Program-made: the position numbers and the translations under genes
Assembly: GCF_014645235.1 (NCBI RefSeq)
Contig: NZ_BMLM01000001.1
Span: forward strand, 1,612,001 to 1,676,000
Source of the DNA: Agrococcus terreus
Lineage (GTDB): Bacteria; Actinomycetota; Actinomycetes; Actinomycetales; Microbacteriaceae
DNA: 64,000 nt
Direction: 5' to 3'
Shown here: positions 1-64,000 of the stretch, one piece after another
Position numbering within the stretch: position 1 is the stretch's first letter
Layout: each line of letters begins with the position of its first letter
The notes under the pieces: model-generated
Database searches by the model: none
Seen by the model: only the letters and a program-made list of their open reading frames with translations
What the model was told of the DNA's origin: nothing

Positions 1-452
1 AGGTGGTCCATGATGCGGCCGGGCGTGCCGACGACGACGTGGACGCCGCGGCGCAGCGCCGAGAGCTGGACGCCGTAGCCCTGGCCGCCGTAGATCGGGA
101 GCACGTGCACGCCGCCGAGGTGGGCGGCGTAGCGCTCGAAGGCCTCGCAGACCTGCACGGCGAGCTCGCGCGTGGGCGTGAGCACGAGCGCCTGCGGCTC
201 GCGGCGGTCGACGTCGATGGCGGCGAGCACGGGCAGCGCGAAGGCGGCCGTCTTGCCCGTGCCGGTCTGGGCGAGGCCGATGATGTCGCGGCCCTCGAGC
301 AGCAGCGGGATGGTCTCGGCCTGGATCGCCGAGGGCGTCTCGTAGCCGACGTCGTCGAGCGCGGCGAGGATGCCGGCGGGGAGGCCGAGGTCGGCGAAGG
401 TCGTGCGATCGCCCTCGTCGTCGGAGGCGGGAGCGGTCTGCGTGTCGGTCAT
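1..452 (-). CDS. DEAD-box RNA helicase, N-terminal part (cut by window edge)
   Basis: About 150 residues of an ATP-dependent RNA helicase are visible; the rest lies beyond the left edge. The order is right for the family: Q motif around residues 19-44 (FADLGLP...TPSAIQ), motif I AQTGTGKT at 61-68, motif Ia PTRELA at 93-98, the GG pair near 122 and motif Ib TPGR at 143-146. The DEAD box itself falls outside the window, so the subfamily (DeaD or RhlE type) cannot be fixed. Such proteins unwind structured RNA in ribosome assembly or mRNA decay. The start is the ATG at 452-450, preceded by GGAGG and by a TAGCGT hexamer. It is divergent from pnuC with 51 bases between the starts. Confidence 0.93.
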
Positions 453-459
453 GCCTCCA

Positions 460-465
460 ACGCTA
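460..465 (-). promoter_or_regulatory. -10-like hexamer of the DEAD-box helicase gene
   Basis: TAGCGT lies 7 bases before the ATG at 452, so the transcript would carry almost no leader. The spacer TGGAGGC could also act as a ribosome binding site if transcription starts further upstream. Confidence 0.45.
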
Positions 466-491
466 CGCGCTGCGGAGGCCTCCCGCAGACC

Positions 492-497
492 TACGCT
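492..497 (+). promoter_or_regulatory. -10-like hexamer of pnuC
   Basis: TACGCT lies exactly 6 bases before the ATG at 504, consistent with a leaderless transcript. No Shine-Dalgarno sequence is present. It sits back to back with the helicase promoter. Confidence 0.45.
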
Positions 498-503
498 GGT
501 GGC

Positions 504-1202
504 ATGGACCTCGACTGGCTCGCCGCGATATACGGCGCGACCATCCCCGTGGGCGGCGGCCAGGAGCTGCTGCTGCGCGAGGTGGTGGGCAACGCGTTCG
601 GCCTGGCGAGCGCGGTCGGCGGGATGCTGCGGCGCGTGTGGGCGTGGCCGGTCGGCATCGTCGGCAACGTGCTGCTGCTCACGGTCTTCCTCGGCGCGCT
701 CTTCGACCCGACGCACACGCTGCCCGCGCTGCTCGGCCAGGCGGGCCGCCAGGTGATGTTCATCGCCGTGGCGATCTACGGCTGGGTGCGGTGGCGGCAG
801 GCGCGGGGCGCCGACGGCCAGATCGTGCCGCGCTGGGCCACCTGGCCGCAGCGCGCCGGGCTCGCGGTCGTGCTCGTCGTCGGCACCGTGGCGCTCACGC
901 CGCTGTTCGCGGCGCTCGGCTCCTACGAGCCGGTGTGGGCGGATGCTTGGACCTTCGTCGGGTCGCTGCTGGCCACCTACGGCATGGCGCGCGGCTGGAC
1001 GGAGTTCTGGCTCGTCTGGGTGCTCGTCGACCTCGTCGGGGTGCCGCTGCTGCTCTCGGCGGGCTACTGGGCGACCGCGGCGATGTACGCGTTCTACGGC
1101 GCGTTCACGGTCTGGGGCTTCGTGGTGTGGGCGCGCGCACGCCGCAAGCCCGCGGTCGAGACCCTGCTGCCGGATCCGCGGATCGGGCCGACCGAGCGCT
1201 GA
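504..1202 (+). CDS. pnuC: PnuC-family nicotinamide riboside/NMN transporter
   Basis: A 232-residue integral membrane protein, likely importing nicotinamide riboside for NAD salvage. Several hydrophobic segments are visible, together with the family's tryptophan-rich pieces: GWVRWRQ near residue 95 and [18 protein letters not shown] in the C-terminal third, which resembles the substrate-binding helix of PnuC. Length is normal for the family. An in-frame open region continues upstream, but it lies antisense to the helicase, so I start at the ATG at 504. No NAD-salvage kinase gene is adjacent. The C-terminal tail is short and basic, as expected for the cytoplasmic side. Confidence 0.88.
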
Positions 1203-1214
1203 CCGAACCGGGCG

Positions 1215-2732
1215 CTAGTCGTCGGCGACCGCTCCCTGTGCGGGCGCGGCGGCCGAGCGCCGCTCGGGCGCCTTCGGCGGCGCGAAGCACAGCGCCGCCA
1301 CGATCGCGACGAGCAGCACCGCGGCCGGCAGCAGCATCGACTGCCCCATCGCGGCGGCGAACGGCGCGACGAGCTGCTCGGGCAGACCGCCGGTGCCGCC
1401 CTCCTGCTCGGCCGTCGGCGCCATCCCGAGCTCGGCGGTGAGCCGCGCCGTCATGAGCGCGGCGATCGACGCCGAGCCGATGACGGCGCCCACCTGTCGC
1501 ATCGCGTTGTAGACGCCGGCGCCCGCTCCGGCGGCGGACAGCGGCAGGTTGCGGGTGGTGGTCACCGAGATCGGCCCCCACATGAACGCGTTGCCGACGC
1601 CGAGGAGCGCGGAGGGCAGGAGCAGCCACAGCACGTCGACGCCCGGCTGCATCCACGCGGCGTACCAGGCGAGCGCACCCGCGACGGACGCGATGCCGAA
1701 GGCCGCGAACAGCTTGACGTCGCGGCCCTGGAGGGCGCGGCCGACGAGCGGCGAGAGGACGCCGGCGAGGATCGCCATCGGCAGCAGCAGCAGCGCCGAC
1801 TCGGTCGTGCCGAGCCCGCGCGCGGTCTGCAGGTAGAGGAAGAGCGGCACGCCCTGCGCGGTGATCGCGAAGCCGACGGCCGAGATCGCGATGCAGCCGA
1901 GCGTGAAGCTGCGGTCGCGGAAGAGCGAGAGCGGCAGCAGCGGCTCGCCGCGCGTGCGCGCCTGCCACCGGACGAACGCGGCGAGCAGCACGACGCCGAC
2001 GGCGACGAGCCCGAGCAGGCCGGGCCCCGAGCGGCCGGCCTCCTGCACGCCGAACACGAGGGCGAGCATGCCGGCGGAGCTCAGCACGACGCCGAGCAGG
2101 TCGAAGCGGTGCCCGCTCAGCGGCAGCCGCGGCACCGTGCGGACGACGAGCAGGAAGCCCAGCACGCCGACGGGGACGTTGATGAAGAAGATCCACGACC
2201 AGCCGACGCTGTCGATGAGGAGGCCGCCCACGAGCGGGCCGACGAGCGTCGCGAGGCCCGCGATGCCGCCCCAGAGCCCGAGGGCGGCGCCGCGGCGGTC
2301 GGGCGCGAAGGTGCGCGTGATGACGGCCATGGTCTGCGGCGTCATGAGCGCGGCGCCGAGGCCCTGCGCGACGCGCGCGACGATGAGCACCTCGATGCTC
2401 GGGGCGAGCCCGCACGCGAGCGAGGAGGCGGTGAAGAGCGCCAGGCCCGCGAGGTAGACGTGCTTGGGCCCGAAGCGGTCGCCGAGCCGGCCGGTGACGA
2501 GCAGCGGTGTCGCGTAGGCGAGCAGGTAGGCGCTCGTGACCCAGACGACGCTCGTGACGTCGGCGTCGAGCGAGCGCATGAGCGCGGGGGTGGCGATCGT
2601 CACGATCGTCGAGTCGACGAGGATCATGAAGAAGCCGAGGACGAGCGACCAGAGCGCGGGCCAGGGGCGGTCGATCCGCGGGTCGCGCGGCTCGTCGAGG
2701 GTCCCGGTCGCGGGCTGCTGGGCGGCGCTCAC
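1215..2732 (-). CDS. MFS drug exporter, DHA2 (EmrB/QacA) type, 14 TM
   Basis: A 505-residue proton-coupled major facilitator, probably exporting drugs or other hydrophobic compounds. It has the DHA2 signatures: a D at the end of the first helix (FMILVDSTIV), motif A GRLGDRFGPKHVY between helices 2 and 3, and the antiporter motif C region GPLVGGLLIDSVGWSW. About 14 hydrophobic segments are present. I start at the GTG at 2732 because GGAGGCA lies directly before it; an in-frame ATG 60 bases further upstream has no comparable site. It ends 12 bases from the convergent pnuC stop. The nearest regulator is the LacI-type gene upstream on the same strand, but no link is shown. Substrate unknown. Confidence 0.9.
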   Translation of the reverse strand: MSAAQQPATGTLDEPRDPRIDRPWPALWSLVLGFFMILVDSTIVTIATPALMRSLDADVTSVVWVTSAYLLAYATPLLVTGRLGDRFGPKHVYLAGLALFTASSLACGLAPSIEVLIVARVAQGLGAALMTPQTMAVITRTFAPDRRGAALGLWGGIAGLATLVGPLVGGLLIDSVGWSWIFFINVPVGVLGFLLVVRTVPRLPLSGHRFDLLGVVLSSAGMLALVFGVQEAGRSGPGLLGLVAVGVVLLAAFVRWQARTRGEPLLPLSLFRDRSFTLGCIAISAVGFAITAQGVPLFLYLQTARGLGTTESALLLLPMAILAGVLSPLVGRALQGRDVKLFAAFGIASVAGALAWYAAWMQPGVDVLWLLLPSALLGVGNAFMWGPISVTTTRNLPLSAAGAGAGVYNAMRQVGAVIGSASIAALMTARLTAELGMAPTAEQEGGTGGLPEQLVAPFAAAMGQSMLLPAAVLLVAIVAALCFAPPKAPERRSAAAPAQGAVADD

Positions 2733-2847
2733 GCTGCCTCCGATCCGGCGTCGCGGTCGGGCGCCCCGCCCATCCTGCACCCGGTCGCCCACGAGCCGCG
2801 CATCCGTGCCCTGCGCGTCGCCTGCGGGCGCGGCCGGACGCCGTGGT

Positions 2848-3888
2848 TTACGAGGCGCGCGGGGGAGCGGTGCTCTCGCGCACGACGAGGGTGGTCGCGA
2901 GCGGCGGCACCGCCTCGGGCGCGCCTCCGTCCAGCATCGACAGGAGCGCCCGCACCGCGGCGTCGCCCTTGGCGTCGAGGTCCTGCCGGACGGTCGTGAG
3001 GGGCGGCGTGACGCGCGAGGCGAGCGGCACGTCGTCGAAGCCGACCACCGACAGGTCGGCGGGGACCGAGAGCCCGGCTTCGCGCGCGGCCTCGAGCACC
3101 TCGACGGCGGCGAGGTCGGACCAGCAGAGCACCGCGGTCGGCGGCGCGGCGAGCAGCTCGCGGATGCGGGCCCGGAGCGCGTCGTCGACCGAGGTGGCGC
3201 CGGTCGCGACGATGCGCGGCACGACGTCGGCGGCCTGGAGCGCGGCGTACCAGCCGGCGAGGCGGCCGCGCGTGACGGAGTAGTCGGAGGCGGGCGGGTC
3301 GTGCAGCGGCCGGCCGTCCGCGTCGATGCCTCCGGCGACGATCGCGATGTCGCGGTGGCCCAGGTCGAGCAGGTGCTGGGCGGCGGCGCGCGCCCCGCCC
3401 TCGTCGTCGAGCGCGACGCTCGCGACGCCCTCGATCGGGAGGCCCTCGACGCGCACGATCGGCAGGCGGCGGCGGAGCAGGTCGCCGACGCCCTCCGACT
3501 GCGGGGCGCAGGAGTAGACGATCGCGCCGTCCATGGCGACGTCGCGCGTCGGCACGATGTCGCCCGAGCGGTTGGAGTGCAGGAGCGCGAGCGAGTAGCC
3601 GGCGTCGGCGAGGCCCGCTGCGGCGGCGCGCATGAAGCCGACCGAGACCTCGTCGACGAAGGCGTCGAAGGGCGAGGTCTCGAGGAGCATGCCGACGACG
3701 CCCGTGCGGCCGCGGGTGAGGGCGCGCGCCGCGGCGTCGGGCCCGGCGTAGCCGAGCCGCTCGGCGGCGGCGAGCACCCGCGCGCGCAGCTCGCCGGAGA
3801 GCTGGTCGGGCCGCGAGAACGCGTTCGAGACCGTCATCCGGCTCACGCCGACCTCGTCGGCGATGGTCTGCAGCGTCACACGGGCCAT
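2848..3888 (-). CDS. LacI-family transcriptional regulator
   Basis: A 346-residue repressor with an N-terminal helix-turn-helix (residues 3-28: VTLQTIADEVGVSRMTVSNAFS), the hinge helix following it (PDQLSGELRARVLAAAERLGY) and a periplasmic-binding-like sugar-sensing domain from about residue 60, ending with the typical PPLTTVRQD segment. Effector unknown. Its start overlaps the end of a 64-codon ORF by 13 bases, which suggests one transcript. Two palindromes with a central CG, the shape expected for LacI-family operators, lie upstream of that ORF and point to autoregulation (inference). No sugar-uptake operon is adjacent, so the regulated pathway cannot be named. Confidence 0.93.
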   Translation of the reverse strand: MARVTLQTIADEVGVSRMTVSNAFSRPDQLSGELRARVLAAAERLGYAGPDAAARALTRGRTGVVGMLLETSPFDAFVDEVSVGFMRAAAAGLADAGYSLALLHSNRSGDIVPTRDVAMDGAIVYSCAPQSEGVGDLLRRRLPIVRVEGLPIEGVASVALDDEGGARAAAQHLLDLGHRDIAIVAGGIDADGRPLHDPPASDYSVTRGRLAGWYAALQAADVVPRIVATGATSVDDALRARIRELLAAPPTAVLCWSDLAAVEVLEAAREAGLSVPADLSVVGFDDVPLASRVTPPLTTVRQDLDAKGDAAVRALLSMLDGGAPEAVPPLATTLVVRESTAPPRAS

Positions 3889-4070
3889 GCACCCATCCTG
3901 GCCGACGCCGCCTGAGGCACGTCGACGCGGCGCGCGAGCGAGCGCAGGCCGCGCGCGAGCGAGCGGCGGAGGACGGGGAGGCGGCGGCCGCGGGCGCGGC
4001 GGGTCGCGCGGCCGTCGCCGGGGCGGCGGTCGTCGAGCGAGGAGAGGATCGCGAACTGCATGGGATCCAT
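3876..4070 (-). CDS. Small arginine-rich ORF (64 aa) upstream of the LacI gene
   Basis: I do not recognise this protein. It begins MDPMQFAILSSL and then becomes strongly arginine-rich (several RR and ARR groups), which in GC-rich DNA can also be a reading-frame artefact. In its favour are a good ribosome binding site (AAAGG, 7 bases before the ATG at 4070), a position immediately downstream of two operator-like palindromes, and a stop that overlaps the LacI start by 13 bases. It could be a leader peptide that couples translation of the regulator, or a short basic protein. No membrane segment or cysteine motif is visible. Confidence 0.42.
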   Translation of the reverse strand: MDPMQFAILSSLDDRRPGDGRATRRARGRRLPVLRRSLARGLRSLARRVDVPQAASARMGAWPV

Positions 4071-4082
4071 CGGACTGCCTTT

Positions 4083-4096
4083 CTGTATCGGTATAG
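4083..4096. promoter_or_regulatory. Operator-like palindrome 1 (LacI-type)
   Basis: CTGTATCGGTATAG is an imperfect 14-base palindrome centred on CG. It sits next to the ribosome binding site of the 64-codon ORF, so bound protein would block the start of the transcript. Its centre is 25 bases from that of the second copy. Confidence 0.6.
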
Positions 4097-4107
4097 CGGC
4101 GGTCTCA

Positions 4108-4121
4108 CTGTACCGGTACAG
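4108..4121. promoter_or_regulatory. Operator-like palindrome 2 (LacI-type)
   Basis: CTGTACCGGTACAG is a perfect 14-base palindrome centred on CG and the stronger of the two sites. The pair lies between the bioY terminator and the small-ORF/LacI transcript. Confidence 0.65.
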
Positions 4122-4189
4122 CAATCGAGGAGCAAGATCGCGCGCACGACGACGGGCGAACCGACGGCGCAGCACGCGGCCGCAGCACG

Positions 4190-4225
4190 ACGGAGGGCCC
4201 GCACCCTGCGGTGCGAGCCCTCCGT
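4190..4225 (-). terminator. Hairpin terminator after bioY
   Basis: A strong hairpin follows the bioY stop by about 20 bases. The outer arms ACGGAGGGC and GCCCTCCGT pair perfectly; inside them CGCACC pairs with GGTGCG around a CTGC loop. No U-tract follows, which is usual for high-GC actinobacteria. Confidence 0.7.
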
Positions 4226-4245
4226 GCATCCGGGGTCCGGACGCG

Positions 4246-4869
4246 TCAATCGATGTCGCGCTCGAGGCGGCGGACGCCCGCCCACGCGGCCGGCATGACT
4301 GCCGCGGCGACGGCCCACTTGACGATGCCGCCGACGATGAACGGCACGAAGCCGAGGCCGAGCGCGCCCGCGAGGTCGACGGGCGTGCCCATGGCGGCGA
4401 GCACCGCGGCCATGTACGGGATGCCGAAGGCGAAGGGGATGAGGCTCGCCGCGCCGAAGAGCGCGATCGCGAGCACCGGGCGGCGGTCCCAGCGGCGCTC
4501 CGCGAGCCAGCCGACGACCGCGGCGGTCGCGACGAAGCCGAGGATGAAGCCGAAGCTCGGCTTGCCGATCGTGGCGATGCCGCCCGAGAACGTCGCGAAG
4601 ATCGGCAGTCCGGCGAGGCCCAGCACGAGGTAGCCGGCCATGGCCATCGTGCCGCGGCGGAGGCCGAGCGTCGCGGCGACGAGCATGACGCCGAGGGTCT
4701 GGCCCGTGATGGGCACCGGCCACATCGGGATCTCGACCTGCGCGAGGCCGGCGACGACGGCGATGCCCGCGAAGACGAGCAGGAGGTCCTTGACGAGCGT
4801 GCGCCGGCCGACGAGCGCGTCGGCGAGCACGGTGCGCCGCGAGAACGGGCGTGCGATGGCAGTGGTCAT
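4246..4869 (-). CDS. bioY: BioY, biotin-binding S component of an ECF transporter
   Basis: A 207-residue membrane protein that captures biotin for import. Six hydrophobic segments are visible, with the BioY hallmarks VEIPMWPVPITGQTLGVMLVAATLG (residues about 45-69, here given in two joined parts: VEIPMWPVPITGQ then TLGVMLVA) and the glycine-rich stretch GLAGLPIFATFSGG. No bioM/bioN energising genes are adjacent, so it would work alone or with a shared ECF module elsewhere. It is probably monocistronic: a -10 hexamer lies directly upstream and a terminator downstream. No biotin riboswitch or BirA box was recognised. Confidence 0.93.
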   Translation of the reverse strand: MTTAIARPFSRRTVLADALVGRRTLVKDLLLVFAGIAVVAGLAQVEIPMWPVPITGQTLGVMLVAATLGLRRGTMAMAGYLVLGLAGLPIFATFSGGIATIGKPSFGFILGFVATAAVVGWLAERRWDRRPVLAIALFGAASLIPFAFGIPYMAAVLAAMGTPVDLAGALGLGFVPFIVGGIVKWAVAAAVMPAAWAGVRRLERDID

Positions 4870-4875
4870 GCGGTC

Positions 4876-4881
4876 AGCCTA
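4876..4881 (-). promoter_or_regulatory. -10 hexamer of bioY
   Basis: TAGGCT, 6 bases before the ATG at 4869, with no Shine-Dalgarno sequence in between, fits a leaderless mRNA. Confidence 0.55.
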
Positions 4882-4934
4882 GGACGCCGTGCGTGCGTGC
4901 AGGGCATCCTCAGCGGCGACCCCGGCCGCCTGCC

Positions 4935-4940
4935 TACGAT
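4935..4940 (+). promoter_or_regulatory. -10 hexamer of the PEP-mutase-family gene
   Basis: TACGAT, 6 bases before the ATG at 4947. It is divergent from the bioY promoter. Confidence 0.5.
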
Positions 4941-4946
4941 CGGCCC

Positions 4947-5702
4947 ATGAGCGATCTCGCATCGAAGGCATCCGCACTGCTGGCCATGCACGACGACCTC
5001 GTCGTGCTCCCGACCGCGTGGGACGCGTGGTCGGCCCGCACCCTCGTCGACGCCGGCTTCGGCGCCCTCACGATCGGCAGCCACCCGCTCGCCGACTCGC
5101 TCGGCCACGCCGACGGCGAGGCGATGACCCCCGACCAGGCGTTCGAGGGCATCGCCCGCGTCGTCGCATCGGTCGACGTGCCCGTGAGCGCCGACCTCGA
5201 GTCGGGCTACGGCCTCGCCCCGGAGGAGCTGGTCGAGCGGCTGCTCGCCGCGGGCGCCGTCGGCCTCAACGTCGAGGACACCGTGCACTCGGAGAGCCGG
5301 ATGCGCGAGCCGCAGGAGCACGCCGACTACGTGGCGGGCCTGCGCGCCGCCGCCGACGCCGCGGGCGTCGACGTCGTCATCAACGCCCGCACCGACGCGT
5401 GGGCGCGCCCCGAGCTCCACGGCGCCGACGCCACCGAGCAGGCGGTGCTGCGCATGCAGCTCGCCGAGCAGGCGGGCGCCCGCGCGCTCTACCCCGTGAA
5501 GCCGCCGAGCCCCGAGGCGCTGCGCGCGGTGCTCGACGCGGTCTCGCTCCCCGTCAACGTCACGGCGCACCCCGTGCAGGGCTCCGTCGTCGGCGGCCTC
5601 GAGGAGATCCGGGCGTTCGGCGCCCGACGCGTCTCGTACGGCCCGCTGCTGCAGGCGGCGCTCACCGAGCGCATCCAGGAGGTCGTGCGCGACTGGCGCT
5701 GA
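4947..5702 (+). CDS. Isocitrate lyase/PEP mutase superfamily enzyme
   Basis: A 251-residue TIM-barrel enzyme of the group that makes or breaks C-C or P-C bonds of oxaloacetate-like acids with a bound Mg2+. The metal-binding segment SADLESGYG is at residues 81-89, NVED at 108-111 and INARTD at 145-150. The KKCGH motif of true isocitrate lyases is absent and the protein is half their length. Oxaloacetate decarboxylase, methylisocitrate-lyase-like or phosphonomutase activity are all possible; the sequence alone does not decide. It appears to be a single-gene unit with its own promoter. Confidence 0.85.
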   Translation: MSDLASKASALLAMHDDLVVLPTAWDAWSARTLVDAGFGALTIGSHPLADSLGHADGEAMTPDQAFEGIARVVASVDVPVSADLESGYGLAPEELVERLLAAGAVGLNVEDTVHSESRMREPQEHADYVAGLRAAADAAGVDVVINARTDAWARPELHGADATEQAVLRMQLAEQAGARALYPVKPPSPEALRAVLDAVSLPVNVTAHPVQGSVVGGLEEIRAFGARRVSYGPLLQAALTERIQEVVRDWR

Positions 5703-5734
5703 CGCGACCGACGCGCCGCAGCTCCCGCCGCGGG

Positions 5735-5740
5735 TAGCAT
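5735..5740 (+). promoter_or_regulatory. -10-like hexamer of the ABC-F gene
   Basis: TAGCAT, 53 bases before the ATG at 5794. Unlike most genes here it predicts a real leader, which begins with a stable hairpin. Confidence 0.45.
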
Positions 5741-5768
5741 GGAGGGCTGGGCACCGACCCGGCCCTCC
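5741..5768 (+). promoter_or_regulatory. Leader hairpin of the ABC-F gene
   Basis: GGAGGGCTGGG and CCCGGCCCTCC pair over 11 positions with one G-U pair and a CACCGA loop. The hairpin starts right after the -10 hexamer, so it would form the first part of the mRNA, about 25 bases before the start codon. Its role is unknown; attenuation or mRNA protection are possibilities. Confidence 0.55.
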
Positions 5769-5793
5769 ACCACCCCCTGCGACAGGACCCCTC

Positions 5794-7404
5794 ATGATCG
5801 ACGTGCGCGACTTCTCGCTCTCCGTGGGGCCGCGCACCCTCATGGCCGACGTCGCCTTCCGCATCGACCGCGGCGACAAGATCGGCCTCGTCGGCCGCAA
5901 CGGCGCCGGCAAGACCACCATGACGAAGGTGCTCGCGGGCGTCAGCGACGACCGCGACGGCCACGACTTCACCGGCTCGATCTCGCGCACGGGCGAGATC
6001 GGCTACCTGCCGCAGGACCCGCGCTCCGGCGACCCGAAGCAGACGGCGCGCCGCCGCATCCTCGACGCGCGCGGCCTCGGCGAGCTCGTCGAGGGCATGC
6101 GCGAGGCGACCGAGCGCATGGGAGAGGGCGGCGCGGCCGCCGACGAGGCGATGCGCCGCTACGGCAGGCTCGAGGACCGCTTCCTCGCCCTCGGCGGCTA
6201 CGCGGCCGAGGCGGAGGGCGCGGCGATCGCGTCCAACCTGCAGCTGCCCGAGCGCATCCTCGACCAGCAGCTCGAGACGCTCTCGGGCGGCCAGCGCCGC
6301 CGCATCGAGCTCGCCCGCATCCTCTTCTCGGGCGCCGAGACGATGATCCTCGACGAGCCCACGAACCACCTCGACGCCGACTCCGTCACCTGGCTGCGCG
6401 AGTTCCTCAAGGGCTACCAGGGCGGCCTGCTCGTCATCAGCCACGACGTCGAGCTCGTGGAGGAGACCGTGAACCGCGTCTTCTACCTCGACGCCAACCG
6501 CCAGGTGATCGACGTCTACAACATGGGGTGGAAGCACTACCTCCGGCAGCGCGAGGCCGACGCCGAGCGCCGCAAGCGCGAGCGCGCCAACGTCGAGAAG
6601 GCGGCGAGCCAGCTCGAGCTGCAGGCGGCGAAGATGGGCGCCAAGGCGTCGAAGGCCGTGGCGTCGAAGCAGATGGCGAAGCGCGCCGAGCGGATGCGGT
6701 CGGGCCTCGAGGAGGAGCGCGCCGTCGACAAGGTGGCGAAGCTGCGGTTCCCGAAGCCCGCGCCCGTCGGGAAGACGCCGATCATGGCGCACGACCTATC
6801 GAAGTCGTACGGCTCGCTCGAGATCTTCACTGCCGTCGACATCGCGATCGACCGAGGCTCGCGCGTGGTCATCCTCGGCCTCAACGGCGCCGGCAAGACG
6901 ACGCTGCTGCGGATCCTCGCGGGCGTCTCCGAGAGCGACACCGGCGGCATCGAGCGCGGCCACGGCCTCCGCGTCGGCTACTACGCGCAGGAGCACGAGA
7001 CGCTCGACGTCGAGCGCTCGGTGCTGCAGAACATGCTCTCCGCCTCGCCCGACATCACCTCGACCGAGGCGCGCCGCGTGCTCGGCTCGTTCCTGTTCAC
7101 GGGCGACGACGCCGACAAGCCCGCCCGCGTGCTGTCGGGCGGCGAGAAGACGCGCCTCTCGCTCGCGATGCTCGTCGTCTCGAGCGCGAACGTGCTGCTG
7201 CTCGACGAGCCGACGAACAACCTCGACCCGGCGAGCCGCGAGGAGATCCTCGGCGCGCTCGGCGCGTACGAGGGCGCCGTCATCCTCGTCAGCCACGACG
7301 AGGGCGCCGTCGAGGCGCTCGACCCCGAGCGCGTGCTCATCATGCCCGACGGCACCGAGGACCTCTGGAACCCCGAGTACCTCGACCTCATCGGCCTCGC
7401 CTAG
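5794..7404 (+). CDS. ABC-F family ATPase (ribosome-acting, no membrane domain)
   Basis: A 536-residue cytoplasmic protein with two ABC ATPase domains and no membrane segment. The first domain has Walker A GRNGAGKTT at 34-42, signature LSGGQRRR and Walker B MILDEPTNHLD; the second has GLNGAGKTT, LSGGEKTR and LLLDEPTNNLD. Between them lies a charged linker of about 80 residues (ANVEKAASQLELQAAKMG...), the P-site tRNA interaction motif of ABC-F proteins. Such proteins act on the ribosomal E site as translation factors (EttA type) or give antibiotic protection. The short linker and general similarity favour a housekeeping role, but the leader hairpin leaves regulation by antibiotics open. Confidence 0.93.
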   Translation: MIDVRDFSLSVGPRTLMADVAFRIDRGDKIGLVGRNGAGKTTMTKVLAGVSDDRDGHDFTGSISRTGEIGYLPQDPRSGDPKQTARRRILDARGLGELVEGMREATERMGEGGAAADEAMRRYGRLEDRFLALGGYAAEAEGAAIASNLQLPERILDQQLETLSGGQRRRIELARILFSGAETMILDEPTNHLDADSVTWLREFLKGYQGGLLVISHDVELVEETVNRVFYLDANRQVIDVYNMGWKHYLRQREADAERRKRERANVEKAASQLELQAAKMGAKASKAVASKQMAKRAERMRSGLEEERAVDKVAKLRFPKPAPVGKTPIMAHDLSKSYGSLEIFTAVDIAIDRGSRVVILGLNGAGKTTLLRILAGVSESDTGGIERGHGLRVGYYAQEHETLDVERSVLQNMLSASPDITSTEARRVLGSFLFTGDDADKPARVLSGGEKTRLSLAMLVVSSANVLLLDEPTNNLDPASREEILGALGAYEGAVILVSHDEGAVEALDPERVLIMPDGTEDLWNPEYLDLIGLA

Positions 7405-7428
7405 CCTCGGAGGCGTGGGAGGCGCAGC

Positions 7429-8136
7429 ATGGAGCCGGGGGTCATGGAACCGCTGAGCGGCGCGTGGCTCGTCGCGCACGACGCGTTCGTCGCGCTCGGG
7501 GTGCTCGCGTTCGCGGTCTCGGGCGCCCTCCTCGCCCTGCAGAAGCGCATGGACATCGTCGGCATGGCCGGCCTCGCGGTCGTCACGGCGACGGGCGGCG
7601 GCATGCTGCGCGACCTCCTCATCGGCGCGACCCCCGTCGCGGCGCTCGTCGACTGGTGGATGCTCGTCGTCGCCCTCGGCGGTGCGCTGCTCGTGTTCCT
7701 GCTGCACCGGTGGATGGACCGGCTCGACCGGCCGGTGCTCGTCTTCGACGCGATCGGGCTCGGCATCTTCGCCGTCGAGGGGGCCGCGAAGGGGCTCGAG
7801 CACGGCATGGGGCCGGTGGGCGCCGCGTTCGTCGGCATGCTCACGGGCATCGGCGGCGGCATCCTGCGCGACGCGCTCGCCAACGAGATCCCCGCGGTCT
7901 TCCGCCGCGACTCCCGGCTCTACCTCGTGCCGGCCCTGCTCGGCGCCGCGGGCGCGGCGGCGGCGGGCTCCCTCGGCGCGGGCAACTGGCTCGTGCTCGG
8001 GCTCATCGCCGCCGGCGTCACGGCGCTGCGCATCGCGAGCGAGCTGCTGCGCTGGCATGCGCCGGCGGTGGCGACGAGCGCGATCCCGCTCGCCGAGCGC
8101 GACGACCGCGACCCGTCCGCGGGCGCCGGGCGCTAG
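7429..8136 (+). CDS. Trimeric intracellular cation channel-like membrane protein (UPF0126)
   Basis: A 235-residue membrane protein with two repeats of about three helices each. Both carry the glycine-rich family signature: TATGGGMLRDLLIG in the first half and TGIGGGILRDALANE in the second. The bacterial members are K+-permeable trimers similar to animal TRIC channels; the physiological role is poorly known. The start at 7429 has GGAGG 7 bases upstream; a second ATG five codons later is possible. It follows the ABC-F gene by 24 bases and may be co-transcribed. Its stop shares the bases CTAG with the convergent SURF1 stop. Confidence 0.85.
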   Translation: MEPGVMEPLSGAWLVAHDAFVALGVLAFAVSGALLALQKRMDIVGMAGLAVVTATGGGMLRDLLIGATPVAALVDWWMLVVALGGALLVFLLHRWMDRLDRPVLVFDAIGLGIFAVEGAAKGLEHGMGPVGAAFVGMLTGIGGGILRDALANEIPAVFRRDSRLYLVPALLGAAGAAAAGSLGAGNWLVLGLIAAGVTALRIASELLRWHAPAVATSAIPLAERDDRDPSAGAGR

Positions 8137-8927
8137 GCGCGGTCGAGGATCTCGTCCTCGACGTCCGCGTCGCTGCGGCGGCGGCGCACGGGGCGCTCCG
8201 GCTCGACGCCGCGCAGCTCCTGCCGCATCGCCCAGCCGAGCGCGACGAAGCCGCCGGCCGCGAAGACGAACCACTGCAGCGTGTACGACAGGTGCGGGCC
8301 CTCGTCGAGCACCGGGCGGGTGGCCACGGCGACGTCAGCCGGCTCGCCGCCCGCCTCCTCGGCGAGCAGCCCGTAGGCGCCCGTGTAGGTGGGCTCGCCG
8401 AGCGCCGCCGCGAGCGAGCCGAGGTCGACCGAGGCGATCTGCCCCTCGGGGGCGCCGCGGCCCGCGATGACGCCCTCGTCGGGCCGCAGCCGCGCGACGA
8501 TCGCGACCGGGCCCTCCGGCGTCGCCGGCTCGGCCACCGGCCGCTCGGCGCCCGGGCCCTGCCGGATCCAGCCGCGGTCGACCCAGAGGATCGTGCCCTC
8601 GGTCGTGCGGAACGGCACGACGACGTCGAAGCCCACGTCGCCGCCGCGCACGCGGCCGCGCAGCAGCAGCGACTCGTCGACGAGGTACTCGCCCTCGACC
8701 GCGACGGGGGTCCACTGCTGGTCCTCCTCGTACGCGTCGAGCTCGGGCAGCGCCTCGGCGAGCGCGACGGGCGTGCGGTCCCAGTTGGCGTCGAGCCGCG
8801 CGATGGCGGCGAGCGCCTCCTCGCGGCGGTGCCACTGCCAGGCGCCGAGCGCGCAGCAGACGACGGCGAAGATAACTGCCACGCCGAGGTAGCCGAGCCA
8901 CCGGGGCTCGCGGAGGAGGCGCAGCAT
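8133..8927 (-). CDS. SURF1-family protein (cytochrome oxidase assembly)
   Basis: A 264-residue protein with a transmembrane helix near each end (residues about 12-30 and 212-230) and an extracytoplasmic domain between them, the standard SURF1 layout. Conserved pieces are WQWHRREE after the first helix, VDRGWI in the middle and PHLSYTLQWFVFA at the second helix. SURF1 proteins help insert heme or mature the aa3 oxidase. The ATG at 8927 shares its A with the TGA of the upstream 78-residue gene, so the two are translationally coupled. The C-terminus is arginine-rich and acidic. Confidence 0.9.
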   Translation of the reverse strand: MLRLLREPRWLGYLGVAVIFAVVCCALGAWQWHRREEALAAIARLDANWDRTPVALAEALPELDAYEEDQQWTPVAVEGEYLVDESLLLRGRVRGGDVGFDVVVPFRTTEGTILWVDRGWIRQGPGAERPVAEPATPEGPVAIVARLRPDEGVIAGRGAPEGQIASVDLGSLAAALGEPTYTGAYGLLAEEAGGEPADVAVATRPVLDEGPHLSYTLQWFVFAAGGFVALGWAMRQELRGVEPERPVRRRRSDADVEDEILDRA

Positions 8928-9163
8928 CAGGCGACCCGCTCGACCGTCTCGCCGAAGGGCGTCACGGCCACGGGGAACGCGCGCGAGCGCAGCCACGCGG
9001 CGAGGCTCTCGCGGTGGTCGTCGCACGCGGCCCACGTCTTCACGCGGTCCTCGCCGTGGATGCGCGGGTTGCGCCAGTGGATGGCGTGCGCGGCCGACGC
9101 GGCGCAGCCCGAGGCGGAGCACACCGCACCCGGGCCGCCGTCGAGCATGCCCAGCAGGCTCAT
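8927..9163 (-). CDS. Conserved small protein, possible metal binder (78 aa)
   Basis: I recognise no named family. The protein has C15 and C20 near the N-terminus and a CxxH at C47-H50 (AACDDH), which together could bind a zinc ion, followed by a short helical C-terminus. It lies in a tightly packed operon: its ATG overlaps the DUF3099 stop (ATGA) and its stop overlaps the SURF1 start (TGATG). The partnership with SURF1 suggests a link to respiratory-chain biogenesis, which is an inference from position only. Confidence 0.75.
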   Translation of the reverse strand: MSLLGMLDGGPGAVCSASGCAASAAHAIHWRNPRIHGEDRVKTWAACDDHRESLAAWLRSRAFPVAVTPFGETVERVA

Positions 9164-9501
9164 GGGCCGCCCTCCCGGCGCTCGTCGGCCCCCGGCCGCG
9201 CGTCGTCGACGGGCGGCGTCCAGGTCTCGGGCTGCGGCGTCGGCGCCGCGGGCAGCGCGTTCGGGATCTCGCGCACCTCGACGGGCTGCCGGGTCACCTG
9301 GTTCGCGACGACGACCGCGAAGTAGGGGATGAAGATCGCGCCGGCGGCGGGGATGAGCTTCCACCAGCCGGGCACGACGAAGAAGATGCCGAGGCAGGCG
9401 ACGCGCGCGAGCATCATGTACAGGTACGTCCGGAATCGCCTCTGACGCTCCTCATCAGGAGACATCGGGAGGTCGGTGATCGACGCGGACCTGTCTCGCA
9501 T
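9160..9501 (-). CDS. DUF3099 membrane protein
   Basis: A 113-residue actinobacterial protein. The N-terminal signature SITDLPMSPDEERQRRFRTY is followed by two hydrophobic helices (about residues 29-46 and 48-68) and a proline-rich, disordered tail. Function is unknown in the family. It is the first gene of a three-gene operon with the 78-residue protein and SURF1; consecutive overlaps of 4 and 1 bases show coupled translation. Confidence 0.85.
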   Translation of the reverse strand: MRDRSASITDLPMSPDEERQRRFRTYLYMMLARVACLGIFFVVPGWWKLIPAAGAIFIPYFAVVVANQVTRQPVEVREIPNALPAAPTPQPETWTPPVDDARPGADERREGGP

Positions 9502-9510
9502 GCTGCTGCA

Positions 9511-9516
9511 ACTCTA
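9511..9516 (-). promoter_or_regulatory. -10 hexamer of the DUF3099-SURF1 operon
   Basis: TAGAGT, 9 bases before the ATG at 9501, predicting a leader of at most a few bases. Confidence 0.45.
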
Positions 9517-9569
9517 CGCCCGACCACCGACAGGCGCGCCCCGCTCCCAGGGGTCGATGGGCAGACGAA

Positions 9570-9575
9570 TAGGCT
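9570..9575 (+). promoter_or_regulatory. -10 hexamer of fabG
   Basis: TAGGCT, 7 bases before the ATG at 9583; the spacer CGGAGCC contains only a weak ribosome binding site. Confidence 0.55.
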
Positions 9576-9582
9576 CGGAGCC

Positions 9583-10290
9583 ATGACCTCTCGCACCGTG
9601 CTCGTCACCGGCGGCAACCGCGGCATCGGCCGCGCCATCGCCCAGGCCTTCCTCGACGCGGGGCACCGCGTCGCGATCACCTCGCGGAACGGCGAGGGCC
9701 CGGAGGGCGCGCTGGCCGTCGCGGCCGACGTCACGGACGCCGCGTCCATCGACGCGGCGTTCACGACGATCGAGGCCGAGCTCGGCCCGGTCGAGGTCGT
9801 GGTCGCCAACGCCGGCATCACGCGCGACACGCTCCTCATGCGCATGAGCGAGGAGGACTTCTCGGACGTCGTCGACACGAACCTCACGGGCGCCTTCCGC
9901 GTCGTGCAGCGCGCCTCCAAGGGCATGCTGCGCAAGAAGTGGGGCCGCGTCGTGCTCATCTCGTCGGTCGTCGGCCTCTACGGCGGCCCCGGCCAGGTGA
10001 ACTACGCCGCCTCGAAGGCGGGCCTCGTGGGCATCGCCCGGTCGATCACGCGCGAGCTGGGCGCCCGCGGCATCACCGCGAACGTCGTCGCCCCGGGCTT
10101 CATCGAGACGGACATGACGGCCGAGCTCGACGAGGGCACGCAGGCCGAGTACCGGAAGGCCATCCCGGCGGGCCGCTACGCGACCGCCGACGAGGTCGCG
10201 GGCGTCGTCCGCTGGATCGCCTCCGACGAGGCCGCGTACATCTCGGGTGCCGTGATCCCCGTGGACGGCGGCCTGGGGATGGGCCACTAG
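9583..10290 (+). CDS. fabG: 3-oxoacyl-ACP reductase FabG (SDR family)
   Basis: A 235-residue short-chain dehydrogenase that reduces 3-oxoacyl-ACP with NADPH in fatty-acid elongation. The cofactor loop TGGNRGIG is at 9-16, NAG at 76-78, and the catalytic Ser127/128, Tyr141 and Lys145 (YAASK) are intact. The C-terminus PVDGGLGMGH is typical of actinobacterial FabG/MabA proteins. In mycobacteria the homologue is followed by an enoyl reductase; here the next gene is an unrelated small protein 31 bases downstream. Another SDR substrate cannot be excluded. Confidence 0.88.
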   Translation: MTSRTVLVTGGNRGIGRAIAQAFLDAGHRVAITSRNGEGPEGALAVAADVTDAASIDAAFTTIEAELGPVEVVVANAGITRDTLLMRMSEEDFSDVVDTNLTGAFRVVQRASKGMLRKKWGRVVLISSVVGLYGGPGQVNYAASKAGLVGIARSITRELGARGITANVVAPGFIETDMTAELDEGTQAEYRKAIPAGRYATADEVAGVVRWIASDEAAYISGAVIPVDGGLGMGH

Positions 10291-10321
10291 GCCGCATCCG
10301 GAGCGACGGGCCGGAGCCGCG

Positions 10322-10717
10322 ATGGAGTCCCGCCACCTCGCCGTCGTCGTCCGCCGCGACCCCGCGGCGGTCGCGGCGTTCGCGCGCGAGCACCTCGCCG
10401 AGTGGGCTGCCGGGCTCGCCGCGGGCGACCCGCGTCCCGACCCGGCCGATCCGGCCGCGCTCGTCGTCGACTCGCCGATGGGGGAGGTGCGGGTGCGCTT
10501 CGCGCCGCGGAACGACCTCGGCGTGCTCGACCACGCGGTGACGCTGCCGGACGGCGCCGTCGTGCTGAACCCGCTCCGGGTGCTCCCGCATCCGCACGGC
10601 GCCGAGGTCGTCTTCACGCTCCGGCACCTCGACGGCGTGACGGACGAGGCGTTCGAGGCCGACGCCGCCGCGGTGCGCGCCGACCTCGACCGGCTGCGGG
10701 CGCTCCTCGAGCGCTGA
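10322..10717 (+). CDS. Small SRPBCC-like protein (131 aa)
   Basis: A soluble 131-residue protein. The pattern of alternating hydrophobic strands (GEVRVRFAPRNDLGVLDHAVTLPDG, given here as two joined parts GEVRVRFAPRN and DLGVLDHAVTLPDG), followed by EVVFTLRHLDGVTDEAF and a C-terminal helix DAAAVRADLDRLRALLE, is what small polyketide-cyclase/START-like (SRPBCC) proteins show. No catalytic residues can be named. The ATG at 10322 has CGGAG 7 bases upstream. It is probably co-transcribed with fabG and convergent with serB. Confidence 0.65.
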   Translation: MESRHLAVVVRRDPAAVAAFAREHLAEWAAGLAAGDPRPDPADPAALVVDSPMGEVRVRFAPRNDLGVLDHAVTLPDGAVVLNPLRVLPHPHGAEVVFTLRHLDGVTDEAFEADAAAVRADLDRLRALLER

Positions 10718-10720
10718 CCG

Positions 10721-11356
10721 TCAGCCCGGCAGCAGCGGGATGAGCTCGCGGAAGTCGGGCACCGAGACGACGTGGGTGGCGCGCTCGCGCACGAGCGGCT
10801 TCGCGCAGAACGCGACCGAGATGCCCGCCGCCTCCATCATGAGGAGGTCGTTGGCGCCGTCGCCGACGGCCATGATCCGCTCGCGCGGGATGCCGAGGTT
10901 GAGCCGCAGCGACTCGAGCGTGTCGCGCTTCGCGGCGCCGTCGATCACGGGGCCGGTCGAGCGCCCCGTGAGCCGCCCGTCGACCACCTCGAGGCGGTTC
11001 GCCCGCGCGTGATCGATGCGCAGCTCGGCCGCGAGCGGGTCGAGCACCTCGTGGAAGCCGCCCGAGACGGCCGCGACCGCGCCGCCGAGCGCGTGCACCG
11101 CCGCGACGAGCTCCGGCACGCCGTCGGTGACGGTGACGGCCGCGCGGGCGTCGTCGACGACCGATGCCGGCAGCCCCTCGAGGATGAGGAGGCGCTCGGC
11201 GAGCGAGGCGGCGAAGTCGAGCTCGCCGCGCATCGCGCGCTCGGTGACCGCGGCGACGTGCGCCTCCGCATCCGGCCCGACCGCGCGCGCGAGCAGCTCG
11301 ATCACCTCGTCGCGGATGAGGGTCGAGTCGACGTCGGTGACGACGAGGACGCTCAC
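10721..11356 (-). CDS. serB: Phosphoserine phosphatase SerB
   Basis: A 211-residue HAD-family phosphatase that completes serine synthesis. The nucleophile motif DVDST is at 8-12 (catalytic Asp8 and Asp10), followed by [12 protein letters not shown] and a C-terminal [10 protein letters not shown] motif that binds Mg2+. It lacks the N-terminal ACT domain of longer actinobacterial SerB proteins. The GTG start overlaps the glgC stop (GTGA), so it is translated after glgC. This pairing of a glycogen gene with a serine gene has no obvious metabolic logic and probably reflects shared transcription only. Confidence 0.88.
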
Positions 11357-12603
11357 GCGTGGAGCTTCGTGCCCTTGGGCACGGTGACGATGCCGCTGGC
11401 GGAGACCGACAGTCCGCGCGCCCGGTCGTGGTCGTGGTCGACGCCGACCGCGACGTTCGGGCCGATCTCGACGTCCTTGTCGACGATCGCGCGCCGCACG
11501 ACGGCGCCCGCGCCCACCTTCACCTGGTCGAAGAGGATCGCGTCCGAGACGGTCGCGCCCGCGTCGATCGTGCACCACGGCGCGACGACGCTGCGGACGA
11601 CGGAGGCGCCCTGCACCACGGAGCCCGCACCCACGATCGCCTCGTTCACGTCGGCCGCGCGACCCCACGCATCCCGCGTGAACTTCGCCGGGGGCATGTT
11701 CACCTGCTGCGTGTAGATCGGCCAGTCGCGGTTGTAGAGGTTGAAGATCGGCAGCGCCGAGATGAGGTCCATGTGGGCGTCGAAGAACGACTCGATCGTG
11801 CCCACGTCGCGCCAGTAGTACTTGTCGCGCTCGGTCGCGCCCGGGACCGTGTTCTCCTTGAGGTCGTAGACGTGCGCCTCGCCGCGGTCCACGAACCAGG
11901 GGATGATGTCGCCGCCCATGTCGTGGTTCGAGCCCTCGATGGCCTCGTCCTGCGTGACGGCATCGACGAGCGCGTCGGCGTCGAAGACGTAGTTGCCCAT
12001 CGACGCGAGGATCTCGCCGGGGCCGACGGCGTACGGCTGCGCGTCGGCGGGCTTCTCGTGGAAGGCCTTGATGGCCCCGGTCTCCTCGGCCTCGATGACG
12101 CCGAACTGGTCGGCGAGCTCCATCGGCTGGCGGATGCCCGCGACGGTCGCCTTCGCGCCCGACTTGATGTGCGCGTGGATCATGTCCGAGAAGTCCATGC
12201 GGTAGACGTGGTCGGCGCCGACCACGACGACGATGTCGGGCTTCTCGTCGACGATGAGGTTGAGGCTCTGGTAGATCGCGTCGGCGCTGCCGGCGAACCA
12301 CTGCTTGCCGGTGCGCTGCTGCGCGGGCACCGAGGTGACGTAGGAGTTCAGCATGTTCGACATGCGCCACACCTGCGAGATGTGGCGGTCGAGCGAGTGC
12401 GACTTGTACTGGGTGAGCACCACGATCTGGCGGAGCCCGGAGTTGATGAGGTTCGAGATCGCGAAGTCGATGAGCCGGTACGCGCCGCCGAACGGCACGG
12501 CGGGCTTGGCCCGATCCGCGGTGAGCGGCATGAGCCGCTTGCCCTCGCCGCCCGCCAGCACGATGCCGAAGACCTTCTTGTCGATGCGGCGCGCCGTGTC
12601 CAT
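11353..12603 (-). CDS. glgC: Glucose-1-phosphate adenylyltransferase GlgC
   Basis: A 416-residue enzyme making ADP-glucose, the donor for glycogen synthesis. The nucleotide-binding motif [11 protein letters not shown] is near residue 18, the [20 protein letters not shown] region (split: [20 protein letters not shown]) follows, the sugar-phosphate loop lies around [13 protein letters not shown], and a left-handed beta-helix with repeated hexapeptides forms the C-terminal third. It is divergent from the glycogen synthase gene, with 127 bases between the starts, and overlaps serB downstream by 4 bases. Confidence 0.95.
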
Positions 12604-12609
12604 GGCTCC

Positions 12610-12615
12610 ACACTA
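12610..12615 (-). promoter_or_regulatory. -10 hexamer of glgC-serB
   Basis: TAGTGT, 6 bases before the ATG at 12603. Confidence 0.5.
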
Positions 12616-12718
12616 GGGCCGAGGGCTGGGAGCGGGGCCACATGCTGCTGGACGGCCCCCAGGCGGATGGGGTACATGCGGGCGGATGCGGGGATGGGTC
12701 GCGCGGGGGACCGCGGGA

Positions 12719-12724
12719 TAGTCT
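12719..12724 (+). promoter_or_regulatory. -10 hexamer of glgA
   Basis: TAGTCT, 6 bases before the GTG at 12731. The 103 bases between the two glg promoters show no clear shared operator. Confidence 0.5.
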
Positions 12725-12730
12725 CGTGCC

Positions 12731-13930
12731 GTGCGAGTCGACGTCATCTCGAAGGAGTATCCGCCCGCGATCTACGGCGGCGCCGGGGTCCATGTCACGG
12801 AGCTCGTGCGTGCGCTGCGGCGCACCGACGAGGTGCAGGTGCGCTGCTTCGGCGCCCCGCGCGACGAGGCCGACGTGACGGCCTACGACGTGCCCGCCGA
12901 GCTCGCCGACGCGAACGCCGCGCTGCAGACGATCGCGGTCGACCTGCAGATCGCCGACGCCTGCGCGGGCGCCGACGTCGTGCACTCGCACACCTGGTAC
13001 GCGAACGAGGCGGGCCGCCTCGCCCAGCAGCTGCACGGGGTCGGGCACGTCGTCACCGCCCACTCGCTCGAGCCGCTGCGCCCGTGGAAGGCCGAGCAGC
13101 TCGGCGGCGGCTACGCGATCTCGAGCGACATCGAGCGCCGCGCGTACGAGGCCGCCGACCGGGTCATCGCCGTCTCCGACGGCATGCGCGCCGACATCCT
13201 CCGCAGCTACCCCTCGCTCGATCCCGAGAAGGTCGTCACGATCGTCAACGGCATCGACCTCGACGACTGGGCGCCGAACCCGGACGCGGACCGCGCGCGC
13301 GAGCTGGGCCTCGACCCCGACCGCCCCTCCGTCGTCTTCGTCGGCCGCATCACGCGCCAGAAGGGCCTCCCGCACCTGCTGCGCGCCGCCCGGGCGCTCC
13401 CGCCGGAGGCGCAGCTCGTGCTGTGCGCCGGCGCGCCCGACACCCCCGAGATCATGGCCGAGGTGCGCGGCCTCGTCGAGGAGCTGCGCGCCGAGCGGGA
13501 GGGCGTCGTCTGGATCGACGAGGTGCTGCCGCGCGAGGACCTGCGGGCGCTCCTCACCCACGCCACCACGTTCGTCTGCCCGAGCGTCTACGAGCCGCTC
13601 GGCATCGTGAACCTCGAGGCCATGGCGTGCGGCGCGGCCGTCGTCGGCAGCGCGACCGGCGGCATCCCCGAGGTCATCGACGACGGCGTGACCGGCGTGC
13701 TCGTGCCGATCGACCAGGTGCAGGACGGCACGGGCCGCCCCACCGACCCCGAGCGCTTCGAGGCCGACCTCGCCGCCGCGCTCACCCGCGTGCTCGCCGA
13801 CCCGGAGGCGGCGCGCCGGATGGGCGAGGCCGGCCGGGAGCGGGCGCGCGAGCGCTTCGACTGGGGCCGCATCGCCGAGCGGACGCGCGAGGTGTACGAG
13901 CAGGTGGTCGCCGAGCGCGCCGCGCGCTGA
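12731..13930 (+). CDS. glgA: Glycogen synthase, actinobacterial GT4 type
   Basis: A 399-residue glycosyltransferase of the GT4 (GlgM/GlgA) type found in actinobacteria, not the GT5 type of E. coli. It has the N-terminal acceptor domain beginning RVDVISKEYPPAIYGGAGVH, the phosphate-binding segment VFVGRITRQKGL near 200 and the E-x7-E donor-site motif in PSVYEPLGIVNLEAMACG near 290. It uses ADP-glucose or ADP-glucose plus glucose-1-phosphate (maltose-1-phosphate synthase activity is known for close relatives). The divergent glgC provides the donor. The start is GTG. Confidence 0.9.
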   Translation: MRVDVISKEYPPAIYGGAGVHVTELVRALRRTDEVQVRCFGAPRDEADVTAYDVPAELADANAALQTIAVDLQIADACAGADVVHSHTWYANEAGRLAQQLHGVGHVVTAHSLEPLRPWKAEQLGGGYAISSDIERRAYEAADRVIAVSDGMRADILRSYPSLDPEKVVTIVNGIDLDDWAPNPDADRARELGLDPDRPSVVFVGRITRQKGLPHLLRAARALPPEAQLVLCAGAPDTPEIMAEVRGLVEELRAEREGVVWIDEVLPREDLRALLTHATTFVCPSVYEPLGIVNLEAMACGAAVVGSATGGIPEVIDDGVTGVLVPIDQVQDGTGRPTDPERFEADLAAALTRVLADPEAARRMGEAGRERARERFDWGRIAERTREVYEQVVAERAAR

Positions 13931-13948
13931 GGCGGGCTCACGGCTCGA

Positions 13949-13954
13949 TAGGCT
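13949..13954 (+). promoter_or_regulatory. -10 hexamer of the stand-alone ABC ATPase gene
   Basis: TAGGCT, 7 bases before the ATG at 13962. Confidence 0.5.
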
Positions 13955-13961
13955 CGCTCCC

Positions 13962-14747
13962 ATGGCCAGCGTCCTCGAGCTCACCGACGTCTCGTTCGTC
14001 CGAGACGGCAACCGCATCCTCGACTCGGTCACCTGGTCGGTCGACGAGGCCGACCGCTGGGTGATCCTCGGCCCGAACGGCGCCGGCAAGTCGACGATCC
14101 TGCAGCTCGCCGCGGCCGCCACGCACCCCTCGAGCGGCACGGTCGACGTGCTGGGGGAGCGGCTGGGGCGCGTCGACGTGTTCGAGCTGCGCACCCGCAT
14201 CGGCCTCGCCGCGACGGCGCTCGCGCGCCGCATCCCCGCGTGGGAGCGCGTCGGCGACGTCATCCTCACCGCCGCCTATGCCGTCACCGGCCGCTGGCAG
14301 GAGCGGTACGAGTCGGTCGACCTCGAGCGCGCCGCCGAGGTGATGGACGCGTGGGACCTCACGAGCCTCTCGACCCGCACGTTCGGCACCCTCTCGGACG
14401 GCGAGCGCAAGCGCGTGCAGATCGCCAGGGCCGTCATGACCGACCCCGAGCTCATGCTCCTCGACGAGCCGGCCGGCAGCCTCGACCTCGGCGCGCGCGA
14501 GTCGCTGCTCGAGTCGCTCGAGGACTACGCCTCGAGCTCGCTCGCGCCCGCGATCGTCATGGTGACGCACCACGTCGAGGAGATCCCGCCGGGCTTCACG
14601 CACGGCCTGCTGCTCTCGGCCGGCCGCGTCGTCGCGGCGGGCCCGCTCGCCGAGGTGCTCACCGACGAGCGCCTCACCGAGACCTTCGGCGCGCCGCTGC
14701 GCGTGCGCCAGGAGGACGGCCGGTGGACGGCGCGCGCGGCGCGCTGA
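13962..14747 (+). CDS. ABC transporter ATP-binding protein, orphan
   Basis: A 261-residue single ABC ATPase. Walker [10 protein letters not shown] is near residue 39, the signature loop reads LSDGERKR, Walker B is [12 protein letters not shown], and the switch histidine sits in [13 protein letters not shown]. The sequence resembles ModF/YlmA-type ATPases. No permease or binding-protein gene is adjacent, so either its partners are elsewhere or it is one of the stand-alone actinobacterial members. The second signature-loop residue is D (LSDGE) rather than the usual G. Confidence 0.85.
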
Positions 14748-14773
14748 GACTGGCCCGGCGGCACCGCGCCTGG

Positions 14774-14779
14774 TATATT
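14774..14779 (+). promoter_or_regulatory. -10 of rpmE2, extended type
   Basis: TGGTATATT gives an extended -10 (TATATT). It is the most AT-rich promoter in the window and lies 62 bases before the start codon. The predicted leader opens with the palindrome CCACATGTGG (14791-14800) inside a longer CGGC...GCCG stem. Confidence 0.5.
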
Positions 14780-14841
14780 CGTCTGTCGGCCCACATGTGG
14801 CCGATTCCAGACTTCCCTCGCTCGAGCGACCAAGGACGACC

Positions 14842-15090
14842 ATGAAGACCGAGATCCACCCCGACTACCAGCCGATCGTGTTCCGCGACCTCGCCTCGGG
14901 CGAGACGTTCCTCACGCGCTCCACGATGACGAGCGACAAGACGATCGAGCTCGACGGCACGACCTACCCGGTCATCGACGTCGAGATCTCCTCGGCCTCG
15001 CACCCGTTCTACACGGGCAAGCAGCGCATCATGGACTCGGCCGGCCGCGTCGAGAAGTTCAAGAACCGCTACAAGGGCTTCGGCGGCTGA
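14842..15090 (+). CDS. rpmE2: 50S ribosomal protein L31 type B
   Basis: An 82-residue ribosomal protein. The opening [17 protein letters not shown] and the absence of all four zinc-binding cysteines mark it as the zinc-independent type B form, which in many actinobacteria replaces the zinc-containing L31 when zinc is scarce. I find no recognisable Zur box upstream; only the leader palindrome is notable. It ends KNRYKGFGG, as usual, and is followed by a strong terminator. It appears to be monocistronic. Confidence 0.95.
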
Positions 15091-15108
15091 GCCGACCCAC
15101 GAGCGTCC

Positions 15109-15142
15109 GGAGGGGCGGCGAGCATCTGCTCGCCGCCCCTCC
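15109..15142. terminator. Perfect 16-bp hairpin terminator between rpmE2 and the exonuclease gene
   Basis: GGAGGGGCGGCGAGCA and its exact complement TGCTCGCCGCCCCTCC are separated by TC only. The hairpin lies 18 bases after the rpmE2 stop and 21 bases before the convergent stop, so it can end transcription from both sides. Confidence 0.85.
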
Positions 15143-15163
15143 GTCGTTCCCGGACCGCTGGGC

Positions 15164-15895
15164 TCAGGCGCGCAGCGGCCAGCCGCGGCCCGCGGTGAAC
15201 GACGGGTCGGTGCGGCGGCGGAACTCCTCGAAGTCGGCCGCCTGGGCCTCGGCCCACTGCTCGGTGCGCTGGTGGAGCGAGATGGGGTCGATGCGCAGCT
15301 CCTCGAAGCGGCCCGTCATCGCCTGGGCGATGCGGCCGGCCGCGATCGCGTCGGCCGACGCGTCGTGCGCGTCGACGAGCCGCACGCCGTAGTGCTCGGC
15401 GACGAGGCCCAGCGTGCGCTTGCCGCGGCGGTAGCGGTCGAGCTGCTTGTCGAGCACGAGCGGGTCGATGACGGGGCGCACGACGAGCGGGTCGAGGCCG
15501 TGGCGCGCGCACTCGGCCGTGAGGAGCGACACGTCGTAGGCGGCGTTGTAGGCGCACACGGCCAGGCCGTCGGCGAGGTGGCCGGCGATCGCATCGCGGA
15601 CCTCGGCGACGACCTCGGCGGCGGGCCGGCCCTCCGCGCGGGCGCGCTCGGTGGTGATGCCGTGCACGGCGACGGAGCCCTCGGGGATCTCGATGCCGGG
15701 GTCGGCGAGCCAGTGCCGCTCGGCGACGACCGCGCCCGCGGCGTCGAGCACGCCCACGTACGCGGTGACGATGCGGGCCTCGCGCGGGTCGACGCCCGTG
15801 GTCTCGAGGTCGAACACGACGAGCCGGTCGATCCAGCGATCGGGAGCCGCGGGGCTCACCTCGAGGATCGGGCGGTGCAGCATCGTCTCGGCCAT
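15164..15895 (-). CDS. DEDDh 3'-5' exonuclease (DNA polymerase III epsilon-like)
   Basis: A 243-residue stand-alone exonuclease domain. The acidic residues of the DEDDh fold are present: VVFDLETTG near residue 26 (Asp, Glu), NAAYDVS near 116 (Asp) and HDASADA near 173 (His and the last Asp). There is no polymerase or BRCT part, so it is likely a separate proofreading or repair nuclease, which some actinobacteria carry in several copies. The ATG at 15895 follows a TACCGT hexamer by 6 bases. The C-terminal 40 residues are not part of the nuclease fold. Confidence 0.88.
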   Translation of the reverse strand: MAETMLHRPILEVSPAAPDRWIDRLVVFDLETTGVDPREARIVTAYVGVLDAAGAVVAERHWLADPGIEIPEGSVAVHGITTERARAEGRPAAEVVAEVRDAIAGHLADGLAVCAYNAAYDVSLLTAECARHGLDPLVVRPVIDPLVLDKQLDRYRRGKRTLGLVAEHYGVRLVDAHDASADAIAAGRIAQAMTGRFEELRIDPISLHQRTEQWAEAQAADFEEFRRRTDPSFTAGRGWPLRA

Positions 15896-15901
15896 GCGTC
15901 G

Positions 15902-15907
15902 ACGGTA
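15902..15907 (-). promoter_or_regulatory. -10 hexamer of the exonuclease gene
   Basis: TACCGT, 6 bases before the ATG at 15895. It is divergent from the hydrolase promoter 24 bases away. Confidence 0.45.
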
Positions 15908-15931
15908 CCGGCGGCCGCCCACGCACGCCGG

Positions 15932-15937
15932 TAGGCT
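15932..15937 (+). promoter_or_regulatory. -10 hexamer of the alpha/beta hydrolase gene
   Basis: TAGGCT in the context CCGGTAGGCT, 6 bases before the GTG at 15944. Confidence 0.55.
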
Positions 15938-15943
15938 CGGCGG

Positions 15944-16849
15944 GTGCCGACGCCCTCGCCCTTCTCCGACCTGCTGGAGGCGCTGCCGCAGCGCGAGCGC
16001 CGCGTCGAGGCGGCGGGCACGTCGACCGCCGTGTTCGAGTACGGCGCCGAGGACGCGCCGCCCGTCGTCTTCGTGCACGGCTTCCGCGGCGACCACCACG
16101 GCCTCGAGCCGATCGCGGCGCACCTGCCGGGCCTCCGCGTCATCGCGCCCGACCTGCCGGGCTTCGGCGCCTCCGACGCGCTGCCGCTCGCGAGCATCGA
16201 CGCCTACGCCGACCACCTCATCGCGCTCGTCGCCGAGCTCGCGCCCGGCGCACCGGTGCTCGGCCACTCCTTCGGCTCGATCGTCGTCGCCCACGCCGCG
16301 GCGCGCGGCCTCGACACGAGCCGCATCGTGCTCGTCAACCCCATCGCGACGCCCGCGCTCGAGGGGGGCAGCCGCCTCGGCTCGCTCGCGGCGCTCGGCT
16401 ACTACCGCGCCGCCGCGGCGCTGCCCGAGCGCGCGGGGCTCGCGCTGCTCGGCGCGCCGCCGATCGTGCGCGGCATGAGCGCATTCATGGCGAAGACGCG
16501 CGACCGGGCGCTGCGCGCCTGGATCCACGAGCAGCACGACCGCTACTTCTCCACCTACGCGTCGCGGCAGGCGGTGCTCGAGGCCTTCGACGCCTCGATC
16601 CGCCACACCGTCGGCGAGGTCGCCGCGAGCATCCGGCAGCCCGTGCAGCTCATCGCGGCCGACCGCGACGACATCACGCCGCTCGCGCACCAGCACCGGC
16701 TGCGCGCGACCTTCCCGGACGCGCGCCTCTCGGTGCTGACGGGCGTGGGCCACCTCGTGCACTACGAGCGGCCGCGCGAGGCGGCGGCGATCGTGCGCCG
16801 GTTCCTCGCGGAGGAGGCCGGCGGGTCCGTCGGCGGGGCCGCCGCGTGA
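15944..16849 (+). CDS. Alpha/beta-hydrolase
   Basis: A 301-residue cytoplasmic hydrolase of unknown substrate. The oxyanion region VFVHGFRGDHHG starts near residue 42, the nucleophile elbow GHSFGS puts the catalytic serine at 109, an acid residue lies in AADRDDITPL near 247, and the histidine is in GVGHLVHYERP near 275. A helical cap lies between residues 135 and 200. The GTG start immediately follows a -10 hexamer, so the mRNA is likely leaderless. Its stop overlaps the glycosyltransferase start by 4 bases (GTGA). Confidence 0.85.
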   Translation: MPTPSPFSDLLEALPQRERRVEAAGTSTAVFEYGAEDAPPVVFVHGFRGDHHGLEPIAAHLPGLRVIAPDLPGFGASDALPLASIDAYADHLIALVAELAPGAPVLGHSFGSIVVAHAAARGLDTSRIVLVNPIATPALEGGSRLGSLAALGYYRAAAALPERAGLALLGAPPIVRGMSAFMAKTRDRALRAWIHEQHDRYFSTYASRQAVLEAFDASIRHTVGEVAASIRQPVQLIAADRDDITPLAHQHRLRATFPDARLSVLTGVGHLVHYERPREAAAIVRRFLAEEAGGSVGGAAA

Positions 16850-17928
16850 GGGTGCTCTTCGACTGCCGCTACGTGCGCCTCGAGCGGCACGACGGCATCT
16901 CGCGCTACTCGGCCGAGCTCGTCCACGAGCTCGCGCGGCACCACGAGGTGACGATGCTCGTGAGCGACGCGCGGCAGCTCGCGATGCTGCCGGACCTCCC
17001 GCACGTGCTCGGGCCGTCGCCCACGGGCCCGCTCGAGCCGCTCGCCGCGCGGCGCCTCCGGCACGTCGACGTCGACGTGGCGTTCTCGCCCATGCAGACC
17101 ATCGGATCCGCGGGCCGCGCCTGGCCGCTCGTCACGACGGTGCACGACCTCATCTACTACCGCCATCCGACGCCGCCGCGGAACCTGCCGGCGCCCGTCC
17201 GCGCGCTCTGGCGGCTCTACCACCTCTCGTTCGCCCCGCAGCGGATGCTGCTGAACGGCGTCGACGGGGTCGTGACGGTGTCGGAGACGACGCGGTCGCT
17301 CATCGCCGAGCACCGGCTCACGCGCCGCCCGGTGGCGGTCGTGCCGAACGCCGCGGCCGACCTCGGCGCGCCCGTCGTGCACGACGCGCCGCCGACCCGC
17401 AGGCTCGTCTACATGGGCTCGTTCATGCCCTACAAGGACGTCGACACGCTCGTGCGCGCCGCCGCCATCCTGCCCGAGCACGAGCTGCACCTGTGCAGCC
17501 GCGTCGACGCCGCCGAGCGGGCGCGGCTCGAGGCCGTCGCGCCCGGTGCACGACTGGTCTTCCACGACGGCATCTCCGACGAGGGCTACGTCGAGCTGCT
17601 GCGCAGCGCCACGGCGTTCGTCCACGCCTCGCACGACGAGGGCTTCGGCATCCCCATCCTCGAGGCGATGAGCCTCGGCGTGCCCGCCGTCGTGGCCGAC
17701 ACCGCGATCTTCCGCGAGGTGGGCGGCGAGGCGGCGCTGCGGTTCCCGGTCGGCGACGCGCGGGCGCTCGCGGATGCGGTGCGGGCGCTCGAGGGGGCGT
17801 GGGCGGCACGCTCGCGCGCCTCGCTCGCGCACGCGGCGCGGTGGTCGTGGCGCGACTCGGGGGAGCGGCTCGCGCGGTTCCTGGAGGAGGTCGTCGCCGG
17901 ACGGGCGAGGGCGGCGGGTCGGCGCTAG
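16846..17928 (+). CDS. GT4-family glycosyltransferase
   Basis: A 360-residue GT-B enzyme. The N-terminal domain opens MRVLFDCRYVRLERHDGISRYS; the donor domain shows MGSFMPYKDVDTLVRA (a typical GT4 start of the second Rossmann fold) and the E-x7-E motif in HDEGFGIPILEAMSLGVPAV near residue 270. It most resembles mannosyltransferases acting on lipids or polysaccharides, but donor and acceptor are not determinable. It is translationally coupled to the hydrolase. Its TAG stop shares CTAG with the convergent Sir2 gene. Confidence 0.87.
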   Translation: MRVLFDCRYVRLERHDGISRYSAELVHELARHHEVTMLVSDARQLAMLPDLPHVLGPSPTGPLEPLAARRLRHVDVDVAFSPMQTIGSAGRAWPLVTTVHDLIYYRHPTPPRNLPAPVRALWRLYHLSFAPQRMLLNGVDGVVTVSETTRSLIAEHRLTRRPVAVVPNAAADLGAPVVHDAPPTRRLVYMGSFMPYKDVDTLVRAAAILPEHELHLCSRVDAAERARLEAVAPGARLVFHDGISDEGYVELLRSATAFVHASHDEGFGIPILEAMSLGVPAVVADTAIFREVGGEAALRFPVGDARALADAVRALEGAWAARSRASLAHAARWSWRDSGERLARFLEEVVAGRARAAGRR

Positions 17929-18737
17929 AACGGCGCGACGAGCGCGTCGGCGAGCTCGGTGAGCAGCTCGCTCGTGCCGCCCTCGACCCGCACCGCGGCC
18001 CTCGCATCCCAGCGCGTCGGCCCGCGGTTGATGATGACGATCGGCACGGCCTTGCGCCGCGCGACCTCGAGCAGCCGCGTGCCGGAGTTCACGACGAGCG
18101 ACGAGCCGGCGACGAGCACGGCGTCGCCCTCGGCGACGATGTCGCGCGCTGCCGCGAACACGTCGGTGGGCACGAGCTCGCCGAAGAAGACGACGTCGGG
18201 CTTGAGGATGCCGCCGCAGACGGGGCACGGCGGCACGTGGAAGTCCTGCGAGGCGTCGATCTCGACGTCGCCGTCGGGCTGCAGGCGCACCTGCTCGGGC
18301 ACGACGATCCAGGGGTTCAGCGCCTCGATGTCAGCGGCGATCCGCTCGCGGTCGAAGGCCGTGCCGCACTGCAGGCACGAGACGGTGTGCATCTGCCCGT
18401 GCACGTGCGTGACCCTGCGGCTGCCGGCGCGCTCGTGCAGGTCGTCGACGTTCTGCGTCGCGATGCCGGTGATGAGGCCGGCCTCCTCCATGAGCGCGAG
18501 CGCGCGGTGCCCGTCGTTGGGGTGCACGGAGGTGAAGCGGCGCCAGCCGAGGTGGCTGCCGGCCCAGTAGCGGCGGCGCGCGTCCTCGCTCGAGCGGAAG
18601 GTGTCGAACACCATCGGCGTGCGCGGCGGGGCGCCCTCGCCGCGGTAGTCGGGGATGCCGGAGTCGGTCGAGATCCCGGCGCCCGTGACCACCGCGATGC
18701 GGCGGCCGCGGAGGAGGGAGATCGCTGCGTCGAGCAC
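17925..18737 (-). CDS. Sir2-family NAD-dependent protein deacylase
   Basis: A 270-residue sirtuin. It carries the NAD-binding GAGIST and TQNVDDLHERAG motifs, catalytic His in HGQMH, and a zinc site made by CLQCG and CPVCGG. It would remove acyl groups from lysines with NAD. An open frame extends 21 codons upstream, but that would run into the divergent methyltransferase gene; the GTG at 18737 is preceded by TAGGCT at 7 bases, so I prefer it. The segment PDYRGEGAPPRTPM, with proline after the RG, is typical of the actinobacterial long-loop group. Confidence 0.9.
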   Translation of the reverse strand: MLDAAISLLRGRRIAVVTGAGISTDSGIPDYRGEGAPPRTPMVFDTFRSSEDARRRYWAGSHLGWRRFTSVHPNDGHRALALMEEAGLITGIATQNVDDLHERAGSRRVTHVHGQMHTVSCLQCGTAFDRERIAADIEALNPWIVVPEQVRLQPDGDVEIDASQDFHVPPCPVCGGILKPDVVFFGELVPTDVFAAARDIVAEGDAVLVAGSSLVVNSGTRLLEVARRKAVPIVIINRGPTRWDARAAVRVEGGTSELLTELADALVAPF

Positions 18738-18744
18738 GGTCGAC

Positions 18745-18750
18745 AGCCTA
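18745..18750 (-). promoter_or_regulatory. -10 hexamer of the sirtuin gene
   Basis: TAGGCT, 7 bases before the GTG at 18737. This supports the shorter start of the sirtuin. Confidence 0.5.
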
Positions 18751-18789
18751 TCCGCCGGTACGATCTGAGCTGGCGGAAGGGAGGTCCGG

Positions 18790-19605
18790 ATGGCCGTCAT
18801 CGCGATCGAGTCGCTGGAGGACCCTCGCCTCGAGGACTACGTCTCGCTCACCGACGTGGCGCTGCGCCGCCGCACCGAGCCCGAGCGCGGCCTCTACATC
18901 GCAGAGTCGCAGACCGTGCTCGAGCGGGCGCTCCGCGCCGGCCACGAGCCGCGCAGCGTGCTCGTCGCGCCGCGGTGGCTGCCGCAGGTCGAGGAGGTGC
19001 TCGACGGCCGCGACGTGCCGGTCTTCGTCGGCGAGGAGCCCGTGCTCGAGGCGCTCACCGGCTTCCACCTGCACCGCGGCGCGCTCGCCGCCATGCAGCG
19101 CCCCGCGCTGCCCGACCCGGCGGCGCTGCTCGCCGACGCCCGCCGCGTCGTCATCCTCGACGGCCTCGTCGACCACACGAACGTCGGGGCGGCCTTCCGC
19201 TCGGCGGCAGGCATCGGCGCCGACGCCGTGCTCGTGACGCCCACGAGCGCCGACCCGCTCTACCGTCGCAGCGTCCGCGTCTCGATGGGCACGGTGCTGC
19301 AGGTGCCGTGGACGCGCATCCCGGCAGTGCCGGAGGCGATGCCGCTCCTGCGCGAGGCGGGCTTCGAGGTGGCCGCGCTCGCGCTCCGCGACGATGCCGT
19401 CGACCTCGCCGACTACGCGGCCGCGCCGCCCGAGCGGGTCGCGCTGCTGCTCGGCTCCGAGGGCCCCGGCCTCGACGCGCGGGCGCTCGCCGCCGCCGAC
19501 CGCACGGTGGTCATCCCCATGCTCCACGGGGTCGACTCGCTCAACGTCGCCGCGGCCGCCGCGGTCGCGATGTGGGCGCTGCGTCCGCCGCGGGGCGGCG
19601 CGTGA
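18790..19605 (+). CDS. TrmH/SpoU-family RNA 2'-O-methyltransferase
   Basis: A 271-residue SPOUT methyltransferase that would methylate a ribose in rRNA or tRNA. The three family motifs are present: NVGAAFRSAAG near residue 131, LLLGSEGPGL near 219 and IPMLHGVDSLNVAAAAAV near 241, which form the trefoil knot and S-adenosylmethionine site. An N-terminal substrate-binding domain covers the first 110 residues. The start has GGAGGTCCGG upstream. The GTG of the following peptidase gene overlaps its stop (GTGA). The exact RNA position modified is unknown. Confidence 0.9.
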   Translation: MAVIAIESLEDPRLEDYVSLTDVALRRRTEPERGLYIAESQTVLERALRAGHEPRSVLVAPRWLPQVEEVLDGRDVPVFVGEEPVLEALTGFHLHRGALAAMQRPALPDPAALLADARRVVILDGLVDHTNVGAAFRSAAGIGADAVLVTPTSADPLYRRSVRVSMGTVLQVPWTRIPAVPEAMPLLREAGFEVAALALRDDAVDLADYAAAPPERVALLLGSEGPGLDARALAAADRTVVIPMLHGVDSLNVAAAAAVAMWALRPPRGGA

Positions 19606-20864
19606 CCGTCACGGCGGCGACGCAGCGATCGCGGCGGACGCCCTGGGGCGTCGTGCTGCTGCGCTCGCTCGTCGTGCTCGGCCTCGCGGTCGCCGTCGTG
19701 CTCGCGACCGCGGTCGCGTTCGCGCCGGCGCCGGCGGTCGAGGCGACGGCGGTGCCGATCGCCGCCGAGCCGGAGGCGGAGGCCGCGTCGGTCGAATGGC
19801 CGGACTCGCGCAGCGCCGGGTACGGCGTCGTCGGCGTCGACGGCTCCGCGCGCACCGCCGGCAGCACCGACGCGCACCCCATGGCGAGCGTGACGAAGCT
19901 CGTCACCGTGCTCGTGGTGCTCGACCGGCACCCGATCGCGTCCGACTCCAGGGGCGCCGACATCGTCCTCGACTCCGCCGACGTCGACGCGCTCGGCGCC
20001 GCGATCGCCGACAACGCGCCGATCGCGCCCGTCTACGACGGCATGGTCGTGTCGCAGCGCGACCTCGTGGAGTGGGCGCTCGTCGACTCCGCCGCGAACG
20101 CCGCCTGGTCGCTCGCGCGCTGGGGCTTCGGGTCGATCGACGGCTTCCTCACGGCCGCCGACGACTTCGCCGCCCGTCACGGCCTCACGCAGACCGACCT
20201 CGCCGACCCCTCGGGCCTCGACGCGGCGAGCGTCTCGAGCGCGGCCGACCTCGTGCAGATCGGCCTCATGGCGGTCGACGACCCCGTGATCCTCGGAACC
20301 CTCCAGCTGGAGTCGGTGCGCATCCCCGGCATCGGCATCGCCCCGAACACGAACCGGATCCTCGGCGAGGGCGACGTCGACGGCGGCAAGACCGGCACGC
20401 TGCGCGTCTGGGGGCGCAACCTCTTCGCGACCGCGGTGCGGACGGTCGACGGCGAGCAGCGGCGCGTGGTCGCGATCGTCATGGGCACCATCACCGCCGA
20501 CGGCATCGACGCGCAGATGCTCGCGCTCGTCGAGTCGCTCTGGGACGACTTCGGCGAGCGGGTCTCGCTGCCGGAGGGCACCGTGGTCGCCGAGTACCGC
20601 GCCCCGTGGGGCGACACGGTCGAGGCGACGACGACGGCCGACATCGCGGTCGACTCCTTCGGCGACATCGTGCCGAGCGCGAGCGCCGAGGTGCGCTCGG
20701 TGGAGGTCGACGCGCCGCGCGGCGAGGTCGGCGAGGCGTGGGCGGTCGTCGGCGAGGAGCGCATCGCGGTGCCGGTGCGCACGGGCGGGATGCTGCCGGG
20801 GCCCGACGTGCAGTGGCGGCTCGCCAACGCGGTCGAGGTGCTCGGGTGGTACGGGCTCTGGTGA
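19602..20864 (+). CDS. D-alanyl-D-alanine carboxypeptidase-like protein (S11), altered SxN motif
   Basis: A 420-residue exported protein with an N-terminal membrane anchor (residues about 16-42) and a penicillin-binding-type domain. The catalytic SxxK is SVTK at 96-99 and the KTG triad is at 263-265. The second triad, normally SxN, reads S-A-A at 163-165 with the asparagine one place later, which is unusual and may change activity. A C-terminal beta-rich domain follows. Proteins of this type trim peptidoglycan stem peptides. It is coupled to the methyltransferase gene by a 4-base overlap. Confidence 0.82.
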   Translation: MTVTAATQRSRRTPWGVVLLRSLVVLGLAVAVVLATAVAFAPAPAVEATAVPIAAEPEAEAASVEWPDSRSAGYGVVGVDGSARTAGSTDAHPMASVTKLVTVLVVLDRHPIASDSRGADIVLDSADVDALGAAIADNAPIAPVYDGMVVSQRDLVEWALVDSAANAAWSLARWGFGSIDGFLTAADDFAARHGLTQTDLADPSGLDAASVSSAADLVQIGLMAVDDPVILGTLQLESVRIPGIGIAPNTNRILGEGDVDGGKTGTLRVWGRNLFATAVRTVDGEQRRVVAIVMGTITADGIDAQMLALVESLWDDFGERVSLPEGTVVAEYRAPWGDTVEATTTADIAVDSFGDIVPSASAEVRSVEVDAPRGEVGEAWAVVGEERIAVPVRTGGMLPGPDVQWRLANAVEVLGWYGLW

Positions 20865-20882
20865 GCGCGCCCGGCGGCGCGC
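20865..20882. terminator. Short GC hairpin between convergent genes
   Basis: GCGCGCC and GGCGCGC pair around CGGC, one base after the carboxypeptidase stop and 4 bases before the hydrolase stop. It could serve both directions. Confidence 0.4.
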
Positions 20883-20886
20883 GCCG

Positions 20887-21687
20887 CTAGTCGAGGTGCT
20901 CGAAGGGCAGCACCGGGCCCGGCGTCGGCCGCTTCGGGTGGATCGTGTCGCCCGACGACTGCCCGCGGAGGCGCCGCACCACCCACGGCGCGAGGTGCTC
21001 GCGCGCCCAGTGGAGGTCCTCCATGCGCATCTGCTGGCGCGTGCGGTGGGGGAGCGGCTCGGGCTCGAGGGGCGCGAGCTCGTGGTGGACGCCGAGGGCG
21101 TCGAGCACGAGGATCGCGATCGTGTGGTGGCCGAGCGGCGCGAAGTGGAGGCGGTCGGGCGCCCACATCTGCGGCTGCTGCAGCTGGCGGGCGGACCACA
21201 TGTCGGCGACGACGGCGCCGTGCTTCGCGGCGATGCCGTGGAGGTTCGCGTTGTAGATGCCGACCTTGCCGCGGATGGCGCGCAGCACCGGGGTCATGGC
21301 GATGTCGGGGCCGTTGAAGAGCACCACCTCGGCGCCGGTGGCGCGGAGGCGCCCGACGACGCCGTCGAGCCTGGCTGCGATCGCGTCGGGGTCGCCGCCC
21401 GGTCGGATGAGGTCGTTGCCGCCGGCCGAGATGGTGACGAGGTCGGGCTCGAGGGCGATCGCGGCGTCGAGCTGCTCGGCGACGATCTGGTCGAGGAGCC
21501 GGCCGCGGATGGCGAGGTTCGCGTAGCCGAGGTCGGTGCGGGTGCGCGCGAGCTCCTCGGCGACCCGGTCGGCCCAGCCCCGGACGCCGTTGGGGAGGTC
21601 CGGCTCCTCGTCGCCGACCCCCTCCGTGAAGCTGTCGCCGATCGCGACGTATCTGGAGTAGGGGTGCTCCATGCCCGGGTGCTGCAT
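20887..21687 (-). CDS. SGNH/GDSL-family hydrolase
   Basis: A 266-residue esterase-like protein. Block I YVAIGDSFTEG contains the nucleophile Ser19, block III is GGNDL near residue 113, and DRLHFAPLGH near 185 supplies the Asp and His. There is no signal peptide, so it should be cytoplasmic. Most homologues in actinobacteria are uncharacterised esterases. The ATG at 21687 is preceded by GGAGGC and by a CAGGAT hexamer; a second ATG five codons later (21672) is possible. It is divergent from dinB. Confidence 0.87.
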   Translation of the reverse strand: MQHPGMEHPYSRYVAIGDSFTEGVGDEEPDLPNGVRGWADRVAEELARTRTDLGYANLAIRGRLLDQIVAEQLDAAIALEPDLVTISAGGNDLIRPGGDPDAIAARLDGVVGRLRATGAEVVLFNGPDIAMTPVLRAIRGKVGIYNANLHGIAAKHGAVVADMWSARQLQQPQMWAPDRLHFAPLGHHTIAILVLDALGVHHELAPLEPEPLPHRTRQQMRMEDLHWAREHLAPWVVRRLRGQSSGDTIHPKRPTPGPVLPFEHLD

Positions 21688-21693
21688 GCCTCC

Positions 21694-21699
21694 ATCCTG
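21694..21699 (-). promoter_or_regulatory. -10-like hexamer of the SGNH hydrolase gene
   Basis: CAGGAT, 6 bases before the ATG at 21687. The spacer GGAGGC may double as a ribosome binding site. Confidence 0.4.
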
Positions 21700-21752
21700 C
21701 ACCCGGAACCTGGTCGGGCGTCCACCTCCGACGGCGTGTGGGCGGGCCGTGC

Positions 21753-21758
21753 CAGCAT
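21753..21758 (+). promoter_or_regulatory. -10-like hexamer upstream of dinB
   Basis: CAGCAT, 6 bases before the first (decoy) GTG at 21765 and 26 bases before the true start. I see no LexA-type SOS box in the 97-base gap. Confidence 0.4.
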
Positions 21759-21764
21759 GGAGGC

Positions 21765-21801
21765 GTGAGCAAGCAGGACGGGCCGTGAGCAAGCAGGACG
21801 G
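21765..21801 (+). repeat. Tandem duplication of the dinB start, creating a 7-codon mini-ORF
   Basis: GTGAGCAAGCAGGACGG occurs at 21765 and again at 21785, an offset of 20 bases. The first copy reads V-S-K-Q-D-G-P then TGA at 21786-21788, overlapping the GTG of dinB at 21785. Confidence 0.85.
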
Positions 21802-23044
21802 CTCCGACCGCCTCGTCTCCGGCCCCGACGTCGACGACTCGACGGCCACGATCCTCCACGTCGACCTCGACGCCTTCTTCGCGTCGGCGTCGCTGCTCTC
21901 GCGGCCCGACCTGGTCGGCCTGCCGGTGGTGATCGGGCACGACTCGTCGCGCTCGGTCGTGACGGCGGCGACCTACGAGGCCCGCCGGTACGGCGTGCAC
22001 TCCGCCATGCCGATGGCGCGGGCGCTGCGGCTCTGCCCGACGGCCGTGATCCTCGAGCCGGACTTCCGGCTGTACTCGACGCTGTCGAAGCAGGTGATGG
22101 CGATCCTCGACGACGTCTCGCCCGAGGTGGAACGGCTCGGCATCGACGAGGCGTTCGTGGGCATCGCGGGGGTGCGGCGGCTGTCGGGCGGCGCGAACCG
22201 GATCGGGCCGGCGATCCGTGGCCGGGTGCGCGCCGAGACGGGGCTCGTCGCCTCGATCGGGGCCGCGTCGACGAAGTACGTCGCGAAGCTCGCGTCCTCG
22301 CGGGCGAAGCCCGACGGCCTCCTCGTCGTGCCGGACGACCGCGTGATCCAGTTCCTGCACCCGCAGCCGGTGTCGGCGCTGTGGGGCGTCGGCCCGAAGC
22401 AGCAGGAGCGGCTCGCGCGCTACGGCCTGCACACCGTCGGCGACGTGGCGCGCACGAGCCAGGAGCGGCTCTCCGCGTGGTTCGGCGAGGCGACGGGAGC
22501 CCACCTGCACGCGCTCGCGTGGGCGCGGGATCCCCGCTCGGTCGTCGAGCGCGAGGCGCAGGAGCGGGGCCACGAGCAGTCGTTCGGCCACAACCACACG
22601 TTCTTCCGCGACGTCACCGACCGGGGCGAGCTGCAGAGCGAGCTGCTGCGGCTCGCGACGGGGGTCGGGCGCCGGCTGCGCGACAAGGGCGTGCAGGGGC
22701 GCACGATCACGCTCACCGTGCGGTTCCACGACTTCCGCACGATCACGCGGTCGCGGACGCTCACGGAGCCCACCGACGTGACGCGCGTCATCGTCGAGAC
22801 GGCGTGGTCGCTGCTCGACGCGCTCGGCGAGATCCCGCCCGTGCGGCTGCTCGGCGTGCGGGCGAGCTCGGTGCAGGACGCCGCCGACCACGGCCTGCTG
22901 TGGGACGATTCCGCCACCTGGGGCAGCGCGGAGCGGGCGATGGATGCGGTGCACGACCGCTTCGGCGCGGCGGCGGTCGCTCCGGCGAGCATGCTGCGGC
23001 GCGAGCGCAAGCGCGACGACACGGGGCCGTCCGGCGGCGACTAG
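21785..23044 (+). CDS. dinB: DNA polymerase IV (Y family)
   Basis: A 419-residue translesion polymerase. Catalytic acids are in HVDLDAFFASAS near residue 24 and GIDEAFV near 119; the helix-hairpin-helix segment ALWGVGPKQQERLARYG follows near 200, and the little-finger domain makes up the last third. Two GTG codons begin identical sequences; only the one at 21785 is in frame. The extreme C-terminus has no clear beta-clamp motif but ends in a basic tail (RRERKRDD). Its TAG stop is within a CTAG shared with the convergent gene. Confidence 0.93.
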   Translation: MSKQDGSDRLVSGPDVDDSTATILHVDLDAFFASASLLSRPDLVGLPVVIGHDSSRSVVTAATYEARRYGVHSAMPMARALRLCPTAVILEPDFRLYSTLSKQVMAILDDVSPEVERLGIDEAFVGIAGVRRLSGGANRIGPAIRGRVRAETGLVASIGAASTKYVAKLASSRAKPDGLLVVPDDRVIQFLHPQPVSALWGVGPKQQERLARYGLHTVGDVARTSQERLSAWFGEATGAHLHALAWARDPRSVVEREAQERGHEQSFGHNHTFFRDVTDRGELQSELLRLATGVGRRLRDKGVQGRTITLTVRFHDFRTITRSRTLTEPTDVTRVIVETAWSLLDALGEIPPVRLLGVRASSVQDAADHGLLWDDSATWGSAERAMDAVHDRFGAAAVAPASMLRRERKRDDTGPSGGD

Positions 23045-23742
23045 GCCGGCACCGGCGACTCGCGGGGCGCCGTCGGTGCGAGCGCGTGGAGCGCCTCGAG
23101 CGCCACGACCCAGAGCATCGCGCTCGCGAGGAGCATCTCACCGCCATCCTCGAGCAGATCGCCCCAGACCCGCTTGACCTCGACGGGGAGGAAGGTGGCG
23201 GCCGCCACGTCGACGAGCACCCCGACGACGACGAGGCCGGCACCGAGGGCGATGACGCGCGAGCTCCGGTCGCGCACGCGGCCGCGCGATGTCGCCCAGG
23301 CGATCACGACCGCAGGCACGAGGACCGCGCCGAACGCCGCGATGACGACGAGGCCCCCCAGCTCGACGGCGGGCACATGCGGCACCGCGACGTCGATCGC
23401 GATGCCGACGCGGCGGCCGAGCTGCTCGTGGAGGAGGAAGGCGTCGGTCAGGAGCAGCACGCCGAACGTGGCCGACAGCGGCAGCCAGCGCCACTCACGG
23501 CCGACCCAGGCCAGCACGACGAGCCCGAGCGAGAGCCACGACCACTTCAGATACTGGTACAGCTCGCCCCAGCCGCCGTCCGCCGCGAGGCTCCACTGGC
23601 CGTACGTCCCTGCCCCGGCGAGCGTGTGGCTGAGATGCAGCGCGATGAGGCCGAGGTCGACCACGAGGAGCGCCCCGAGCAGCACAGCGCCCAGCGGCAG
23701 CCGCCGCTCGTGCCGGTGCCCGGCCACCTCTTCCACCGCCAT
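23041..23742 (-). CDS. Multi-pass membrane protein of unknown function
   Basis: I do not recognise this 233-residue protein. It has six hydrophobic segments (around residues 17-37, 66-82, 90-103, 127-149, 165-186 and 203-220) joined by short loops, and an acidic-aromatic loop GGWGELYQYLKW after the first. No catalytic motif is evident. The ATG at 23742 has GAGGAGGT upstream. The stop shares CTAG with dinB on the other strand. It has no operon partner. Confidence 0.65.
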   Translation of the reverse strand: MAVEEVAGHRHERRLPLGAVLLGALLVVDLGLIALHLSHTLAGAGTYGQWSLAADGGWGELYQYLKWSWLSLGLVVLAWVGREWRWLPLSATFGVLLLTDAFLLHEQLGRRVGIAIDVAVPHVPAVELGGLVVIAAFGAVLVPAVVIAWATSRGRVRDRSSRVIALGAGLVVVGVLVDVAAATFLPVEVKRVWGDLLEDGGEMLLASAMLWVVALEALHALAPTAPRESPVPA

Positions 23743-23766
23743 CCGCCACCTCCTCGATCGCCCGTC

Positions 23767-23772
23767 AGGCTA
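23767..23772 (-). promoter_or_regulatory. -10-like hexamer of the membrane-protein gene
   Basis: TAGCCT, about 25 bases before the ATG at 23742, followed by a real leader with a GGAGGT ribosome binding site. Confidence 0.4.
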
Positions 23773-23817
23773 GCGACCGGTCGGCCGGTCACGGCGGAGG
23801 CTGGGATGAGAGTCGTC

Positions 23818-24393
23818 TCATGCTGCCCGATGGCGATCGGCGAGCAGAGCGCCGATCGTGGCGACCGTCGCGAACCGGCCGTGGAGCGCCGAGCCGGTGG
23901 CTCGCTGGATCTCGGCGGCGGTGATCGTGCCGCCGTCCCATGCGGGATGCGGATGCGTGGCGGTGGCGTCGAGCACGAACGTCACGGCGTAGCCGAGGTC
24001 GCTCGCGGCGCGTGCCGTGGTCTCGCAGCACTGCTCGGTTCGGATGCCGGTGATGACGACCTCGTCGACGCCGAGGGCGCGGAGTCGCTCGTCGAGGCCG
24101 GTGCCGTCGGCGTCGGCGCCCGCGAACGCGCTGTGGACGCGCTTGGCGATGCGCACATCGCCGTCGCCCGGCTCGAGGCCGGCCTGGAGGCGCACGTGGC
24201 CGAGCGCTGGATCGAACGGGCCGCCGGAGCCGGGCTCCTCGTGCAGGACCCAGACGACGGCGTCGCCGGATGCGCGGCCGTGCTCGACGACGCGGCCGAT
24301 GCGCTCGACGATGTCCGGGGCGGAGACCTGCGCCCACTCGTCCTCGCGAGCGAGGAAGGAGTCCTGGACGTCGACGACGAGGATGGCGCGCAT
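23818..24393 (-). CDS. Isochorismatase-family cysteine hydrolase
   Basis: A 191-residue hydrolase of the nicotinamidase/isochorismatase fold. The catalytic triad is readable: Asp in ILVVDVQDSF near residue 8, Lys in IAKRVHSAF near 84, and Cys in GIRTEQCCETTARAA near 122. Substrates in the family range from nicotinamide to ureidoacrylate. I start at the ATG at 24393; a TTG four codons upstream is open but less likely. Two cysteines are adjacent, the first of which fits the usual position of the nucleophile. Confidence 0.87.
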   Translation of the reverse strand: MRAILVVDVQDSFLAREDEWAQVSAPDIVERIGRVVEHGRASGDAVVWVLHEEPGSGGPFDPALGHVRLQAGLEPGDGDVRIAKRVHSAFAGADADGTGLDERLRALGVDEVVITGIRTEQCCETTARAASDLGYAVTFVLDATATHPHPAWDGGTITAAEIQRATGSALHGRFATVATIGALLADRHRAA

Positions 24394-24479
24394 GCGCTCA
24401 GCCAACCATCGCGCTGCTCCGCGTGCGAGGCGGGATCCCGCCGACGACCGACGAGATGGTGCCGTTCAGGCAGGAGGAC

Positions 24480-24719
24480 TCAGCGGCGTCCGAGCCACCG
24501 CTCGAGCGGGATGGAGCCCGACTGGTTCGGGGTCACGACCCAGAGCACGAGGTAGAGGCCCCAGCCGACGACCGGCAGCAGGAAGAGGAGGAGCGTGACG
24601 ATGCGCACGACGAGCGGGCTGACGCCGAGCTTGGCGGCGATGCCGCCGCAGATGCCGGCGAGGAGGCGCGAGGGGCCGCGGCGGAAGCCGGAGCGGCGGA
24701 TGCTGTCGAAGACGGACAT
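24480..24719 (-). CDS. PspC-domain membrane protein (79 aa)
   Basis: A short PspC-like protein: the domain starts LLAGICGGIAAKLGVSPLVVRIV and continues into one long hydrophobic segment (TLLLFLLPVVGWGLYLVLWVV). Members sense or buffer membrane stress, in actinobacteria often beside a two-component system; none is adjacent here. The ATG at 24719 follows a TACCGT hexamer by 6 bases. The basic C-terminus ends ERWLGRR. Confidence 0.88.
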   Translation of the reverse strand: MSVFDSIRRSGFRRGPSRLLAGICGGIAAKLGVSPLVVRIVTLLLFLLPVVGWGLYLVLWVVTPNQSGSIPLERWLGRR

Positions 24720-24725
24720 GGCACG

Positions 24726-24731
24726 ACGGTA
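24726..24731 (-). promoter_or_regulatory. -10 hexamer of the PspC gene
   Basis: TACCGT, 6 bases before the ATG at 24719. Confidence 0.45.
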
Positions 24732-24781
24732 GCCGGGCAGCCCTGCGGAAGGCTGAGCGGGTGCCGCTGGGACGCCGTCAT

Positions 24782-24834
24782 CTGGTCGAGCGCCCCACTG
24801 GTCGAGGAAGCCGCGCTCGGGCCCGCTGGTCGAG
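24782..24834. repeat. Three CTGGTCGAG repeats left of the DUF222/HNH gene
   Basis: CTGGTCGAG occurs at 24782, 24798 and 24826, just after the 3' end of the DUF222/HNH gene. The reverse complement CTCGACCAG occurs on the other side of the gene at 26421. The copies look like eroded parts of a larger palindromic unit. Confidence 0.65.
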
Positions 24835-24841
24835 GGGGATC

Positions 24842-26335
24842 TCAGAAGGGGTGCGGGCGGCCGGGCGGGCCGCGAGCGCGTGCGGGTCTGGGGTCGTGGA
24901 AGCTCGGGATGCGGGGCCGGGGCGGCGGCTCGGGCTCGTCGGTGAGGATGGTGCCGGTGGGGCTGGTCCACTCGAGGACGCCGCCGGAGAGCTGACGGAC
25001 GTGCCAGCGGGTGGCGTGCTTGATGGTGTGGTGGCGCCTGCACAGGTGCGCGAGGTTCCCGTCGGCGGTCGGGCCGCCGTGGGCGTGCTCGCGGGTGTGG
25101 TCGGCGTCGGCGCGGAGGGCGGGCGCGCCGCAGCCGGGGAAGCGGCAGCGGCCGTCGCGGGCGCGCAGCCAGCGGCGCTGCGCCGCGGACGGCCGGTAGC
25201 GGTCGACGGCGAGCGCGCGGCCGGTGACGGGGGAGAGGAAGAGCCGGTCCCAGCCGGACGCGCCGGCCGCGATGGCACGGGCGGTGGCGGGGTCGACGAG
25301 CATCCGCCCGTGGAGCGACGCCGGGTCCGGGTCGGCCGCGCCGTCGTCGGCCAGCAGCGCCGTGGCGGGGATCGTGACGGTGACGACGGGCGTGATCGCG
25401 GAGGCGGCGTGGGCGTCGTCGGGCGCCTGCCCGCAGAGCAGCAGCTCCGCCAGCGCGTCGGCGCGCCGCTGGTCGATCGTGCGGGGATCGTCAGCCGGCA
25501 GGGCGCGGACGGCCTGCGTGAGGCGGTCGAGGATCGCGGCACCGAGCAGCGCGGGCATCCGGGCGGCGACCTCGCACATCCCGTCGGGCAGCTCGTGGAG
25601 GCGCACGTGCCGCTCCTCGCGGGCGGCGTCGTACCGCTGCTGCAGCGGCGCCGACAGCGCCGCATCCACGATCCGCCCCGCCCGACGCCGCAGCCTCGCC
25701 GGCGTCGTCCTCTCGGCGATCGCGACCAGCTCCGCCTCCACCCGCGCCCGCAACTCCGGCGCCACCGCGGCATCGAGCCGCAGCGGCAGCGTCTCCGCGT
25801 CCAGCACCCGCAGGTGCGAGGCCGACAGCCGGCCCTCGCACGCCGCGGCGTGCGCGAGCGGCAGCTCCTCGACGATCGCGACCGCCTCGGTCATCGCGCG
25901 CTCCATCGCCACGTCCGAGACGCGCAGCTCCGCCGCCGCGATCGTCGCGAGCTCGCGCACCTGCATCGTCGCGTCGCCACCGCGGCGGCTCGCCCGTCGC
26001 AGATGCTCGGCGAGCAGGGCGCGACGCCGGCCGGCGATGCGCGCCGCCTGCGCGTCGAGCGCACGGAGCTCGGCCGCGAATCCCTCATCGAGCCGAGCAT
26101 GCCGCTCAGCATCGGTCATGGGCGCCTCAGCGCGCCGCGGCAGGTTCGCGCCCGCCTCGGCCAAGGCCGCGACCTGCGCATCGCTCAACGCCAGCAGCCG
26201 CTCGAGCCAGTCCGCCTCGGCCGCGTCGAGCGACGCCTCCAGCTCGTCGGCCGCAGCACCCGAGGGATCGAGCAGCAGCCCGGCGCGCACGAGCCCGATG
26301 TGGGCGTCTGCGTCGATCACGGGCTCCGTCGGCAT
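24842..26335 (-). CDS. DUF222 / HNH endonuclease domain protein
   Basis: A 497-residue protein of the family that is multi-copy in many Microbacteriaceae and mycobacteria (13E12-like). A long helical DUF222 region occupies residues about 20-330. Near the C-terminus an HNH nuclease motif reads CRFPGCGAPALRADADHT...HGGPTADGNLAHLCRRHHTIKH, with the two CxxC/CxxH zinc ligands and the catalytic His in DADH. The C-terminal 40 residues are proline- and arginine-rich. Function is unproven; a mobile or selfish role is suspected. Bounded on both sides by CTGGTCGAG repeats in opposite orientation. An open frame upstream of 26335 runs through the repeat and is not used. Confidence 0.9.
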   Translation of the reverse strand: MPTEPVIDADAHIGLVRAGLLLDPSGAAADELEASLDAAEADWLERLLALSDAQVAALAEAGANLPRRAEAPMTDAERHARLDEGFAAELRALDAQAARIAGRRRALLAEHLRRASRRGGDATMQVRELATIAAAELRVSDVAMERAMTEAVAIVEELPLAHAAACEGRLSASHLRVLDAETLPLRLDAAVAPELRARVEAELVAIAERTTPARLRRRAGRIVDAALSAPLQQRYDAAREERHVRLHELPDGMCEVAARMPALLGAAILDRLTQAVRALPADDPRTIDQRRADALAELLLCGQAPDDAHAASAITPVVTVTIPATALLADDGAADPDPASLHGRMLVDPATARAIAAGASGWDRLFLSPVTGRALAVDRYRPSAAQRRWLRARDGRCRFPGCGAPALRADADHTREHAHGGPTADGNLAHLCRRHHTIKHATRWHVRQLSGGVLEWTSPTGTILTDEPEPPPRPRIPSFHDPRPARARGPPGRPHPF

Positions 26336-26381
26336 GCCCTCATCTGACCACGGGCCACTGACATGGCCGGCTCGCGGTGCG

Positions 26382-26434
26382 GGTGGTCTCGAGACGCGTG
26401 CCGCCTGCGGCGGCGCGCTCCTCGACCAGCGGGG
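26382..26434. repeat. Palindromic repeat unit right of the DUF222/HNH gene
   Basis: GGTCTCGAG at the left end faces CTCGACC at the right end, and between them GCCGCC-TGC-GGCGGC forms an inner hairpin. The whole unit could fold as one long stem, like a REP element. The outer CTCGACCAG is the inverse of the CTGGTCGAG copies at 24782-24834. Confidence 0.65.
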
Positions 26435-26442
26435 CGACCCGC

Positions 26443-26862
26443 TCACCCCATCTGGGCCGAGAGCCACGCGACCGGCCGCAGGACGAAGACGACTTCCGGA
26501 CCGATCCCGCCTCCCTCGGCCCACGCGATGTACGCCTCCGCCGCCTCCGGCGGCAGGTTGCGGCGCGCCATCCGGGCCGCGTCCTCCCGCGTCGCGGGAC
26601 GTTCGGCGACCACGTCGCACTCCGCGCTCGCGTAGCGCACCTCCGGCTCGACCTCGTCGACGACGAGCGCGCAGCGCCCCGCCTCGCGCAGGAGCCGCGC
26701 CTTCAGCGAGTCCCGCGGCGTGACGATCCACGCGGTGCCGTCGGGCTCGACCGCGTGCCAGATCGGCACGGCGACGGGCGCTCGGCCAGGCCGCTCGATC
26801 GCGAGGATCGGGATCGCGCCGGAGGCGAACAGGCGGTCGCGGACATCGGTGTCGAGTGCCAT
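26443..26862 (-). CDS. Pyridoxamine 5'-phosphate oxidase-related FMN-binding protein
   Basis: A 139-residue split-barrel protein. The pattern of an opening helix (DVRDRLFASGAI), strands ILAIERPGRAPVAVPIWHAV and AWIVTPRDSLKARLLREAGRCALVVD, is that of the PPOX superfamily, which binds FMN, F420 or heme. Substrate unknown. The ATG at 26862 is chosen because upstream codons would run through the tRNA terminator. It ends 8 bases from the palindromic repeat. No operon partner. Confidence 0.8.
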   Translation of the reverse strand: MALDTDVRDRLFASGAIPILAIERPGRAPVAVPIWHAVEPDGTAWIVTPRDSLKARLLREAGRCALVVDEVEPEVRYASAECDVVAERPATREDAARMARRNLPPEAAEAYIAWAEGGGIGPEVVFVLRPVAWLSAQMG

Positions 26863-26930
26863 GCCCGGCACGGTGCCATCGGCCGCCGACACGGACGCCG
26901 ACGCCCCGGCCGACACCACCCGGATACGAC

Positions 26931-26958
26931 GAAGGCCCCGGATCGCTCCGGGGCCTTC
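26931..26958. terminator. Terminator after tRNA-Leu
   Basis: GAAGGCCCCGG and CCGGGGCCTTC pair perfectly around ATCGCT, six bases beyond the tRNA 3' end. On the minus strand the arm is followed by TTCGTCGT, a weak U-rich run. Confidence 0.8.
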
Positions 26959-26963
26959 ATTCG

Positions 26964-27049
26964 TGCGCGAGGGGGGACTTGAACCCCCACGCCCTAATAC
27001 GGGCACTAGCACCTCAAGCTAGCGCGTCTGCCAATTCCGCCACCCGCGC
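26964..27049 (-). tRNA. tRNA-Leu (anticodon GAG)
   Basis: The 86-base gene folds as a class II tRNA. The acceptor arms GCGCGGG and CTCGCGC pair with one G-U; the anticodon stem CTAGC/GCTAG encloses the loop TTGAGGT, giving anticodon GAG, which reads CUC and CUU leucine codons. A long variable arm (about TGCCCGTATTAGGGC) and the T-loop GTTCAAGTC are present. CCA is not encoded. No integrated element or duplicated 3' end is seen beside it. Confidence 0.95.
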
Positions 27050-27081
27050 AAGGTGTCGGACCACTCGGTGGGCCGTGAAGA

Positions 27082-27087
27082 ACATTA
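27082..27087 (-). promoter_or_regulatory. -10 hexamer of the tRNA-Leu gene
   Basis: TAATGT, 33 bases before the mature 5' end, so a leader of about 25 bases would be removed by RNase P. Confidence 0.45.
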
Positions 27088-27169
27088 GCACGCACGGAGG
27101 GGCCCCGATGACCACCGGGCGTGCAGCCCATCGTCCCCGCGGCGGACGAGTCCGGGATCCGCGGAGGAC

Positions 27170-27175
27170 TAGCCT
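27170..27175 (+). promoter_or_regulatory. -10 hexamer of the M20 peptidase gene
   Basis: TAGCCT, 6 bases before the GTG at 27182. The upstream gap back to the tRNA shows nothing else recognisable. Confidence 0.5.
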
Positions 27176-27181
27176 TGACCG

Positions 27182-28474
27182 GTGACCGACGCCCTCTCCC
27201 GCACCGCCGTGCTCGCCAGGGACCTCATCCGCTTCGACACCCAGAACTGGGGCGGCGGCCGCTCGAACGGCGAGGCCGACGCCGCCGCCTACGTCACCGA
27301 GGTGCTCGCCGCGATGGGCGTCGAGAGCACCACCTACGAGTCGGCGCCGGGACGCGCGAGCGTCGTCGCGCGCATCGAGGGGGAGGATCCGACCCTCCCG
27401 TGGCTCGTCGTGCACGGCCACCTCGACGTCGTGCCCGCCGACGCCGCCGAGTGGAGCGTCGACCCCTTCGCGGGCGAGGTGCGCGACGGCCTCCTCTGGG
27501 GCCGCGGCGCCGTCGACATGAAGGACATGGACGCGATGATCCTCGCGTCGCTCGAGCGCATCCTCGCCGCAGGCCGGCGCCCGCGCCGCGGCATCGTCGT
27601 CGCCTTCTTCGCCGACGAGGAGGCGGGCGGGGCGTACGGCGCGCACTGGCTCGTCGAGCACCACCCCGAGCTGTTCGAGGGCGCGACCGAGGCCATCAGC
27701 GAGGTCGGCGGCTACTCCGTCGAGATCGCCGGGCAGCGCGCGTACCTGCTGCAGACCGCCGAGAAGGCGCTGCAGTGGATCCTGCTGCGCGCCCGCGGCA
27801 CCGCCGCCCACGGCTCGCAGCGGATGCGCGACAACGCGGTCACGAAGCTCGCCCGCGCGGTCGCCGCGGTGGGGGAGCACGAGTTCCCCGTCGAGCTCAC
27901 CGACACGACCCGCGAGCTCGTCGCGCGCATCGCACGGCTCACCGACATGGAGGGCGCGGACCCGGACGAGGTCGCCGAGCGCACCGGCTCGATCGCGCGC
28001 TTCCTCCGCTCGAGCCTGCGCCACACCGCCAACCCGACGATGCTCGACGCCGGCTACAAGCACAACGTCATCCCCTCGGTCGCGGAGGCGCGCATCGACG
28101 TGCGCCCGCTGCCGGGCCGCGAGCGGGAGGCGATCGACGCCATCCGGGCGCTCGTGGGCGACGACATCGAGGTCGAGCTCGTGCACGGCGACATCGGGCT
28201 CGAGCAGCCGTTCTCCGGCGGCCTCGTCGAGGCGATGACCGCCTCCCTCGGCCGCCACGACCCGGATGCCCCGGTGCTGCCGTACATGCTCTCCGGCGGC
28301 ACCGACAACAAGTCGCTCGCCGCGCTCGGCATCGCCGGCTACGGCTTCGCGCCCCTCCGGCTCACGCCCGACCTCGACTTCGCCGCGATGTTCCACGGCG
28401 TCGACGAGCGGGTGCCCCTCGACGCCCTCGACTTCGGCACCGACGTGCTCGAGGACCTCCTGCTCACCTACTGA
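27182..28474 (+). CDS. M20/M25/M40-family metallopeptidase
   Basis: A 430-residue zinc peptidase or deacylase with the two-domain M20 layout. Metal ligands: His in VVHGHLDVVP near residue 79, Asp in RGAVDMKDMDAM near 111, the EE pair in FADEEAGG near 144 (catalytic Glu plus ligand) and His in MFHGVDERVP near 402. The dimerisation domain begins near TAAHGSQR. Homologues remove N-acyl or dipeptide groups; the substrate is open. In related genomes this gene sits next to uppP, as here (7 bases apart). Confidence 0.9.
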   Translation: MTDALSRTAVLARDLIRFDTQNWGGGRSNGEADAAAYVTEVLAAMGVESTTYESAPGRASVVARIEGEDPTLPWLVVHGHLDVVPADAAEWSVDPFAGEVRDGLLWGRGAVDMKDMDAMILASLERILAAGRRPRRGIVVAFFADEEAGGAYGAHWLVEHHPELFEGATEAISEVGGYSVEIAGQRAYLLQTAEKALQWILLRARGTAAHGSQRMRDNAVTKLARAVAAVGEHEFPVELTDTTRELVARIARLTDMEGADPDEVAERTGSIARFLRSSLRHTANPTMLDAGYKHNVIPSVAEARIDVRPLPGREREAIDAIRALVGDDIEVELVHGDIGLEQPFSGGLVEAMTASLGRHDPDAPVLPYMLSGGTDNKSLAALGIAGYGFAPLRLTPDLDFAAMFHGVDERVPLDALDFGTDVLEDLLLTY

Positions 28475-28481
28475 GAGACCC

Positions 28482-29315
28482 ATGGACTGGCTGATCGCGA
28501 TCTTCCTCGGCGCGCTGCAGGGCGCGACCGAGTTCCTCCCCATCTCCTCGAGCGCGCACCTGCGCATCGCGGGGCTGTTCCTGCCGGGCGCGGAGGACCC
28601 GGGCGCCACCTTCACCGCCATCACGCAGATCGGCACCGAGCTCGCGGTCGTGCTGTTCTTCTGGCGCGACATCGTGCGCATCATCTCGAAGTGGTTCGGG
28701 GCGCTCGGCGGCAAGGTCGCGAAGGACGACCCGGACGTGAAGATGGGCTGGCTCGTCATCATCGGCACGATCCCGATCGTCGTGGCGGGCGTGCTGTTCC
28801 AGTCGCTCATCCGCGACCAGCTGCGCAGCCTCTGGATCACCGCGACCGTGCTCATCGTCTTCGGCCTCATCCTCGGCGCCGCGGACATCTGGGGCCGCCG
28901 CGTGAAGACGCTCGAGACCATCACCTATCGCGACGGCCTCCTCGTGGGCGTCGGCCAGGTGCTCGCGCTCATCCCGGGCGTCTCGCGCTCGGGCGCGACC
29001 GTGACGGTCGGCCGCGCGCTCGGGTACGAGCGGCCCGCCGCGGCGAAGTACGCCTTCCTCCTCGCGATCCCCGCCGTGTTCGGCTCGGGCCTCTACGAGA
29101 CGTACCAGGCGTTCACCGAGCCGTCGTCGATCGGCCTCGGCTGGGGACCGACGATCGTCGCGACGCTCGTCGCGTTCGTGGTCGGCCTCGTCGTCATCAA
29201 GTGGCTCATGGCGTTCATCTCGCGGCGCAGCTTCGCGCCGTTCGTGCTCTACCGCATCGCGCTCGGCGCCGTGCTGCTCGTGCTGCTCGCCGCCGGCTGG
29301 ATCCAGCCGCTGTGA
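28482..29315 (+). CDS. uppP: Undecaprenyl-diphosphatase UppP (BacA)
   Basis: A 277-residue membrane phosphatase that recycles the C55 lipid carrier for peptidoglycan synthesis; overproduction gives bacitracin resistance. The two active-site regions are intact: GATEFLPISSSAHL near residue 15 and GVSRSGATVTVGRALG near 166, with eight hydrophobic segments. The start ATG at 28482 follows the GAGA of the intergenic spacer. Its TGA overlaps the GTG of mshC (GTGA). Confidence 0.95.
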   Translation: MDWLIAIFLGALQGATEFLPISSSAHLRIAGLFLPGAEDPGATFTAITQIGTELAVVLFFWRDIVRIISKWFGALGGKVAKDDPDVKMGWLVIIGTIPIVVAGVLFQSLIRDQLRSLWITATVLIVFGLILGAADIWGRRVKTLETITYRDGLLVGVGQVLALIPGVSRSGATVTVGRALGYERPAAAKYAFLLAIPAVFGSGLYETYQAFTEPSSIGLGWGPTIVATLVAFVVGLVVIKWLMAFISRRSFAPFVLYRIALGAVLLVLLAAGWIQPL

Positions 29316-30586
29316 GGGCCTGGCAGCGGCCCGACGTCCCGTCGCTCGACGACCTCGGCCTCGGCCGGGGGGAGCGGCCCGCGGTGCACGACACGAAGCG
29401 CGACGACCGCGTCGTCGTGCCCTACGGCGACAGCGCCACGATGTACACGTGCGGGATCACGCCGTACGACGCGACGCACCTCGGCCACGCGTTCACCTAC
29501 CTCGCCTTCGACACGCTCACGCGGGCATGGCTCGACGCCGGCGTCCCGGTGCGCACCGCGATGAACTCGACCGACGTCGACGACCCGCTGCTCGAGCGCG
29601 CCGCCCGCGACGGCGTCGACTGGCGCGAGCTCGCGGAGCAGCAGCAGGAGCTCTTCCGCGAGGACATGGCCGCGCTGCGCGTCATCCCGCCCGACGCCTG
29701 GATCGCCGTGACCGAGCGGATCGATCGGATCGGCGACGCGGTGCGGCGGATGGTCGACTCCGGGGATGCGTACCTGCTGCCGGTGCCGGAGGGCGACGGG
29801 GCCGCCGAGGGCGCGCACGACGTGCTCTTCGACACGACGCGCACGCGTGCGTTCCCGATCGGCCTCGGCAGCCGCACCGACCACGACGAGATGGTCGCGC
29901 TCACGCGCGAGTTCGGCGGCGACCCCGACCGGCCCGGCAAGCGCTCGCCGCTCGACCCGCTGCTGTGGCGCGCGGAGCGGCCGGGGGAGCCGGCGTGGGA
30001 GTCCGCCGTCGGCCGCGGCCGGCCCGGCTGGCACGTGGAGTGCACCGAGATCGCGATGGACGAGCTGGGCTCGCCGTTCACGGTCGCCGCCGGCGGGCGC
30101 GACCTGCGCTTCCCGCACCAGGAGCTGCAGGCGCACCACGCGCTCGCGCTCGGCGCCCCGCTGTTCAGCGAGATCCGGATGGGCGCGGGCCTCGTCGCCT
30201 ACGACGGCTCGAAGATGTCGAAGTCGCTCGGCAACCTCGTGCTGGTCTCGCGGCTGCGCGAGGCGGGCGCGCGCCCGGCCGCGATCCGGCTGGCGCTCCT
30301 CGCGCACCACTGGCGCGCCGACTGGGAGTGGCAGGACGAGGAGCTCGAGGCGGCAGAGGAGCGGCTCGACCGCTGGGCGGCGTGGGCGCGCACGCCCGGC
30401 GACGACCCCTCGCTCGAGGACAGCATCGTGCCGTGGCTGCGCGTGACGATCGCGAGCGACCTCGACACGCCGGCCGCGCTGCAGGCGATCGACGACTTCG
30501 TGCTGCGGGCGCCGGCCGACGAGGGGAGCCTCGCGGCGATCGACGCACTGCTGGGCATCGACCTGCTGGCGGTCGAGCCGCGGTAG
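29312..30586 (+). CDS. mshC: Mycothiol biosynthesis cysteine ligase MshC
   Basis: A 424-residue class I tRNA-synthetase-like ligase that joins cysteine to GlcN-inositol, the third step to mycothiol. The zinc and cysteine site starts at MYTCGITPYDATHLGHA (residues about 45-61), which includes the HIGH-like motif; the KMSKS motif is at about 300 (SKMSKSLGN); HVECTEIAM supplies another zinc ligand. The order M20-uppP-mshC-PAC2 resembles the mycobacterial arrangement. Its presence shows that the organism makes mycothiol, and so supports the actinobacterial assignment. Confidence 0.95.
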   Translation: MRAWQRPDVPSLDDLGLGRGERPAVHDTKRDDRVVVPYGDSATMYTCGITPYDATHLGHAFTYLAFDTLTRAWLDAGVPVRTAMNSTDVDDPLLERAARDGVDWRELAEQQQELFREDMAALRVIPPDAWIAVTERIDRIGDAVRRMVDSGDAYLLPVPEGDGAAEGAHDVLFDTTRTRAFPIGLGSRTDHDEMVALTREFGGDPDRPGKRSPLDPLLWRAERPGEPAWESAVGRGRPGWHVECTEIAMDELGSPFTVAAGGRDLRFPHQELQAHHALALGAPLFSEIRMGAGLVAYDGSKMSKSLGNLVLVSRLREAGARPAAIRLALLAHHWRADWEWQDEELEAAEERLDRWAAWARTPGDDPSLEDSIVPWLRVTIASDLDTPAALQAIDDFVLRAPADEGSLAAIDALLGIDLLAVEPR

Positions 30587-30590
30587 GCGG

Positions 30591-31643
30591 CTAGACCGGC
30601 GGCGGCTGCTCCTCGTCGCCGCGGCGCTCGTCGGAGCCCGCGTCGGGGTCGGTGCCGGCCTCGTCGTCGTCCTCGGGCGCGTCGTCGACGTCGTCCGCGG
30701 CACGCGACTGCTCGATCCGTCGCGCCCGGCCGGGGTCGCCCTCCGCCCGCAGCCGCGGGTCGGGGCGCCGCGCCTGGTCGCGCAGGAAGCGCTCGAAGTC
30801 GTGGGCGATCGCCTCGCCGGACGCCTCGGGCGAGTCGACGGCGTCGCGCTGCTCCTCGAGCTTGCCGATGTACGCGCGCATGTCGTCGTCGCGCTCGGTG
30901 ATCTCGTCGATCCCGCGCTCCCACTCGCCCGCCTGCTCCGGCAGGTCGCCGAGCGGGATGGTGACGTCGACGAGCTCCGAGAGCCGGTCGAGCAGCGCCA
31001 CGACCGCCTTGGGCGCGGGCGCGTTGTGCACGTAGTGGGGCACGGACGCCCAGAGCGAGGCGGTCTGGATGCCGGCCTCCTGCGCGGCGAGGGCGAGGAC
31101 GCTCATGATGCCCGTCGGGCCTTCGTACTCGCTCTGCAGCACGCCCAGGCGCGCCTGCAGCTCGCGGCTGTCGCTCGTGATCGCGGTCGCGATCGGGCGC
31201 GTGTGCGGCACGTCGGCGAGCATCGCGCCGACGAACACGATCGACTGCACCTCGCAGCCCTGCGCGATCTCGAGGAACTCGGCCGCGTACGCCGCCCAGT
31301 TGCGGCTCGGCTCGGCGCCGACGAGCGCGAAGAGCTCGCCCTCGTTGCCGCTCGAGACCTCGAGGCCCGCGTCGGCCGCGAGCGGCTCGCGCGCCGACGG
31401 GCGCGTCGGGGCGTAGGCGACCGTCGTCGGCCACTGCAGCGCCCTCGTGCCGTCCTCGAGCGTCCGCACGACCGGCCGGTGCATCGCGAAGTCGACGTAC
31501 TCGTCGGGCTCGATCTCGTCGAAGGGCTCGAGCCCGCACGCCTCGATGAGCCGCCGCACTGCGCCGCTGGCCGCGTCGCCCGCATCCGTCCAGCCCTCGA
31601 AGGCGACGACCATGGTGCGCCCCTCGATGGGTCCTCGTGCCAC
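30591..31643 (-). CDS. PAC2-family protein (proteasome assembly chaperone-like)
   Basis: A 350-residue actinobacterial PAC2-domain protein of unknown role. Family pieces are MVVAFEGWTDAGDAAS near the start, VFVGAMLADVPHTRP near residue 135 and YEGPTGIMSVLALAAQEAGI near 172. The last 80 residues are acidic and disordered (DDVDDAPEDDDEAG). The name comes from eukaryotic chaperones and the fold does not prove a proteasome link; no proteasome genes are present in this window. It starts with GTG and has GAGGAGGG upstream. Confidence 0.9.
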   Translation of the reverse strand: MARGPIEGRTMVVAFEGWTDAGDAASGAVRRLIEACGLEPFDEIEPDEYVDFAMHRPVVRTLEDGTRALQWPTTVAYAPTRPSAREPLAADAGLEVSSGNEGELFALVGAEPSRNWAAYAAEFLEIAQGCEVQSIVFVGAMLADVPHTRPIATAITSDSRELQARLGVLQSEYEGPTGIMSVLALAAQEAGIQTASLWASVPHYVHNAPAPKAVVALLDRLSELVDVTIPLGDLPEQAGEWERGIDEITERDDDMRAYIGKLEEQRDAVDSPEASGEAIAHDFERFLRDQARRPDPRLRAEGDPGRARRIEQSRAADDVDDAPEDDDEAGTDPDAGSDERRGDEEQPPPV

Positions 31644-31670
31644 GCCCGGCCCTCCTCACGTCGAACCGCC

Positions 31671-31676
31671 ACTCTA
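31671..31676 (-). promoter_or_regulatory. -10 hexamer of the PAC2 gene
   Basis: TAGAGT, 27 bases before the GTG at 31643; the leader holds the GAGGAGGG ribosome binding site. Confidence 0.45.
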
Positions 31677-31711
31677 CGCGCCGACGCCGAGGGGGAGCCG
31701 CCCCGCGCCGG

Positions 31712-31717
31712 TAGGCT
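31712..31717 (+). promoter_or_regulatory. -10 hexamer of the HAD-trmI operon
   Basis: TAGGCT in the context CCGGTAGGCT, 6 bases before the GTG at 31724. Confidence 0.55.
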
Positions 31718-31723
31718 GTCGCG

Positions 31724-32410
31724 GTGACCTCGCCTGCCGCCGTGCTCTTCGACCTCGACGGCACCCTCATCGACACCGAGCCGCTCTGGATGGCCGCGGA
31801 GGACCGCCTCGCCGCCGAGTTCGGCATCGGCTGGACGGAGGCCGACAAGGCCTCGCTCGTCGGCATCGACCTGTGGGACGGCGCCCGCGTCTTCATCGCG
31901 AAGGGCGTGCCGCTCGAGGCCGACGCGATCGTCGCGCGCCTCGTCGGCGAGGTGCTCGACGGCCTCGGTGGCGCCCTGCCCGCCCGGCCGGGCGCGATCG
32001 AGCTGCTCCGGGCGCTCCGCGCCGACGGCGTGCCCGTCGCGCTCGTCACCATGTCGACGCGCGCGATCGTCGACCGCGTCGAGGCGACCCTCGCCGACCA
32101 CCTCGGCATCGCCCCGTTCGACGCGACCGTCGCGGGCGACGACTGCGAGCGCGGCAAGCCCGACCCGGAGCCCTACGAGCGCGGCCTGGCGCTGCTGGGC
32201 GTCGACGCCGCCGACGCCGTCGCCGTCGAGGACTCCTTCACCGGTGCCCGCAGCGCGCTCGCCGCGGGCCTCACGACCATCGGCGTCCCGCACGCCGTGG
32301 ACGTCTCGCAGCTCGCGGGCGTCGTCCACTGGCCCACGCTCGCCGGGCGGACCCCCGGCGACCTCGCGGCCGCGATCGAGGAGCGACGAGCATTGGGCGC
32401 ACGCGCATGA
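31724..32410 (+). CDS. HAD-family phosphatase (beta-phosphoglucomutase-like)
   Basis: A 228-residue HAD hydrolase of subclass IA. Motif I LFDLDGTLID gives the nucleophile Asp9 and Asp11, motif II is the T in LVTMSTRA, motif III is GKPDPEPYERGLALLGV and motif IV AVEDSFTGARSALAAGL. The cap domain lies between residues 15 and 85. Sugar phosphates are typical substrates. In Actinobacteria this gene often precedes trmI. Its TGA lies within the duplicated ATGA junction before trmI. Confidence 0.9.
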   Translation: MTSPAAVLFDLDGTLIDTEPLWMAAEDRLAAEFGIGWTEADKASLVGIDLWDGARVFIAKGVPLEADAIVARLVGEVLDGLGGALPARPGAIELLRALRADGVPVALVTMSTRAIVDRVEATLADHLGIAPFDATVAGDDCERGKPDPEPYERGLALLGVDAADAVAVEDSFTGARSALAAGLTTIGVPHAVDVSQLAGVVHWPTLAGRTPGDLAAAIEERRALGARA

Positions 32411-32433
32411 TGGGCAACGCAGCATGATGGGCA
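32405..32433 (+). repeat. Duplicated stop-start junction before trmI with a 6-codon mini-ORF
   Basis: GCATGATGGGCA occurs at 32405 and at 32422, an offset of 17. The first ATG (32407) overlaps the HAD stop and reads M-M-G-N-A-A then TGA at 32425-32427, which overlaps the trmI ATG at 32424. Confidence 0.8.
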
Positions 32434-33425
32434 GGACCGGCCCCTTCCAGTGGGGCGACGTCGTCCAGCTGACCGGCCCGAAGCAGCGGATGCACACGAT
32501 CGTGCTCACCGAGGGCAAGCAGTTCCACACGCAGCACGGCGCCCTCGGGCACGAGGCGTTCGTGGGCCTCGACGACGGCTCCCTCGTCGAGGTGGGGGAG
32601 GCGCCGCACCTGGCGATCCGCCCGCTGCTGCACGACTACGTCATGTCGATGCCGCGCGGCGCCGCGATCATCTACCCGAAGGACGCCGCGCACATCGTCG
32701 GCTTCGCCGACATCCACCCCGACCTCACGGTCGTGGAGGCGGGCGTCGGCTCGGGCGCGCTCTCGCTCTGGCTGCTGCGCGCGCTCCACGGCACCGGGCG
32801 GCTCGTCTCGTTCGAGCGCCGCGAGGAGTTCCGCGACGTCGCCGAGGCGAACGTCACGGGCTTCTTCGGCGAGCGCCCTGCCAACTGGACCACGGTGCTC
32901 GGCGACCTCGTCGAGGAGCTGCCCCAGCACGTCGGCGCCGGCGAGGCCGACCGCGTCCTGCTCGACATGCTCGCGCCGTGGGAGTGCGTCGACGCGACCG
33001 CCGAGGCGCTCCGCCCCGGCGGCCTCGTGCTCTGCTACGTCGCGACCGTCACGCAGCTGAGCCGCACGGTCGAGGCGATCCGCGCCGACGGCCGCTTCAC
33101 GGCGCCGAAGTCGCAGGAGACCCTGGTGCGCGGCTGGCACGTCGAGGGGCTCGCCGTACGGCCCGACCACCGCATGGTCGCCCACACCGGCTTCCTCATG
33201 ACCGCCCGACGCGTCGCCGACGGCGTCGACCTGCCCTCGTTCCGTCGCCGCGCCGCGAAGGCCGACTTCGCCGACGCCGACATCGAGGCGTGGACCCCGG
33301 GCGCCCTCGGCGACCGGCCGACGAGCGACAAGCGCGCCCGCCGCGCGGCGCGCGACGCCCGCCGCCAGGCGGAGGCGATCACCGGTGCGGGCGGCCAGGA
33401 CGCCGACGCGCCGCAGGTAGACTGA
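32424..33425 (+). CDS. trmI: tRNA (adenine-58-N1)-methyltransferase TrmI
   Basis: A 333-residue S-adenosylmethionine enzyme methylating A58 in the tRNA T-loop. The N-terminal beta-barrel ends near residue 70; the cofactor loop EAGVGSGALSLWLLRALH is near 107-124, and DRVLLDMLAPWECV near 176 is the substrate-base site. The C-terminal 50 residues are lysine- and arginine-rich, which is common in actinobacterial members. In mycobacteria this gene lies directly upstream of the proteasome ATPase gene; here an FKBP gene follows instead. A mini-ORF sits between it and the upstream gene. Confidence 0.93.
   Translation: MMGRTGPFQWGDVVQLTGPKQRMHTIVLTEGKQFHTQHGALGHEAFVGLDDGSLVEVGEAPHLAIRPLLHDYVMSMPRGAAIIYPKDAAHIVGFADIHPDLTVVEAGVGSGALSLWLLRALHGTGRLVSFERREEFRDVAEANVTGFFGERPANWTTVLGDLVEELPQHVGAGEADRVLLDMLAPWECVDATAEALRPGGLVLCYVATVTQLSRTVEAIRADGRFTAPKSQETLVRGWHVEGLAVRPDHRMVAHTGFLMTARRVADGVDLPSFRRRAAKADFADADIEAWTPGALGDRPTSDKRARRAARDARRQAEAITGAGGQDADAPQVD
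33418..33423 (+). promoter_or_regulatory. -10-like hexamer upstream of the FKBP gene
   Basis: TAGACT lies across the trmI stop, 35 bases before the GTG at 33459; GAAAGG follows as a ribosome binding site. Confidence 0.4.
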
Positions 33426-33458
33426 CCGCCAGTCACCCCGACCCCGAAAGGCTCCGTC

Positions 33459-34451
33459 GTGCGCACACGCCCCCTCTCGATCGCCGTGCTGCTCGTGGCA
33501 GCCGCGTCGCTCACCGCATGCCACCCGGGCGCGCCCGTCTTCGACGGCACGGTCGACGGCTGCACGCCGGACGTCCGGCCGGGCGAGGCGACGAGCCAGG
33601 TGCGCGTCGAGGCGGGCGAGGGCGCGCCCTCGGTCGACTTCCAGGCGCCGCTCGTCACCGACGGCACGCAGGCGCAGGTCTCCGGCGGCGAGGGCCGCCG
33701 CGCGGCCGACGGCGACATCGTCGACGCGCAGTACGTCGTCTACTCGGGCAAGACGGGCGAGCTCATCTCGACCTCGTACCAGGAGGCCGGCCAGGCGCTG
33801 CCGCCGGCGAACGCGCTCCGCCTCACCGCCGGCAGCGAGAACGCGCTCGCCGCCGCCACCTCGTGCGCGGCGCCCGGCGGCCAGGTCGTCCTGACGACGA
33901 CGATCGCCGACCTCTTCGGCCCGACCGCCGCCTCCGAGGAGCTCGACATCGCGCCCACCGACACGGCCGTCGTCGTGCTCGAGGTGACCGACGTGCACCC
34001 CGGCCGCGCCGAGGGCACCCCGAAGCCCGGCATCCAGGGCATGCCCGCGATCGCCCTCGCGACCGACGGCCGCCCCGGCGTCACCTTCCCCGGCGGCCCC
34101 GCCCCGGCCGAGCTGACGGTCATGACGAGCATCGAGGGCGACGGCGAGGAGGTGCAGGAGGGCGACTCGCTGCTGCTGCACTACACCGGCATCGTCTGGG
34201 AGACCGAGGAGGTGTTCGACTCCTCGTGGGAGAGCGGCGCCCCCGCGACCTTCACGATCGACGACGCGAGCCTCATCCCGGGCTTCGTCGACGCGGTCGT
34301 CGGCCAGCCGATCGGCAGCCAGGTGGTCGTCTCGATCCCGCAGGAGCTCGGCTACGACGACCCCGCGACGCGGCCCGCGTCGATCGGCGAGGGCCAGCAC
34401 CTGCTGTTCGTGATCGACATCCTCGACCGCCTCGAGCCCACCGCGGGCTGA
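33459..34451 (+). CDS. FKBP-type peptidyl-prolyl isomerase lipoprotein
   Basis: A 330-residue exported lipoprotein: basic start MRTRPLS, hydrophobic core and lipobox SLTAC with Cys21 as the anchor. Two FKBP-like halves are visible. The second (about residues 225-325) is canonical: DSLLLHYTGIVWETEEVFDSSW, then GFVDAVVGQPIGSQVVVSIP and LLFVIDIL. The first (about 80-165) is degenerate. It would help fold proteins outside the membrane. It occupies the place where mpa, pup and proteasome genes lie in other actinobacteria. Confidence 0.9.
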   Translation: MRTRPLSIAVLLVAAASLTACHPGAPVFDGTVDGCTPDVRPGEATSQVRVEAGEGAPSVDFQAPLVTDGTQAQVSGGEGRRAADGDIVDAQYVVYSGKTGELISTSYQEAGQALPPANALRLTAGSENALAAATSCAAPGGQVVLTTTIADLFGPTAASEELDIAPTDTAVVVLEVTDVHPGRAEGTPKPGIQGMPAIALATDGRPGVTFPGGPAPAELTVMTSIEGDGEEVQEGDSLLLHYTGIVWETEEVFDSSWESGAPATFTIDDASLIPGFVDAVVGQPIGSQVVVSIPQELGYDDPATRPASIGEGQHLLFVIDILDRLEPTAG

Positions 34452-34458
34452 GCCGAGC

Positions 34459-35496
34459 ATGGCGAGGATCGAGGCCGAGGAGCGCCAGTTCTCGCTCCTG
34501 CTCGCGCTCGTCGACACGCGCACCGGCTTCACGAAGCAGGAGCTGTTCGAGCGGGTCGCGGGCTACCAGGGCCAGCGCCCGGGCGACGCCCTCGAGCGGA
34601 TGTTCGAGCGCGACAAGGATGCGCTGCGCGAGCTCGGCATCGTCATCGACGTCACCGCGCCCGCGGGCGACGACTCCAACCACGAGTCCCGCTACCGCGT
34701 GCTCGACGGCGTGCTCGGCAGCCCCGCCGAGCTGCAGTTCGACGCCGACGAGCGCGACCTCCTCGACCTCGCGCTGCGCGTGTGGCACGAGGGCGGCCTC
34801 ACCGAGGAGTCGCAGCGCGCGGCGCTCAAGCTGCGCGCCGACCCGGAGTTCCGCGGCGGGCTGCCGCTCGAGCGCGTCCCCGGCCGCAGGGTCGACCACG
34901 CGCCGACCGCCGCCCTCGTGCAGGCGCGCCAGCGGCCCCGCGAGGCGCCGTTCGCGGCGCTGAAGCGCGCCGCCGACCGCGGCCGCGAGGTCGTCTTCGA
35001 CTACCTGAAGCCCGGCGAGCGCTCGCCGCGCACGCGCACGGTGCAGCCCTGGGCGACCGTGCTCTTCCGCGGCCGCTGGATGCTCGTCGGCCACGACGTC
35101 GACGCCGACGACAGCCGCACCTTCCTCATGCAGCGCATCGTCTCGCCCGTCCGCGACCGCGCCGCACGCACGCCCTTCGAGGTGCCGGAGGCCGCCGCCG
35201 CGACCGCCCTCGCCAAGCTCGAGGAGATCTGGGACGGCGCGACCGTCGCGCTGCGGGTCGTGCCGGGCTCCGACGCCGACATCCGCCTGCGCCACCGCCC
35301 GGGCACGGAGGAGCGCGACGGCCTCGTCGTCATCCACCACGCCGACCGCCACCTCGTCGCCGACGAGCTCGCGGGCTTCGGCGCCGACGTCGCGGTCGTC
35401 TGGCCCGAGGAGGTGGGCGCGCTCGTGCGCGCGCGCCTCGAGCGCATCCGCGACGCCCACGGCGGCGCCGCAGCGGCCGAGGGGAGCGCCGCATGA
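34459..35496 (+). CDS. pafB: PafB, WYL-domain regulator
   Basis: A 345-residue transcription activator subunit. An N-terminal winged helix (TRTGFTKQELFERVAGYQG) is followed by the WYL domain (VFDYLKPGERSPRTRTVQPWATVLFRGRWMLVGHD, given as segments FDYLKPGERSPRT and VLFRGRWMLVGHD) and a C-terminal extension. PafB and PafC together control the RecA-independent DNA-damage response in mycobacteria. It overlaps pafC by 4 bases (ATGA), as usual. The proteasome accessory factor pafA, which gave the pair its name, is absent here. Confidence 0.92.
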   Translation: MARIEAEERQFSLLLALVDTRTGFTKQELFERVAGYQGQRPGDALERMFERDKDALRELGIVIDVTAPAGDDSNHESRYRVLDGVLGSPAELQFDADERDLLDLALRVWHEGGLTEESQRAALKLRADPEFRGGLPLERVPGRRVDHAPTAALVQARQRPREAPFAALKRAADRGREVVFDYLKPGERSPRTRTVQPWATVLFRGRWMLVGHDVDADDSRTFLMQRIVSPVRDRAARTPFEVPEAAAATALAKLEEIWDGATVALRVVPGSDADIRLRHRPGTEERDGLVVIHHADRHLVADELAGFGADVAVVWPEEVGALVRARLERIRDAHGGAAAAEGSAA

Positions 35497-36431
35497 GCGC
35501 GCGCCGCGCCGAGAGCGGCCTGGGGCTGCTGCTCTCGCTCATCCAGTACGCCACCGCGTCCGGCTCGGTCTCGGTGCAGGACGCCGCCGCGCACTTCGGG
35601 GTGCCGGAGGCGCGGATCCGCGAGGCCGTCGTCCGCGTGTTCATGGCGGGCGTTCCCGACGGCGCCGGCGACTTCATCCGCTTCGACATCGACTTCGACG
35701 CGTTCGAGGACCAGGACCTCATCTCGGTGACGATGCGCCCCGCCTTCGAGGACGAGACGGTGCGCCTCTCGCCGCGCGAGGCGAGCGCGCTCATCGCGGG
35801 GCTCACGCTCGTCGGCGACTACACCGACGCGGGCGCCGAGCGGGTCGAGGCGCTGCGCGCCAAGCTGCGCCGCGCCGCCTCGCAGGGCGCCGACACCGTC
35901 GCGGTCGACGCGCCCGGGGCGCCCCGCACCGCCCAGGTCGTGCGCGATGCGATCCGCCACCGCCGCGCGCTCGAGCTCGCGTACCGCAAGCCCGGGGAGC
36001 CGACGGCGTCGCGCAGCGTCGCGCCCACGCGCCTCGAGCTGCGCGACGGCCAGGTCTTCGTCGAGGGCGTCGACCTCGACAAGCAGGCCATGCGCACCTT
36101 CCGCCTCGACCGCATCGAGGCCGTCGCGCCCAGCGCCGCGCCGTGGCCCGAGTCGCTCCCGCCGCACGAGCGCGCGGTGGCCGGCACCGCCGAGGTGCTC
36201 GCGACGCCCGCCGCCGCGGCCATGCTCGCCGACTACGCGACCTCGGCGCCCGTCGAGGTCGACGGGGGACGGGTGCGGCTCGAGATCGAGGTGTGGAGCG
36301 AGGCGAGCGTCCTGCGCGCGGTCGCCGGCTGCGGCGGCGACGCGGAGGTCGTGGCGCCTGCGAGCCTGCGCGATGCGATGCGTCGCTTCGCCGACGACGC
36401 CCTGAGCGCCGCAGGTCCCGCACCCGCATGA
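35493..36431 (+). CDS. pafC: PafC, WYL-domain regulator
   Basis: A 312-residue paralogue of PafB with the same plan: winged helix in the first 70 residues (SLIQYATASGSVSVQDAAAHFGV), WYL domain from about 145 (RRALELAYRKPGEPTASRSVAPTRLEL, partly quoted as ALELAYRKPGEP) and a C-terminal domain. It forms the heterodimer with PafB. The tight overlap suggests equal production of the two. A separate promoter for tatA follows. Confidence 0.92.
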   Translation: MSARRAESGLGLLLSLIQYATASGSVSVQDAAAHFGVPEARIREAVVRVFMAGVPDGAGDFIRFDIDFDAFEDQDLISVTMRPAFEDETVRLSPREASALIAGLTLVGDYTDAGAERVEALRAKLRRAASQGADTVAVDAPGAPRTAQVVRDAIRHRRALELAYRKPGEPTASRSVAPTRLELRDGQVFVEGVDLDKQAMRTFRLDRIEAVAPSAAPWPESLPPHERAVAGTAEVLATPAAAAMLADYATSAPVEVDGGRVRLEIEVWSEASVLRAVAGCGGDAEVVAPASLRDAMRRFADDALSAAGPAPA

Positions 36432-36466
36432 TCCGAACGCGCCACCGTCGCGTCACCGAGGCGCGG

Positions 36467-36472
36467 TAGGAT
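36467..36472 (+). promoter_or_regulatory. -10 hexamer of tatA
   Basis: TAGGAT, 38 bases before the ATG at 36511; the leader holds GGGGGAGA as ribosome binding site, which is also one copy of the polar heptamer. Confidence 0.45.
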
Positions 36473-36510
36473 GGGAGCGCACCGCGTCGACGACTAGGGG
36501 GAGACCGACC

Positions 36511-36720
36511 ATGGGCGGATTCTGGGCCAACGCAGGCGCGCACTGGTGGATCATCCTCATCATCGTGATCCTGGTGTTCGGCGCCGCGAAGCTGCCTGCG
36601 CTCGCACGCAGCGTCGGCCAGTCGGTGAACATCCTCAAGAAGGAGGTCAAGACCGGCAGGGACGAGACCTCCGAGACCGACGCCGACGGCACGACCACCA
36701 CCTCCACCGACCGGAAGTAG
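36511..36720 (+). CDS. tatA: Sec-independent translocase protein TatA
   Basis: A 69-residue pore component of the twin-arginine export system. One N-terminal helix (HWWIILIIVILVFGAAKLPALARSVG) with the family FGAAKLP hinge is followed by an amphipathic helix and an acidic, threonine-rich tail. The N-terminus (MGGFWANAGAHWW) is a little longer than in most TatA proteins. tatC follows after 3 bases. No tatB gene is adjacent. Confidence 0.95.
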   Translation: MGGFWANAGAHWWIILIIVILVFGAAKLPALARSVGQSVNILKKEVKTGRDETSETDADGTTTTSTDRK

Positions 36721-36723
36721 CGG

Positions 36724-37527
36724 ATGGCCCGGGCAGGGCGCACCGCGAACCCCGAGGGCCGCATGGCCCTCACCGGCCACCTCCGCGAGTTCAAGCGCCG
36801 CTTCTACATCGCGGGCGCGGCGCTCGTCGTCGCCGCGATCGGCGGTTTCTTCCTCGCCGCCCCCGTCCTGCACCTCCTCAGCGCGCCGCTCGACGAGCTG
36901 CGCGCGCAGGGCCTCGACGTCGAGCTCAACATCACGAACGTCACGCAGGCGTTCGACGTGCAGATGCGCATCGGGTTCATGCTCGGCATCATCATGTCGA
37001 GCCCGATCTGGATCTGGCAGCTGCTCGCGTTCGTCGTGCCCGCGCTCCGCACGGTCGAGCGCCGCTACGTCTTCGGCTTCCTCGGCGCCGCCGTGCCGCT
37101 GTTCATCGGCGGCTGCGCGACGGGTTGGTTCGTCCTGCCGCGCATCATCCGCCTCTTCGTCGGGTTCGCCCCCGACGGCCTGACGTCCTACCTCGGCGCG
37201 CAGGACTACTGGGACTTCTCGTTCAAGCTCGTCTTCGCCGTGGGCGTCGCCTACGCCCTGCCCGTCGTCGTCGTCTTCCTCGCGCTCGCGGGCGTGATCA
37301 CCGGTGCGCAGATCCTCAAGGGCTGGCGCTGGGCGATCCTCACGGCCACGCTCTTCGGCGCGTTCGTGACGCCCGCGGGCGAGGTGCTCTCGATGTTCAT
37401 CATCGCCGTGCCCATGGTGGTCCTGTACTTCGGTGCCGCAGGTGTCGCGCTGCTCGTCGACCGGCGGCGCGCCAAGCGCGACGCCGCCCTCGCCGCGGCC
37501 GGCCCGACCGCGGGGGCGGCGGCATGA
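36724..37527 (+). CDS. tatC: Sec-independent translocase protein TatC
   Basis: A 267-residue membrane protein that recognises twin-arginine signal peptides. The opening MALTGHLREFKRRF corresponds to the conserved cytoplasmic start (usual form LxEHLxELRxR; here G replaces the conserved acidic residue before HLRE). Six hydrophobic segments follow, with SSPIWIWQLLAFVVPAL and EVLSMFI near their usual places. A second ATG 14 codons into the ORF lies directly before LTGHLREF and could be the real start. Its stop overlaps the helicase start (ATGA). Confidence 0.94.
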   Translation: MARAGRTANPEGRMALTGHLREFKRRFYIAGAALVVAAIGGFFLAAPVLHLLSAPLDELRAQGLDVELNITNVTQAFDVQMRIGFMLGIIMSSPIWIWQLLAFVVPALRTVERRYVFGFLGAAVPLFIGGCATGWFVLPRIIRLFVGFAPDGLTSYLGAQDYWDFSFKLVFAVGVAYALPVVVVFLALAGVITGAQILKGWRWAILTATLFGAFVTPAGEVLSMFIIAVPMVVLYFGAAGVALLVDRRRAKRDAALAAAGPTAGAAA

Positions 37528-39953
37528 CGGGCGTCGAGGCGATCGCGACCGAGGCGTTCGCCCGCGCGATGCCGTTCGGGCTCGACCCGTTCCAGCGGCA
37601 GGCGTGCGAGGCGATCGAGGAGGGCGCGAGCGTGCTCGTCGCCGCCCCGACCGGCGCGGGCAAGACCGTCGTCGCCGAGTTCGCCATCCACCTCACGATG
37701 CAGGCGCCCACGGGCCGCGTCTTCTACACGACGCCCATGAAGGCGCTCTCGAACCAGAAGCACCGCGAGCTCGTCGAGACCTATGGCGCGGGCGAGGTGG
37801 GCCTCCTCACGGGCGACACGAGCCTCAACGGGGATGCGCGGATCGTCGTCATGACGACCGAGGTGCTGCGGAACATGCTCTACGAGGGCCGCCGCCTCGA
37901 CGACCTCGAGTTCGTCGTCATGGACGAGGTGCACTACCTCGCCGACCGCTTCCGCGGCCCCGTGTGGGAGGAGGTCATCATCCACCTCCCGCGGCACGTG
38001 CGGCTCGTCTCGCTCTCGGCGACCGTGTCGAACGCCGAGGAGTTCGGCGCGTGGCTCGACGCCGTGCGCGGCGGCACGCGCGTCATCGTGAGCGAGCACC
38101 GGCCCGTGCCGCTCGACGCGCACGTGCTCATCCGGGGCCGGCTCGTGCCGCTCTTCGAGTCGCGCGCGGCCGAGGAGGCGCACCGCCCGAGCGGCGAGCT
38201 CGTCGACCTCGCCCGCGGCACCGACCTCGCCGACTCCGCCGCGCACGGGCACCGCGACCGGGGCGGCCACAGCCGGTACCGGGAGCGGCGCCCGCAGCGC
38301 GGCGGGCGCCGGCAGCCGCCGCCCCGTGGCGGGCTGGGCGCGCGCACCGACCGGGCCGAGCTCATCCGCATGCTCGACGAGCGCTCGATGCTGCCGATGA
38401 TCGGCTTCATCTTCTCGCGCAACGGCTGCGACGCCGCGGTCCAGCAGGTGGTGCGCAGCGGCATCAGCCTCACGACCGCCGAGGACCGCGCCGAGATCCG
38501 CGCGATCGTCGACGAGCGATGCCGCCTGCTGGACGACGCCGACCTGGGCGTGCTCGGCTGGTACGAGTGGCTCGCTGGCCTCGAGCGCGGCGTCGCCGCC
38601 CACCACGCGGGCCTCCTGCCGGTCTTCAAGGAGGTCGTCGAGGAGCTCTTCCGCGCGCGCCTGCTCAAGGTCGTGTTCGCGACCGAGACGCTCGCGCTCG
38701 GCATCAACATGCCCGCGCGCACCGTCGTGCTCGAGCAGCTCGAGAAGTTCAACGGCGAGGCGCGCGTGCGCATCACGCCGGGGGAGTACACGCAGCTCAC
38801 CGGCCGCGCGGGCCGCCGCGGCATCGACACCGAGGGCCACGCCGTGGTCGTGTGGAACGGTCGGCTCCAGCCGCAGGAGGTGGCCTCGCTCGCCTCGCGG
38901 CGCACCTACCCGCTGCAGTCGGCGTTCCGGCCCACCTACAACATGGCCGTCAACCTCGTCGACCGCCTCGGCGTCGCAGGCACCCGCGAGGTGCTCGAGA
39001 CGTCGTTCGCGCAGTTCCAGGCCGACCGCTCGGTCGTGCAGCTCGCGCGCCGCGTCGTCGACCAGCGCGCGAGCCTCGACGGCTTCCGCGCGTCGATGGA
39101 GTGCCACCTCGGCGACTTCTCGGAGTACGCGCGCCTGCGGCGGGAGGCGAGCGACCTCGAGCGCGACGCGCAGCGGCAGGGCCTCTCGCACGGCGACCGC
39201 GAGCGCATCCAGCGGGAGCTCAAGGGCGTGCGGGCAGCGATGCGCGCCCACCCGTGCCACGCGTGCCCCGACCGCGAGGCGCACGCCCGGTGGGGCGAGC
39301 GCTACTGGCGGCTGCGTCGCGACGTCGAGAAGGCGGAGCGCCAGATCTCCCGCCGCACGGGCCAGATCGCGCAGCAGTTCGACCGGATCTCGGCGGTGCT
39401 GCGCGAGCTGGGCTACCTCGAGGACGCCGACGGCCGCACGCGCGTGACACCCGCGGGCGACGCGCTGCGCCGCATCTACGGCGAGCGCGACCTGCTCACG
39501 GCGGAGTCGCTGCGGCAGGGCCTCTGGGACGGCCTCGACGCGCCGTCGCTCGCCGCGCTCGCGTGCGCGCTCGTCTACGAGGGCCGCCGCGACGACGGGA
39601 TGCTGCCGGAGCGGATGCTGCCGAGCGGCCCGTTCCGTGCCGCGCTCGACGCGACGCAGACCCTCTGGGCGCGGCTCGACGACCTCGAGCAGGCGCACCG
39701 GATGCCCGGCACCGAGCCCCTGCAGACCGGCCTCACGCTCGCGATGCACCGCTGGGCGCGCGGCTATCCGCTCGACGGCGTGCTGCGCGACACCGAGCTC
39801 GCCGCGGGCGACTTCGTGCGCTGGACGAAGCAGACGATCGACGCGCTCGACCAGATCGCGCAGGTCGCGCCGAAGCGGCTCGCGCGCACCGCCGAGGACG
39901 CCGTCGACCGCATCCGGCGCGGCGTCGTCGAGGCCTCGGGGTCCGCGCTGTGA
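37524..39953 (+). CDS. helY: Ski2-like DEAD/DEAH-box helicase (HelY)
   Basis: An 809-residue superfamily 2 helicase related to eukaryotic Mtr4/Ski2. Motif I is PTGAGKT near residue 37, motif II DEVH near 134, motif III SATVSN, motif VI QLTGRAGRRGID near 425. Between the RecA domains lies a low-complexity stretch rich in R, G and P (about residues 240-275). A cysteine pair CHACP near 573 marks the arch-like region. Likely substrate is structured RNA, but this is not shown for bacterial HelY. It is the conserved downstream neighbour of tatAC in actinobacteria. Confidence 0.9.
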   Translation: MTGVEAIATEAFARAMPFGLDPFQRQACEAIEEGASVLVAAPTGAGKTVVAEFAIHLTMQAPTGRVFYTTPMKALSNQKHRELVETYGAGEVGLLTGDTSLNGDARIVVMTTEVLRNMLYEGRRLDDLEFVVMDEVHYLADRFRGPVWEEVIIHLPRHVRLVSLSATVSNAEEFGAWLDAVRGGTRVIVSEHRPVPLDAHVLIRGRLVPLFESRAAEEAHRPSGELVDLARGTDLADSAAHGHRDRGGHSRYRERRPQRGGRRQPPPRGGLGARTDRAELIRMLDERSMLPMIGFIFSRNGCDAAVQQVVRSGISLTTAEDRAEIRAIVDERCRLLDDADLGVLGWYEWLAGLERGVAAHHAGLLPVFKEVVEELFRARLLKVVFATETLALGINMPARTVVLEQLEKFNGEARVRITPGEYTQLTGRAGRRGIDTEGHAVVVWNGRLQPQEVASLASRRTYPLQSAFRPTYNMAVNLVDRLGVAGTREVLETSFAQFQADRSVVQLARRVVDQRASLDGFRASMECHLGDFSEYARLRREASDLERDAQRQGLSHGDRERIQRELKGVRAAMRAHPCHACPDREAHARWGERYWRLRRDVEKAERQISRRTGQIAQQFDRISAVLRELGYLEDADGRTRVTPAGDALRRIYGERDLLTAESLRQGLWDGLDAPSLAALACALVYEGRRDDGMLPERMLPSGPFRAALDATQTLWARLDDLEQAHRMPGTEPLQTGLTLAMHRWARGYPLDGVLRDTELAAGDFVRWTKQTIDALDQIAQVAPKRLARTAEDAVDRIRRGVVEASGSAL

Positions 39954-39973
39954 CGGGCCTGGCACGGTGACGG
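39950..39973 (+). repeat. Duplicated stop-start junction before lnt with a 6-codon mini-ORF
   Basis: GTGACGG occurs at 39950 and 39967, an offset of 17. The first GTG overlaps the helY stop and reads V-T-G-L-A-R then TGA at 39968-39970, overlapping the lnt GTG. Confidence 0.7.
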
Positions 39974-41577
39974 CCGCTCGACCGGCGCGCCCGACGCGAC
40001 CGGTGCGCCTCCGCTCGCGCGAGCCGCTGCCGCTCGCGCTCTCGTGGGCGGCGGCCATCCTCGCGGGCGTGCTCCTGCCGCTCGCGTTCCAGCCGCTCGA
40101 CTGGTGGCCCCTCGTCGTCCCCGCCGTCGCGCTCTCGCTCGTGAGCCTCCGCGGCCGCACGCTGCCGCAGGCGTTCTGGCTCGGCCTCACGACCGGCGCG
40201 CTCTTCTTCGGCGTGCACATCCAGTGGATCACCGTCTACCTCGGCCCCGTGCCGCTCGTCGCGCTCACGCTGTGGATGGCGGTCTGGTGGGGCCTCGGCG
40301 CGCTGCTGCTCGCGCTCGCGTGGCGGTGGGCGGATCCGCGGATGCAGGGCGGCCTCGGCGCGTTCCTCGTGCTGCCGCTGCTGCTCGGCGCGCTGTGGAC
40401 GCTGCGGGAGTCGCTCTCGTCGGCCGTGCCGTGGGGCGGCTTCGCGTGGGGCCGCCTCGCGCACACGCAGGCCTCGAGCCCGCTCGCCGACACCACGAGC
40501 TGGGTGGGCCTCACGGGCCTCACCTTCCTGCTCGCCGCCGTCTCTGCGCTCGTCGCGCAGCTCGTGCTGCACCACCGCGCGCTCGCGCGGCGGCGCCTCA
40601 CGATCGGCGGCGCCGCGCTCATCGCGCTCGTCGCGATCCCCGCGTTCCCCGTCATCGAGACCGGCTCCGTCCGGGTGGGCGCCGTGCAGGGCGCGAGCGA
40701 GGCGGGGCTCCTCGCGCAGTACGAGCGCGGCGACATCCTGCGCCAGCACCTCGCGGCGACGCAGGCGCTCGCGGGCGAAGACCTCGACCTGCTCGTCTGG
40801 CCCGAGAACGCGGCGGAGTTCTTCGCCGACGAGGACCCGTCGACGATCCTCGCGCTCGACCGGGTCGCGGACGCGTTCGACGCCCCGCTCGTCGTCGGCA
40901 CCGTGACCCGCGAGGGGCCGGGCGAGTCGTACGACCCAGACACGGACCGCACCTACAACAGCCTGCTGCTCGTGGAGCCGGGGGAGGGGGCGGTCGCCGA
41001 GTACCGCAAGCGGCACCCAGTGCCATTCGCGGAGTACCTGCCGCAGCGCGCGTTCTTCGGGCCGATCCTCGACGCGATGGGCTTCCTCGAGCTCATCCCG
41101 CGCGACTACTCGATCGATCCGACGAGCGCGAACGCGTTCGACATCGACGGCCTGCAGGCGGGCCTCGCCATCTGCTTCGACATCATCGACGACCGGCTCG
41201 CCCGCGAGATGGTGCTCGATCACGGCGCTCAGATCATCCTCGCGCCCACGAACAACGCCGACTTCGGCCGCGGCTCGGCCGAGAACGTGCAGCAGCTCGC
41301 GATCGCGCAGCTCCGCGCCGTCGAGGCCGGGCGCTCGCTCGTGAACATCTCGACGGTCGGCACGAGCGCCATGGTGCTCCCTGACGGCACCATGGTCGAG
41401 CGGCTGGCCCAGTACGAGCCGGGCACGATGGTCGCCGACCTGCCGCTGTCGGACACCGTGACGCCCGGCATCCGTCTGGGAGGATGGATCGAGTGGGCGC
41501 TGTGCATCGGTGGGGCCCTGGGGCTCGCGGCGCTCGGCGCGGTCCGATTCTCGGAGCGGAGGAGCGCGGATGCCTGA
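39967..41577 (+). CDS. lnt: Apolipoprotein N-acyltransferase Lnt
   Basis: A 536-residue membrane enzyme adding the third acyl chain to lipoproteins. An N-terminal bundle of six to seven helices is followed by a nitrilase-like domain with the E-K-C triad: Glu in WPENAAEF near residue 279, Lys in EYRKRHPVPFAEYLP near 345, Cys in AICFDIIDD near 400. In mycobacteria Lnt is fused to the mannosyltransferase as Ppm1; here the two are separate and overlap by 8 bases. Three lipoprotein genes in this window would be substrates. Confidence 0.93.
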   Translation: MTAARPARPTRPVRLRSREPLPLALSWAAAILAGVLLPLAFQPLDWWPLVVPAVALSLVSLRGRTLPQAFWLGLTTGALFFGVHIQWITVYLGPVPLVALTLWMAVWWGLGALLLALAWRWADPRMQGGLGAFLVLPLLLGALWTLRESLSSAVPWGGFAWGRLAHTQASSPLADTTSWVGLTGLTFLLAAVSALVAQLVLHHRALARRRLTIGGAALIALVAIPAFPVIETGSVRVGAVQGASEAGLLAQYERGDILRQHLAATQALAGEDLDLLVWPENAAEFFADEDPSTILALDRVADAFDAPLVVGTVTREGPGESYDPDTDRTYNSLLLVEPGEGAVAEYRKRHPVPFAEYLPQRAFFGPILDAMGFLELIPRDYSIDPTSANAFDIDGLQAGLAICFDIIDDRLAREMVLDHGAQIILAPTNNADFGRGSAENVQQLAIAQLRAVEAGRSLVNISTVGTSAMVLPDGTMVERLAQYEPGTMVADLPLSDTVTPGIRLGGWIEWALCIGGALGLAALGAVRFSERRSADA

Positions 41578-42298
41578 CGTGATGATCGTCGTGCCGACGT
41601 ACGACGAGATCGAGGGGCTCGAGCGCACGGTCGGGCGCCTGCGCCAGTCGGTGCCGCACGCCGAGCTGCTCATCGTCGACGACGGCAGCCCCGACGGCAC
41701 GGGCGAGCTCGCCGACCGGCTCGCGCGCGCCGACGCCGGCACGCTCGTCATCCACCGCGCCGAGCGCGGCTACCGCTCCGCCGTCATCGAGGGCATGCGC
41801 TTCGCGATGGCGCGCGGCGCCACCCGCGTCGTCGTCACCGACGCCGACGGCTCCTACGACGCCGACAGCCTCCCGGCGCTGCTCGAGGCGTCCGCCTCCG
41901 GCGTCGACCTCGTCATCGGCTCCCGCTTCGTCGAGGGCAGCGACGTGCGCAACATGCCGCCGCGCCGCACGGTCTCGGCGCGGCTCGGCAACGCCTACGC
42001 GCGCGCGATGCTCGGCACGCAGGTGCACGACCTCACGTCGAGCCTGCGCGTCTACCGCACCCGCATCCTCGAGCAGATCGACCTCGACGCCATCCGCGTC
42101 GACGCCTACGCCTTCCAGATCGCCATGGCCGTGCGGATCGCGCAGGCCGGCGGCACGATCGCCGAGGTGCCGATCGGCTTCGTCGAGCGCGCCGTGGGCG
42201 CCTCGAAGATGAAGGTGGCGCAGGAGCTCGACACGCTCGCCGCCGTCACGCGGTGGGGCCTGCGCGGCGTGCGCGCCGTACCCCGCGCGCCCCGCTGA
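41570..42298 (+). CDS. Polyprenol-phosphate mannosyltransferase (Dpm1-like, GT2)
   Basis: A 242-residue glycosyltransferase 2 enzyme that makes polyprenol-phosphate-mannose for mannosylation outside the membrane. It starts MPDVMIVVPTYDEIEGLE, has the DDGSPDGT nucleotide site near residue 37 and the DADGSYD metal site near 92, and no membrane anchor. Translation is coupled to lnt, matching the functional partnership in actinobacterial lipoprotein and glycoprotein processing. Its stop region is tandemly duplicated (42285-42318). Confidence 0.92.
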   Translation: MPDVMIVVPTYDEIEGLERTVGRLRQSVPHAELLIVDDGSPDGTGELADRLARADAGTLVIHRAERGYRSAVIEGMRFAMARGATRVVVTDADGSYDADSLPALLEASASGVDLVIGSRFVEGSDVRNMPPRRTVSARLGNAYARAMLGTQVHDLTSSLRVYRTRILEQIDLDAIRVDAYAFQIAMAVRIAQAGGTIAEVPIGFVERAVGASKMKVAQELDTLAAVTRWGLRGVRAVPRAPR

Positions 42299-42318
42299 CG
42301 CAGCGCGCCCCGCTGACG
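42285..42318 (+). repeat. 16-bp duplication of the dpm1 stop region
   Basis: GCGCGCCCCGCTGACG occurs at 42285 and 42303, an offset of 18. Both copies contain the TGA; the first ends the gene. Confidence 0.8.
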
Positions 42319-42343
42319 CCGGCCGCGCAGCGGCCAGAGCGGC

Positions 42344-43093
42344 TCAGCGCTCCGCGACCACCCGCACCGCGAGGTCGCAGCGGTCGGTGACGATGCCGTC
42401 GACGCCCAGGTCGAGCAGCTCGCGCATCTCGTCGGTCTCGTTCACGGTCCACACGTGCACCTCGACGCCCGCGGCGTGCAGCGCGGCGACGCTCCGCTCG
42501 GTGACGATCTCGACGCGGCCCGCGCGCCGGGGCACCTGCAGCGCGACGACGGGTTCGAGGATGCGCTCGAGCGCGCCCCGCATCCCGAGCCGCAGCGCCA
42601 CGAGCGCCTTCGCGACGATCGCCTGCGACGCGCTCGTCGCGGCCGTCGGCAGCAGCGCCTGCGCCTGCCGGCGACGTCGCTCGGAGAACGAGGTGAGCAG
42701 CACGCGGTCGGCGGCCTTGGCCTCGACGACGGCGCGGACGGCGGGCACGACGGCCGCATCCGACTTCAGGTCGATGTTCCAGCGCGCGTCCGGGAGCGCG
42801 AGCAGCGCCTCACGGAGGCCCGGCACCTGCTCGCCCCGCCCGAGGTCGACCGCCGCGAGGTCCTGCCAGAGCATCGCCTCGATCGTGAGGTCGTGGCCGG
42901 CGACGCGGTCGAGGCTCGGGTCGTGCGCGAGCACGGCGACGCCGTCGGCCGTGGCGTGCACGTCGGTCTCGAGGTAGCTCGCCCCGGCATCCATGGCGTG
43001 GACGAACGCGAGCATCGTGTTCTCGGGCGCATCGACGGCGAGCCCCCGGTGTGCGAGCACACGCGGGGGCAGGCCGTCGAGGTATCGGGTCAC
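42344..43093 (-). CDS. Glycerophosphodiester phosphodiesterase
   Basis: A 249-residue TIM-barrel enzyme hydrolysing glycerophosphodiesters to glycerol-3-phosphate. The active-site set is complete: LAHRG near residue 14, PENTMLAF, the metal pair E-T-D in YLETDVHATADG near 41 and HDPSLDR near 58. No signal peptide, so it is cytoplasmic. The GTG start overlaps the SPFH stop (GTGA). It is the last gene of an SPFH-GDPD unit, which hints at membrane-lipid turnover (inference). Confidence 0.92.
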   Translation of the reverse strand: MTRYLDGLPPRVLAHRGLAVDAPENTMLAFVHAMDAGASYLETDVHATADGVAVLAHDPSLDRVAGHDLTIEAMLWQDLAAVDLGRGEQVPGLREALLALPDARWNIDLKSDAAVVPAVRAVVEAKAADRVLLTSFSERRRRQAQALLPTAATSASQAIVAKALVALRLGMRGALERILEPVVALQVPRRAGRVEIVTERSVAALHAAGVEVHVWTVNETDEMRELLDLGVDGIVTDRCDLAVRVVAER

Positions 43094-44370
43094 GCGTGCC
43101 GCGGACCGCCCTGGCCGTCGTCGCCGGGCAGCTGCTCGCCGGGCAGCTGGTCGCCGGGCACGGCGGGCGGGTCGACGCGCGGCGCCTCGGCCTTGGCCTC
43201 GCGCGCGGAGTCGAGCGCGTCGCCGAGGTCGGTGTCGGGCACCTCATCGGCGAGCGACGTCCGCGAGGACACCTGGTCGACCGAGCCGGCGCCCTGCGGG
43301 TCGATGCCGCTGCTCTCGAGCGTCTCGGCGATCGAGGGCACCTCGACGTCGGAGACGGAGTCAGCCTGGAAGGTCTCGTCGAGGATCGACGCGTCGGGCT
43401 CCTCGTCCTTGCGCTTCGGCTTCGTGAACGGCACGTCGGCGCGGCCCTCGAAGAAGCCGCGGCCCACGCCCTGGAGGGCGTCGGTGAGCTCCGACGGGAT
43501 GATCCACAGCTTGTTCGCGTCGCCCTCGGCGAGCTTCGGCAGCGTCTGGAGGTACTGGTAGGCCAGCAGCTTGTCGTCGGCATCGCCCTCGTGGATGGCG
43601 GCGAACACGCGCTCGATGGCCTCCGACTCGCCCTTCGCGAGCAGCACCTGGGCCTCGGCGTCACCCTTGGCGCGGAGCACCTGGGCCTTGGCCTGGCCCT
43701 CGGCGCGGAGGATCTCCGACTGGCGGAGGCCCTCGGCCTCGAGGATCTGCGACTGCTTCGAGCCCTCGGCGGTGAGGATCGCGGCGCGGCGGTCGCGCTC
43801 GGCGCGCATCTGCTTCTCCATCGAGTCCTGGATCGAGTGGGGCGGGTCGATCGCCTTGAGCTCGACGCGTCCGACGCGAAGGCCCCACTTGCCGGTGGCC
43901 TGGTCGAGGACGGTGCGGAGCTGGCCGTTGATCGTGTCGCGGCTCGTGAGCGCCTCCTCGAGGTTCATGCCGCCGACGACGTTGCGGAGCGTCGTGGTGG
44001 TGAGCTGCTCGACGGCCGAGAGGTAGTCGGCGATCTCGTACGTCGCGGCGCGCGCGTCGGTCACCTGGAAGTAGACGACCGTGTCGATCGAGACGACGAG
44101 GTTGTCCTCGGTGATGACGGGCTGCGGCGGGAACGACCGCACCTGCTCGCGCATGTCGACGTGGTACGCGACCCGGTCGATGAACGGCACGAGGAAGTTG
44201 AGGCCGGGCTGGAGCACCTTGTGGAAGCGGCCCAGTCGCTCGACGACCCCGGTGTAGCCCTGCTTGATGATCCGGATCGACCGGAACAGCGTGACGAGCA
44301 CGAAGAGGACGACGAGGACGACGAGGACGAGCAGGAACGCTCCGAGGATGAATCCTCCGTCGATCGGCAT
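43090..44370 (-). CDS. SPFH/band-7 membrane-scaffold protein (stomatin-like)
   Basis: A 426-residue protein. One N-terminal membrane helix (residues about 7-29) is followed by the band-7 domain (GYTGVVERLGRFHKVLQPGLNFLVPFIDRVA, partly quoted) and a long alanine/glutamate-rich coiled coil (AEGSKQSQILEAEG then LRQSEILRAEG and so on, residues about 215-275). The C-terminal 110 residues are acidic and disordered and exceed the usual family length. Such proteins form ring assemblies at lipid domains, often with an NfeD partner, as here. GAAGGAG precedes the ATG. Confidence 0.93.
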   Translation of the reverse strand: MPIDGGFILGAFLLVLVVLVVLFVLVTLFRSIRIIKQGYTGVVERLGRFHKVLQPGLNFLVPFIDRVAYHVDMREQVRSFPPQPVITEDNLVVSIDTVVYFQVTDARAATYEIADYLSAVEQLTTTTLRNVVGGMNLEEALTSRDTINGQLRTVLDQATGKWGLRVGRVELKAIDPPHSIQDSMEKQMRAERDRRAAILTAEGSKQSQILEAEGLRQSEILRAEGQAKAQVLRAKGDAEAQVLLAKGESEAIERVFAAIHEGDADDKLLAYQYLQTLPKLAEGDANKLWIIPSELTDALQGVGRGFFEGRADVPFTKPKRKDEEPDASILDETFQADSVSDVEVPSIAETLESSGIDPQGAGSVDQVSSRTSLADEVPDTDLGDALDSAREAKAEAPRVDPPAVPGDQLPGEQLPGDDGQGGPRHA

Positions 44371-44539
44371 GGGACACGGCTCCTTCGCGGGTCGGCGGTT
44401 CGCCCTGCGCGAGGGGACGCGCGTGCGGGCGGTGCTGGTCCTGCCACGCTATCGGCCCGACCTGGACGGACGCCTCCGCCTCGCGGGGGCTCGCTGAGGT
44501 CGGCTCAGCCGTCGTGGAGCGGCAGGGGAGCGGCTGCGC

Positions 44540-44998
44540 TCAGCGCTCGGCGGGCACCACGAGGGCCGTCGCGCCCTCGATCTGCGTCACGACGATCCGC
44601 TCGCCGACGTCGAGGTCTCTGAACCGCACCGTGGGGGCGAGCCGCGAGGTCCAGACGTCGCCGTTCGCGAGGGTCACCTCGCCGGCGCCGCGCTCGAACA
44701 TGCGGGTCACCTCGCCCGCCATGCCGATGAGCGCCTCGACGCCCTGCTTCGCGACCTCGCCCGAGGCGTGCAGGCGCTGCAGCAGCTTGGGCCGCACGAG
44801 CAGCAGCAGGAGCAGCGCCGCCGCGGCCGCCACCAGGATCTGCAGCCACCACGGCAGGTGGGTGATGCTGCCCACGAGCCCGACGACCGACGCCATGCCG
44901 ATCATGAGGAACGTGAACTCGAGCGTGACCATCTCGATGATGAAGCACACGAGCGCCACGACGAGCCAGACGACCCATGCGTACTGGACGAGATCCAT
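44540..44998 (-). CDS. NfeD-family protein (short form)
   Basis: A 152-residue membrane protein with two or three N-terminal helices (residues about 6-24, 29-43, 48-70) and a C-terminal OB-fold domain (GEVTLANGDVWTSRLAP through IVVTQIEGATALVV). Short NfeD proteins pair with SPFH proteins; the gene lies directly upstream of one on the same strand, separated by 169 bases in which I see no other gene. The ATG at 44998 follows TAGGAT by 6 bases. Confidence 0.92.
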   Translation of the reverse strand: MDLVQYAWVVWLVVALVCFIIEMVTLEFTFLMIGMASVVGLVGSITHLPWWLQILVAAAAALLLLLLVRPKLLQRLHASGEVAKQGVEALIGMAGEVTRMFERGAGEVTLANGDVWTSRLAPTVRFRDLDVGERIVVTQIEGATALVVPAER

Positions 44999-45004
44999 GG
45001 CGCC

Positions 45005-45010
45005 ATCCTA
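45005..45010 (-). promoter_or_regulatory. -10 hexamer of the NfeD gene
   Basis: TAGGAT, 6 bases before the ATG at 44998. Confidence 0.5.
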
Positions 45011-45067
45011 GGCGGCGCACCCGAGGATCCCTCCGAGCGGCGCGGCGCCGCGGGACGCGCCGACAAG

Positions 45068-45073
45068 TAGGGT
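45068..45073 (+). promoter_or_regulatory. -10-like hexamer of the SDR gene
   Basis: TAGGGT, 23 bases before the GTG at 45097, followed by AGAAGGAG as ribosome binding site. Confidence 0.45.
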
Positions 45074-45096
45074 CGTGCGAGACAGAAGGAGACACC

Positions 45097-45882
45097 GTGT
45101 CGAACCCCGCCAGCCCCCTCGCCCCCGGCTCGCTCGCAGGCCGCACCGCCCTCGTCACCGGCTCGAGCCGCGGCATCGGCGCCGCCACCGTCGCGCTCCT
45201 GGCGCAGGCCGGCGCGAACGTGGTCGTGAACTACCGGGCGAAGGCCCCGCGCGCCGAGAAGGTCGTCGCTGCGGCGAAGGAGCAGGGCGTCGGCGCCATC
45301 GCCGTGCAGGCCGACCTCACCGACGTCGCGAGCGTCGCCGCGATGTTCGCCGCCGCCGAGGACGCCTTCGGCACGCTCGACGTGCTCGTCATGAACGCCT
45401 CGGGCGGCATGGAGTCCGGCATGGGCGAGGACTACGCGATGCGCCTCAACCGCGACGCGCAGGTGGGCCTGCTCGAGGCAGCGCTGCCGCACCTCGCCGA
45501 GGGCGCCCGCGTCGTGTTCGTCACGAGCCACCAGGCGCACTTCATCCGCACGACGCCCACGATGCCGGAGTACGAGGCCGTCGCGCTGTCGAAGCGGGCG
45601 GGGGAGGACGCGCTCCGCGAGCGCATCCCGGCGCTCGCCGAGCGCGGCATCGAGCTCGTCGTCGTCTCGGGCGACATGATCGAGGGCACGATCACCGCGA
45701 CGCTCCTCGAGCGCGCGAACCCCGGCGCCATCGAGGGCCGCCGCGCCGACGCCGGCAAGCTCTACGACGTCGAGGAGTTCGCGGCCGAGGTCGCGCTCGC
45801 CGCCGTCGAGCCCGTGCCGGCCGACAGCACGCGCCTCGTCGGCGACGTCTCGGGCTTCGGCGACGCCGAGGGCGTCCGCTGA
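45097..45882 (+). CDS. SDR-family oxidoreductase with unusual Tyr-Lys spacing
   Basis: A 261-residue Rossmann-fold protein. The cofactor loop TGSSRGIG is at about 22-29 and a NAS variant of the NAG motif (MNASGG) near 100. The catalytic YxxxK is not canonical: the sequence reads EYEAVALSKRAGE, with lysine seven places after tyrosine instead of four. The substrate serine is replaced by the segment FVTSHQAHFI. It may be a natural subfamily rather than a broken enzyme. The TGA shares its A with the ATG of the next peptidase gene. Confidence 0.85.
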   Translation: MSNPASPLAPGSLAGRTALVTGSSRGIGAATVALLAQAGANVVVNYRAKAPRAEKVVAAAKEQGVGAIAVQADLTDVASVAAMFAAAEDAFGTLDVLVMNASGGMESGMGEDYAMRLNRDAQVGLLEAALPHLAEGARVVFVTSHQAHFIRTTPTMPEYEAVALSKRAGEDALRERIPALAERGIELVVVSGDMIEGTITATLLERANPGAIEGRRADAGKLYDVEEFAAEVALAAVEPVPADSTRLVGDVSGFGDAEGVR

Positions 45883-47888
45883 TGCGCGCCGAGGACATCG
45901 AGCGGCTCGTCTCGCTCTCGCGCCCCGCCGTCCACCCGTCCGGCGAGTGGGCGATCGTCGCGGCGAGCCGGCCGAGCCTGCGCGCGAACCGCAACGTCGG
46001 CCAGCTGTGGCGCGTCTCGCTCGACGACGGCGCCCGCACCCGCATCACGGGCGGCACCGCCGATCGCGACCCGCAGCTGACGCCCGACGGCGGCACGGTG
46101 GTCTTCCTCCGCGACGACGCGGACGGGAAGGCGCAGGCCTGGGCGATGCGCGTCGACGGCGGCGAGCCCGTGCAGGCCACCGCCGAGCCCGGCGGCGTGC
46201 GCGAGGTCGCGATCTCGCCCGAGGGCGACCGGATCGCGTTCACGGCGACCGTCGTCGAGCCGGGACGCTACGGCTCGGTCGAGGGCGTCTCGCCCGCGCA
46301 GGAGCCCGCGCGGCTCATCACCCGCAACCGGAGCCTCGCGAACGGCGTCGGCAGCCTCGTCGGCCGCCGCACGCACCTCTTCGTCGCGCCGCTGCCCGAC
46401 CTCGACGCCGAGCCGCGCTACGACCGCGCCGCGCATCCGCACGACGACGAGCGCACGCACGACGACGAGCCCCGGGCGCCGCGCGCGATCCGGCTGAGCC
46501 ACGGCGACTTCGACCACGCGAGCCCCGCCTTCACGCCCGACGGCCGCCGGGTCGTCGCGATCTCGGCGCGCCACGACACGCGCGACGACGACCTGCGCAG
46601 CGCCGTCGTCGAGCTCGAGGCCGACGTCGCCGAGGGCGAGCCGCACATTGTGGTCTCGTCGCGCGCCGACCTCTCGATCTCCGAGGCGAAGCCCACGCCC
46701 GACGGCGGCTACGTGCTGCTCGCCCAGCAGGTCGGCGAGTCCGGGCGCGACTTCGTCGCCCGCCACACGCAGCTCTTCGTCGTCGAGCACGCGGGCGCGC
46801 ACCCCGAGGAGGTCACCGACGGCGAGCGCGTCGACCTCGGCGAGGTCGGCAGCCACGCCACCGTCGTCGAGGACGGCGTGCTCGTGCAGGAGCGCCGCCG
46901 CGGCCGCGTGCGCCTCGTGCACGTGACGGGCGGCGGCTCGCGCGAGCTCATCGGCGGCGACGTCGAGGTGCTCGGCCACGGCGTGGGGGAGGGGCGCACG
47001 GTCGCGACCGTCGCGACGCCCACCTCGCTCGGCGAGGTCGCGGTGCTCGACGACCGCGGCATCACGGTGCTCACCGACTTCGGCGCGCCGCTCGCCCAGA
47101 CGGGCCTCGTGCAGCCGCACGAGCACGAGCTCGTCGGCCGCGACGGCACGAAGGTGCACGGCTGGGTCTGGGTGCCCGAGGGCGAGGGCCCGCACCCGGT
47201 GCTGCTCAACATCCACGGCGGCCCGTTCGCGCAGTACGGCGTGCACGTGTTCGACGAGGCGCAGGTGGCGGTCGCGGCCGGCTACGCCGTCGTGCAGTGC
47301 AACCCGCGCGGCTCCGCCGGCTACGGCCGCGAGCACGGCGCCGCGATCCGGCAGCGGATGGGCACGGTCGACATGCACGACGTGCTCGACTTCCTCGACG
47401 GCGCGCTCGACGCGCACGACGAGCTCGACCGCGAGCGCCTCGGCATCATGGGCGGCTCCTACGGTGGCTACCTGACCGCCTGGACGATCGCGCACGACGA
47501 GCGCTTCGCGGCGGCGATCGTCGAGCGCGGCTTCCTCGACCCGGAGTCGTTCGCGGGCACGAGCGACATCGGGTGGTTCTTCGGCGGCGAGTACACGGGC
47601 ACCGACCCGGAGCAGGTGCGCGCGCAGAGCCCGATGGCGCACGTCGACCGGGTGACGACGCCGACGCTCGTCGTGCACTCCGAGCAGGACTGGCGCTGCC
47701 CGCCCGAGCAGGCCCAGCGGTACTTCGCGGCGCTCAAGCGCCAGGGCGTCGAGACGGCGCTGCTGCTCTTCCCCGGCGAGGACCACGAGCTCACCCGCTC
47801 GGGGCAGCCGCGCCACCGCCTCGAGCGCTTCGAGCACGTGCTCGCGTGGTGGGCGAAGCACCTCCCGACGGCGCAGAACCACGGCTGA
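45882..47888 (+). CDS. S9-family prolyl oligopeptidase/acylaminoacyl peptidase
   Basis: A 668-residue serine peptidase with an N-terminal beta-propeller (residues 1 to about 400, repeated PDG and SPEG pieces) and a C-terminal alpha/beta-hydrolase domain. The nucleophile Ser lies in GGSYGGY near 525, the acid in HSEQDWRCPPEQ near 605 and His in GEDHELTRSG near 636. No signal peptide; cytoplasmic cleavage of small peptides is likely. It is coupled to the SDR gene by a TGATG overlap and followed 4 bases later by the Nudix gene. Confidence 0.92.
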   Translation: MRAEDIERLVSLSRPAVHPSGEWAIVAASRPSLRANRNVGQLWRVSLDDGARTRITGGTADRDPQLTPDGGTVVFLRDDADGKAQAWAMRVDGGEPVQATAEPGGVREVAISPEGDRIAFTATVVEPGRYGSVEGVSPAQEPARLITRNRSLANGVGSLVGRRTHLFVAPLPDLDAEPRYDRAAHPHDDERTHDDEPRAPRAIRLSHGDFDHASPAFTPDGRRVVAISARHDTRDDDLRSAVVELEADVAEGEPHIVVSSRADLSISEAKPTPDGGYVLLAQQVGESGRDFVARHTQLFVVEHAGAHPEEVTDGERVDLGEVGSHATVVEDGVLVQERRRGRVRLVHVTGGGSRELIGGDVEVLGHGVGEGRTVATVATPTSLGEVAVLDDRGITVLTDFGAPLAQTGLVQPHEHELVGRDGTKVHGWVWVPEGEGPHPVLLNIHGGPFAQYGVHVFDEAQVAVAAGYAVVQCNPRGSAGYGREHGAAIRQRMGTVDMHDVLDFLDGALDAHDELDRERLGIMGGSYGGYLTAWTIAHDERFAAAIVERGFLDPESFAGTSDIGWFFGGEYTGTDPEQVRAQSPMAHVDRVTTPTLVVHSEQDWRCPPEQAQRYFAALKRQGVETALLLFPGEDHELTRSGQPRHRLERFEHVLAWWAKHLPTAQNHG

Positions 47889-47892
47889 GGCC

Positions 47893-48936
47893 ATGGCCGA
47901 CGACGCGCGTCCAGGCGGCATCCGCCGCTCGGCGCGCGTCGTCTGCGTCGATCCCTCGGGCGCGGCGCTGCTGCTGCTCCACGACTGGAGCGGCCGCGGG
48001 GCGCCCGCGCGCTGGCTCACGGTCGGCGGCGGGATCGACGCGGGCGAGAGCGAGCGGGAGGCGGCCCTGCGCGAGCTGCGCGAGGAGACCGGCCAGGCGC
48101 CGCGGCCCCGCGAGCTCGTCGGCCCCGTGCGGCACGTGCGGCAGGCGACGCCGCCCGGCCACCGGCACGACGCGCTCGACATGTCCACCTTCGTCTGGCG
48201 CACGCCGCGCTTCGACGCCGACGCGTCGGGGCGCGAGCCGGGCGAGCACGACTCGATCCGCGACGAGCGCTGGTGGACGGCGGCCGAGATCGCCGCGAGC
48301 GCCGACCCGTTCGACGCAGAGGACGTGCTCGGCACGCTCGCGCTCGTCGCCGGCGGCGAGCCGGCGCCGGGGGAGCGGGTGCGGGTGCGCGCCTCGAAGT
48401 GGGACGGCACCCCCCACTGGACGTACGACGCGGTCGCGCTCGGCAGCGACGCGGAGGGCGTGTGGCTCGGCGTCGACGGCCCGACCACGATCTTCGAGAG
48501 GCCCGGCATCCGCGCCTTCATGGGCGAGGAGCGCAAGGTGACGCTCGTGCCGCGGCGCCCGCTCGCGATGCTCGAGGGCACGTGGGCGCTCGTGCACTGG
48601 CTCGAGGGCGGGGCGACGACCCTGTACGCCGATGTCTGCACGCCGCCCGAGCTCGTGCGGCGCCCCGAGGGCTGGGTGCTCGACTACTGCGACCTCGACC
48701 TCGACGTCGTGCGGCGCCCGCAGGGCACGCCGTGGATCGACGACGAGGACGAGCTCGTGCTGCACGCCGAGCGGATGGGCTACCCGGCCTGGGTGCGCGA
48801 CCGCGTGCGGCAGACGGCGGATGCGCTGCTCGCGGGCGCGCTCCTGCGCACCGCGCCGGGCGAGACCGCCCGCCGCCGCTGGCACCGGCGGCTCGACGAG
48901 CTCGTGCCGCCCTCGGCGACGCCCGGCTCGGCCTAG
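47893..48936 (+). CDS. Nudix hydrolase fused to DUF402 (FomD-like) domain
   Basis: A 347-residue fusion of two phosphoryl-transfer folds. The Nudix box is perfect (G46 to Q68: GGIDAGESEREAALRELREE and following TGQ). After a linker at about residue 150, a DUF402 domain covers about 160-330, with WTYDAVALGS, ATTLYADVCTPPE and YCDLDLDVVRRPQG; DUF402/FomD proteins hydrolyse nucleotide diphosphate bonds with metal. So one chain may act twice on a nucleotide, or on two substrates. Substrates unknown. It shares its CTAG stop with the convergent gene. Confidence 0.85.
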   Translation: MADDARPGGIRRSARVVCVDPSGAALLLLHDWSGRGAPARWLTVGGGIDAGESEREAALRELREETGQAPRPRELVGPVRHVRQATPPGHRHDALDMSTFVWRTPRFDADASGREPGEHDSIRDERWWTAAEIAASADPFDAEDVLGTLALVAGGEPAPGERVRVRASKWDGTPHWTYDAVALGSDAEGVWLGVDGPTTIFERPGIRAFMGEERKVTLVPRRPLAMLEGTWALVHWLEGGATTLYADVCTPPELVRRPEGWVLDYCDLDLDVVRRPQGTPWIDDEDELVLHAERMGYPAWVRDRVRQTADALLAGALLRTAPGETARRRWHRRLDELVPPSATPGSA

Positions 48937-50063
48937 GCCGCCTCGGCCGCGAGCGCCGCCTCCAGCCGGTCGCGGCCCGGTCCCGGCTCGAGCGCGGCGA
49001 CGGCTCGTCGCACCTCGGCGTCGATCGCCTCGGCCGCGTCACGCTCGATGAGCCCGTCGTCGGCGAGCATTCGGGCGGCCCCCGCGTACGTCCCGAAGGT
49101 CTCGACGCCCTGGGCCGCGAGCGCCGCGCGCTCGGGCTCGGCGAGGCCGACGACGTCATGGATGAGCACGCGCACGACGAACTCGGGATCGCGCTCGCGC
49201 ATCGCGGCGCCGACCTGCGGGTCCGCCTGGCCGGAGTCGCCGATGAACACCTTGCGGCACTCCGGGAACAGCAGCCGCTCGCGCTCGAAGTTCTGCAGCT
49301 TGCGCGCGGCGATGCGCGACTTCGTGAAGAGGTTGAGGAGCGAGCCGCCGAGCACCGTGTGCGGCGGCATGCCGAGATCTGCGAGGCCCCCGCGCGTGTA
49401 CTGCTCGATGATGCCGCGCGGGCCGCCGGGTCGGGCTGTGACGAACGTGAGGTCGCCCGGCCGCCACGGGTCGCCGGAGCGGCCGCGGTCGAGCGCGTGC
49501 AGGAGCGCCACGACACCCGGGTAGACCGTGCCGCGCGGCCACCGCGGGTCGTGGAGCAGCGAGCGCACGGTGTCGTCGATGTCGCAGAGGATCCGCAGCT
49601 CGAGGTGCTCGGCCTGCTCGGCCTGCTCGCGGATGTGGGCGAGCACCGCCTCGCGGTCGGGCGGCAGCAGGTGCTCGAAGACGATGTGCTCGAGGTCGTG
49701 GTGGTCGCCGGAGGCGTTGAGCAGGTACTTGAGGTCGCGGAACGCCTCGCCCGTGCGCGAGCGGAGCGCGTCGCGGATGGCGCTCGACGAGCTCGGCGTC
49801 GGCGGCAGGCGCCGCATCGCGTGCAGGAGGCGTGCGACGGTCTCGGCGCTCAGCTCGTCGATGCGCCGACGCGTGAGCAGGTCGAGCAGCTCGCGGCGGC
49901 TGCGCGTGCGCAGCGGCAGCGTGAGCCAGCCGCCGGCGATCGCGCGCACGAGGGCATCGAGGTCGGCGTCCGCGAGCACGGCGTCGAGCGCGCCCTCCGG
50001 CGTGCGGCGGAGCCGCTCGAGCGCCTCGGATGCGGTGATGGGCCGGCGGTCGGTGTCTGGCAC
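48933..50063 (-). CDS. App1-like phosphatidate phosphatase domain protein (DUF2183)
   Basis: A 376-residue HAD-like protein. The catalytic domain has DIDDTV at 161-166, TARPGGPRG near 210 and KVFIGDSGQADP near 258, as in fungal App1 (phosphatidate phosphatase). The first 110 residues, with charged helices, are not part of the known domain. Next to it lies a lipid-kinase gene, which supports a role in phosphatidate metabolism (kinase makes it, App1 removes the phosphate). It follows that gene by 27 bases in the same direction and is likely co-transcribed. Confidence 0.88.
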   Translation of the reverse strand: MPDTDRRPITASEALERLRRTPEGALDAVLADADLDALVRAIAGGWLTLPLRTRSRRELLDLLTRRRIDELSAETVARLLHAMRRLPPTPSSSSAIRDALRSRTGEAFRDLKYLLNASGDHHDLEHIVFEHLLPPDREAVLAHIREQAEQAEHLELRILCDIDDTVRSLLHDPRWPRGTVYPGVVALLHALDRGRSGDPWRPGDLTFVTARPGGPRGIIEQYTRGGLADLGMPPHTVLGGSLLNLFTKSRIAARKLQNFERERLLFPECRKVFIGDSGQADPQVGAAMRERDPEFVVRVLIHDVVGLAEPERAALAAQGVETFGTYAGAARMLADDGLIERDAAEAIDAEVRRAVAALEPGPGRDRLEAALAAEAA

Positions 50064-50090
50064 GCGGTTCCTCTCGTCGCGCGCCGCGGC

Positions 50091-51032
50091 TCAGCGGCGC
50101 GACTCGATCCTGCCGGTCGCCGCTGGACGGCGGCCGGGCGCGCGGACGAGCAGGGCGCCGGGCTCGACGGCCGCCTCGATGCGCACGGCGCGGCCCTCGG
50201 CATCGCCGTCGACCTGCACGGGCAGCGGCTCGGCGCCGACGGGCGCGAGGAGCGCCCGCCGCACGGCGCGAGTGCCGAGCACGCCCGCGGCGCGTCCGAG
50301 GCCCGCACCGGACGCGGCGATGCGGGCCCAGTCCTGCACGCGGCGCGGCGTCACGGTCACGACGTGCAGGAGCCCATCGTCGACGCTCGTGCCCGGCACG
50401 ACCCGCAGGCCCGCCGGCAGCCCCGCGGCGTTGTGCACGAGCACGCTCCAGGCCTCGGTCGTGGCGCTCTCGTCGTCGAGCACCCCGTGCACCCGGAAGC
50501 CGGGCAGCCGGAGGCGGCCGAGCCCCGCCGCGACGTACGCGGGCCAGCCGAGCCGGTGCTTGCGGCGCAGGGACGCGGCCTCGATCGCGAGCGCGTCGTG
50601 GCCGACGCCGACGACGACGAGGAACCGCTGCGCATCCGCCCGGCCGTCGGCGCGGTGCAGCACGCACGTGCCGAGGTCGACGGCGCGGGGCTCGCCCGCC
50701 ACCGCGGTCGCCACGGCGGCGGAGGCGGCGAGCGGGAGGCCGAGGTTACGGGCGAAGAGGTCGGCGGTGCCGCGGGGCACGATGCCGAGCGGGATGCCGG
50801 TGCCCGCCAGCGCCGTCGCCACGGCGCGGACCGTGCCGTCGCCGCCGATCGCCACGACGGCCGCGTCGCCCGCCGCGAGCGCGCGGCGCGCCTGCGCCTC
50901 GCCGGTCTCGGCCACCGTCGTGCGCGCGACCCGTGCGTCCCAGCCGCGGGCGGCCGCCGCGCGGAGGACGTCCTCGACGGCGCCGGCCGAGCCCCGCGAG
51001 GTCGGGTTCGCGACGACGGTCAGGACGGGCAC
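50091..51032 (-). CDS. Diacylglycerol kinase-family lipid kinase
   Basis: A 313-residue kinase of the DagK/YegS group. It opens with VVANPTSRG, has the catalytic-domain GGDGT at 63-67, the GTADLFARNLGLP segment near 88 and a second beta-sandwich domain with LPVQVDGDAEG near 275. Substrate may be diacylglycerol or another lipid. It uses a GTG start directly downstream of a -10 hexamer. It heads a two-gene unit with the App1-like gene. Confidence 0.92.
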   Translation of the reverse strand: MPVLTVVANPTSRGSAGAVEDVLRAAAARGWDARVARTTVAETGEAQARRALAAGDAAVVAIGGDGTVRAVATALAGTGIPLGIVPRGTADLFARNLGLPLAASAAVATAVAGEPRAVDLGTCVLHRADGRADAQRFLVVVGVGHDALAIEAASLRRKHRLGWPAYVAAGLGRLRLPGFRVHGVLDDESATTEAWSVLVHNAAGLPAGLRVVPGTSVDDGLLHVVTVTPRRVQDWARIAASGAGLGRAAGVLGTRAVRRALLAPVGAEPLPVQVDGDAEGRAVRIEAAVEPGALLVRAPGRRPAATGRIESRR

Positions 51033-51038
51033 GCGCCC

Positions 51039-51044
51039 AGGCTA
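51039..51044 (-). promoter_or_regulatory. -10 hexamer of the lipid-kinase gene
   Basis: TAGCCT, 6 bases before the GTG at 51032. The hexamer overlaps the end of the upstream gene, whose stop is at 51042. Confidence 0.45.
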
Positions 51045-52172
51045 GCGAGGGTGGCTCCGCCGCTCAGGCATCGCGAGCCGGAGCCCTTGGAAGGCGGCAA
51101 GCACGTCGAGCTCGTCGCGCACCGCGTCGACGAGCCGCGCATCCGCGTCGACGTCCCAGTGGATCGTCGCGACGCGCAGCAGGCCGCGGTCGCGCTCCGC
51201 GCGAGCATCGACCTTGCCGACGAGGCGGTCGCCGTCGAGCACCGGCAGCGCGTGGACGCCCCAGCGGCGCTTCGCGGGCGGCGTGTACTGCTCGAGCGCG
51301 TACTCGAAGCCCCACAGCGCCTCCATGCGCCGTCGGCCGGCGATGAGCCGGTCGAGCGGCGCGAGCACGGCGACGCGGCCGACGAAGCCCTCGGCGGTCG
51401 CCGCGGGATCGAGTCGCCAGGTCCCGGAGAGCCCCTCGACGCGGACCGGCTCGCCCGCGTCGCCCAGGTGCTTCGGGCGGGCGAACCCGCACGCGCGCAG
51501 CCAGCGCTCGCGCCAGGTGCGCCGTGCCTCCTCGAGCGCGACCGGCTCGACGGGCGGCAGCACGCGCTCCGCGAGGCCCCACGCGCGCGCCTGCCCGAGC
51601 CGCTCGACGACCACCGCCTCGCCGCGGATCTGCAGCAGCTCCAGCAGCATCGCGACGTCGCGCCCGGTGTTCCAGCCGCTCGAGCGCCAGGGCACGTCGA
51701 CGGTGTCGAGGATGTCTGCCTGGGGGAGCGGGCCGTCCTGCCGCAGCTGCTCGAGGACGCGCTCGCGGAAGCCCGCGTTCGCCTCGAGCCACGCGAGGGT
51801 CGACGGGTGGAGGGCGTCGGGGTCGCGGCCGAGCGGCGCGAGCCACGGGAGGTCGCGCATCGCGCGGACGCCGATCGCCCACGCCTCCATCGGGTGCTGG
51901 CGCGGGCCGAGGTGCTCGACGAGCGTCTGCTCCACCTCGATCGCGCGCCGCACGTCGTCGGCGCCGAGGCCCCGGATGCGCGTGAGGGCGATGTGCTCGG
52001 CGGAGGGGCACACGATGTCGGTGGGGTTGAGCGGCAGCATCGTGAGCGCCGCCACCACGTCGGACAGGTCGCCGGCCTCCCGCTCGCGGTCGCCGGCGTC
52101 GAGCAGCTGCGCGCGCACGGCGATGCGGCGCGCCTCCTCGCGCGAGAGGGTGCGGACCGGGGCGCTCGGCAT
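51042..52172 (-). CDS. YcaQ/AlkX-like winged-helix DNA glycosylase homologue, catalytic motif altered
   Basis: A 376-residue HTH_42 protein made of tandem winged helices. The C-terminal block LAPLDRLIAGRRRMEALWGFEYALEQYTP, partly quoted, and KRRWGVHALPVLDGDRLVGKVDARAERD match the crosslink-repair glycosylase family well. The N-terminal catalytic motif, which in family enzymes is Q-x-D or Q-x-Q (context LLQIDPT), reads PLN at residues 47-49 (MLPLNPTDIV). It may therefore be inactive or bind DNA without cleaving it. It follows a TACCCT hexamer by 6 bases. Confidence 0.85.
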   Translation of the reverse strand: MPSAPVRTLSREEARRIAVRAQLLDAGDREREAGDLSDVVAALTMLPLNPTDIVCPSAEHIALTRIRGLGADDVRRAIEVEQTLVEHLGPRQHPMEAWAIGVRAMRDLPWLAPLGRDPDALHPSTLAWLEANAGFRERVLEQLRQDGPLPQADILDTVDVPWRSSGWNTGRDVAMLLELLQIRGEAVVVERLGQARAWGLAERVLPPVEPVALEEARRTWRERWLRACGFARPKHLGDAGEPVRVEGLSGTWRLDPAATAEGFVGRVAVLAPLDRLIAGRRRMEALWGFEYALEQYTPPAKRRWGVHALPVLDGDRLVGKVDARAERDRGLLRVATIHWDVDADARLVDAVRDELDVLAAFQGLRLAMPERRSHPR

Positions 52173-52178
52173 GCGGCC

Positions 52179-52184
52179 AGGGTA
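52179..52184 (-). promoter_or_regulatory. -10 hexamer of the YcaQ-like gene
   Basis: TACCCT, 6 bases before the ATG at 52172. Confidence 0.45.
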
Positions 52185-52254
52185 GAGGGCGCGCCGCATG
52201 ACGCACCGTGACGGGCGCGCGACCCGGCCGTCCTGCGGGGCATCCGCCGCCTGG

Positions 52255-52260
52255 CAGGAT
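52255..52260 (+). promoter_or_regulatory. -10-like hexamer of the PLP-enzyme gene
   Basis: CAGGAT, 6 bases before the ATG at 52267; same arrangement as upstream of the SGNH gene. Confidence 0.4.
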
Positions 52261-52266
52261 CGCACC

Positions 52267-53361
52267 ATGGCCGACGCGCAGCACAGCATCCCCGGATCCG
52301 CACCCCACGCCTCCGGCTCGCTGCGGCCCGAGACGCTCGCCGTGGCCGCCGGCCGGCCCGCCCGCGTGCAGGACGCGCCCGCGAACCAGCCCGTGACCTT
52401 CGCGTCGTCGTTCGTCGCCGGCGGCCCCACCGAGTACGCGCGCTACGGCAACCCGAGCTGGACCGCGCTCGAGGAGGCGCTCGGCGCCCTCGAGGGCGGC
52501 GAGAGCGTGGCGTTCGCGAGCGGCATGGCCGCGGTGAGCGCCGTGCTGTCGCTCGTGCCGCACGGCGGCGCGGTCGTCGTGCCGCGGCACGCCTACCAGG
52601 GCACGCTGTCGCTCCTCGACGCCGAGGCGGAGCGCGGGAGGTTCGCCGTGCGCCGCGTCGACGTCGAGGACGCGGGAGCCGTGGAGGCGGCGCTCGACGG
52701 CGCCGCCCTCCTGTGGCTCGAGTCGCCCACGAACCCCGCGCTCGAGATCGCCGATGTGCCGCGCCTCGCCGCGGCCGCGCGTGCGACGGGCGTGCTCGTC
52801 GCGGTCGACAGCACCTTCGCGACCCCGCTGCGCCTCCAGCCGCTCGCACTCGGCGCGGACTTCGCCGTCCACTCGGCGACGAAGCTCATCGCCGGCCACT
52901 CCGACGTGGTGCTCGGCGCGGTCGGCGCCTCCGATCCCGCGCTCGCCGAGCGCATCCGCACCCACCGCGGCATGCACGGCGCGATCCCGGGCCCGATGGA
53001 GGCGTTCCTCGCCCTCCGCGGCTTGCGCACCCTCGCTGTGCGCCTCGAGCGCGCCGAAGCGAACGCGCGCGAGCTCGCGCGCCGCCTCGCGGAGCACCCG
53101 GCGGTGCTGGAGGTGCGCGACCCCGGCTTCGGCACGGTGCTCGGCATCGTGCTCGCCGACGCCGCCGCGGCCGACGCGGCGGTCGAGCGCGTGCGGCTCT
53201 GGCTGCACGCGACGAGCCTCGGCGGGGTCGAGTCGACCCTCGAGCGGCGCCGTCGCTGGGCGACCGAGGCGCCGACGATCCCGGAGGGGCTCATCCGCCT
53301 CTCGGTCGGCATCGAGCACGTCGACGACCTGGCCGACGACCTGCTCGCGGCGCTGGGCTGA
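52267..53361 (+). CDS. Cys/Met metabolism PLP-dependent enzyme (trans-sulfuration family)
   Basis: A 364-residue fold-type I enzyme. The PLP lysine is Lys206 in HSATKLIAGHSD, the cofactor Asp is in VAVDSTFATP near 181, and ARYGNPSWTALE near 58 carries the phosphate-binding tyrosine. Cystathionine gamma-synthase or gamma-lyase are the likely activities; the typical length is about 380. No other methionine gene is adjacent. An inverted repeat (ACGGCCG at 53367, CGGCCGT at 53395) after the stop may act as terminator. Confidence 0.88.
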   Translation: MADAQHSIPGSAPHASGSLRPETLAVAAGRPARVQDAPANQPVTFASSFVAGGPTEYARYGNPSWTALEEALGALEGGESVAFASGMAAVSAVLSLVPHGGAVVVPRHAYQGTLSLLDAEAERGRFAVRRVDVEDAGAVEAALDGAALLWLESPTNPALEIADVPRLAAAARATGVLVAVDSTFATPLRLQPLALGADFAVHSATKLIAGHSDVVLGAVGASDPALAERIRTHRGMHGAIPGPMEAFLALRGLRTLAVRLERAEANARELARRLAEHPAVLEVRDPGFGTVLGIVLADAAAADAAVERVRLWLHATSLGGVESTLERRRRWATEAPTIPEGLIRLSVGIEHVDDLADDLLAALG

Positions 53362-53455
53362 CGCGCACGGCCGAGGAGGGCCGGGGGAGGGGAGCGGCCG
53401 TCACCGGCGTGTGGTTGCATCGGATCCTCGCACCTCCACGCCGGACGGAGATCCC

Positions 53456-55840
<2,385 letters not shown>

Positions 55841-55850
55841 CCGTCGGTCA

Positions 55851-55866
55851 GCGGACGGCTGTCCGC
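55851..55866. terminator. Hairpin between the UvrA-like gene and the 39-codon ORF
   Basis: GCGGAC and GTCCGC pair around GGCT, 10 bases after the UvrA-like stop and 4 bases before the end of the convergent small ORF. Confidence 0.4.
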
Positions 55867-55870
55867 CGGC

Positions 55871-55990
55871 TCAGCGGCCGATCGCGACGACGCGCGCGCC
55901 GGCGGAGAGCCAGGGGCGCCGGAGCACCGGGGCGACGATCGTGGGCACCGGGGGAGCGGCAGGCTCCCGCAGCGTCGTCGCCGCGCTCAC
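55871..55990 (-). CDS. Possible 39-aa protein coupled to the 84-aa gene
   Basis: A short ORF starting at a GTG that overlaps the stop of the upstream 84-residue gene (GTGA). The product is proline- and valine-rich (REPAAPPVPTIVAPVLRR) with no membrane segment. I recognise no family. The exact overlap is the main support; in GC-rich DNA such an ORF may also arise by chance. Confidence 0.3.
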   Translation of the reverse strand: MSAATTLREPAAPPVPTIVAPVLRRPWLSAGARVVAIGR

Positions 55991-56241
55991 GCGCGGCCGG
56001 CCGTGAAGGCCGCCTGCGCCGCCTCGAGCGTCGCGTGGCGGCCGAGGGACGCGCCCTCGCCGTCGACGGCGACGTACTCGCCGAACGCGTGCTCGATGAA
56101 GCCGTGGAACGTCGTGGTGCCGTCGGCGTGGCGCGAGGCGACCCACAGGTCCTCGCCGGGCGTCGCCCAGACGAGGTCGGCGGCGCCGCTGTGCGCAGTG
56201 CCGAGGATGGCGGTGGAGCTCGCGACCATCAGCTGCGTCAT
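55987..56241 (-). CDS. Hypothetical protein (84 aa) divergent from marR
   Basis: I do not recognise this protein. The middle part alternates hydrophobic and charged residues (DLWVASRHADGTTTFHGF then EHAFGEYVAVDGEGASLG) as in a small beta-barrel or ATP-grasp-like strand pair, and the end is a helix (ATLEAAQAAFTAGRA). It starts at the ATG at 56241 and faces the MarR-type regulator across a 101-base gap with two inverted repeats, so the regulator probably controls it. Confidence 0.55.
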   Translation of the reverse strand: MTQLMVASSTAILGTAHSGAADLVWATPGEDLWVASRHADGTTTFHGFIEHAFGEYVAVDGEGASLGRHATLEAAQAAFTAGRA

Positions 56242-56253
56242 GGTGCATGTCCC

Positions 56254-56285
56254 TTCGACCGGAAACGGTTAGTTCGTCGATCGAA
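56254..56285. promoter_or_regulatory. Pair of TTCG...GAA inverted repeats, candidate MarR operators
   Basis: TTCGACCGGAA (56254-56264) and TTCGTCGATCGAA (56273-56285) are imperfect palindromes with centres 20 bases apart, two helix turns. They lie between the 84-residue gene and marR in the most AT-rich part of the gap. Confidence 0.4.
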
Positions 56286-56342
56286 AGATACAACGCTCTA
56301 CCGACCTGTGGCAAACTTGCTCCAGGAGAGGAGAACGACGCC

Positions 56343-56879
56343 ATGACGACCGAGATGCACGCCCGGACCTCGAGCGGGTACTGGTACCCGGAGCACGGGT
56401 CGCCGTCGAGCGTCGACGTCCTCAACCTGCTGCGCCGGTACCGATCGGCGGAGGCCGCCATGCGGGCGCGGACGCGCTCGTCGATGGCGATGGGCGAGAC
56501 CGACCTGCTGGCCCTGCGGCTGCTGCTGCAGGCGCAGCGCAACGGCGAGCTCATGCGGCAGCGCGACCTCGCGACGGCGCTCGGCCTCGCATCCGCCTCT
56601 GTCACGGCGCTCGTCGACCGCCTCGTCAAGACGGGCCACGTACGCCGCGAGCCGCACCCGGACGACCGGCGCGCCACGATCGTCGTGCCGACCACCGACA
56701 CCGACGACGAGGTGCGTGCGACGCTCGGCGCGATGCATCGGCGGATGATCGACATCGTCGACGCGCTGAGCGACGACGAGCGCCGAGCCGTGGCGATCTT
56801 CCTCGAGCGCATGGCCGAGGCCGTCGACCGCATCGACGAGCACGACGCGCCGGAGACCGGTCCGATCCTGATGGCCTGA
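56343..56879 (+). CDS. MarR-family transcriptional regulator
   Basis: A 178-residue winged-helix regulator. The DNA-binding part reads MRQRDLATALGLASASVTALVDRLVKTGHVRREPHPDDRRATIV (quoted in pieces: LATALGLASASVTALVDRL and GHVRREPHPDDRRATI), with the wing Asp-Asp-Arg-Arg typical of the family. An N-terminal extension of about 30 residues (SGYWYPEHGSPSS) is not standard. GAGGAG lies 10 bases before the ATG at 56343. A longer in-frame start at 56247 would overlap the operator region and is unlikely. Ligand unknown. Confidence 0.9.
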   Translation: MTTEMHARTSSGYWYPEHGSPSSVDVLNLLRRYRSAEAAMRARTRSSMAMGETDLLALRLLLQAQRNGELMRQRDLATALGLASASVTALVDRLVKTGHVRREPHPDDRRATIVVPTTDTDDEVRATLGAMHRRMIDIVDALSDDERRAVAIFLERMAEAVDRIDEHDAPETGPILMA

Positions 56880-56947
56880 GCCGGCGCGCCGCATCGGGCC
56901 GCGGCGTCAGCCGGGCCGCGCGGACCCGCTTCTCGCCGCACGTCGAT

Positions 56948-56975
56948 AGCGCCGATAATGCACATTATGTCGGAT
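56948..56975. other. dif-like XerC/XerD chromosome dimer resolution site
   Basis: A 28-base site with the dif architecture: left arm AGCGCCGATAA (56948-56958), six-base centre TGCACA, right arm TTATGTCGGAT (56965-56975). The inner parts CCGATAAT and ACATTATGTC match what is known of actinobacterial dif, and the inner ATAA/TTATGT is shared with E. coli dif. It lies in a non-coding gap of 152 bases between MarR and a convergent gene, in DNA that is otherwise GC-rich. The polarity of the GGGGGAG heptamer reverses exactly around it. Recombination here by XerC/XerD, activated by FtsK, would resolve chromosome dimers. Confidence 0.85.
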
Positions 56976-57031
56976 CAAGGCTCGCGGCCGACGGGTCTGC
57001 ACTGCCCCGGCGGCGGTGCTGAAGGGGTCGG

Positions 57032-57340
57032 TCAAGAAATCGTCGGGGTCCACCGCGCGGCATGCTTCGGCCAGCTCGACGCATCGACGCGATCCAGGTC
57101 GATGCCGCGGAGTCGGACCAGCAGGACGTCATCCGCTGCGCGGGTCACAGCCCAGACGCTTGGCGACCGGCCGTGCGCGTTGGCCTCAGCCCACGCGAGC
57201 ACCTCGTCGACATCGGCGCCGCGGAGCTCCCACTCATCGTTGGAGAGTCCACCGGTCCGGTCGTCCCAGAAGTAGACGCGGTACGTGGGCTCATCCTCCT
57301 GGTGCGTCTGGTCGCGAGGATCGATCGGGCGGGCGTGCAT
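57032..57340 (-). CDS. Hypothetical protein (102 aa) next to dif
   Basis: I do not recognise this protein, which is the first gene on the right side of dif. Its centre reads TYRVYFWDDRTGGLSNDEWELRGADVDEVLAWAEANA (quoted in pieces: YRVYFWDDRTGG, DEWELRGADVDEVLAWAE), an alpha/beta pattern, followed by SVWAVTRAADDVLLVRLRGIDL. That regular strand-helix alternation and the TAGGCT hexamer 6 bases before its ATG support a real gene. No catalytic motif or membrane segment is seen. Confidence 0.65.
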   Translation of the reverse strand: MHARPIDPRDQTHQEDEPTYRVYFWDDRTGGLSNDEWELRGADVDEVLAWAEANAHGRSPSVWAVTRAADDVLLVRLRGIDLDRVDASSWPKHAARWTPTIS

Positions 57341-57346
57341 GGCTCG

Positions 57347-57352
57347 AGCCTA
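57347..57352 (-). promoter_or_regulatory. -10 hexamer of the 102-aa gene
   Basis: TAGGCT, 6 bases before the ATG at 57340. Confidence 0.5.
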
Positions 57353-57405
57353 GGACCGCCCGCCCGGCGCTCCCCCGGCGGCTGGCCCCACCGCGGCACG
57401 GATCC

Positions 57406-57963
57406 TCACTGCCCCGTGCGGCCGTCGATGCGCTCGCGCAGCAGGTCCGCGTGCCCGCAGTGGCGCGCGTACTCCTCGAGCATGTGCACGACGACGCCCC
57501 GCGCCTCCCACGGCTCTCCCGGGATGAAGCGATGGCCGAGGTCGTCGTACCGCGCGTACACGGCCCGCGCGTGCGCCACCTCGCGCTCCCACGACCGCCA
57601 CGCCTCCCCCACGCACTCCTCCGTCGGCACCGCTCCGTCGAAGTCGAGGTCGGGTTCCTCGGTGCTCGCGTAGAGCGGCGGCAGCTCGCCCTGCCCCTCG
57701 AGCGTGCGCCGGAACCAGTGGTGCTCCATGCGCGCGAGGTGCCGGACGAGCCCGAGGAGGCTCATCGTGCTCGGCGGGACCGACCGATCCGCCAGCTGCG
57801 CCGGCGTCAGCCCATCGCACTTCATCGCGAAGGTCGTCCGGTACCGGTCGAGGTACTGGCGCAGCGTCACCACCTCCCCCACCGGTAGCTCGTCGGTCTC
57901 GCGCGGATCGTCGGCGGGATCGACCCAGAAGGCGCGGCGGGCGGGCGGGGCGTCGTCGACCAT
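57406..57963 (-). CDS. DinB-like DUF664 protein (possible mycothiol-dependent transferase)
   Basis: A 185-residue four-helix-bundle protein. The metal-binding histidines typical of the DinB/YfiT fold are visible: His in LVRHLARMEHHWF near residue 75 and the HMLEEYARHCGHADLLRE segment near 157. In actinobacteria DUF664 proteins include mycothiol S-transferases; MshC elsewhere in the window shows that mycothiol is available. Substrate unknown. It follows the 102-residue gene on the same strand with 65 bases between them. Confidence 0.85.
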   Translation of the reverse strand: MVDDAPPARRAFWVDPADDPRETDELPVGEVVTLRQYLDRYRTTFAMKCDGLTPAQLADRSVPPSTMSLLGLVRHLARMEHHWFRRTLEGQGELPPLYASTEEPDLDFDGAVPTEECVGEAWRSWEREVAHARAVYARYDDLGHRFIPGEPWEARGVVVHMLEEYARHCGHADLLRERIDGRTGQ

Positions 57964-58078
57964 GGCGTCAGTCCATCAGCGCCGCGGCCGACGGGCAACC
58001 GGGCGTCGGCCTTCCGAACCCTCGACCCGGTCGGTGTGCTGCGCCGAACGCCCGGGCGCTGTCCGGCATGCTGTCGGG

Positions 58079-58483
58079 ATGGCACGGGCGAAGCGGCGGC
58101 GCGAGCAGGCGGCGGATGCGGCCGGCACGACCGTCGTCGTCTGCCGCGGTGGCGACTGCGGCAGCCGCGCCAAGCATCCGGACATCGACCACGTCGGGCT
58201 GCTGCGCGAGGCGCGCGAGCGGCTCGAGGGCGTCGCCCGCGTGCTGCCGAGCGCGTGCCTCGACGCCTGCGAGCGCTCGAACGTGGTGGTGGTCGTGCCG
58301 CCCGACGAGGAGCCGGTGTGGATCGGCGAGGTGCTCGATGCCGACACGAACGCCGCGGTCTGCTCCTTCGTGCGCGACGGCGGCCCGAGCGCGGCGGCCG
58401 AGCCGATCGAGGTCGAGCTGCGGATGTTCCGCCCGACGCGGCGCAACCGGCAGGAGCTCGAGCACGAGCTCGGCGGCGACTGA
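58079..58483 (+). CDS. (2Fe-2S) ferredoxin-like protein, thioredoxin fold
   Basis: A 134-residue protein with a four-cysteine pattern: VVVCRGGDCGSR near residue 22 and SACLDACERSN near 60, as in thioredoxin-fold 2Fe-2S ferredoxins. The N-terminus is basic (ARAKRRREQAA). The first pair is spaced CxxxxC and the second CxxxC. No partner reductase is adjacent, so its electron-transfer or scaffold role is open. The ATG at 58079 is preceded by CATGCT at 6 bases. Confidence 0.8.
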   Translation: MARAKRRREQAADAAGTTVVVCRGGDCGSRAKHPDIDHVGLLREARERLEGVARVLPSACLDACERSNVVVVVPPDEEPVWIGEVLDADTNAAVCSFVRDGGPSAAAEPIEVELRMFRPTRRNRQELEHELGGD

Positions 58484-58509
58484 CGCCCGGCCCGCCGGAC
58501 GGAGGTGGC

Positions 58510-59169
58510 TCAGCGGCGTCGCGTCCAGACCTGGTGCACGACACCGGTCGGCGACGCGGTCGTCTCGACGTCGAAGCGATCCTCGAGGCCCTCGAGCCCG
58601 TCCCACAGGCGGACGCCGCGGCCGAGCACGATCGGCACCACCACGACGTGCAGGAGGTCGACGAGGTCGGCCTCCAGGAACGCGCGGACCGTCGTGGGGC
58701 CGCCGCCGAGCCGCACGTCGCGCCCGTCGGCGAGCTCGGCGGCGAGCGCGAGCGCCTCCGCGGGCGCGAGGTCGCGGAACGTGAACGTCGTCCCGCCGAG
58801 CACGAGGTCGGGCCGCGGATGGTGGGTGAGGACGACGACCGGGGTGTGGAAGGGCGGCTCGGGCCCCCACCAGCCCTGCCACTCGTGGTCCTGCCACGGG
58901 CCGGTCTGCGGGCCGAACTTGCCGCGCCCCATGATCTCGGCGCCGATCCCGATCTCCGTGGCGGCCGCGAACGCGTCGTCGACGCCGCGCGCGCCCTCGC
59001 CCACCGCCTCGTCCTCGTGGCCGGCCATCGCCACGAACGTCCGGGTCGGGAAGAACCACGACATCAGGCGCCCGCCCGCGTGCCCGAAGGGCGCCTCGAC
59101 CGTGCGCCCCTCCCCCGTCGCGAAGCCGTCGATCGAGACGGCGAGGTTGTGGACCCGCAGCTGCGCCAT
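58510..59169 (-). CDS. RibD C-terminal/dihydrofolate reductase-family protein (1 of 2)
   Basis: A 219-residue NADPH-binding reductase-like protein. The start VHNLAVSIDGFATG and the segment VVVLTHHPRPDLVLGGTTFTF, then LGGGPTTVRAFLEADLVDLLHVVVVPIVLG (quoted in pieces) are the hallmarks of the group. Its substrate is unknown; many members are not folate or riboflavin enzymes. A second family member lies at 62463-63020. The ATG follows TAGCGT by 6 bases. Confidence 0.87.
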   Translation of the reverse strand: MAQLRVHNLAVSIDGFATGEGRTVEAPFGHAGGRLMSWFFPTRTFVAMAGHEDEAVGEGARGVDDAFAAATEIGIGAEIMGRGKFGPQTGPWQDHEWQGWWGPEPPFHTPVVVLTHHPRPDLVLGGTTFTFRDLAPAEALALAAELADGRDVRLGGGPTTVRAFLEADLVDLLHVVVVPIVLGRGVRLWDGLEGLEDRFDVETTASPTGVVHQVWTRRR

Positions 59170-59175
59170 CCGCTC

Positions 59176-59181
59176 ACGCTA
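59176..59181 (-). promoter_or_regulatory. -10 hexamer of the first RibD-C/DHFR-like gene
   Basis: TAGCGT, 6 bases before the ATG at 59169. Confidence 0.45.
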
Positions 59182-59201
59182 GCGGCGGCGGGCGCGACGG
59201 G

Positions 59202-59783
59202 TCAGCGATCGCTCACGAGCAGGTAGCGCTCGTCGTCGATCGGCCGACCCCAGAGGGCCGGACCGGCGAGGTGCGTCAGCTCGACGTGCGCGCGCCGAGC
59301 CTGCACCAGGGCCTCGCAGTCCGCCGCCGTCAGGCCCGCGCCCGTCGACCAGCGGCCCTCGACCAGCACGAGCCGGCCGCCCGGCCGCAGCAGCGCGAGC
59401 CAGCGGTCGAGCGCGACCGCGGGGTCCGGCGTCGCCCACAGCACGTGGCGCGAGAGCACGACGTCGAACGAGCGCGGCGCCAGGGGCGGCGCCGACGCGT
59501 CGGCCTCGAGCAGCACCGGTCGCGGCTCGACGCCGTGGGCCTTCGCCCTCGCCTGCGCGAGCATCGCAGGCGAGAGGTCGATGCCGGTGACGCGGTGCCC
59601 CTCCCCCGCGAGCAGCACCACGAGGCTCCCCGTGCCGCAGCCGAGGTCCGCCACGTCGCACGGCGCGTCACCGACGACCTGCACGAGGAGGCTGCGCCAT
59701 GCCTCGCGCACGTCGGGGTCGCGGAGGCCGTGGTCGGCCGGCTCGTCGTACCGCTCCGCCTCGGCGTCCCAGACCTCGCGCAT
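59202..59783 (-). CDS. Class I SAM-dependent methyltransferase
   Basis: A 193-residue methyltransferase of the small-molecule type. Motif I is VADLGCGTGSLVVLLAGEG near residue 45, the cofactor acid is in VTGIDLSPAM near 68, and motif post-II is VLSRHVLWATPDP near 110. The substrate is not determinable. It ends 21 bases from the next promoter. The ATG follows TAGGGT by 6 bases. Confidence 0.87.
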   Translation of the reverse strand: MREVWDAEAERYDEPADHGLRDPDVREAWRSLLVQVVGDAPCDVADLGCGTGSLVVLLAGEGHRVTGIDLSPAMLAQARAKAHGVEPRPVLLEADASAPPLAPRSFDVVLSRHVLWATPDPAVALDRWLALLRPGGRLVLVEGRWSTGAGLTAADCEALVQARRAHVELTHLAGPALWGRPIDDERYLLVSDR

Positions 59784-59789
59784 GCCCCG

Positions 59790-59795
59790 ACCCTA
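59790..59795 (-). promoter_or_regulatory. -10 hexamer of the methyltransferase gene
   Basis: TAGGGT, 6 bases before the ATG at 59783. Confidence 0.45.
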
Positions 59796-59949
59796 GGCCC
59801 GCGCGGGGCGTTCGCCGGCTCGATCGCGCCCATCCGCGCCGGCGTCCGCACCGAACCCCTCGCAGCGACGTTCCCGGGTGCCTCGCACCCGCGGGGCGTA
59901 GCGTCCCCGCCGACGCGGCACCGACGCCGCACCACCAGGAGGTCGTCCC

Positions 59950-60417
59950 ATGGCTCGCATCCGCCCCACCCTCGCTGCCGTCGCCGCGGCCCTGCTCCTC
60001 GCCGGGTGCAGCAGCCCCGCGACCCCCGACGCCTCCTCCACCGAGGCGCCGCCGAGCGCCACGACCGGCGCGACGAGCGACGCAGGCAGCGGCAGCGGCA
60101 GCGACGACGCATCGTCGATGGCGCTGATGGCCGTGGTCGGCACCGCCGACGACCCCGAGGCCTACGAGATCTCCATCACCGACGCCGATGGCCAGCCCGT
60201 CACCTCGGTGCCCGCCGGCGACTACGAGCTGACCTTCGTCGACGAGTCGACGATGCACAACTTCCACCTCATGGGACCGGGCGGCGTCGACATCGCGACG
60301 GACGTGGCGGGCAGCGACACCTCGACCGTCGAGGTCACGCTCGAGCCGGGCACCTACGAGTACCTGTGCGACCCGCACCCGAGTTCGATGACCGGCACGC
60401 TCGAGGTCACCGGCTAG
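59950..60417 (+). CDS. Cupredoxin-like lipoprotein
   Basis: A 155-residue secreted lipoprotein: lipobox LLAGC with Cys20 and then a long Ser/Thr/Asp-rich linker to about residue 55. The C-terminal domain resembles plastocyanin-type copper proteins, with all four type-1 copper ligands in order: His in MHNFHLM, Cys and His in YEYLCDPHP and Met in SSMTGTL. It probably carries electrons or binds copper at the cell surface. AGGAGG lies upstream of the ATG. Its TAG stop lies in the GCTAGC target duplicated by the IS481 element. Confidence 0.87.
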   Translation: MARIRPTLAAVAAALLLAGCSSPATPDASSTEAPPSATTGATSDAGSGSGSDDASSMALMAVVGTADDPEAYEISITDADGQPVTSVPAGDYELTFVDESTMHNFHLMGPGGVDIATDVAGSDTSTVEVTLEPGTYEYLCDPHPSSMTGTLEVTG

Positions 60418-60418
60418 C
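60413..60418. repeat. Left 6-bp target-site duplication of the IS481 element
   Basis: GCTAGC directly before the element; the same six bases follow it at 61500-61505. The site includes the stop codon of the cupredoxin gene. Confidence 0.85.
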
Positions 60419-60438
60419 TGTACCCGGTCAGCAGGTTG
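60419..60438 (+). repeat. Left terminal inverted repeat of the IS481 element
   Basis: TGTACCCGGTCAGCAGGTTG; 16 of 20 positions match the other end. Confidence 0.85.
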
Positions 60439-61399
60439 GTTGCGTTCTGCTGGCGGGTGGTGTGCCGTGGGCGGAGTGGGTGCGTCGAGTGTTGTAGTGC
60501 TCGAGCCAGGGCGCAAGGGCTGCCGTGCGGTCGGCGTTGCTGGTGAACGGTCGCCGGTAGGCCCATTCGGTGGCGAGGGTGCGGTTGAAGCGTTCGACCT
60601 TGCCGTTCTGCCAGGGGCAGCGGGGCTTGATGAACAGCTGCTCCGCCCCGAGCGCCGCGACCGCGGTGCGGAACGCGCGCGAGTGGCGGTAGGCGAACGC
60701 GTTGTCGGTGATGACCTGCTCGATGCGGTCGAGGCCGTGGCTGGCGAAGTGGTCGGCTGCGCGGGTCAGGACCCCGGCCGCGGTCGCGCCCTTCTCGTCG
60801 GCGTGGATCTCGGCGTAGGCGAGCCGGGAGTGGTCGTCGACGACGGCGTGGATGTAGTCGTAGCCGAGGCCGTGCTTGCGGTCTCGGTTGTCGCCGGGCC
60901 CGCCGCGGCCGTTCGCGCGCCAGCCGCCGCCGTCCGGGATGCGGCCGAGCTTCTTGACGTCCATGTGGACCAGCTCGCCGGGCCGCTCGCGCTCGTAGCG
61001 GGTCGCCGTCTGCTTCGAGGACCGGATCAGCTGCCCGGTCATCGGATCCAAGGCCGACAGCGGCGGGGCGCCGCGGCGGGCGAGGATGCGCGAGACGGTC
61101 CGCGGCGCGACCGGCACGAGCTCCGCGATCCGGTCGCGGCCCAGCCGCTCGGCCGAGCGCAGCGCGAGCACCCGCTCCTCGACTGCGGCCGGCGAGCGCG
61201 TCGGGGACCGTCGGGGCCGGGACGAACGGTCGACGAGCCCGGCGTCGCCCTCGACGCGCCAGCGGCCGATCCAGCGAGCGACGCAGCGGCGCGAGCAGCC
61301 CATCGCTGCCGCGATGTGGGCCTGCCGCCAGCCGGCCAGGTGCCGGTCGATGATCAACCGCCTCCCGCGCGGGGTCAGACGAGCATTAGCGTGGGACAC
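60428..61399 (-). CDS. IS481-family transposase
   Basis: A 323-residue DDE transposase. Two N-terminal helix-turn-helix regions (CSRRCVARWIGRW near residue 38 and RTVSRILARRG near 100) are followed by the RNase H-like core: first Asp in ELVHMDVKKLG near 146, second Asp in VITDNAFAY near 231 and Glu in WQNGKVERFNRT near 267. The reading frame is intact. I start at the GTG at 61399 because GGAGG lies 5 bases upstream of it and family members begin SHANARLTPRG. Its stop is only 10 bases from the end of the element. Confidence 0.95.
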   Translation of the reverse strand: MSHANARLTPRGRRLIIDRHLAGWRQAHIAAAMGCSRRCVARWIGRWRVEGDAGLVDRSSRPRRSPTRSPAAVEERVLALRSAERLGRDRIAELVPVAPRTVSRILARRGAPPLSALDPMTGQLIRSSKQTATRYERERPGELVHMDVKKLGRIPDGGGWRANGRGGPGDNRDRKHGLGYDYIHAVVDDHSRLAYAEIHADEKGATAAGVLTRAADHFASHGLDRIEQVITDNAFAYRHSRAFRTAVAALGAEQLFIKPRCPWQNGKVERFNRTLATEWAYRRPFTSNADRTAALAPWLEHYNTRRTHSAHGTPPASRTQPTC

Positions 61400-61479
61400 G
61401 AGGACCTCCGTTGGTCGGTGAAGCGTGAACAACTCCACTCAACCCGCGGGGGTCCTCCTCATGCCACCAGCAGTGCCAC

Positions 61480-61499
61480 CAACGTCATGACCGGATACA
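61480..61499 (-). repeat. Right terminal inverted repeat of the IS481 element
   Basis: On the minus strand it reads TGTATCCGGTCATGACGTTG, matching the left end with four differences. Confidence 0.85.
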
Positions 61500-61505
61500 G
61501 CTAGC
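61500..61505. repeat. Right 6-bp target-site duplication of the IS481 element
   Basis: GCTAGC, identical to 60413-60418. Confidence 0.85.
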
Positions 61506-61525
61506 GGCCCGGCTGGACGGCCGGG

Positions 61526-62176
61526 TCAGCCCTGCCCGGGGCCGCCGAGGCCCTCGCCCGGCGCCGGCGTCGGGCACGCGGTGGCCTCGCCGAACGCACC
61601 GGCGTGGGCGTGGATCACGATGCCGTCGTCGCTCGGCGCGAACTCGATCGCCATGCCCTCGAGCGACGCGAGGTCGGGCACGTGGCCGATGAGCCCGCTC
61701 GTCAGCGCCGGGTCGTGCTCCATCGGCATCGTGCCCGTCGCGATCAGCCCGTCGGCGACGTTCGCGGCGAGCCGATCGTGGGTGTCGGCCACCGTCCAGC
61801 CGTCGACCGCCCAGTAGCGGTCGGCGAATGCCATCGGCGCGCACCACCAGTCGGTGGACGCCCAGTCGAGACCGGGCGCGGTGCCCGGATCCTCGTCCCA
61901 GGCGACGGCCTCGTCCGGCATGGGCAGCGAGTCGAGCCACCCGTCGGCGCGCGCCTGCGCCACGGGATCGACCGACAGGCCCTCGGCGGCGGCCTCGAGT
62001 GCAGCCGCCTGCGCGAACACGTCGGGCGGCGTCGGCGCAGCCGTCGGCGCGGCGTCCGCCGCGGTGCTCGCCTCGTCGCTCGGTGCGGGCGCCGCTCCCC
62101 CGCTCGCGGCGCAGCCGGCGAGCACGCCGATCGACCCGAGGGCTGCCATGACGATGAGGGATGCTCGCTGACGCAT
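61526..62176 (-). CDS. Secreted lipoprotein of unknown function (216 aa)
   Basis: A signal peptide with lipobox VLAGC (Cys22) is followed by an alanine/proline-rich linker to about residue 50 and a folded domain I do not recognise. The domain contains WASTDWWCAPMAFADRYW and a second cysteine in EATACPTPAPG near the end, which may form a disulfide. The IS481 element sits 20 bases beyond its stop. It was the convergent neighbour of the cupredoxin lipoprotein before the insertion. Confidence 0.75.
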   Translation of the reverse strand: MRQRASLIVMAALGSIGVLAGCAASGGAAPAPSDEASTAADAAPTAAPTPPDVFAQAAALEAAAEGLSVDPVAQARADGWLDSLPMPDEAVAWDEDPGTAPGLDWASTDWWCAPMAFADRYWAVDGWTVADTHDRLAANVADGLIATGTMPMEHDPALTSGLIGHVPDLASLEGMAIEFAPSDDGIVIHAHAGAFGEATACPTPAPGEGLGGPGQG

Positions 62177-62242
62177 GTCCGGACTGGAGCCGAGCGAGGC
62201 CGCCGAGCACAGCCCCTCGGGCGCTCCTCGGCCGACGGCCGG

Positions 62243-62248
62243 TAGGCT
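62243..62248 (+). promoter_or_regulatory. -10 hexamer of the 63-aa membrane protein gene
   Basis: TAGGCT in the context CCGGTAGGCT, 6 bases before the ATG at 62255. Confidence 0.5.
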
Positions 62249-62254
62249 GGCGGC

Positions 62255-62446
62255 ATGCGCCTGATCACGGAAGCCGCCCACGACGCGATCGTCCCGCTCG
62301 ACGAGCCGATGAACCTCGTGGTGCTCGGCCTCGTGGCGCTCGGCACCCTCGCGACCGTCGCGCTCGTCGCCGCGCTCGCCGCCTCGACGCTCGACCGCCG
62401 CGTCATCGACGCCGCGCCGGGCGGCCGCGGCCACCGCGCCCAGTAG
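62255..62446 (+). CDS. Small single-pass membrane protein (63 aa)
   Basis: Unknown function. A polar N-terminus (MRLITEAAHDAIVPLDEP) precedes one clear hydrophobic helix (residues about 19-44: MNLVVLGLVALGTLATV then ALVAALAAS) and a basic tail ending GRGHRAQ. The strong -10 hexamer at the right distance supports expression. No partner is obvious. Confidence 0.65.
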   Translation: MRLITEAAHDAIVPLDEPMNLVVLGLVALGTLATVALVAALAASTLDRRVIDAAPGGRGHRAQ

Positions 62447-62462
62447 CCGGCGCGCCGAGCGC

Positions 62463-63020
62463 TCAGCGCGCGCGGTAGCGCGCGTAGAGCAGCCCGTTCG
62501 CGAAGGCCCGCTGCTCGACGAGCTCGAGGTCGAGCCGCACGCCGTCGGGGAAGAAGCGCGTGCCTCCGCCGACCACGCTCGTGGTCATGAACAGGTGGTA
62601 CTCGTCGACGAGGCCTGCCCGGATCGCCCGCGCCGCGAGCGTCGGGCCGTCGATCGAGAGGTCGTGCGGCGACGCGTCCTTGAGCCGCCGCACGGCCTCC
62701 GGCTCGAACGACCGCACCACGCGTGTGCACTCGCTCGCCACGCGCTCGAGCCTCGTCGAGAAGACGACCTTCTCGGCGGCGCGCCAGTCGCGCGCGTAGT
62801 CGAGGATGTGCTGCGGCACGTCGGGCTGCTCGTGGACGGTCTCCCAGAAGAGCATCGTCTCGTACATGCGCCGGCCGTACAGGAAGGTGCCGACGTCGCG
62901 GAACGCATCGCCGATGAAGGCGTGCACCTCCTCGTCCTCGGCGCCGCGCCCGAGGTCGCCGTCGGCCGCGACCGCGTAGCCGTCGAGCGACGTGATCATG
63001 CCGTAGTGCAGCCGCGCCAT
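62463..63020 (-). CDS. RibD C-terminal/dihydrofolate reductase-family protein (2 of 2)
   Basis: A 185-residue member of the same family as the gene at 58510. It begins MARLHYGMITSLDGYA, has the FLYGRRMYETM segment near residue 47, IDGPTLAARAIRAGLVDEY near 120 and VVGGGTRFF near 145, all typical of the fold. It probably reduces a small molecule with NADPH, but no pathway is suggested by its neighbours. The convergent gene upstream on the other strand is the 63-residue membrane protein. Confidence 0.87.
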   Translation of the reverse strand: MARLHYGMITSLDGYAVAADGDLGRGAEDEEVHAFIGDAFRDVGTFLYGRRMYETMLFWETVHEQPDVPQHILDYARDWRAAEKVVFSTRLERVASECTRVVRSFEPEAVRRLKDASPHDLSIDGPTLAARAIRAGLVDEYHLFMTTSVVGGGTRFFPDGVRLDLELVEQRAFANGLLYARYRAR

Positions 63021-63134
63021 GCGGCCAGCGTCGCCGACCGCCGTCGGTCGCGCAAGCGCCCGATCCGAGCGGTCCGGGATGATCGGGTGCGCACCGTCAC
63101 CGCCCGCCAGGCTCGGATGCGGAGGAGGACCGAC

Positions 63135-64000
63135 ATGATCGAGCACCTGAACCGCGTCGTCGCGGTCGTCGAGGCGTCGCTCGCGGACGACCCTGACGTG
63201 GCGTCGCTCGCGCGCTCCGTCGGGACGACCGAGCACCACCTGCGCCGCATGTTCTCGTCGCTCGCCGGCCTGCCGCTGTCGGAGTACGTGCGGCGGCGCC
63301 GCATGACCGCGGCAGCCGCCGACGTGCTGCGCGGCGACGAGCCGCTGGACGTGGCGGTGCGGCACGGCTACGGCTCGACCGAGGCCTTCGGCCGTGCGTT
63401 CGCGGCCGTGCACGGCGCCACGCCGCGCGAGGTGCGCGAGCATGGCGGCCCCCTCCGATCGCAGCAGCAGCTCAGGTTCCGCCTGACCGTCGAAGGGAGC
63501 ACGTCCATGGACGTCCGCATCGCAGAACGCCCCGCCTTCCGCCTCATCGGCCTCGCCGCGCGGGTGCCGCTCATCCACGAGGGGGTGAACCCGCACATCC
63601 GGGCCCACGTCGCGTCGATTCCTGCCGAGCAGCACGCTCGGCTGCGCGCGCTGAGCGGTGCAGAGCCCGCGGGCCTCCTGCAGGTCACCGCCGACGTCGA
63701 TCCCGACGCACGGGAGGGCACGGAGCTGACCTACCTCCACGGCGTCGCCGTCGAGGCGGCCGCGACCGTGCCCGACGACCTCGACGCCATCGCCGTGCCG
63801 GCCGGCACCTGGGCGGCGTTCCGCAGCTCGGGCGCGCACCCCGGCGCCCTGCAGGCGACGTGGGCGGCGACGGCAGCGGAGTGGTTCCCGTCGAACCCGT
63901 GGCGGCTCCGCCCCGGACCGTCGATCGTCGCCGTGCTGGATCGCGCGGACGACTGGAGCACCGCCACGACGGAGCTCTGGCTGCCCGTGGAGCGCGCCTG
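63135..64000 (+). CDS. AraC-family regulator with GyrI-like sensor domain (3' end cut by window edge)
   Basis: At least 288 residues, still open at the right edge. The N-terminal AraC domain has two helix-turn-helix units (VASLARSVGTTEHHLRRMF near residue 23 and PLDVAVRHGYGSTEAFGRAF near 77). From about residue 120 a GyrI-like (AraE_N/SOUL-type) domain follows: MDVRIAERPAFRLIGLAARVPL, quoted in part, then TYLHGVAVEA and VPAGTWAAFRSSG. Such fusions (Rob/BmrR type) bind drugs or other hydrophobic ligands. GGAGGACCG lies before the ATG at 63135. The frame ends ELWLPVERA, so only a few residues can be missing. Confidence 0.9.
   Translation, partial: MIEHLNRVVAVVEASLADDPDVASLARSVGTTEHHLRRMFSSLAGLPLSEYVRRRRMTAAAADVLRGDEPLDVAVRHGYGSTEAFGRAFAAVHGATPREVREHGGPLRSQQQLRFRLTVEGSTSMDVRIAERPAFRLIGLAARVPLIHEGVNPHIRAHVASIPAEQHARLRALSGAEPAGLLQVTADVDPDAREGTELTYLHGVAVEAAATVPDDLDAIAVPAGTWAAFRSSGAHPGALQATWAATAAEWFPSNPWRLRPGPSIVAVLDRADDWSTATTELWLPVERA

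Follow-up and report, generated by a model that had tools for sequence, protein, structure and literature searches.

A predicted dif site in Agrococcus terreus and the gene order on its two sides

In bacteria, dif lies near the end point of replication, and it is there that Xer enzymes separate joined sister chromosomes. Does a 28-base, AT-rich sequence with two symmetric arms in the actinobacterium Agrococcus terreus serve this purpose, and does it mark the terminus of the chromosome? The sequence lies in a 64-kb stretch of DNA, here called the window (C1:1612001-1676000). A first-pass annotation, made from the letters of the window, had taken it for the dimer-resolution site and had concluded that the replichores meet at this point. 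In a literature search we found no paper that names both 'Agrococcus' and 'dif site'; what is described here is a well-supported predicted dif for such a genus.

Sequence, context and copy number of the site

The site occupies positions 56948-56975 of the window on the plus strand (C1:1668948-1668975). Its 11-6-11 layout, AGCGCCGATAA TGCACA TTATGTCGGAT, is exactly the 28-base arrangement of 11-base arms around TGCACA that had been reported. The XerC-side arm AGCGCCGATAA (56948-56958, +) and the XerD-side arm TTATGTCGGAT (56965-56975, +) were delimited by the site sequence and by conservation in the genus. Between them is the 6-base centre (56959-56964, +), the strand-exchange region, which was read from the site sequence. 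The gamma-proteobacterial dif consensus, as given in PMC5993296, served to assign the arm labels. By hand count, 13 of the 28 bases (46%) are G or C. The G+C content of the window, taken in 2-kb bins, is 71.8-78.4%, and the earlier description of an AT-rich site in a GC-rich background was thus correct.

As far as can be told, the site is intergenic and non-coding, in agreement with the first-pass annotation. A MarR-family regulator gene on the XerC side, outside dif (56247-56879, +; PF01047, E 1.2e-11), ends 68 bases upstream, and relatives of it were present at 14 of 23 congener dif loci. The next plausible gene after dif is a weakly supported open reading frame of 102 amino acids (57340-57032, -) without a Pfam match. 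Two mechanical open reading frames start within the site, both without a Pfam match. One (56958-57275, +) had no relatives at the dif loci of the 23 congeners. The other (55871-56965, -) runs antisense over the MarR gene, and its tblastn matches in 14 of 23 congeners were the same 14 loci at which the MarR gene was matched.

The site is a single copy. At up to three mismatches the 20-base core matched once in the window (none of 100 shuffles contained a match), and the entire 28-mer matched once in the genome (2,830,661 bases, 8 contigs; the reversed control gave none). A weight matrix assembled from 46 sites, that of A. terreus among them, gave the site a score of 55.0; the lowest score of the matrix sites was 41.8 and that of the next best place in the window -5.4. 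The search for a second genomic match, which had been proposed as a check, returned no other dif-like site at up to three mismatches over 28 bases. With the weight matrix none was found over the window plus 20 kb beyond it, where the best other score was -5.4.

The core was then compared among 99 genomes, i.e. our own and 98 relatives. At up to two mismatches 76 genomes contained matches, and the reversed control gave none. All 24 genus members, A. terreus included, had a single core match per genome (20 exact, 4 with one mismatch). Twenty-three genomes lacked a match at this threshold; ten of them had one at three mismatches, where one control match also appeared, in G095. Even at three mismatches a core match was absent from 13 of the 99 genomes.

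Bases 3-10, 12, 14 and 16-24 of dif are invariant in the 24 genus members, 23 of them have A at base 11, and TTATGTC of the XerD-side arm is identical in all. The centre reads TGCACA in 21, TGCGCA in two and TACACA in one. Base 25 (position 56972, XerD arm) is G in 18 members, A in three and C in three. It is A in each of the 20 same-family sites fetched (from 25 matching genomes) and in each of the 22 order-level loci read by eye (from 27 matching genomes). A single Agromyces record has the G form as well; thus, this form is not confined to Agrococcus.

Two relatives had a pair of sites. In the family member G049 two core matches at up to two mismatches were seen, the second dif-like site being located at C4 7897-7916 of a 74-kb contig; the G+C of the surrounding stretch is 0.637 compared with 0.704 around the other site of this genome. 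Six of seven proteins scanned near this second site matched Pfam families (transport, regulator, lipoprotein and lipid families), and no plasmid family was among the matches of the seven. G084 carries two weak dif-like sites with three mismatches each (C1:179296 and C1:181477), which are separated by 2.2 kb and point in opposite directions.

Xer machinery and the replication terminus

The genome encodes xerC-like and xerD-like genes and an FtsK with a gamma domain. Its tyrosine-recombinase matches are three, L003, L004 and L005. The highest score of the XerD-like L003, 361 bits, was with the general Xer model PRK00283 (cut-off 279); the XerD model came next (329.4 bits, cut-off 329.6). For the XerC-like L004 the XerC model was best with 288 bits, below the NCBI cut-off of 335. 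Because these equivalog scores are below the cut-offs, the pair was named XerC and XerD by best match. The catalytic R, HxxR, H and Y of tyrosine recombinases are readable in both. L005 matched four Xer models, all of them weakly (46.7 bits or less), and resembles a phage-type integrase. The FtsK gamma domain (PF09397) is located at C2:34666-34827 (E 7.5e-22; 78.6 bits, cut-off 30.6). The FtsK open frame comprises 957 amino acids; in the 650 that were read the FtsK match was below the cut-off of the full-length model.

Dimer resolution by XerCD and FtsK is a matter of general knowledge, and in Agrococcus it would presumably proceed as follows. Recombination between sister chromosomes would generate a fused dimer. 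XerC would occupy the left dif arm and XerD the right arm, a protein-to-arm pairing which we assume from known biology. FtsK at the division septum would pump DNA until both dif copies come together, and would activate XerD through its gamma domain, as it is known to do. A single crossover in the 6-base centre should then restore monomers, with strand exchange taking its usual course. With GGGNAGGG no KOPS-like polarity reversing at dif was seen in 35 sampled stretches and the window (20 vs 26 on the left arm, 11 vs 21 on the right). The E. coli passage of PMC11898615 agrees with the mechanism as set out here.

Next, the position of the site was examined. dnaA is at C1:137065-137550. From there to dif the path along C1 is 1.531 Mb; the other arm is 1.299 Mb (54:46), assuming that all other contigs are chromosomal (C1 with 2,019,634 and C2 with 798,943 bases make up 2,818,577 of 2,830,661). 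The distance between dif and dnaA amounts to 0.434-0.497 of the chromosome in 15 of 16 relatives that are single contigs of exactly known length (eight from the same genus, six from the same family and two from the same order). These were taken from 26 relatives in which dnaA was located, leaving out seven multi-contig genomes and three single-contig ones without an exact length (G033, G060 and G098). The exception is the single-contig congener G011, in which dif is 117 kb, or 0.041 of the contig, from dnaA. N bases (1 to 140) were present in 5 of 17 spread stretches read from G011. The order of this contig may therefore be a product of scaffolding, and the short distance is probably a scaffolding error, although withheld sequence likewise reads as N.

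About 27% of the genome, namely 35 20-kb stretches of C1 plus the window, was sampled for skew and gene strand. The mean raw GC skew was -0.011 in the 24 pieces between dnaA and dif; in the 11 pieces beyond dif it was +0.002. Neither mean includes the stretch with dnaA or the window quarter with dif. The third-position skew of 429 called genes beyond dnaA tracked the coding strand only. After allowing for gene strand, no replication-linked GC skew was detected in the sampled sequence (terms of +0.001 and -0.003 on the two sides). In ten sub-regions the replication term varied from -0.048 to +0.023 with inconsistent sign, and leading minus lagging skew was -0.003 (permutation p 0.77).

Gene strand was assessed using gene calls from a simple codon-position filter, as were third-position skew and, below, the 40-kb flank and reference-free comparisons. 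In the sampled sequence, the plus strand carries 68% of the called coding bases between dnaA and dif (230,775 of 338,232); past dif this share is 33% (49,314 of 149,301). The gene-strand running sum stays at about 50-60 kb from 1.60 to 1.80 Mb, and its highest printed value is at 1.751 Mb. The change point of strand-biased octamers learned on the left arm is at 1.742 Mb. It is 73 kb away from dif, a distance equal to 2.6% of the genome, and the octamers look like gene-orientation words.

The reversal of the coding-strand bias places the terminus here to within about 100 kb. A terminus in the dif region is thus supported at this scale, and with it the claim that the window is at the chromosome terminus. 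A meeting of the replichores at this very base is not supported: the octamer change point is displaced, the sampled GC skew carries no replication signal and, according to Kono et al. (2011; PMC3025954), replication ends near dif rather than at dif. The same paper gives a distance of dif to the skew shift point within 3% in Proteobacteria and Firmicutes. In A. terreus dif marks the terminus of a genome where GC skew could not.

Gene order on the two sides of dif

On the XerC side, outside dif, a gene for a Cys/Met-metabolism PLP-dependent enzyme (52198-53361, +; PF01053, E 1.8e-82) has relatives at 20 of 23 congener dif loci. The second gene before dif codes for a UvrA-like ABC protein with ABC_tran and UvrA DNA-binding domains (52754-55840, +); full-length relatives near dif were found in only some congeners. 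On the XerD side, comparison with congeners delineates a variable segment which starts directly at dif (56976-64000) and, past the end of the window, reaches about 22 kb to the right of dif. It contains an IS481-type transposase gene (60428-61438, -; PF13683/PF13011). The other right-hand genes scanned are ordinary, i.e. transporters, a kinase, an ASCH domain, a methyltransferase, a peptidase and others.

The open reading frames right of dif had relatives at 0 to 1 of the 23 congener dif loci. These loci extend about 5 kb in either direction, four of the 23 being less than 10 kb long, and own genes beyond 5 kb on the right are hardly detectable in them. Flanks of 40 kb were next compared in ten of the 23 congeners, each with a long contig around dif. 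On the left, 13 own genes located 38.2 to 6.9 kb from dif have the same order in all ten. On the right, own genes recur in at most five of ten congeners until +21.9 kb and are missing or displaced in most. From +21.9 kb onward follow genes common to eight congeners, where they are at +10 to +34 kb.

A reference-free comparison of 659 called genes from 11 genomes, using reciprocal best hits on the same side, was also made. In the two 5-kb bins on the left of dif, genes found in at least five other genomes made up 0.49 and 0.30 of the total; in the two right-hand bins these shares were 0.02 and 0.00. On the left, the distance from dif to the nearest gene common to six or more other genomes ranges from 1.6 to 13.1 kb in 11 of 11. 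For seven of the 11 the corresponding right-hand distance is 10.1 to 37.6 kb, and for three no such gene was found within 40 kb. G002 runs contrary to the one-sided pattern, with a widely shared gene 0.8 kb right of dif. On the XerC side, gene order mostly persists until a few kb before dif; on the XerD side it is mostly disrupted from the start.

How might such an asymmetry arise? Possibly dif in Agrococcus constitutes a one-sided boundary, with order kept up to the XerC arm and a segment of at least 10 kb from the XerD arm onward being rebuilt repeatedly. This could reflect Xer capture of incoming DNA with fixed polarity, the far junction decaying afterwards, and would perhaps explain the changed outer base of the XerD arm in most of the genus. 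We consider this proposal rather unlikely. Because no second dif-like site was found, DNA capture by Xer is only conjecture. The simpler reading is a plastic region placed by chance between two conserved blocks. We met no description of a one-sided variable zone at dif in the portions of PMC3025954, PMC9765430, PMC5993296 and PMC11898615 at hand; it may be in print. Such a zone of gene turnover beside dif can be tested for in other genera.

Alternative readings and known dif systems

Several observations were counted against a dif at the terminus: the GC skew, which lends no support, the distant octamer change point, G011, the 13 genomes without a match, the L003 and L004 scores below cut-off and the lack of KOPS-like polarity with GGGNAGGG. 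Which other readings would fit? The site might be a dif mimic, that is the attachment site of an integrated mobile element which uses the host Xer proteins, and not the chromosomal dif. The DNA just right of dif, variable among congeners and with its IS481-type transposase gene, would suit such an element. Yet a second dif-like site did not emerge from the genome search at up to three mismatches or from the weight matrix over the window plus 20 kb, exactly one copy of the core at up to two mismatches exists in each of the 24 genus members, and the same left-hand genes border dif in all ten congeners with 40-kb flanks. A mimic is accordingly very improbable.

Hardly any credence is due to the view that the palindrome is an operator for a transcription factor or a terminator belonging to the MarR gene. 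Its dyad symmetry, its AT-rich composition and its intergenic position 68 bases downstream of that gene may well suggest it; however, neither a terminator match nor a promoter match was obtained, dif is kept in nine of 23 congener loci without a MarR relative (two of which, L080 and L092, are shortened loci), and matching sites occur in further families of the order. The site could also be a true former dif, with dimers now being resolved elsewhere, e.g. after a rearrangement. The GC skew, which does not change here, and the broad gene-strand maximum between 1.60 and 1.80 Mb are compatible with this; against it, no other match turned up in the genome at up to three mismatches, and 20 of the 24 genus members carry the core unchanged. 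The chance that dif function has moved away is next to negligible. Thus, 56948-56975 is almost certainly an ordinary dif site. Taken as a whole, the data are best explained by a chromosomal dif of Agrococcus at which dimers are resolved via XerC/XerD and FtsK, and of this we are highly confident. The dimer-resolution site proposed in the first-pass annotation is upheld by the likeness to the dif of Frankia alni described below, by the single copy throughout the genus, by a position nearly antipodal to dnaA and by the encoded XerC, XerD and FtsK gamma domain.

Known systems allow a comparison. Integrative mobile elements exploiting Xer (IMEX) insert at dif, as set out in part of PMC9765430. Common to both is a dif-type site for host Xer proteins. 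The IMEX described there are different in that the element is located between two dif-like sites, one of them modified, whereas in the Agrococcus genome one site was found, with no modified second copy at up to three mismatches or by weight matrix over the window plus 20 kb. On these grounds an IMEX reading of the dif region was rejected.

The gamma-proteobacterial dif consensus, RNTKCGCATAATGTATATTATGTTAAAT in the passage of PMC5993296 used here, shares with the Agrococcus site the length, the layout and the inner arm ends, ATAA and TTATGT. It differs in its centre, TGTATA instead of TGCACA, and the outer arms are unlike. Closest is the predicted dif of Frankia alni, CACGCCGATAATGCACATTATGTCAAGT, the seed of the actinobacterial dif model of Kono et al. 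(2011; PMC3025954). It has the same 11-6-11 layout and 23 of 28 bases in common; bases 3-24 are an identical run of 22 bases, including the whole TGCACA centre. The differences are at bases 1, 2 and 25-27, and the XerD-arm end reads CGGAT in Agrococcus and CAAGT in F. alni. As far as these sources go, the two comparisons are in line with the earlier statement that the inner arm bases match actinobacterial dif and, in part, that of E. coli: the former by the 22-base run shared with F. alni, the latter by ATAA and TTATGT of the gamma-proteobacterial consensus.
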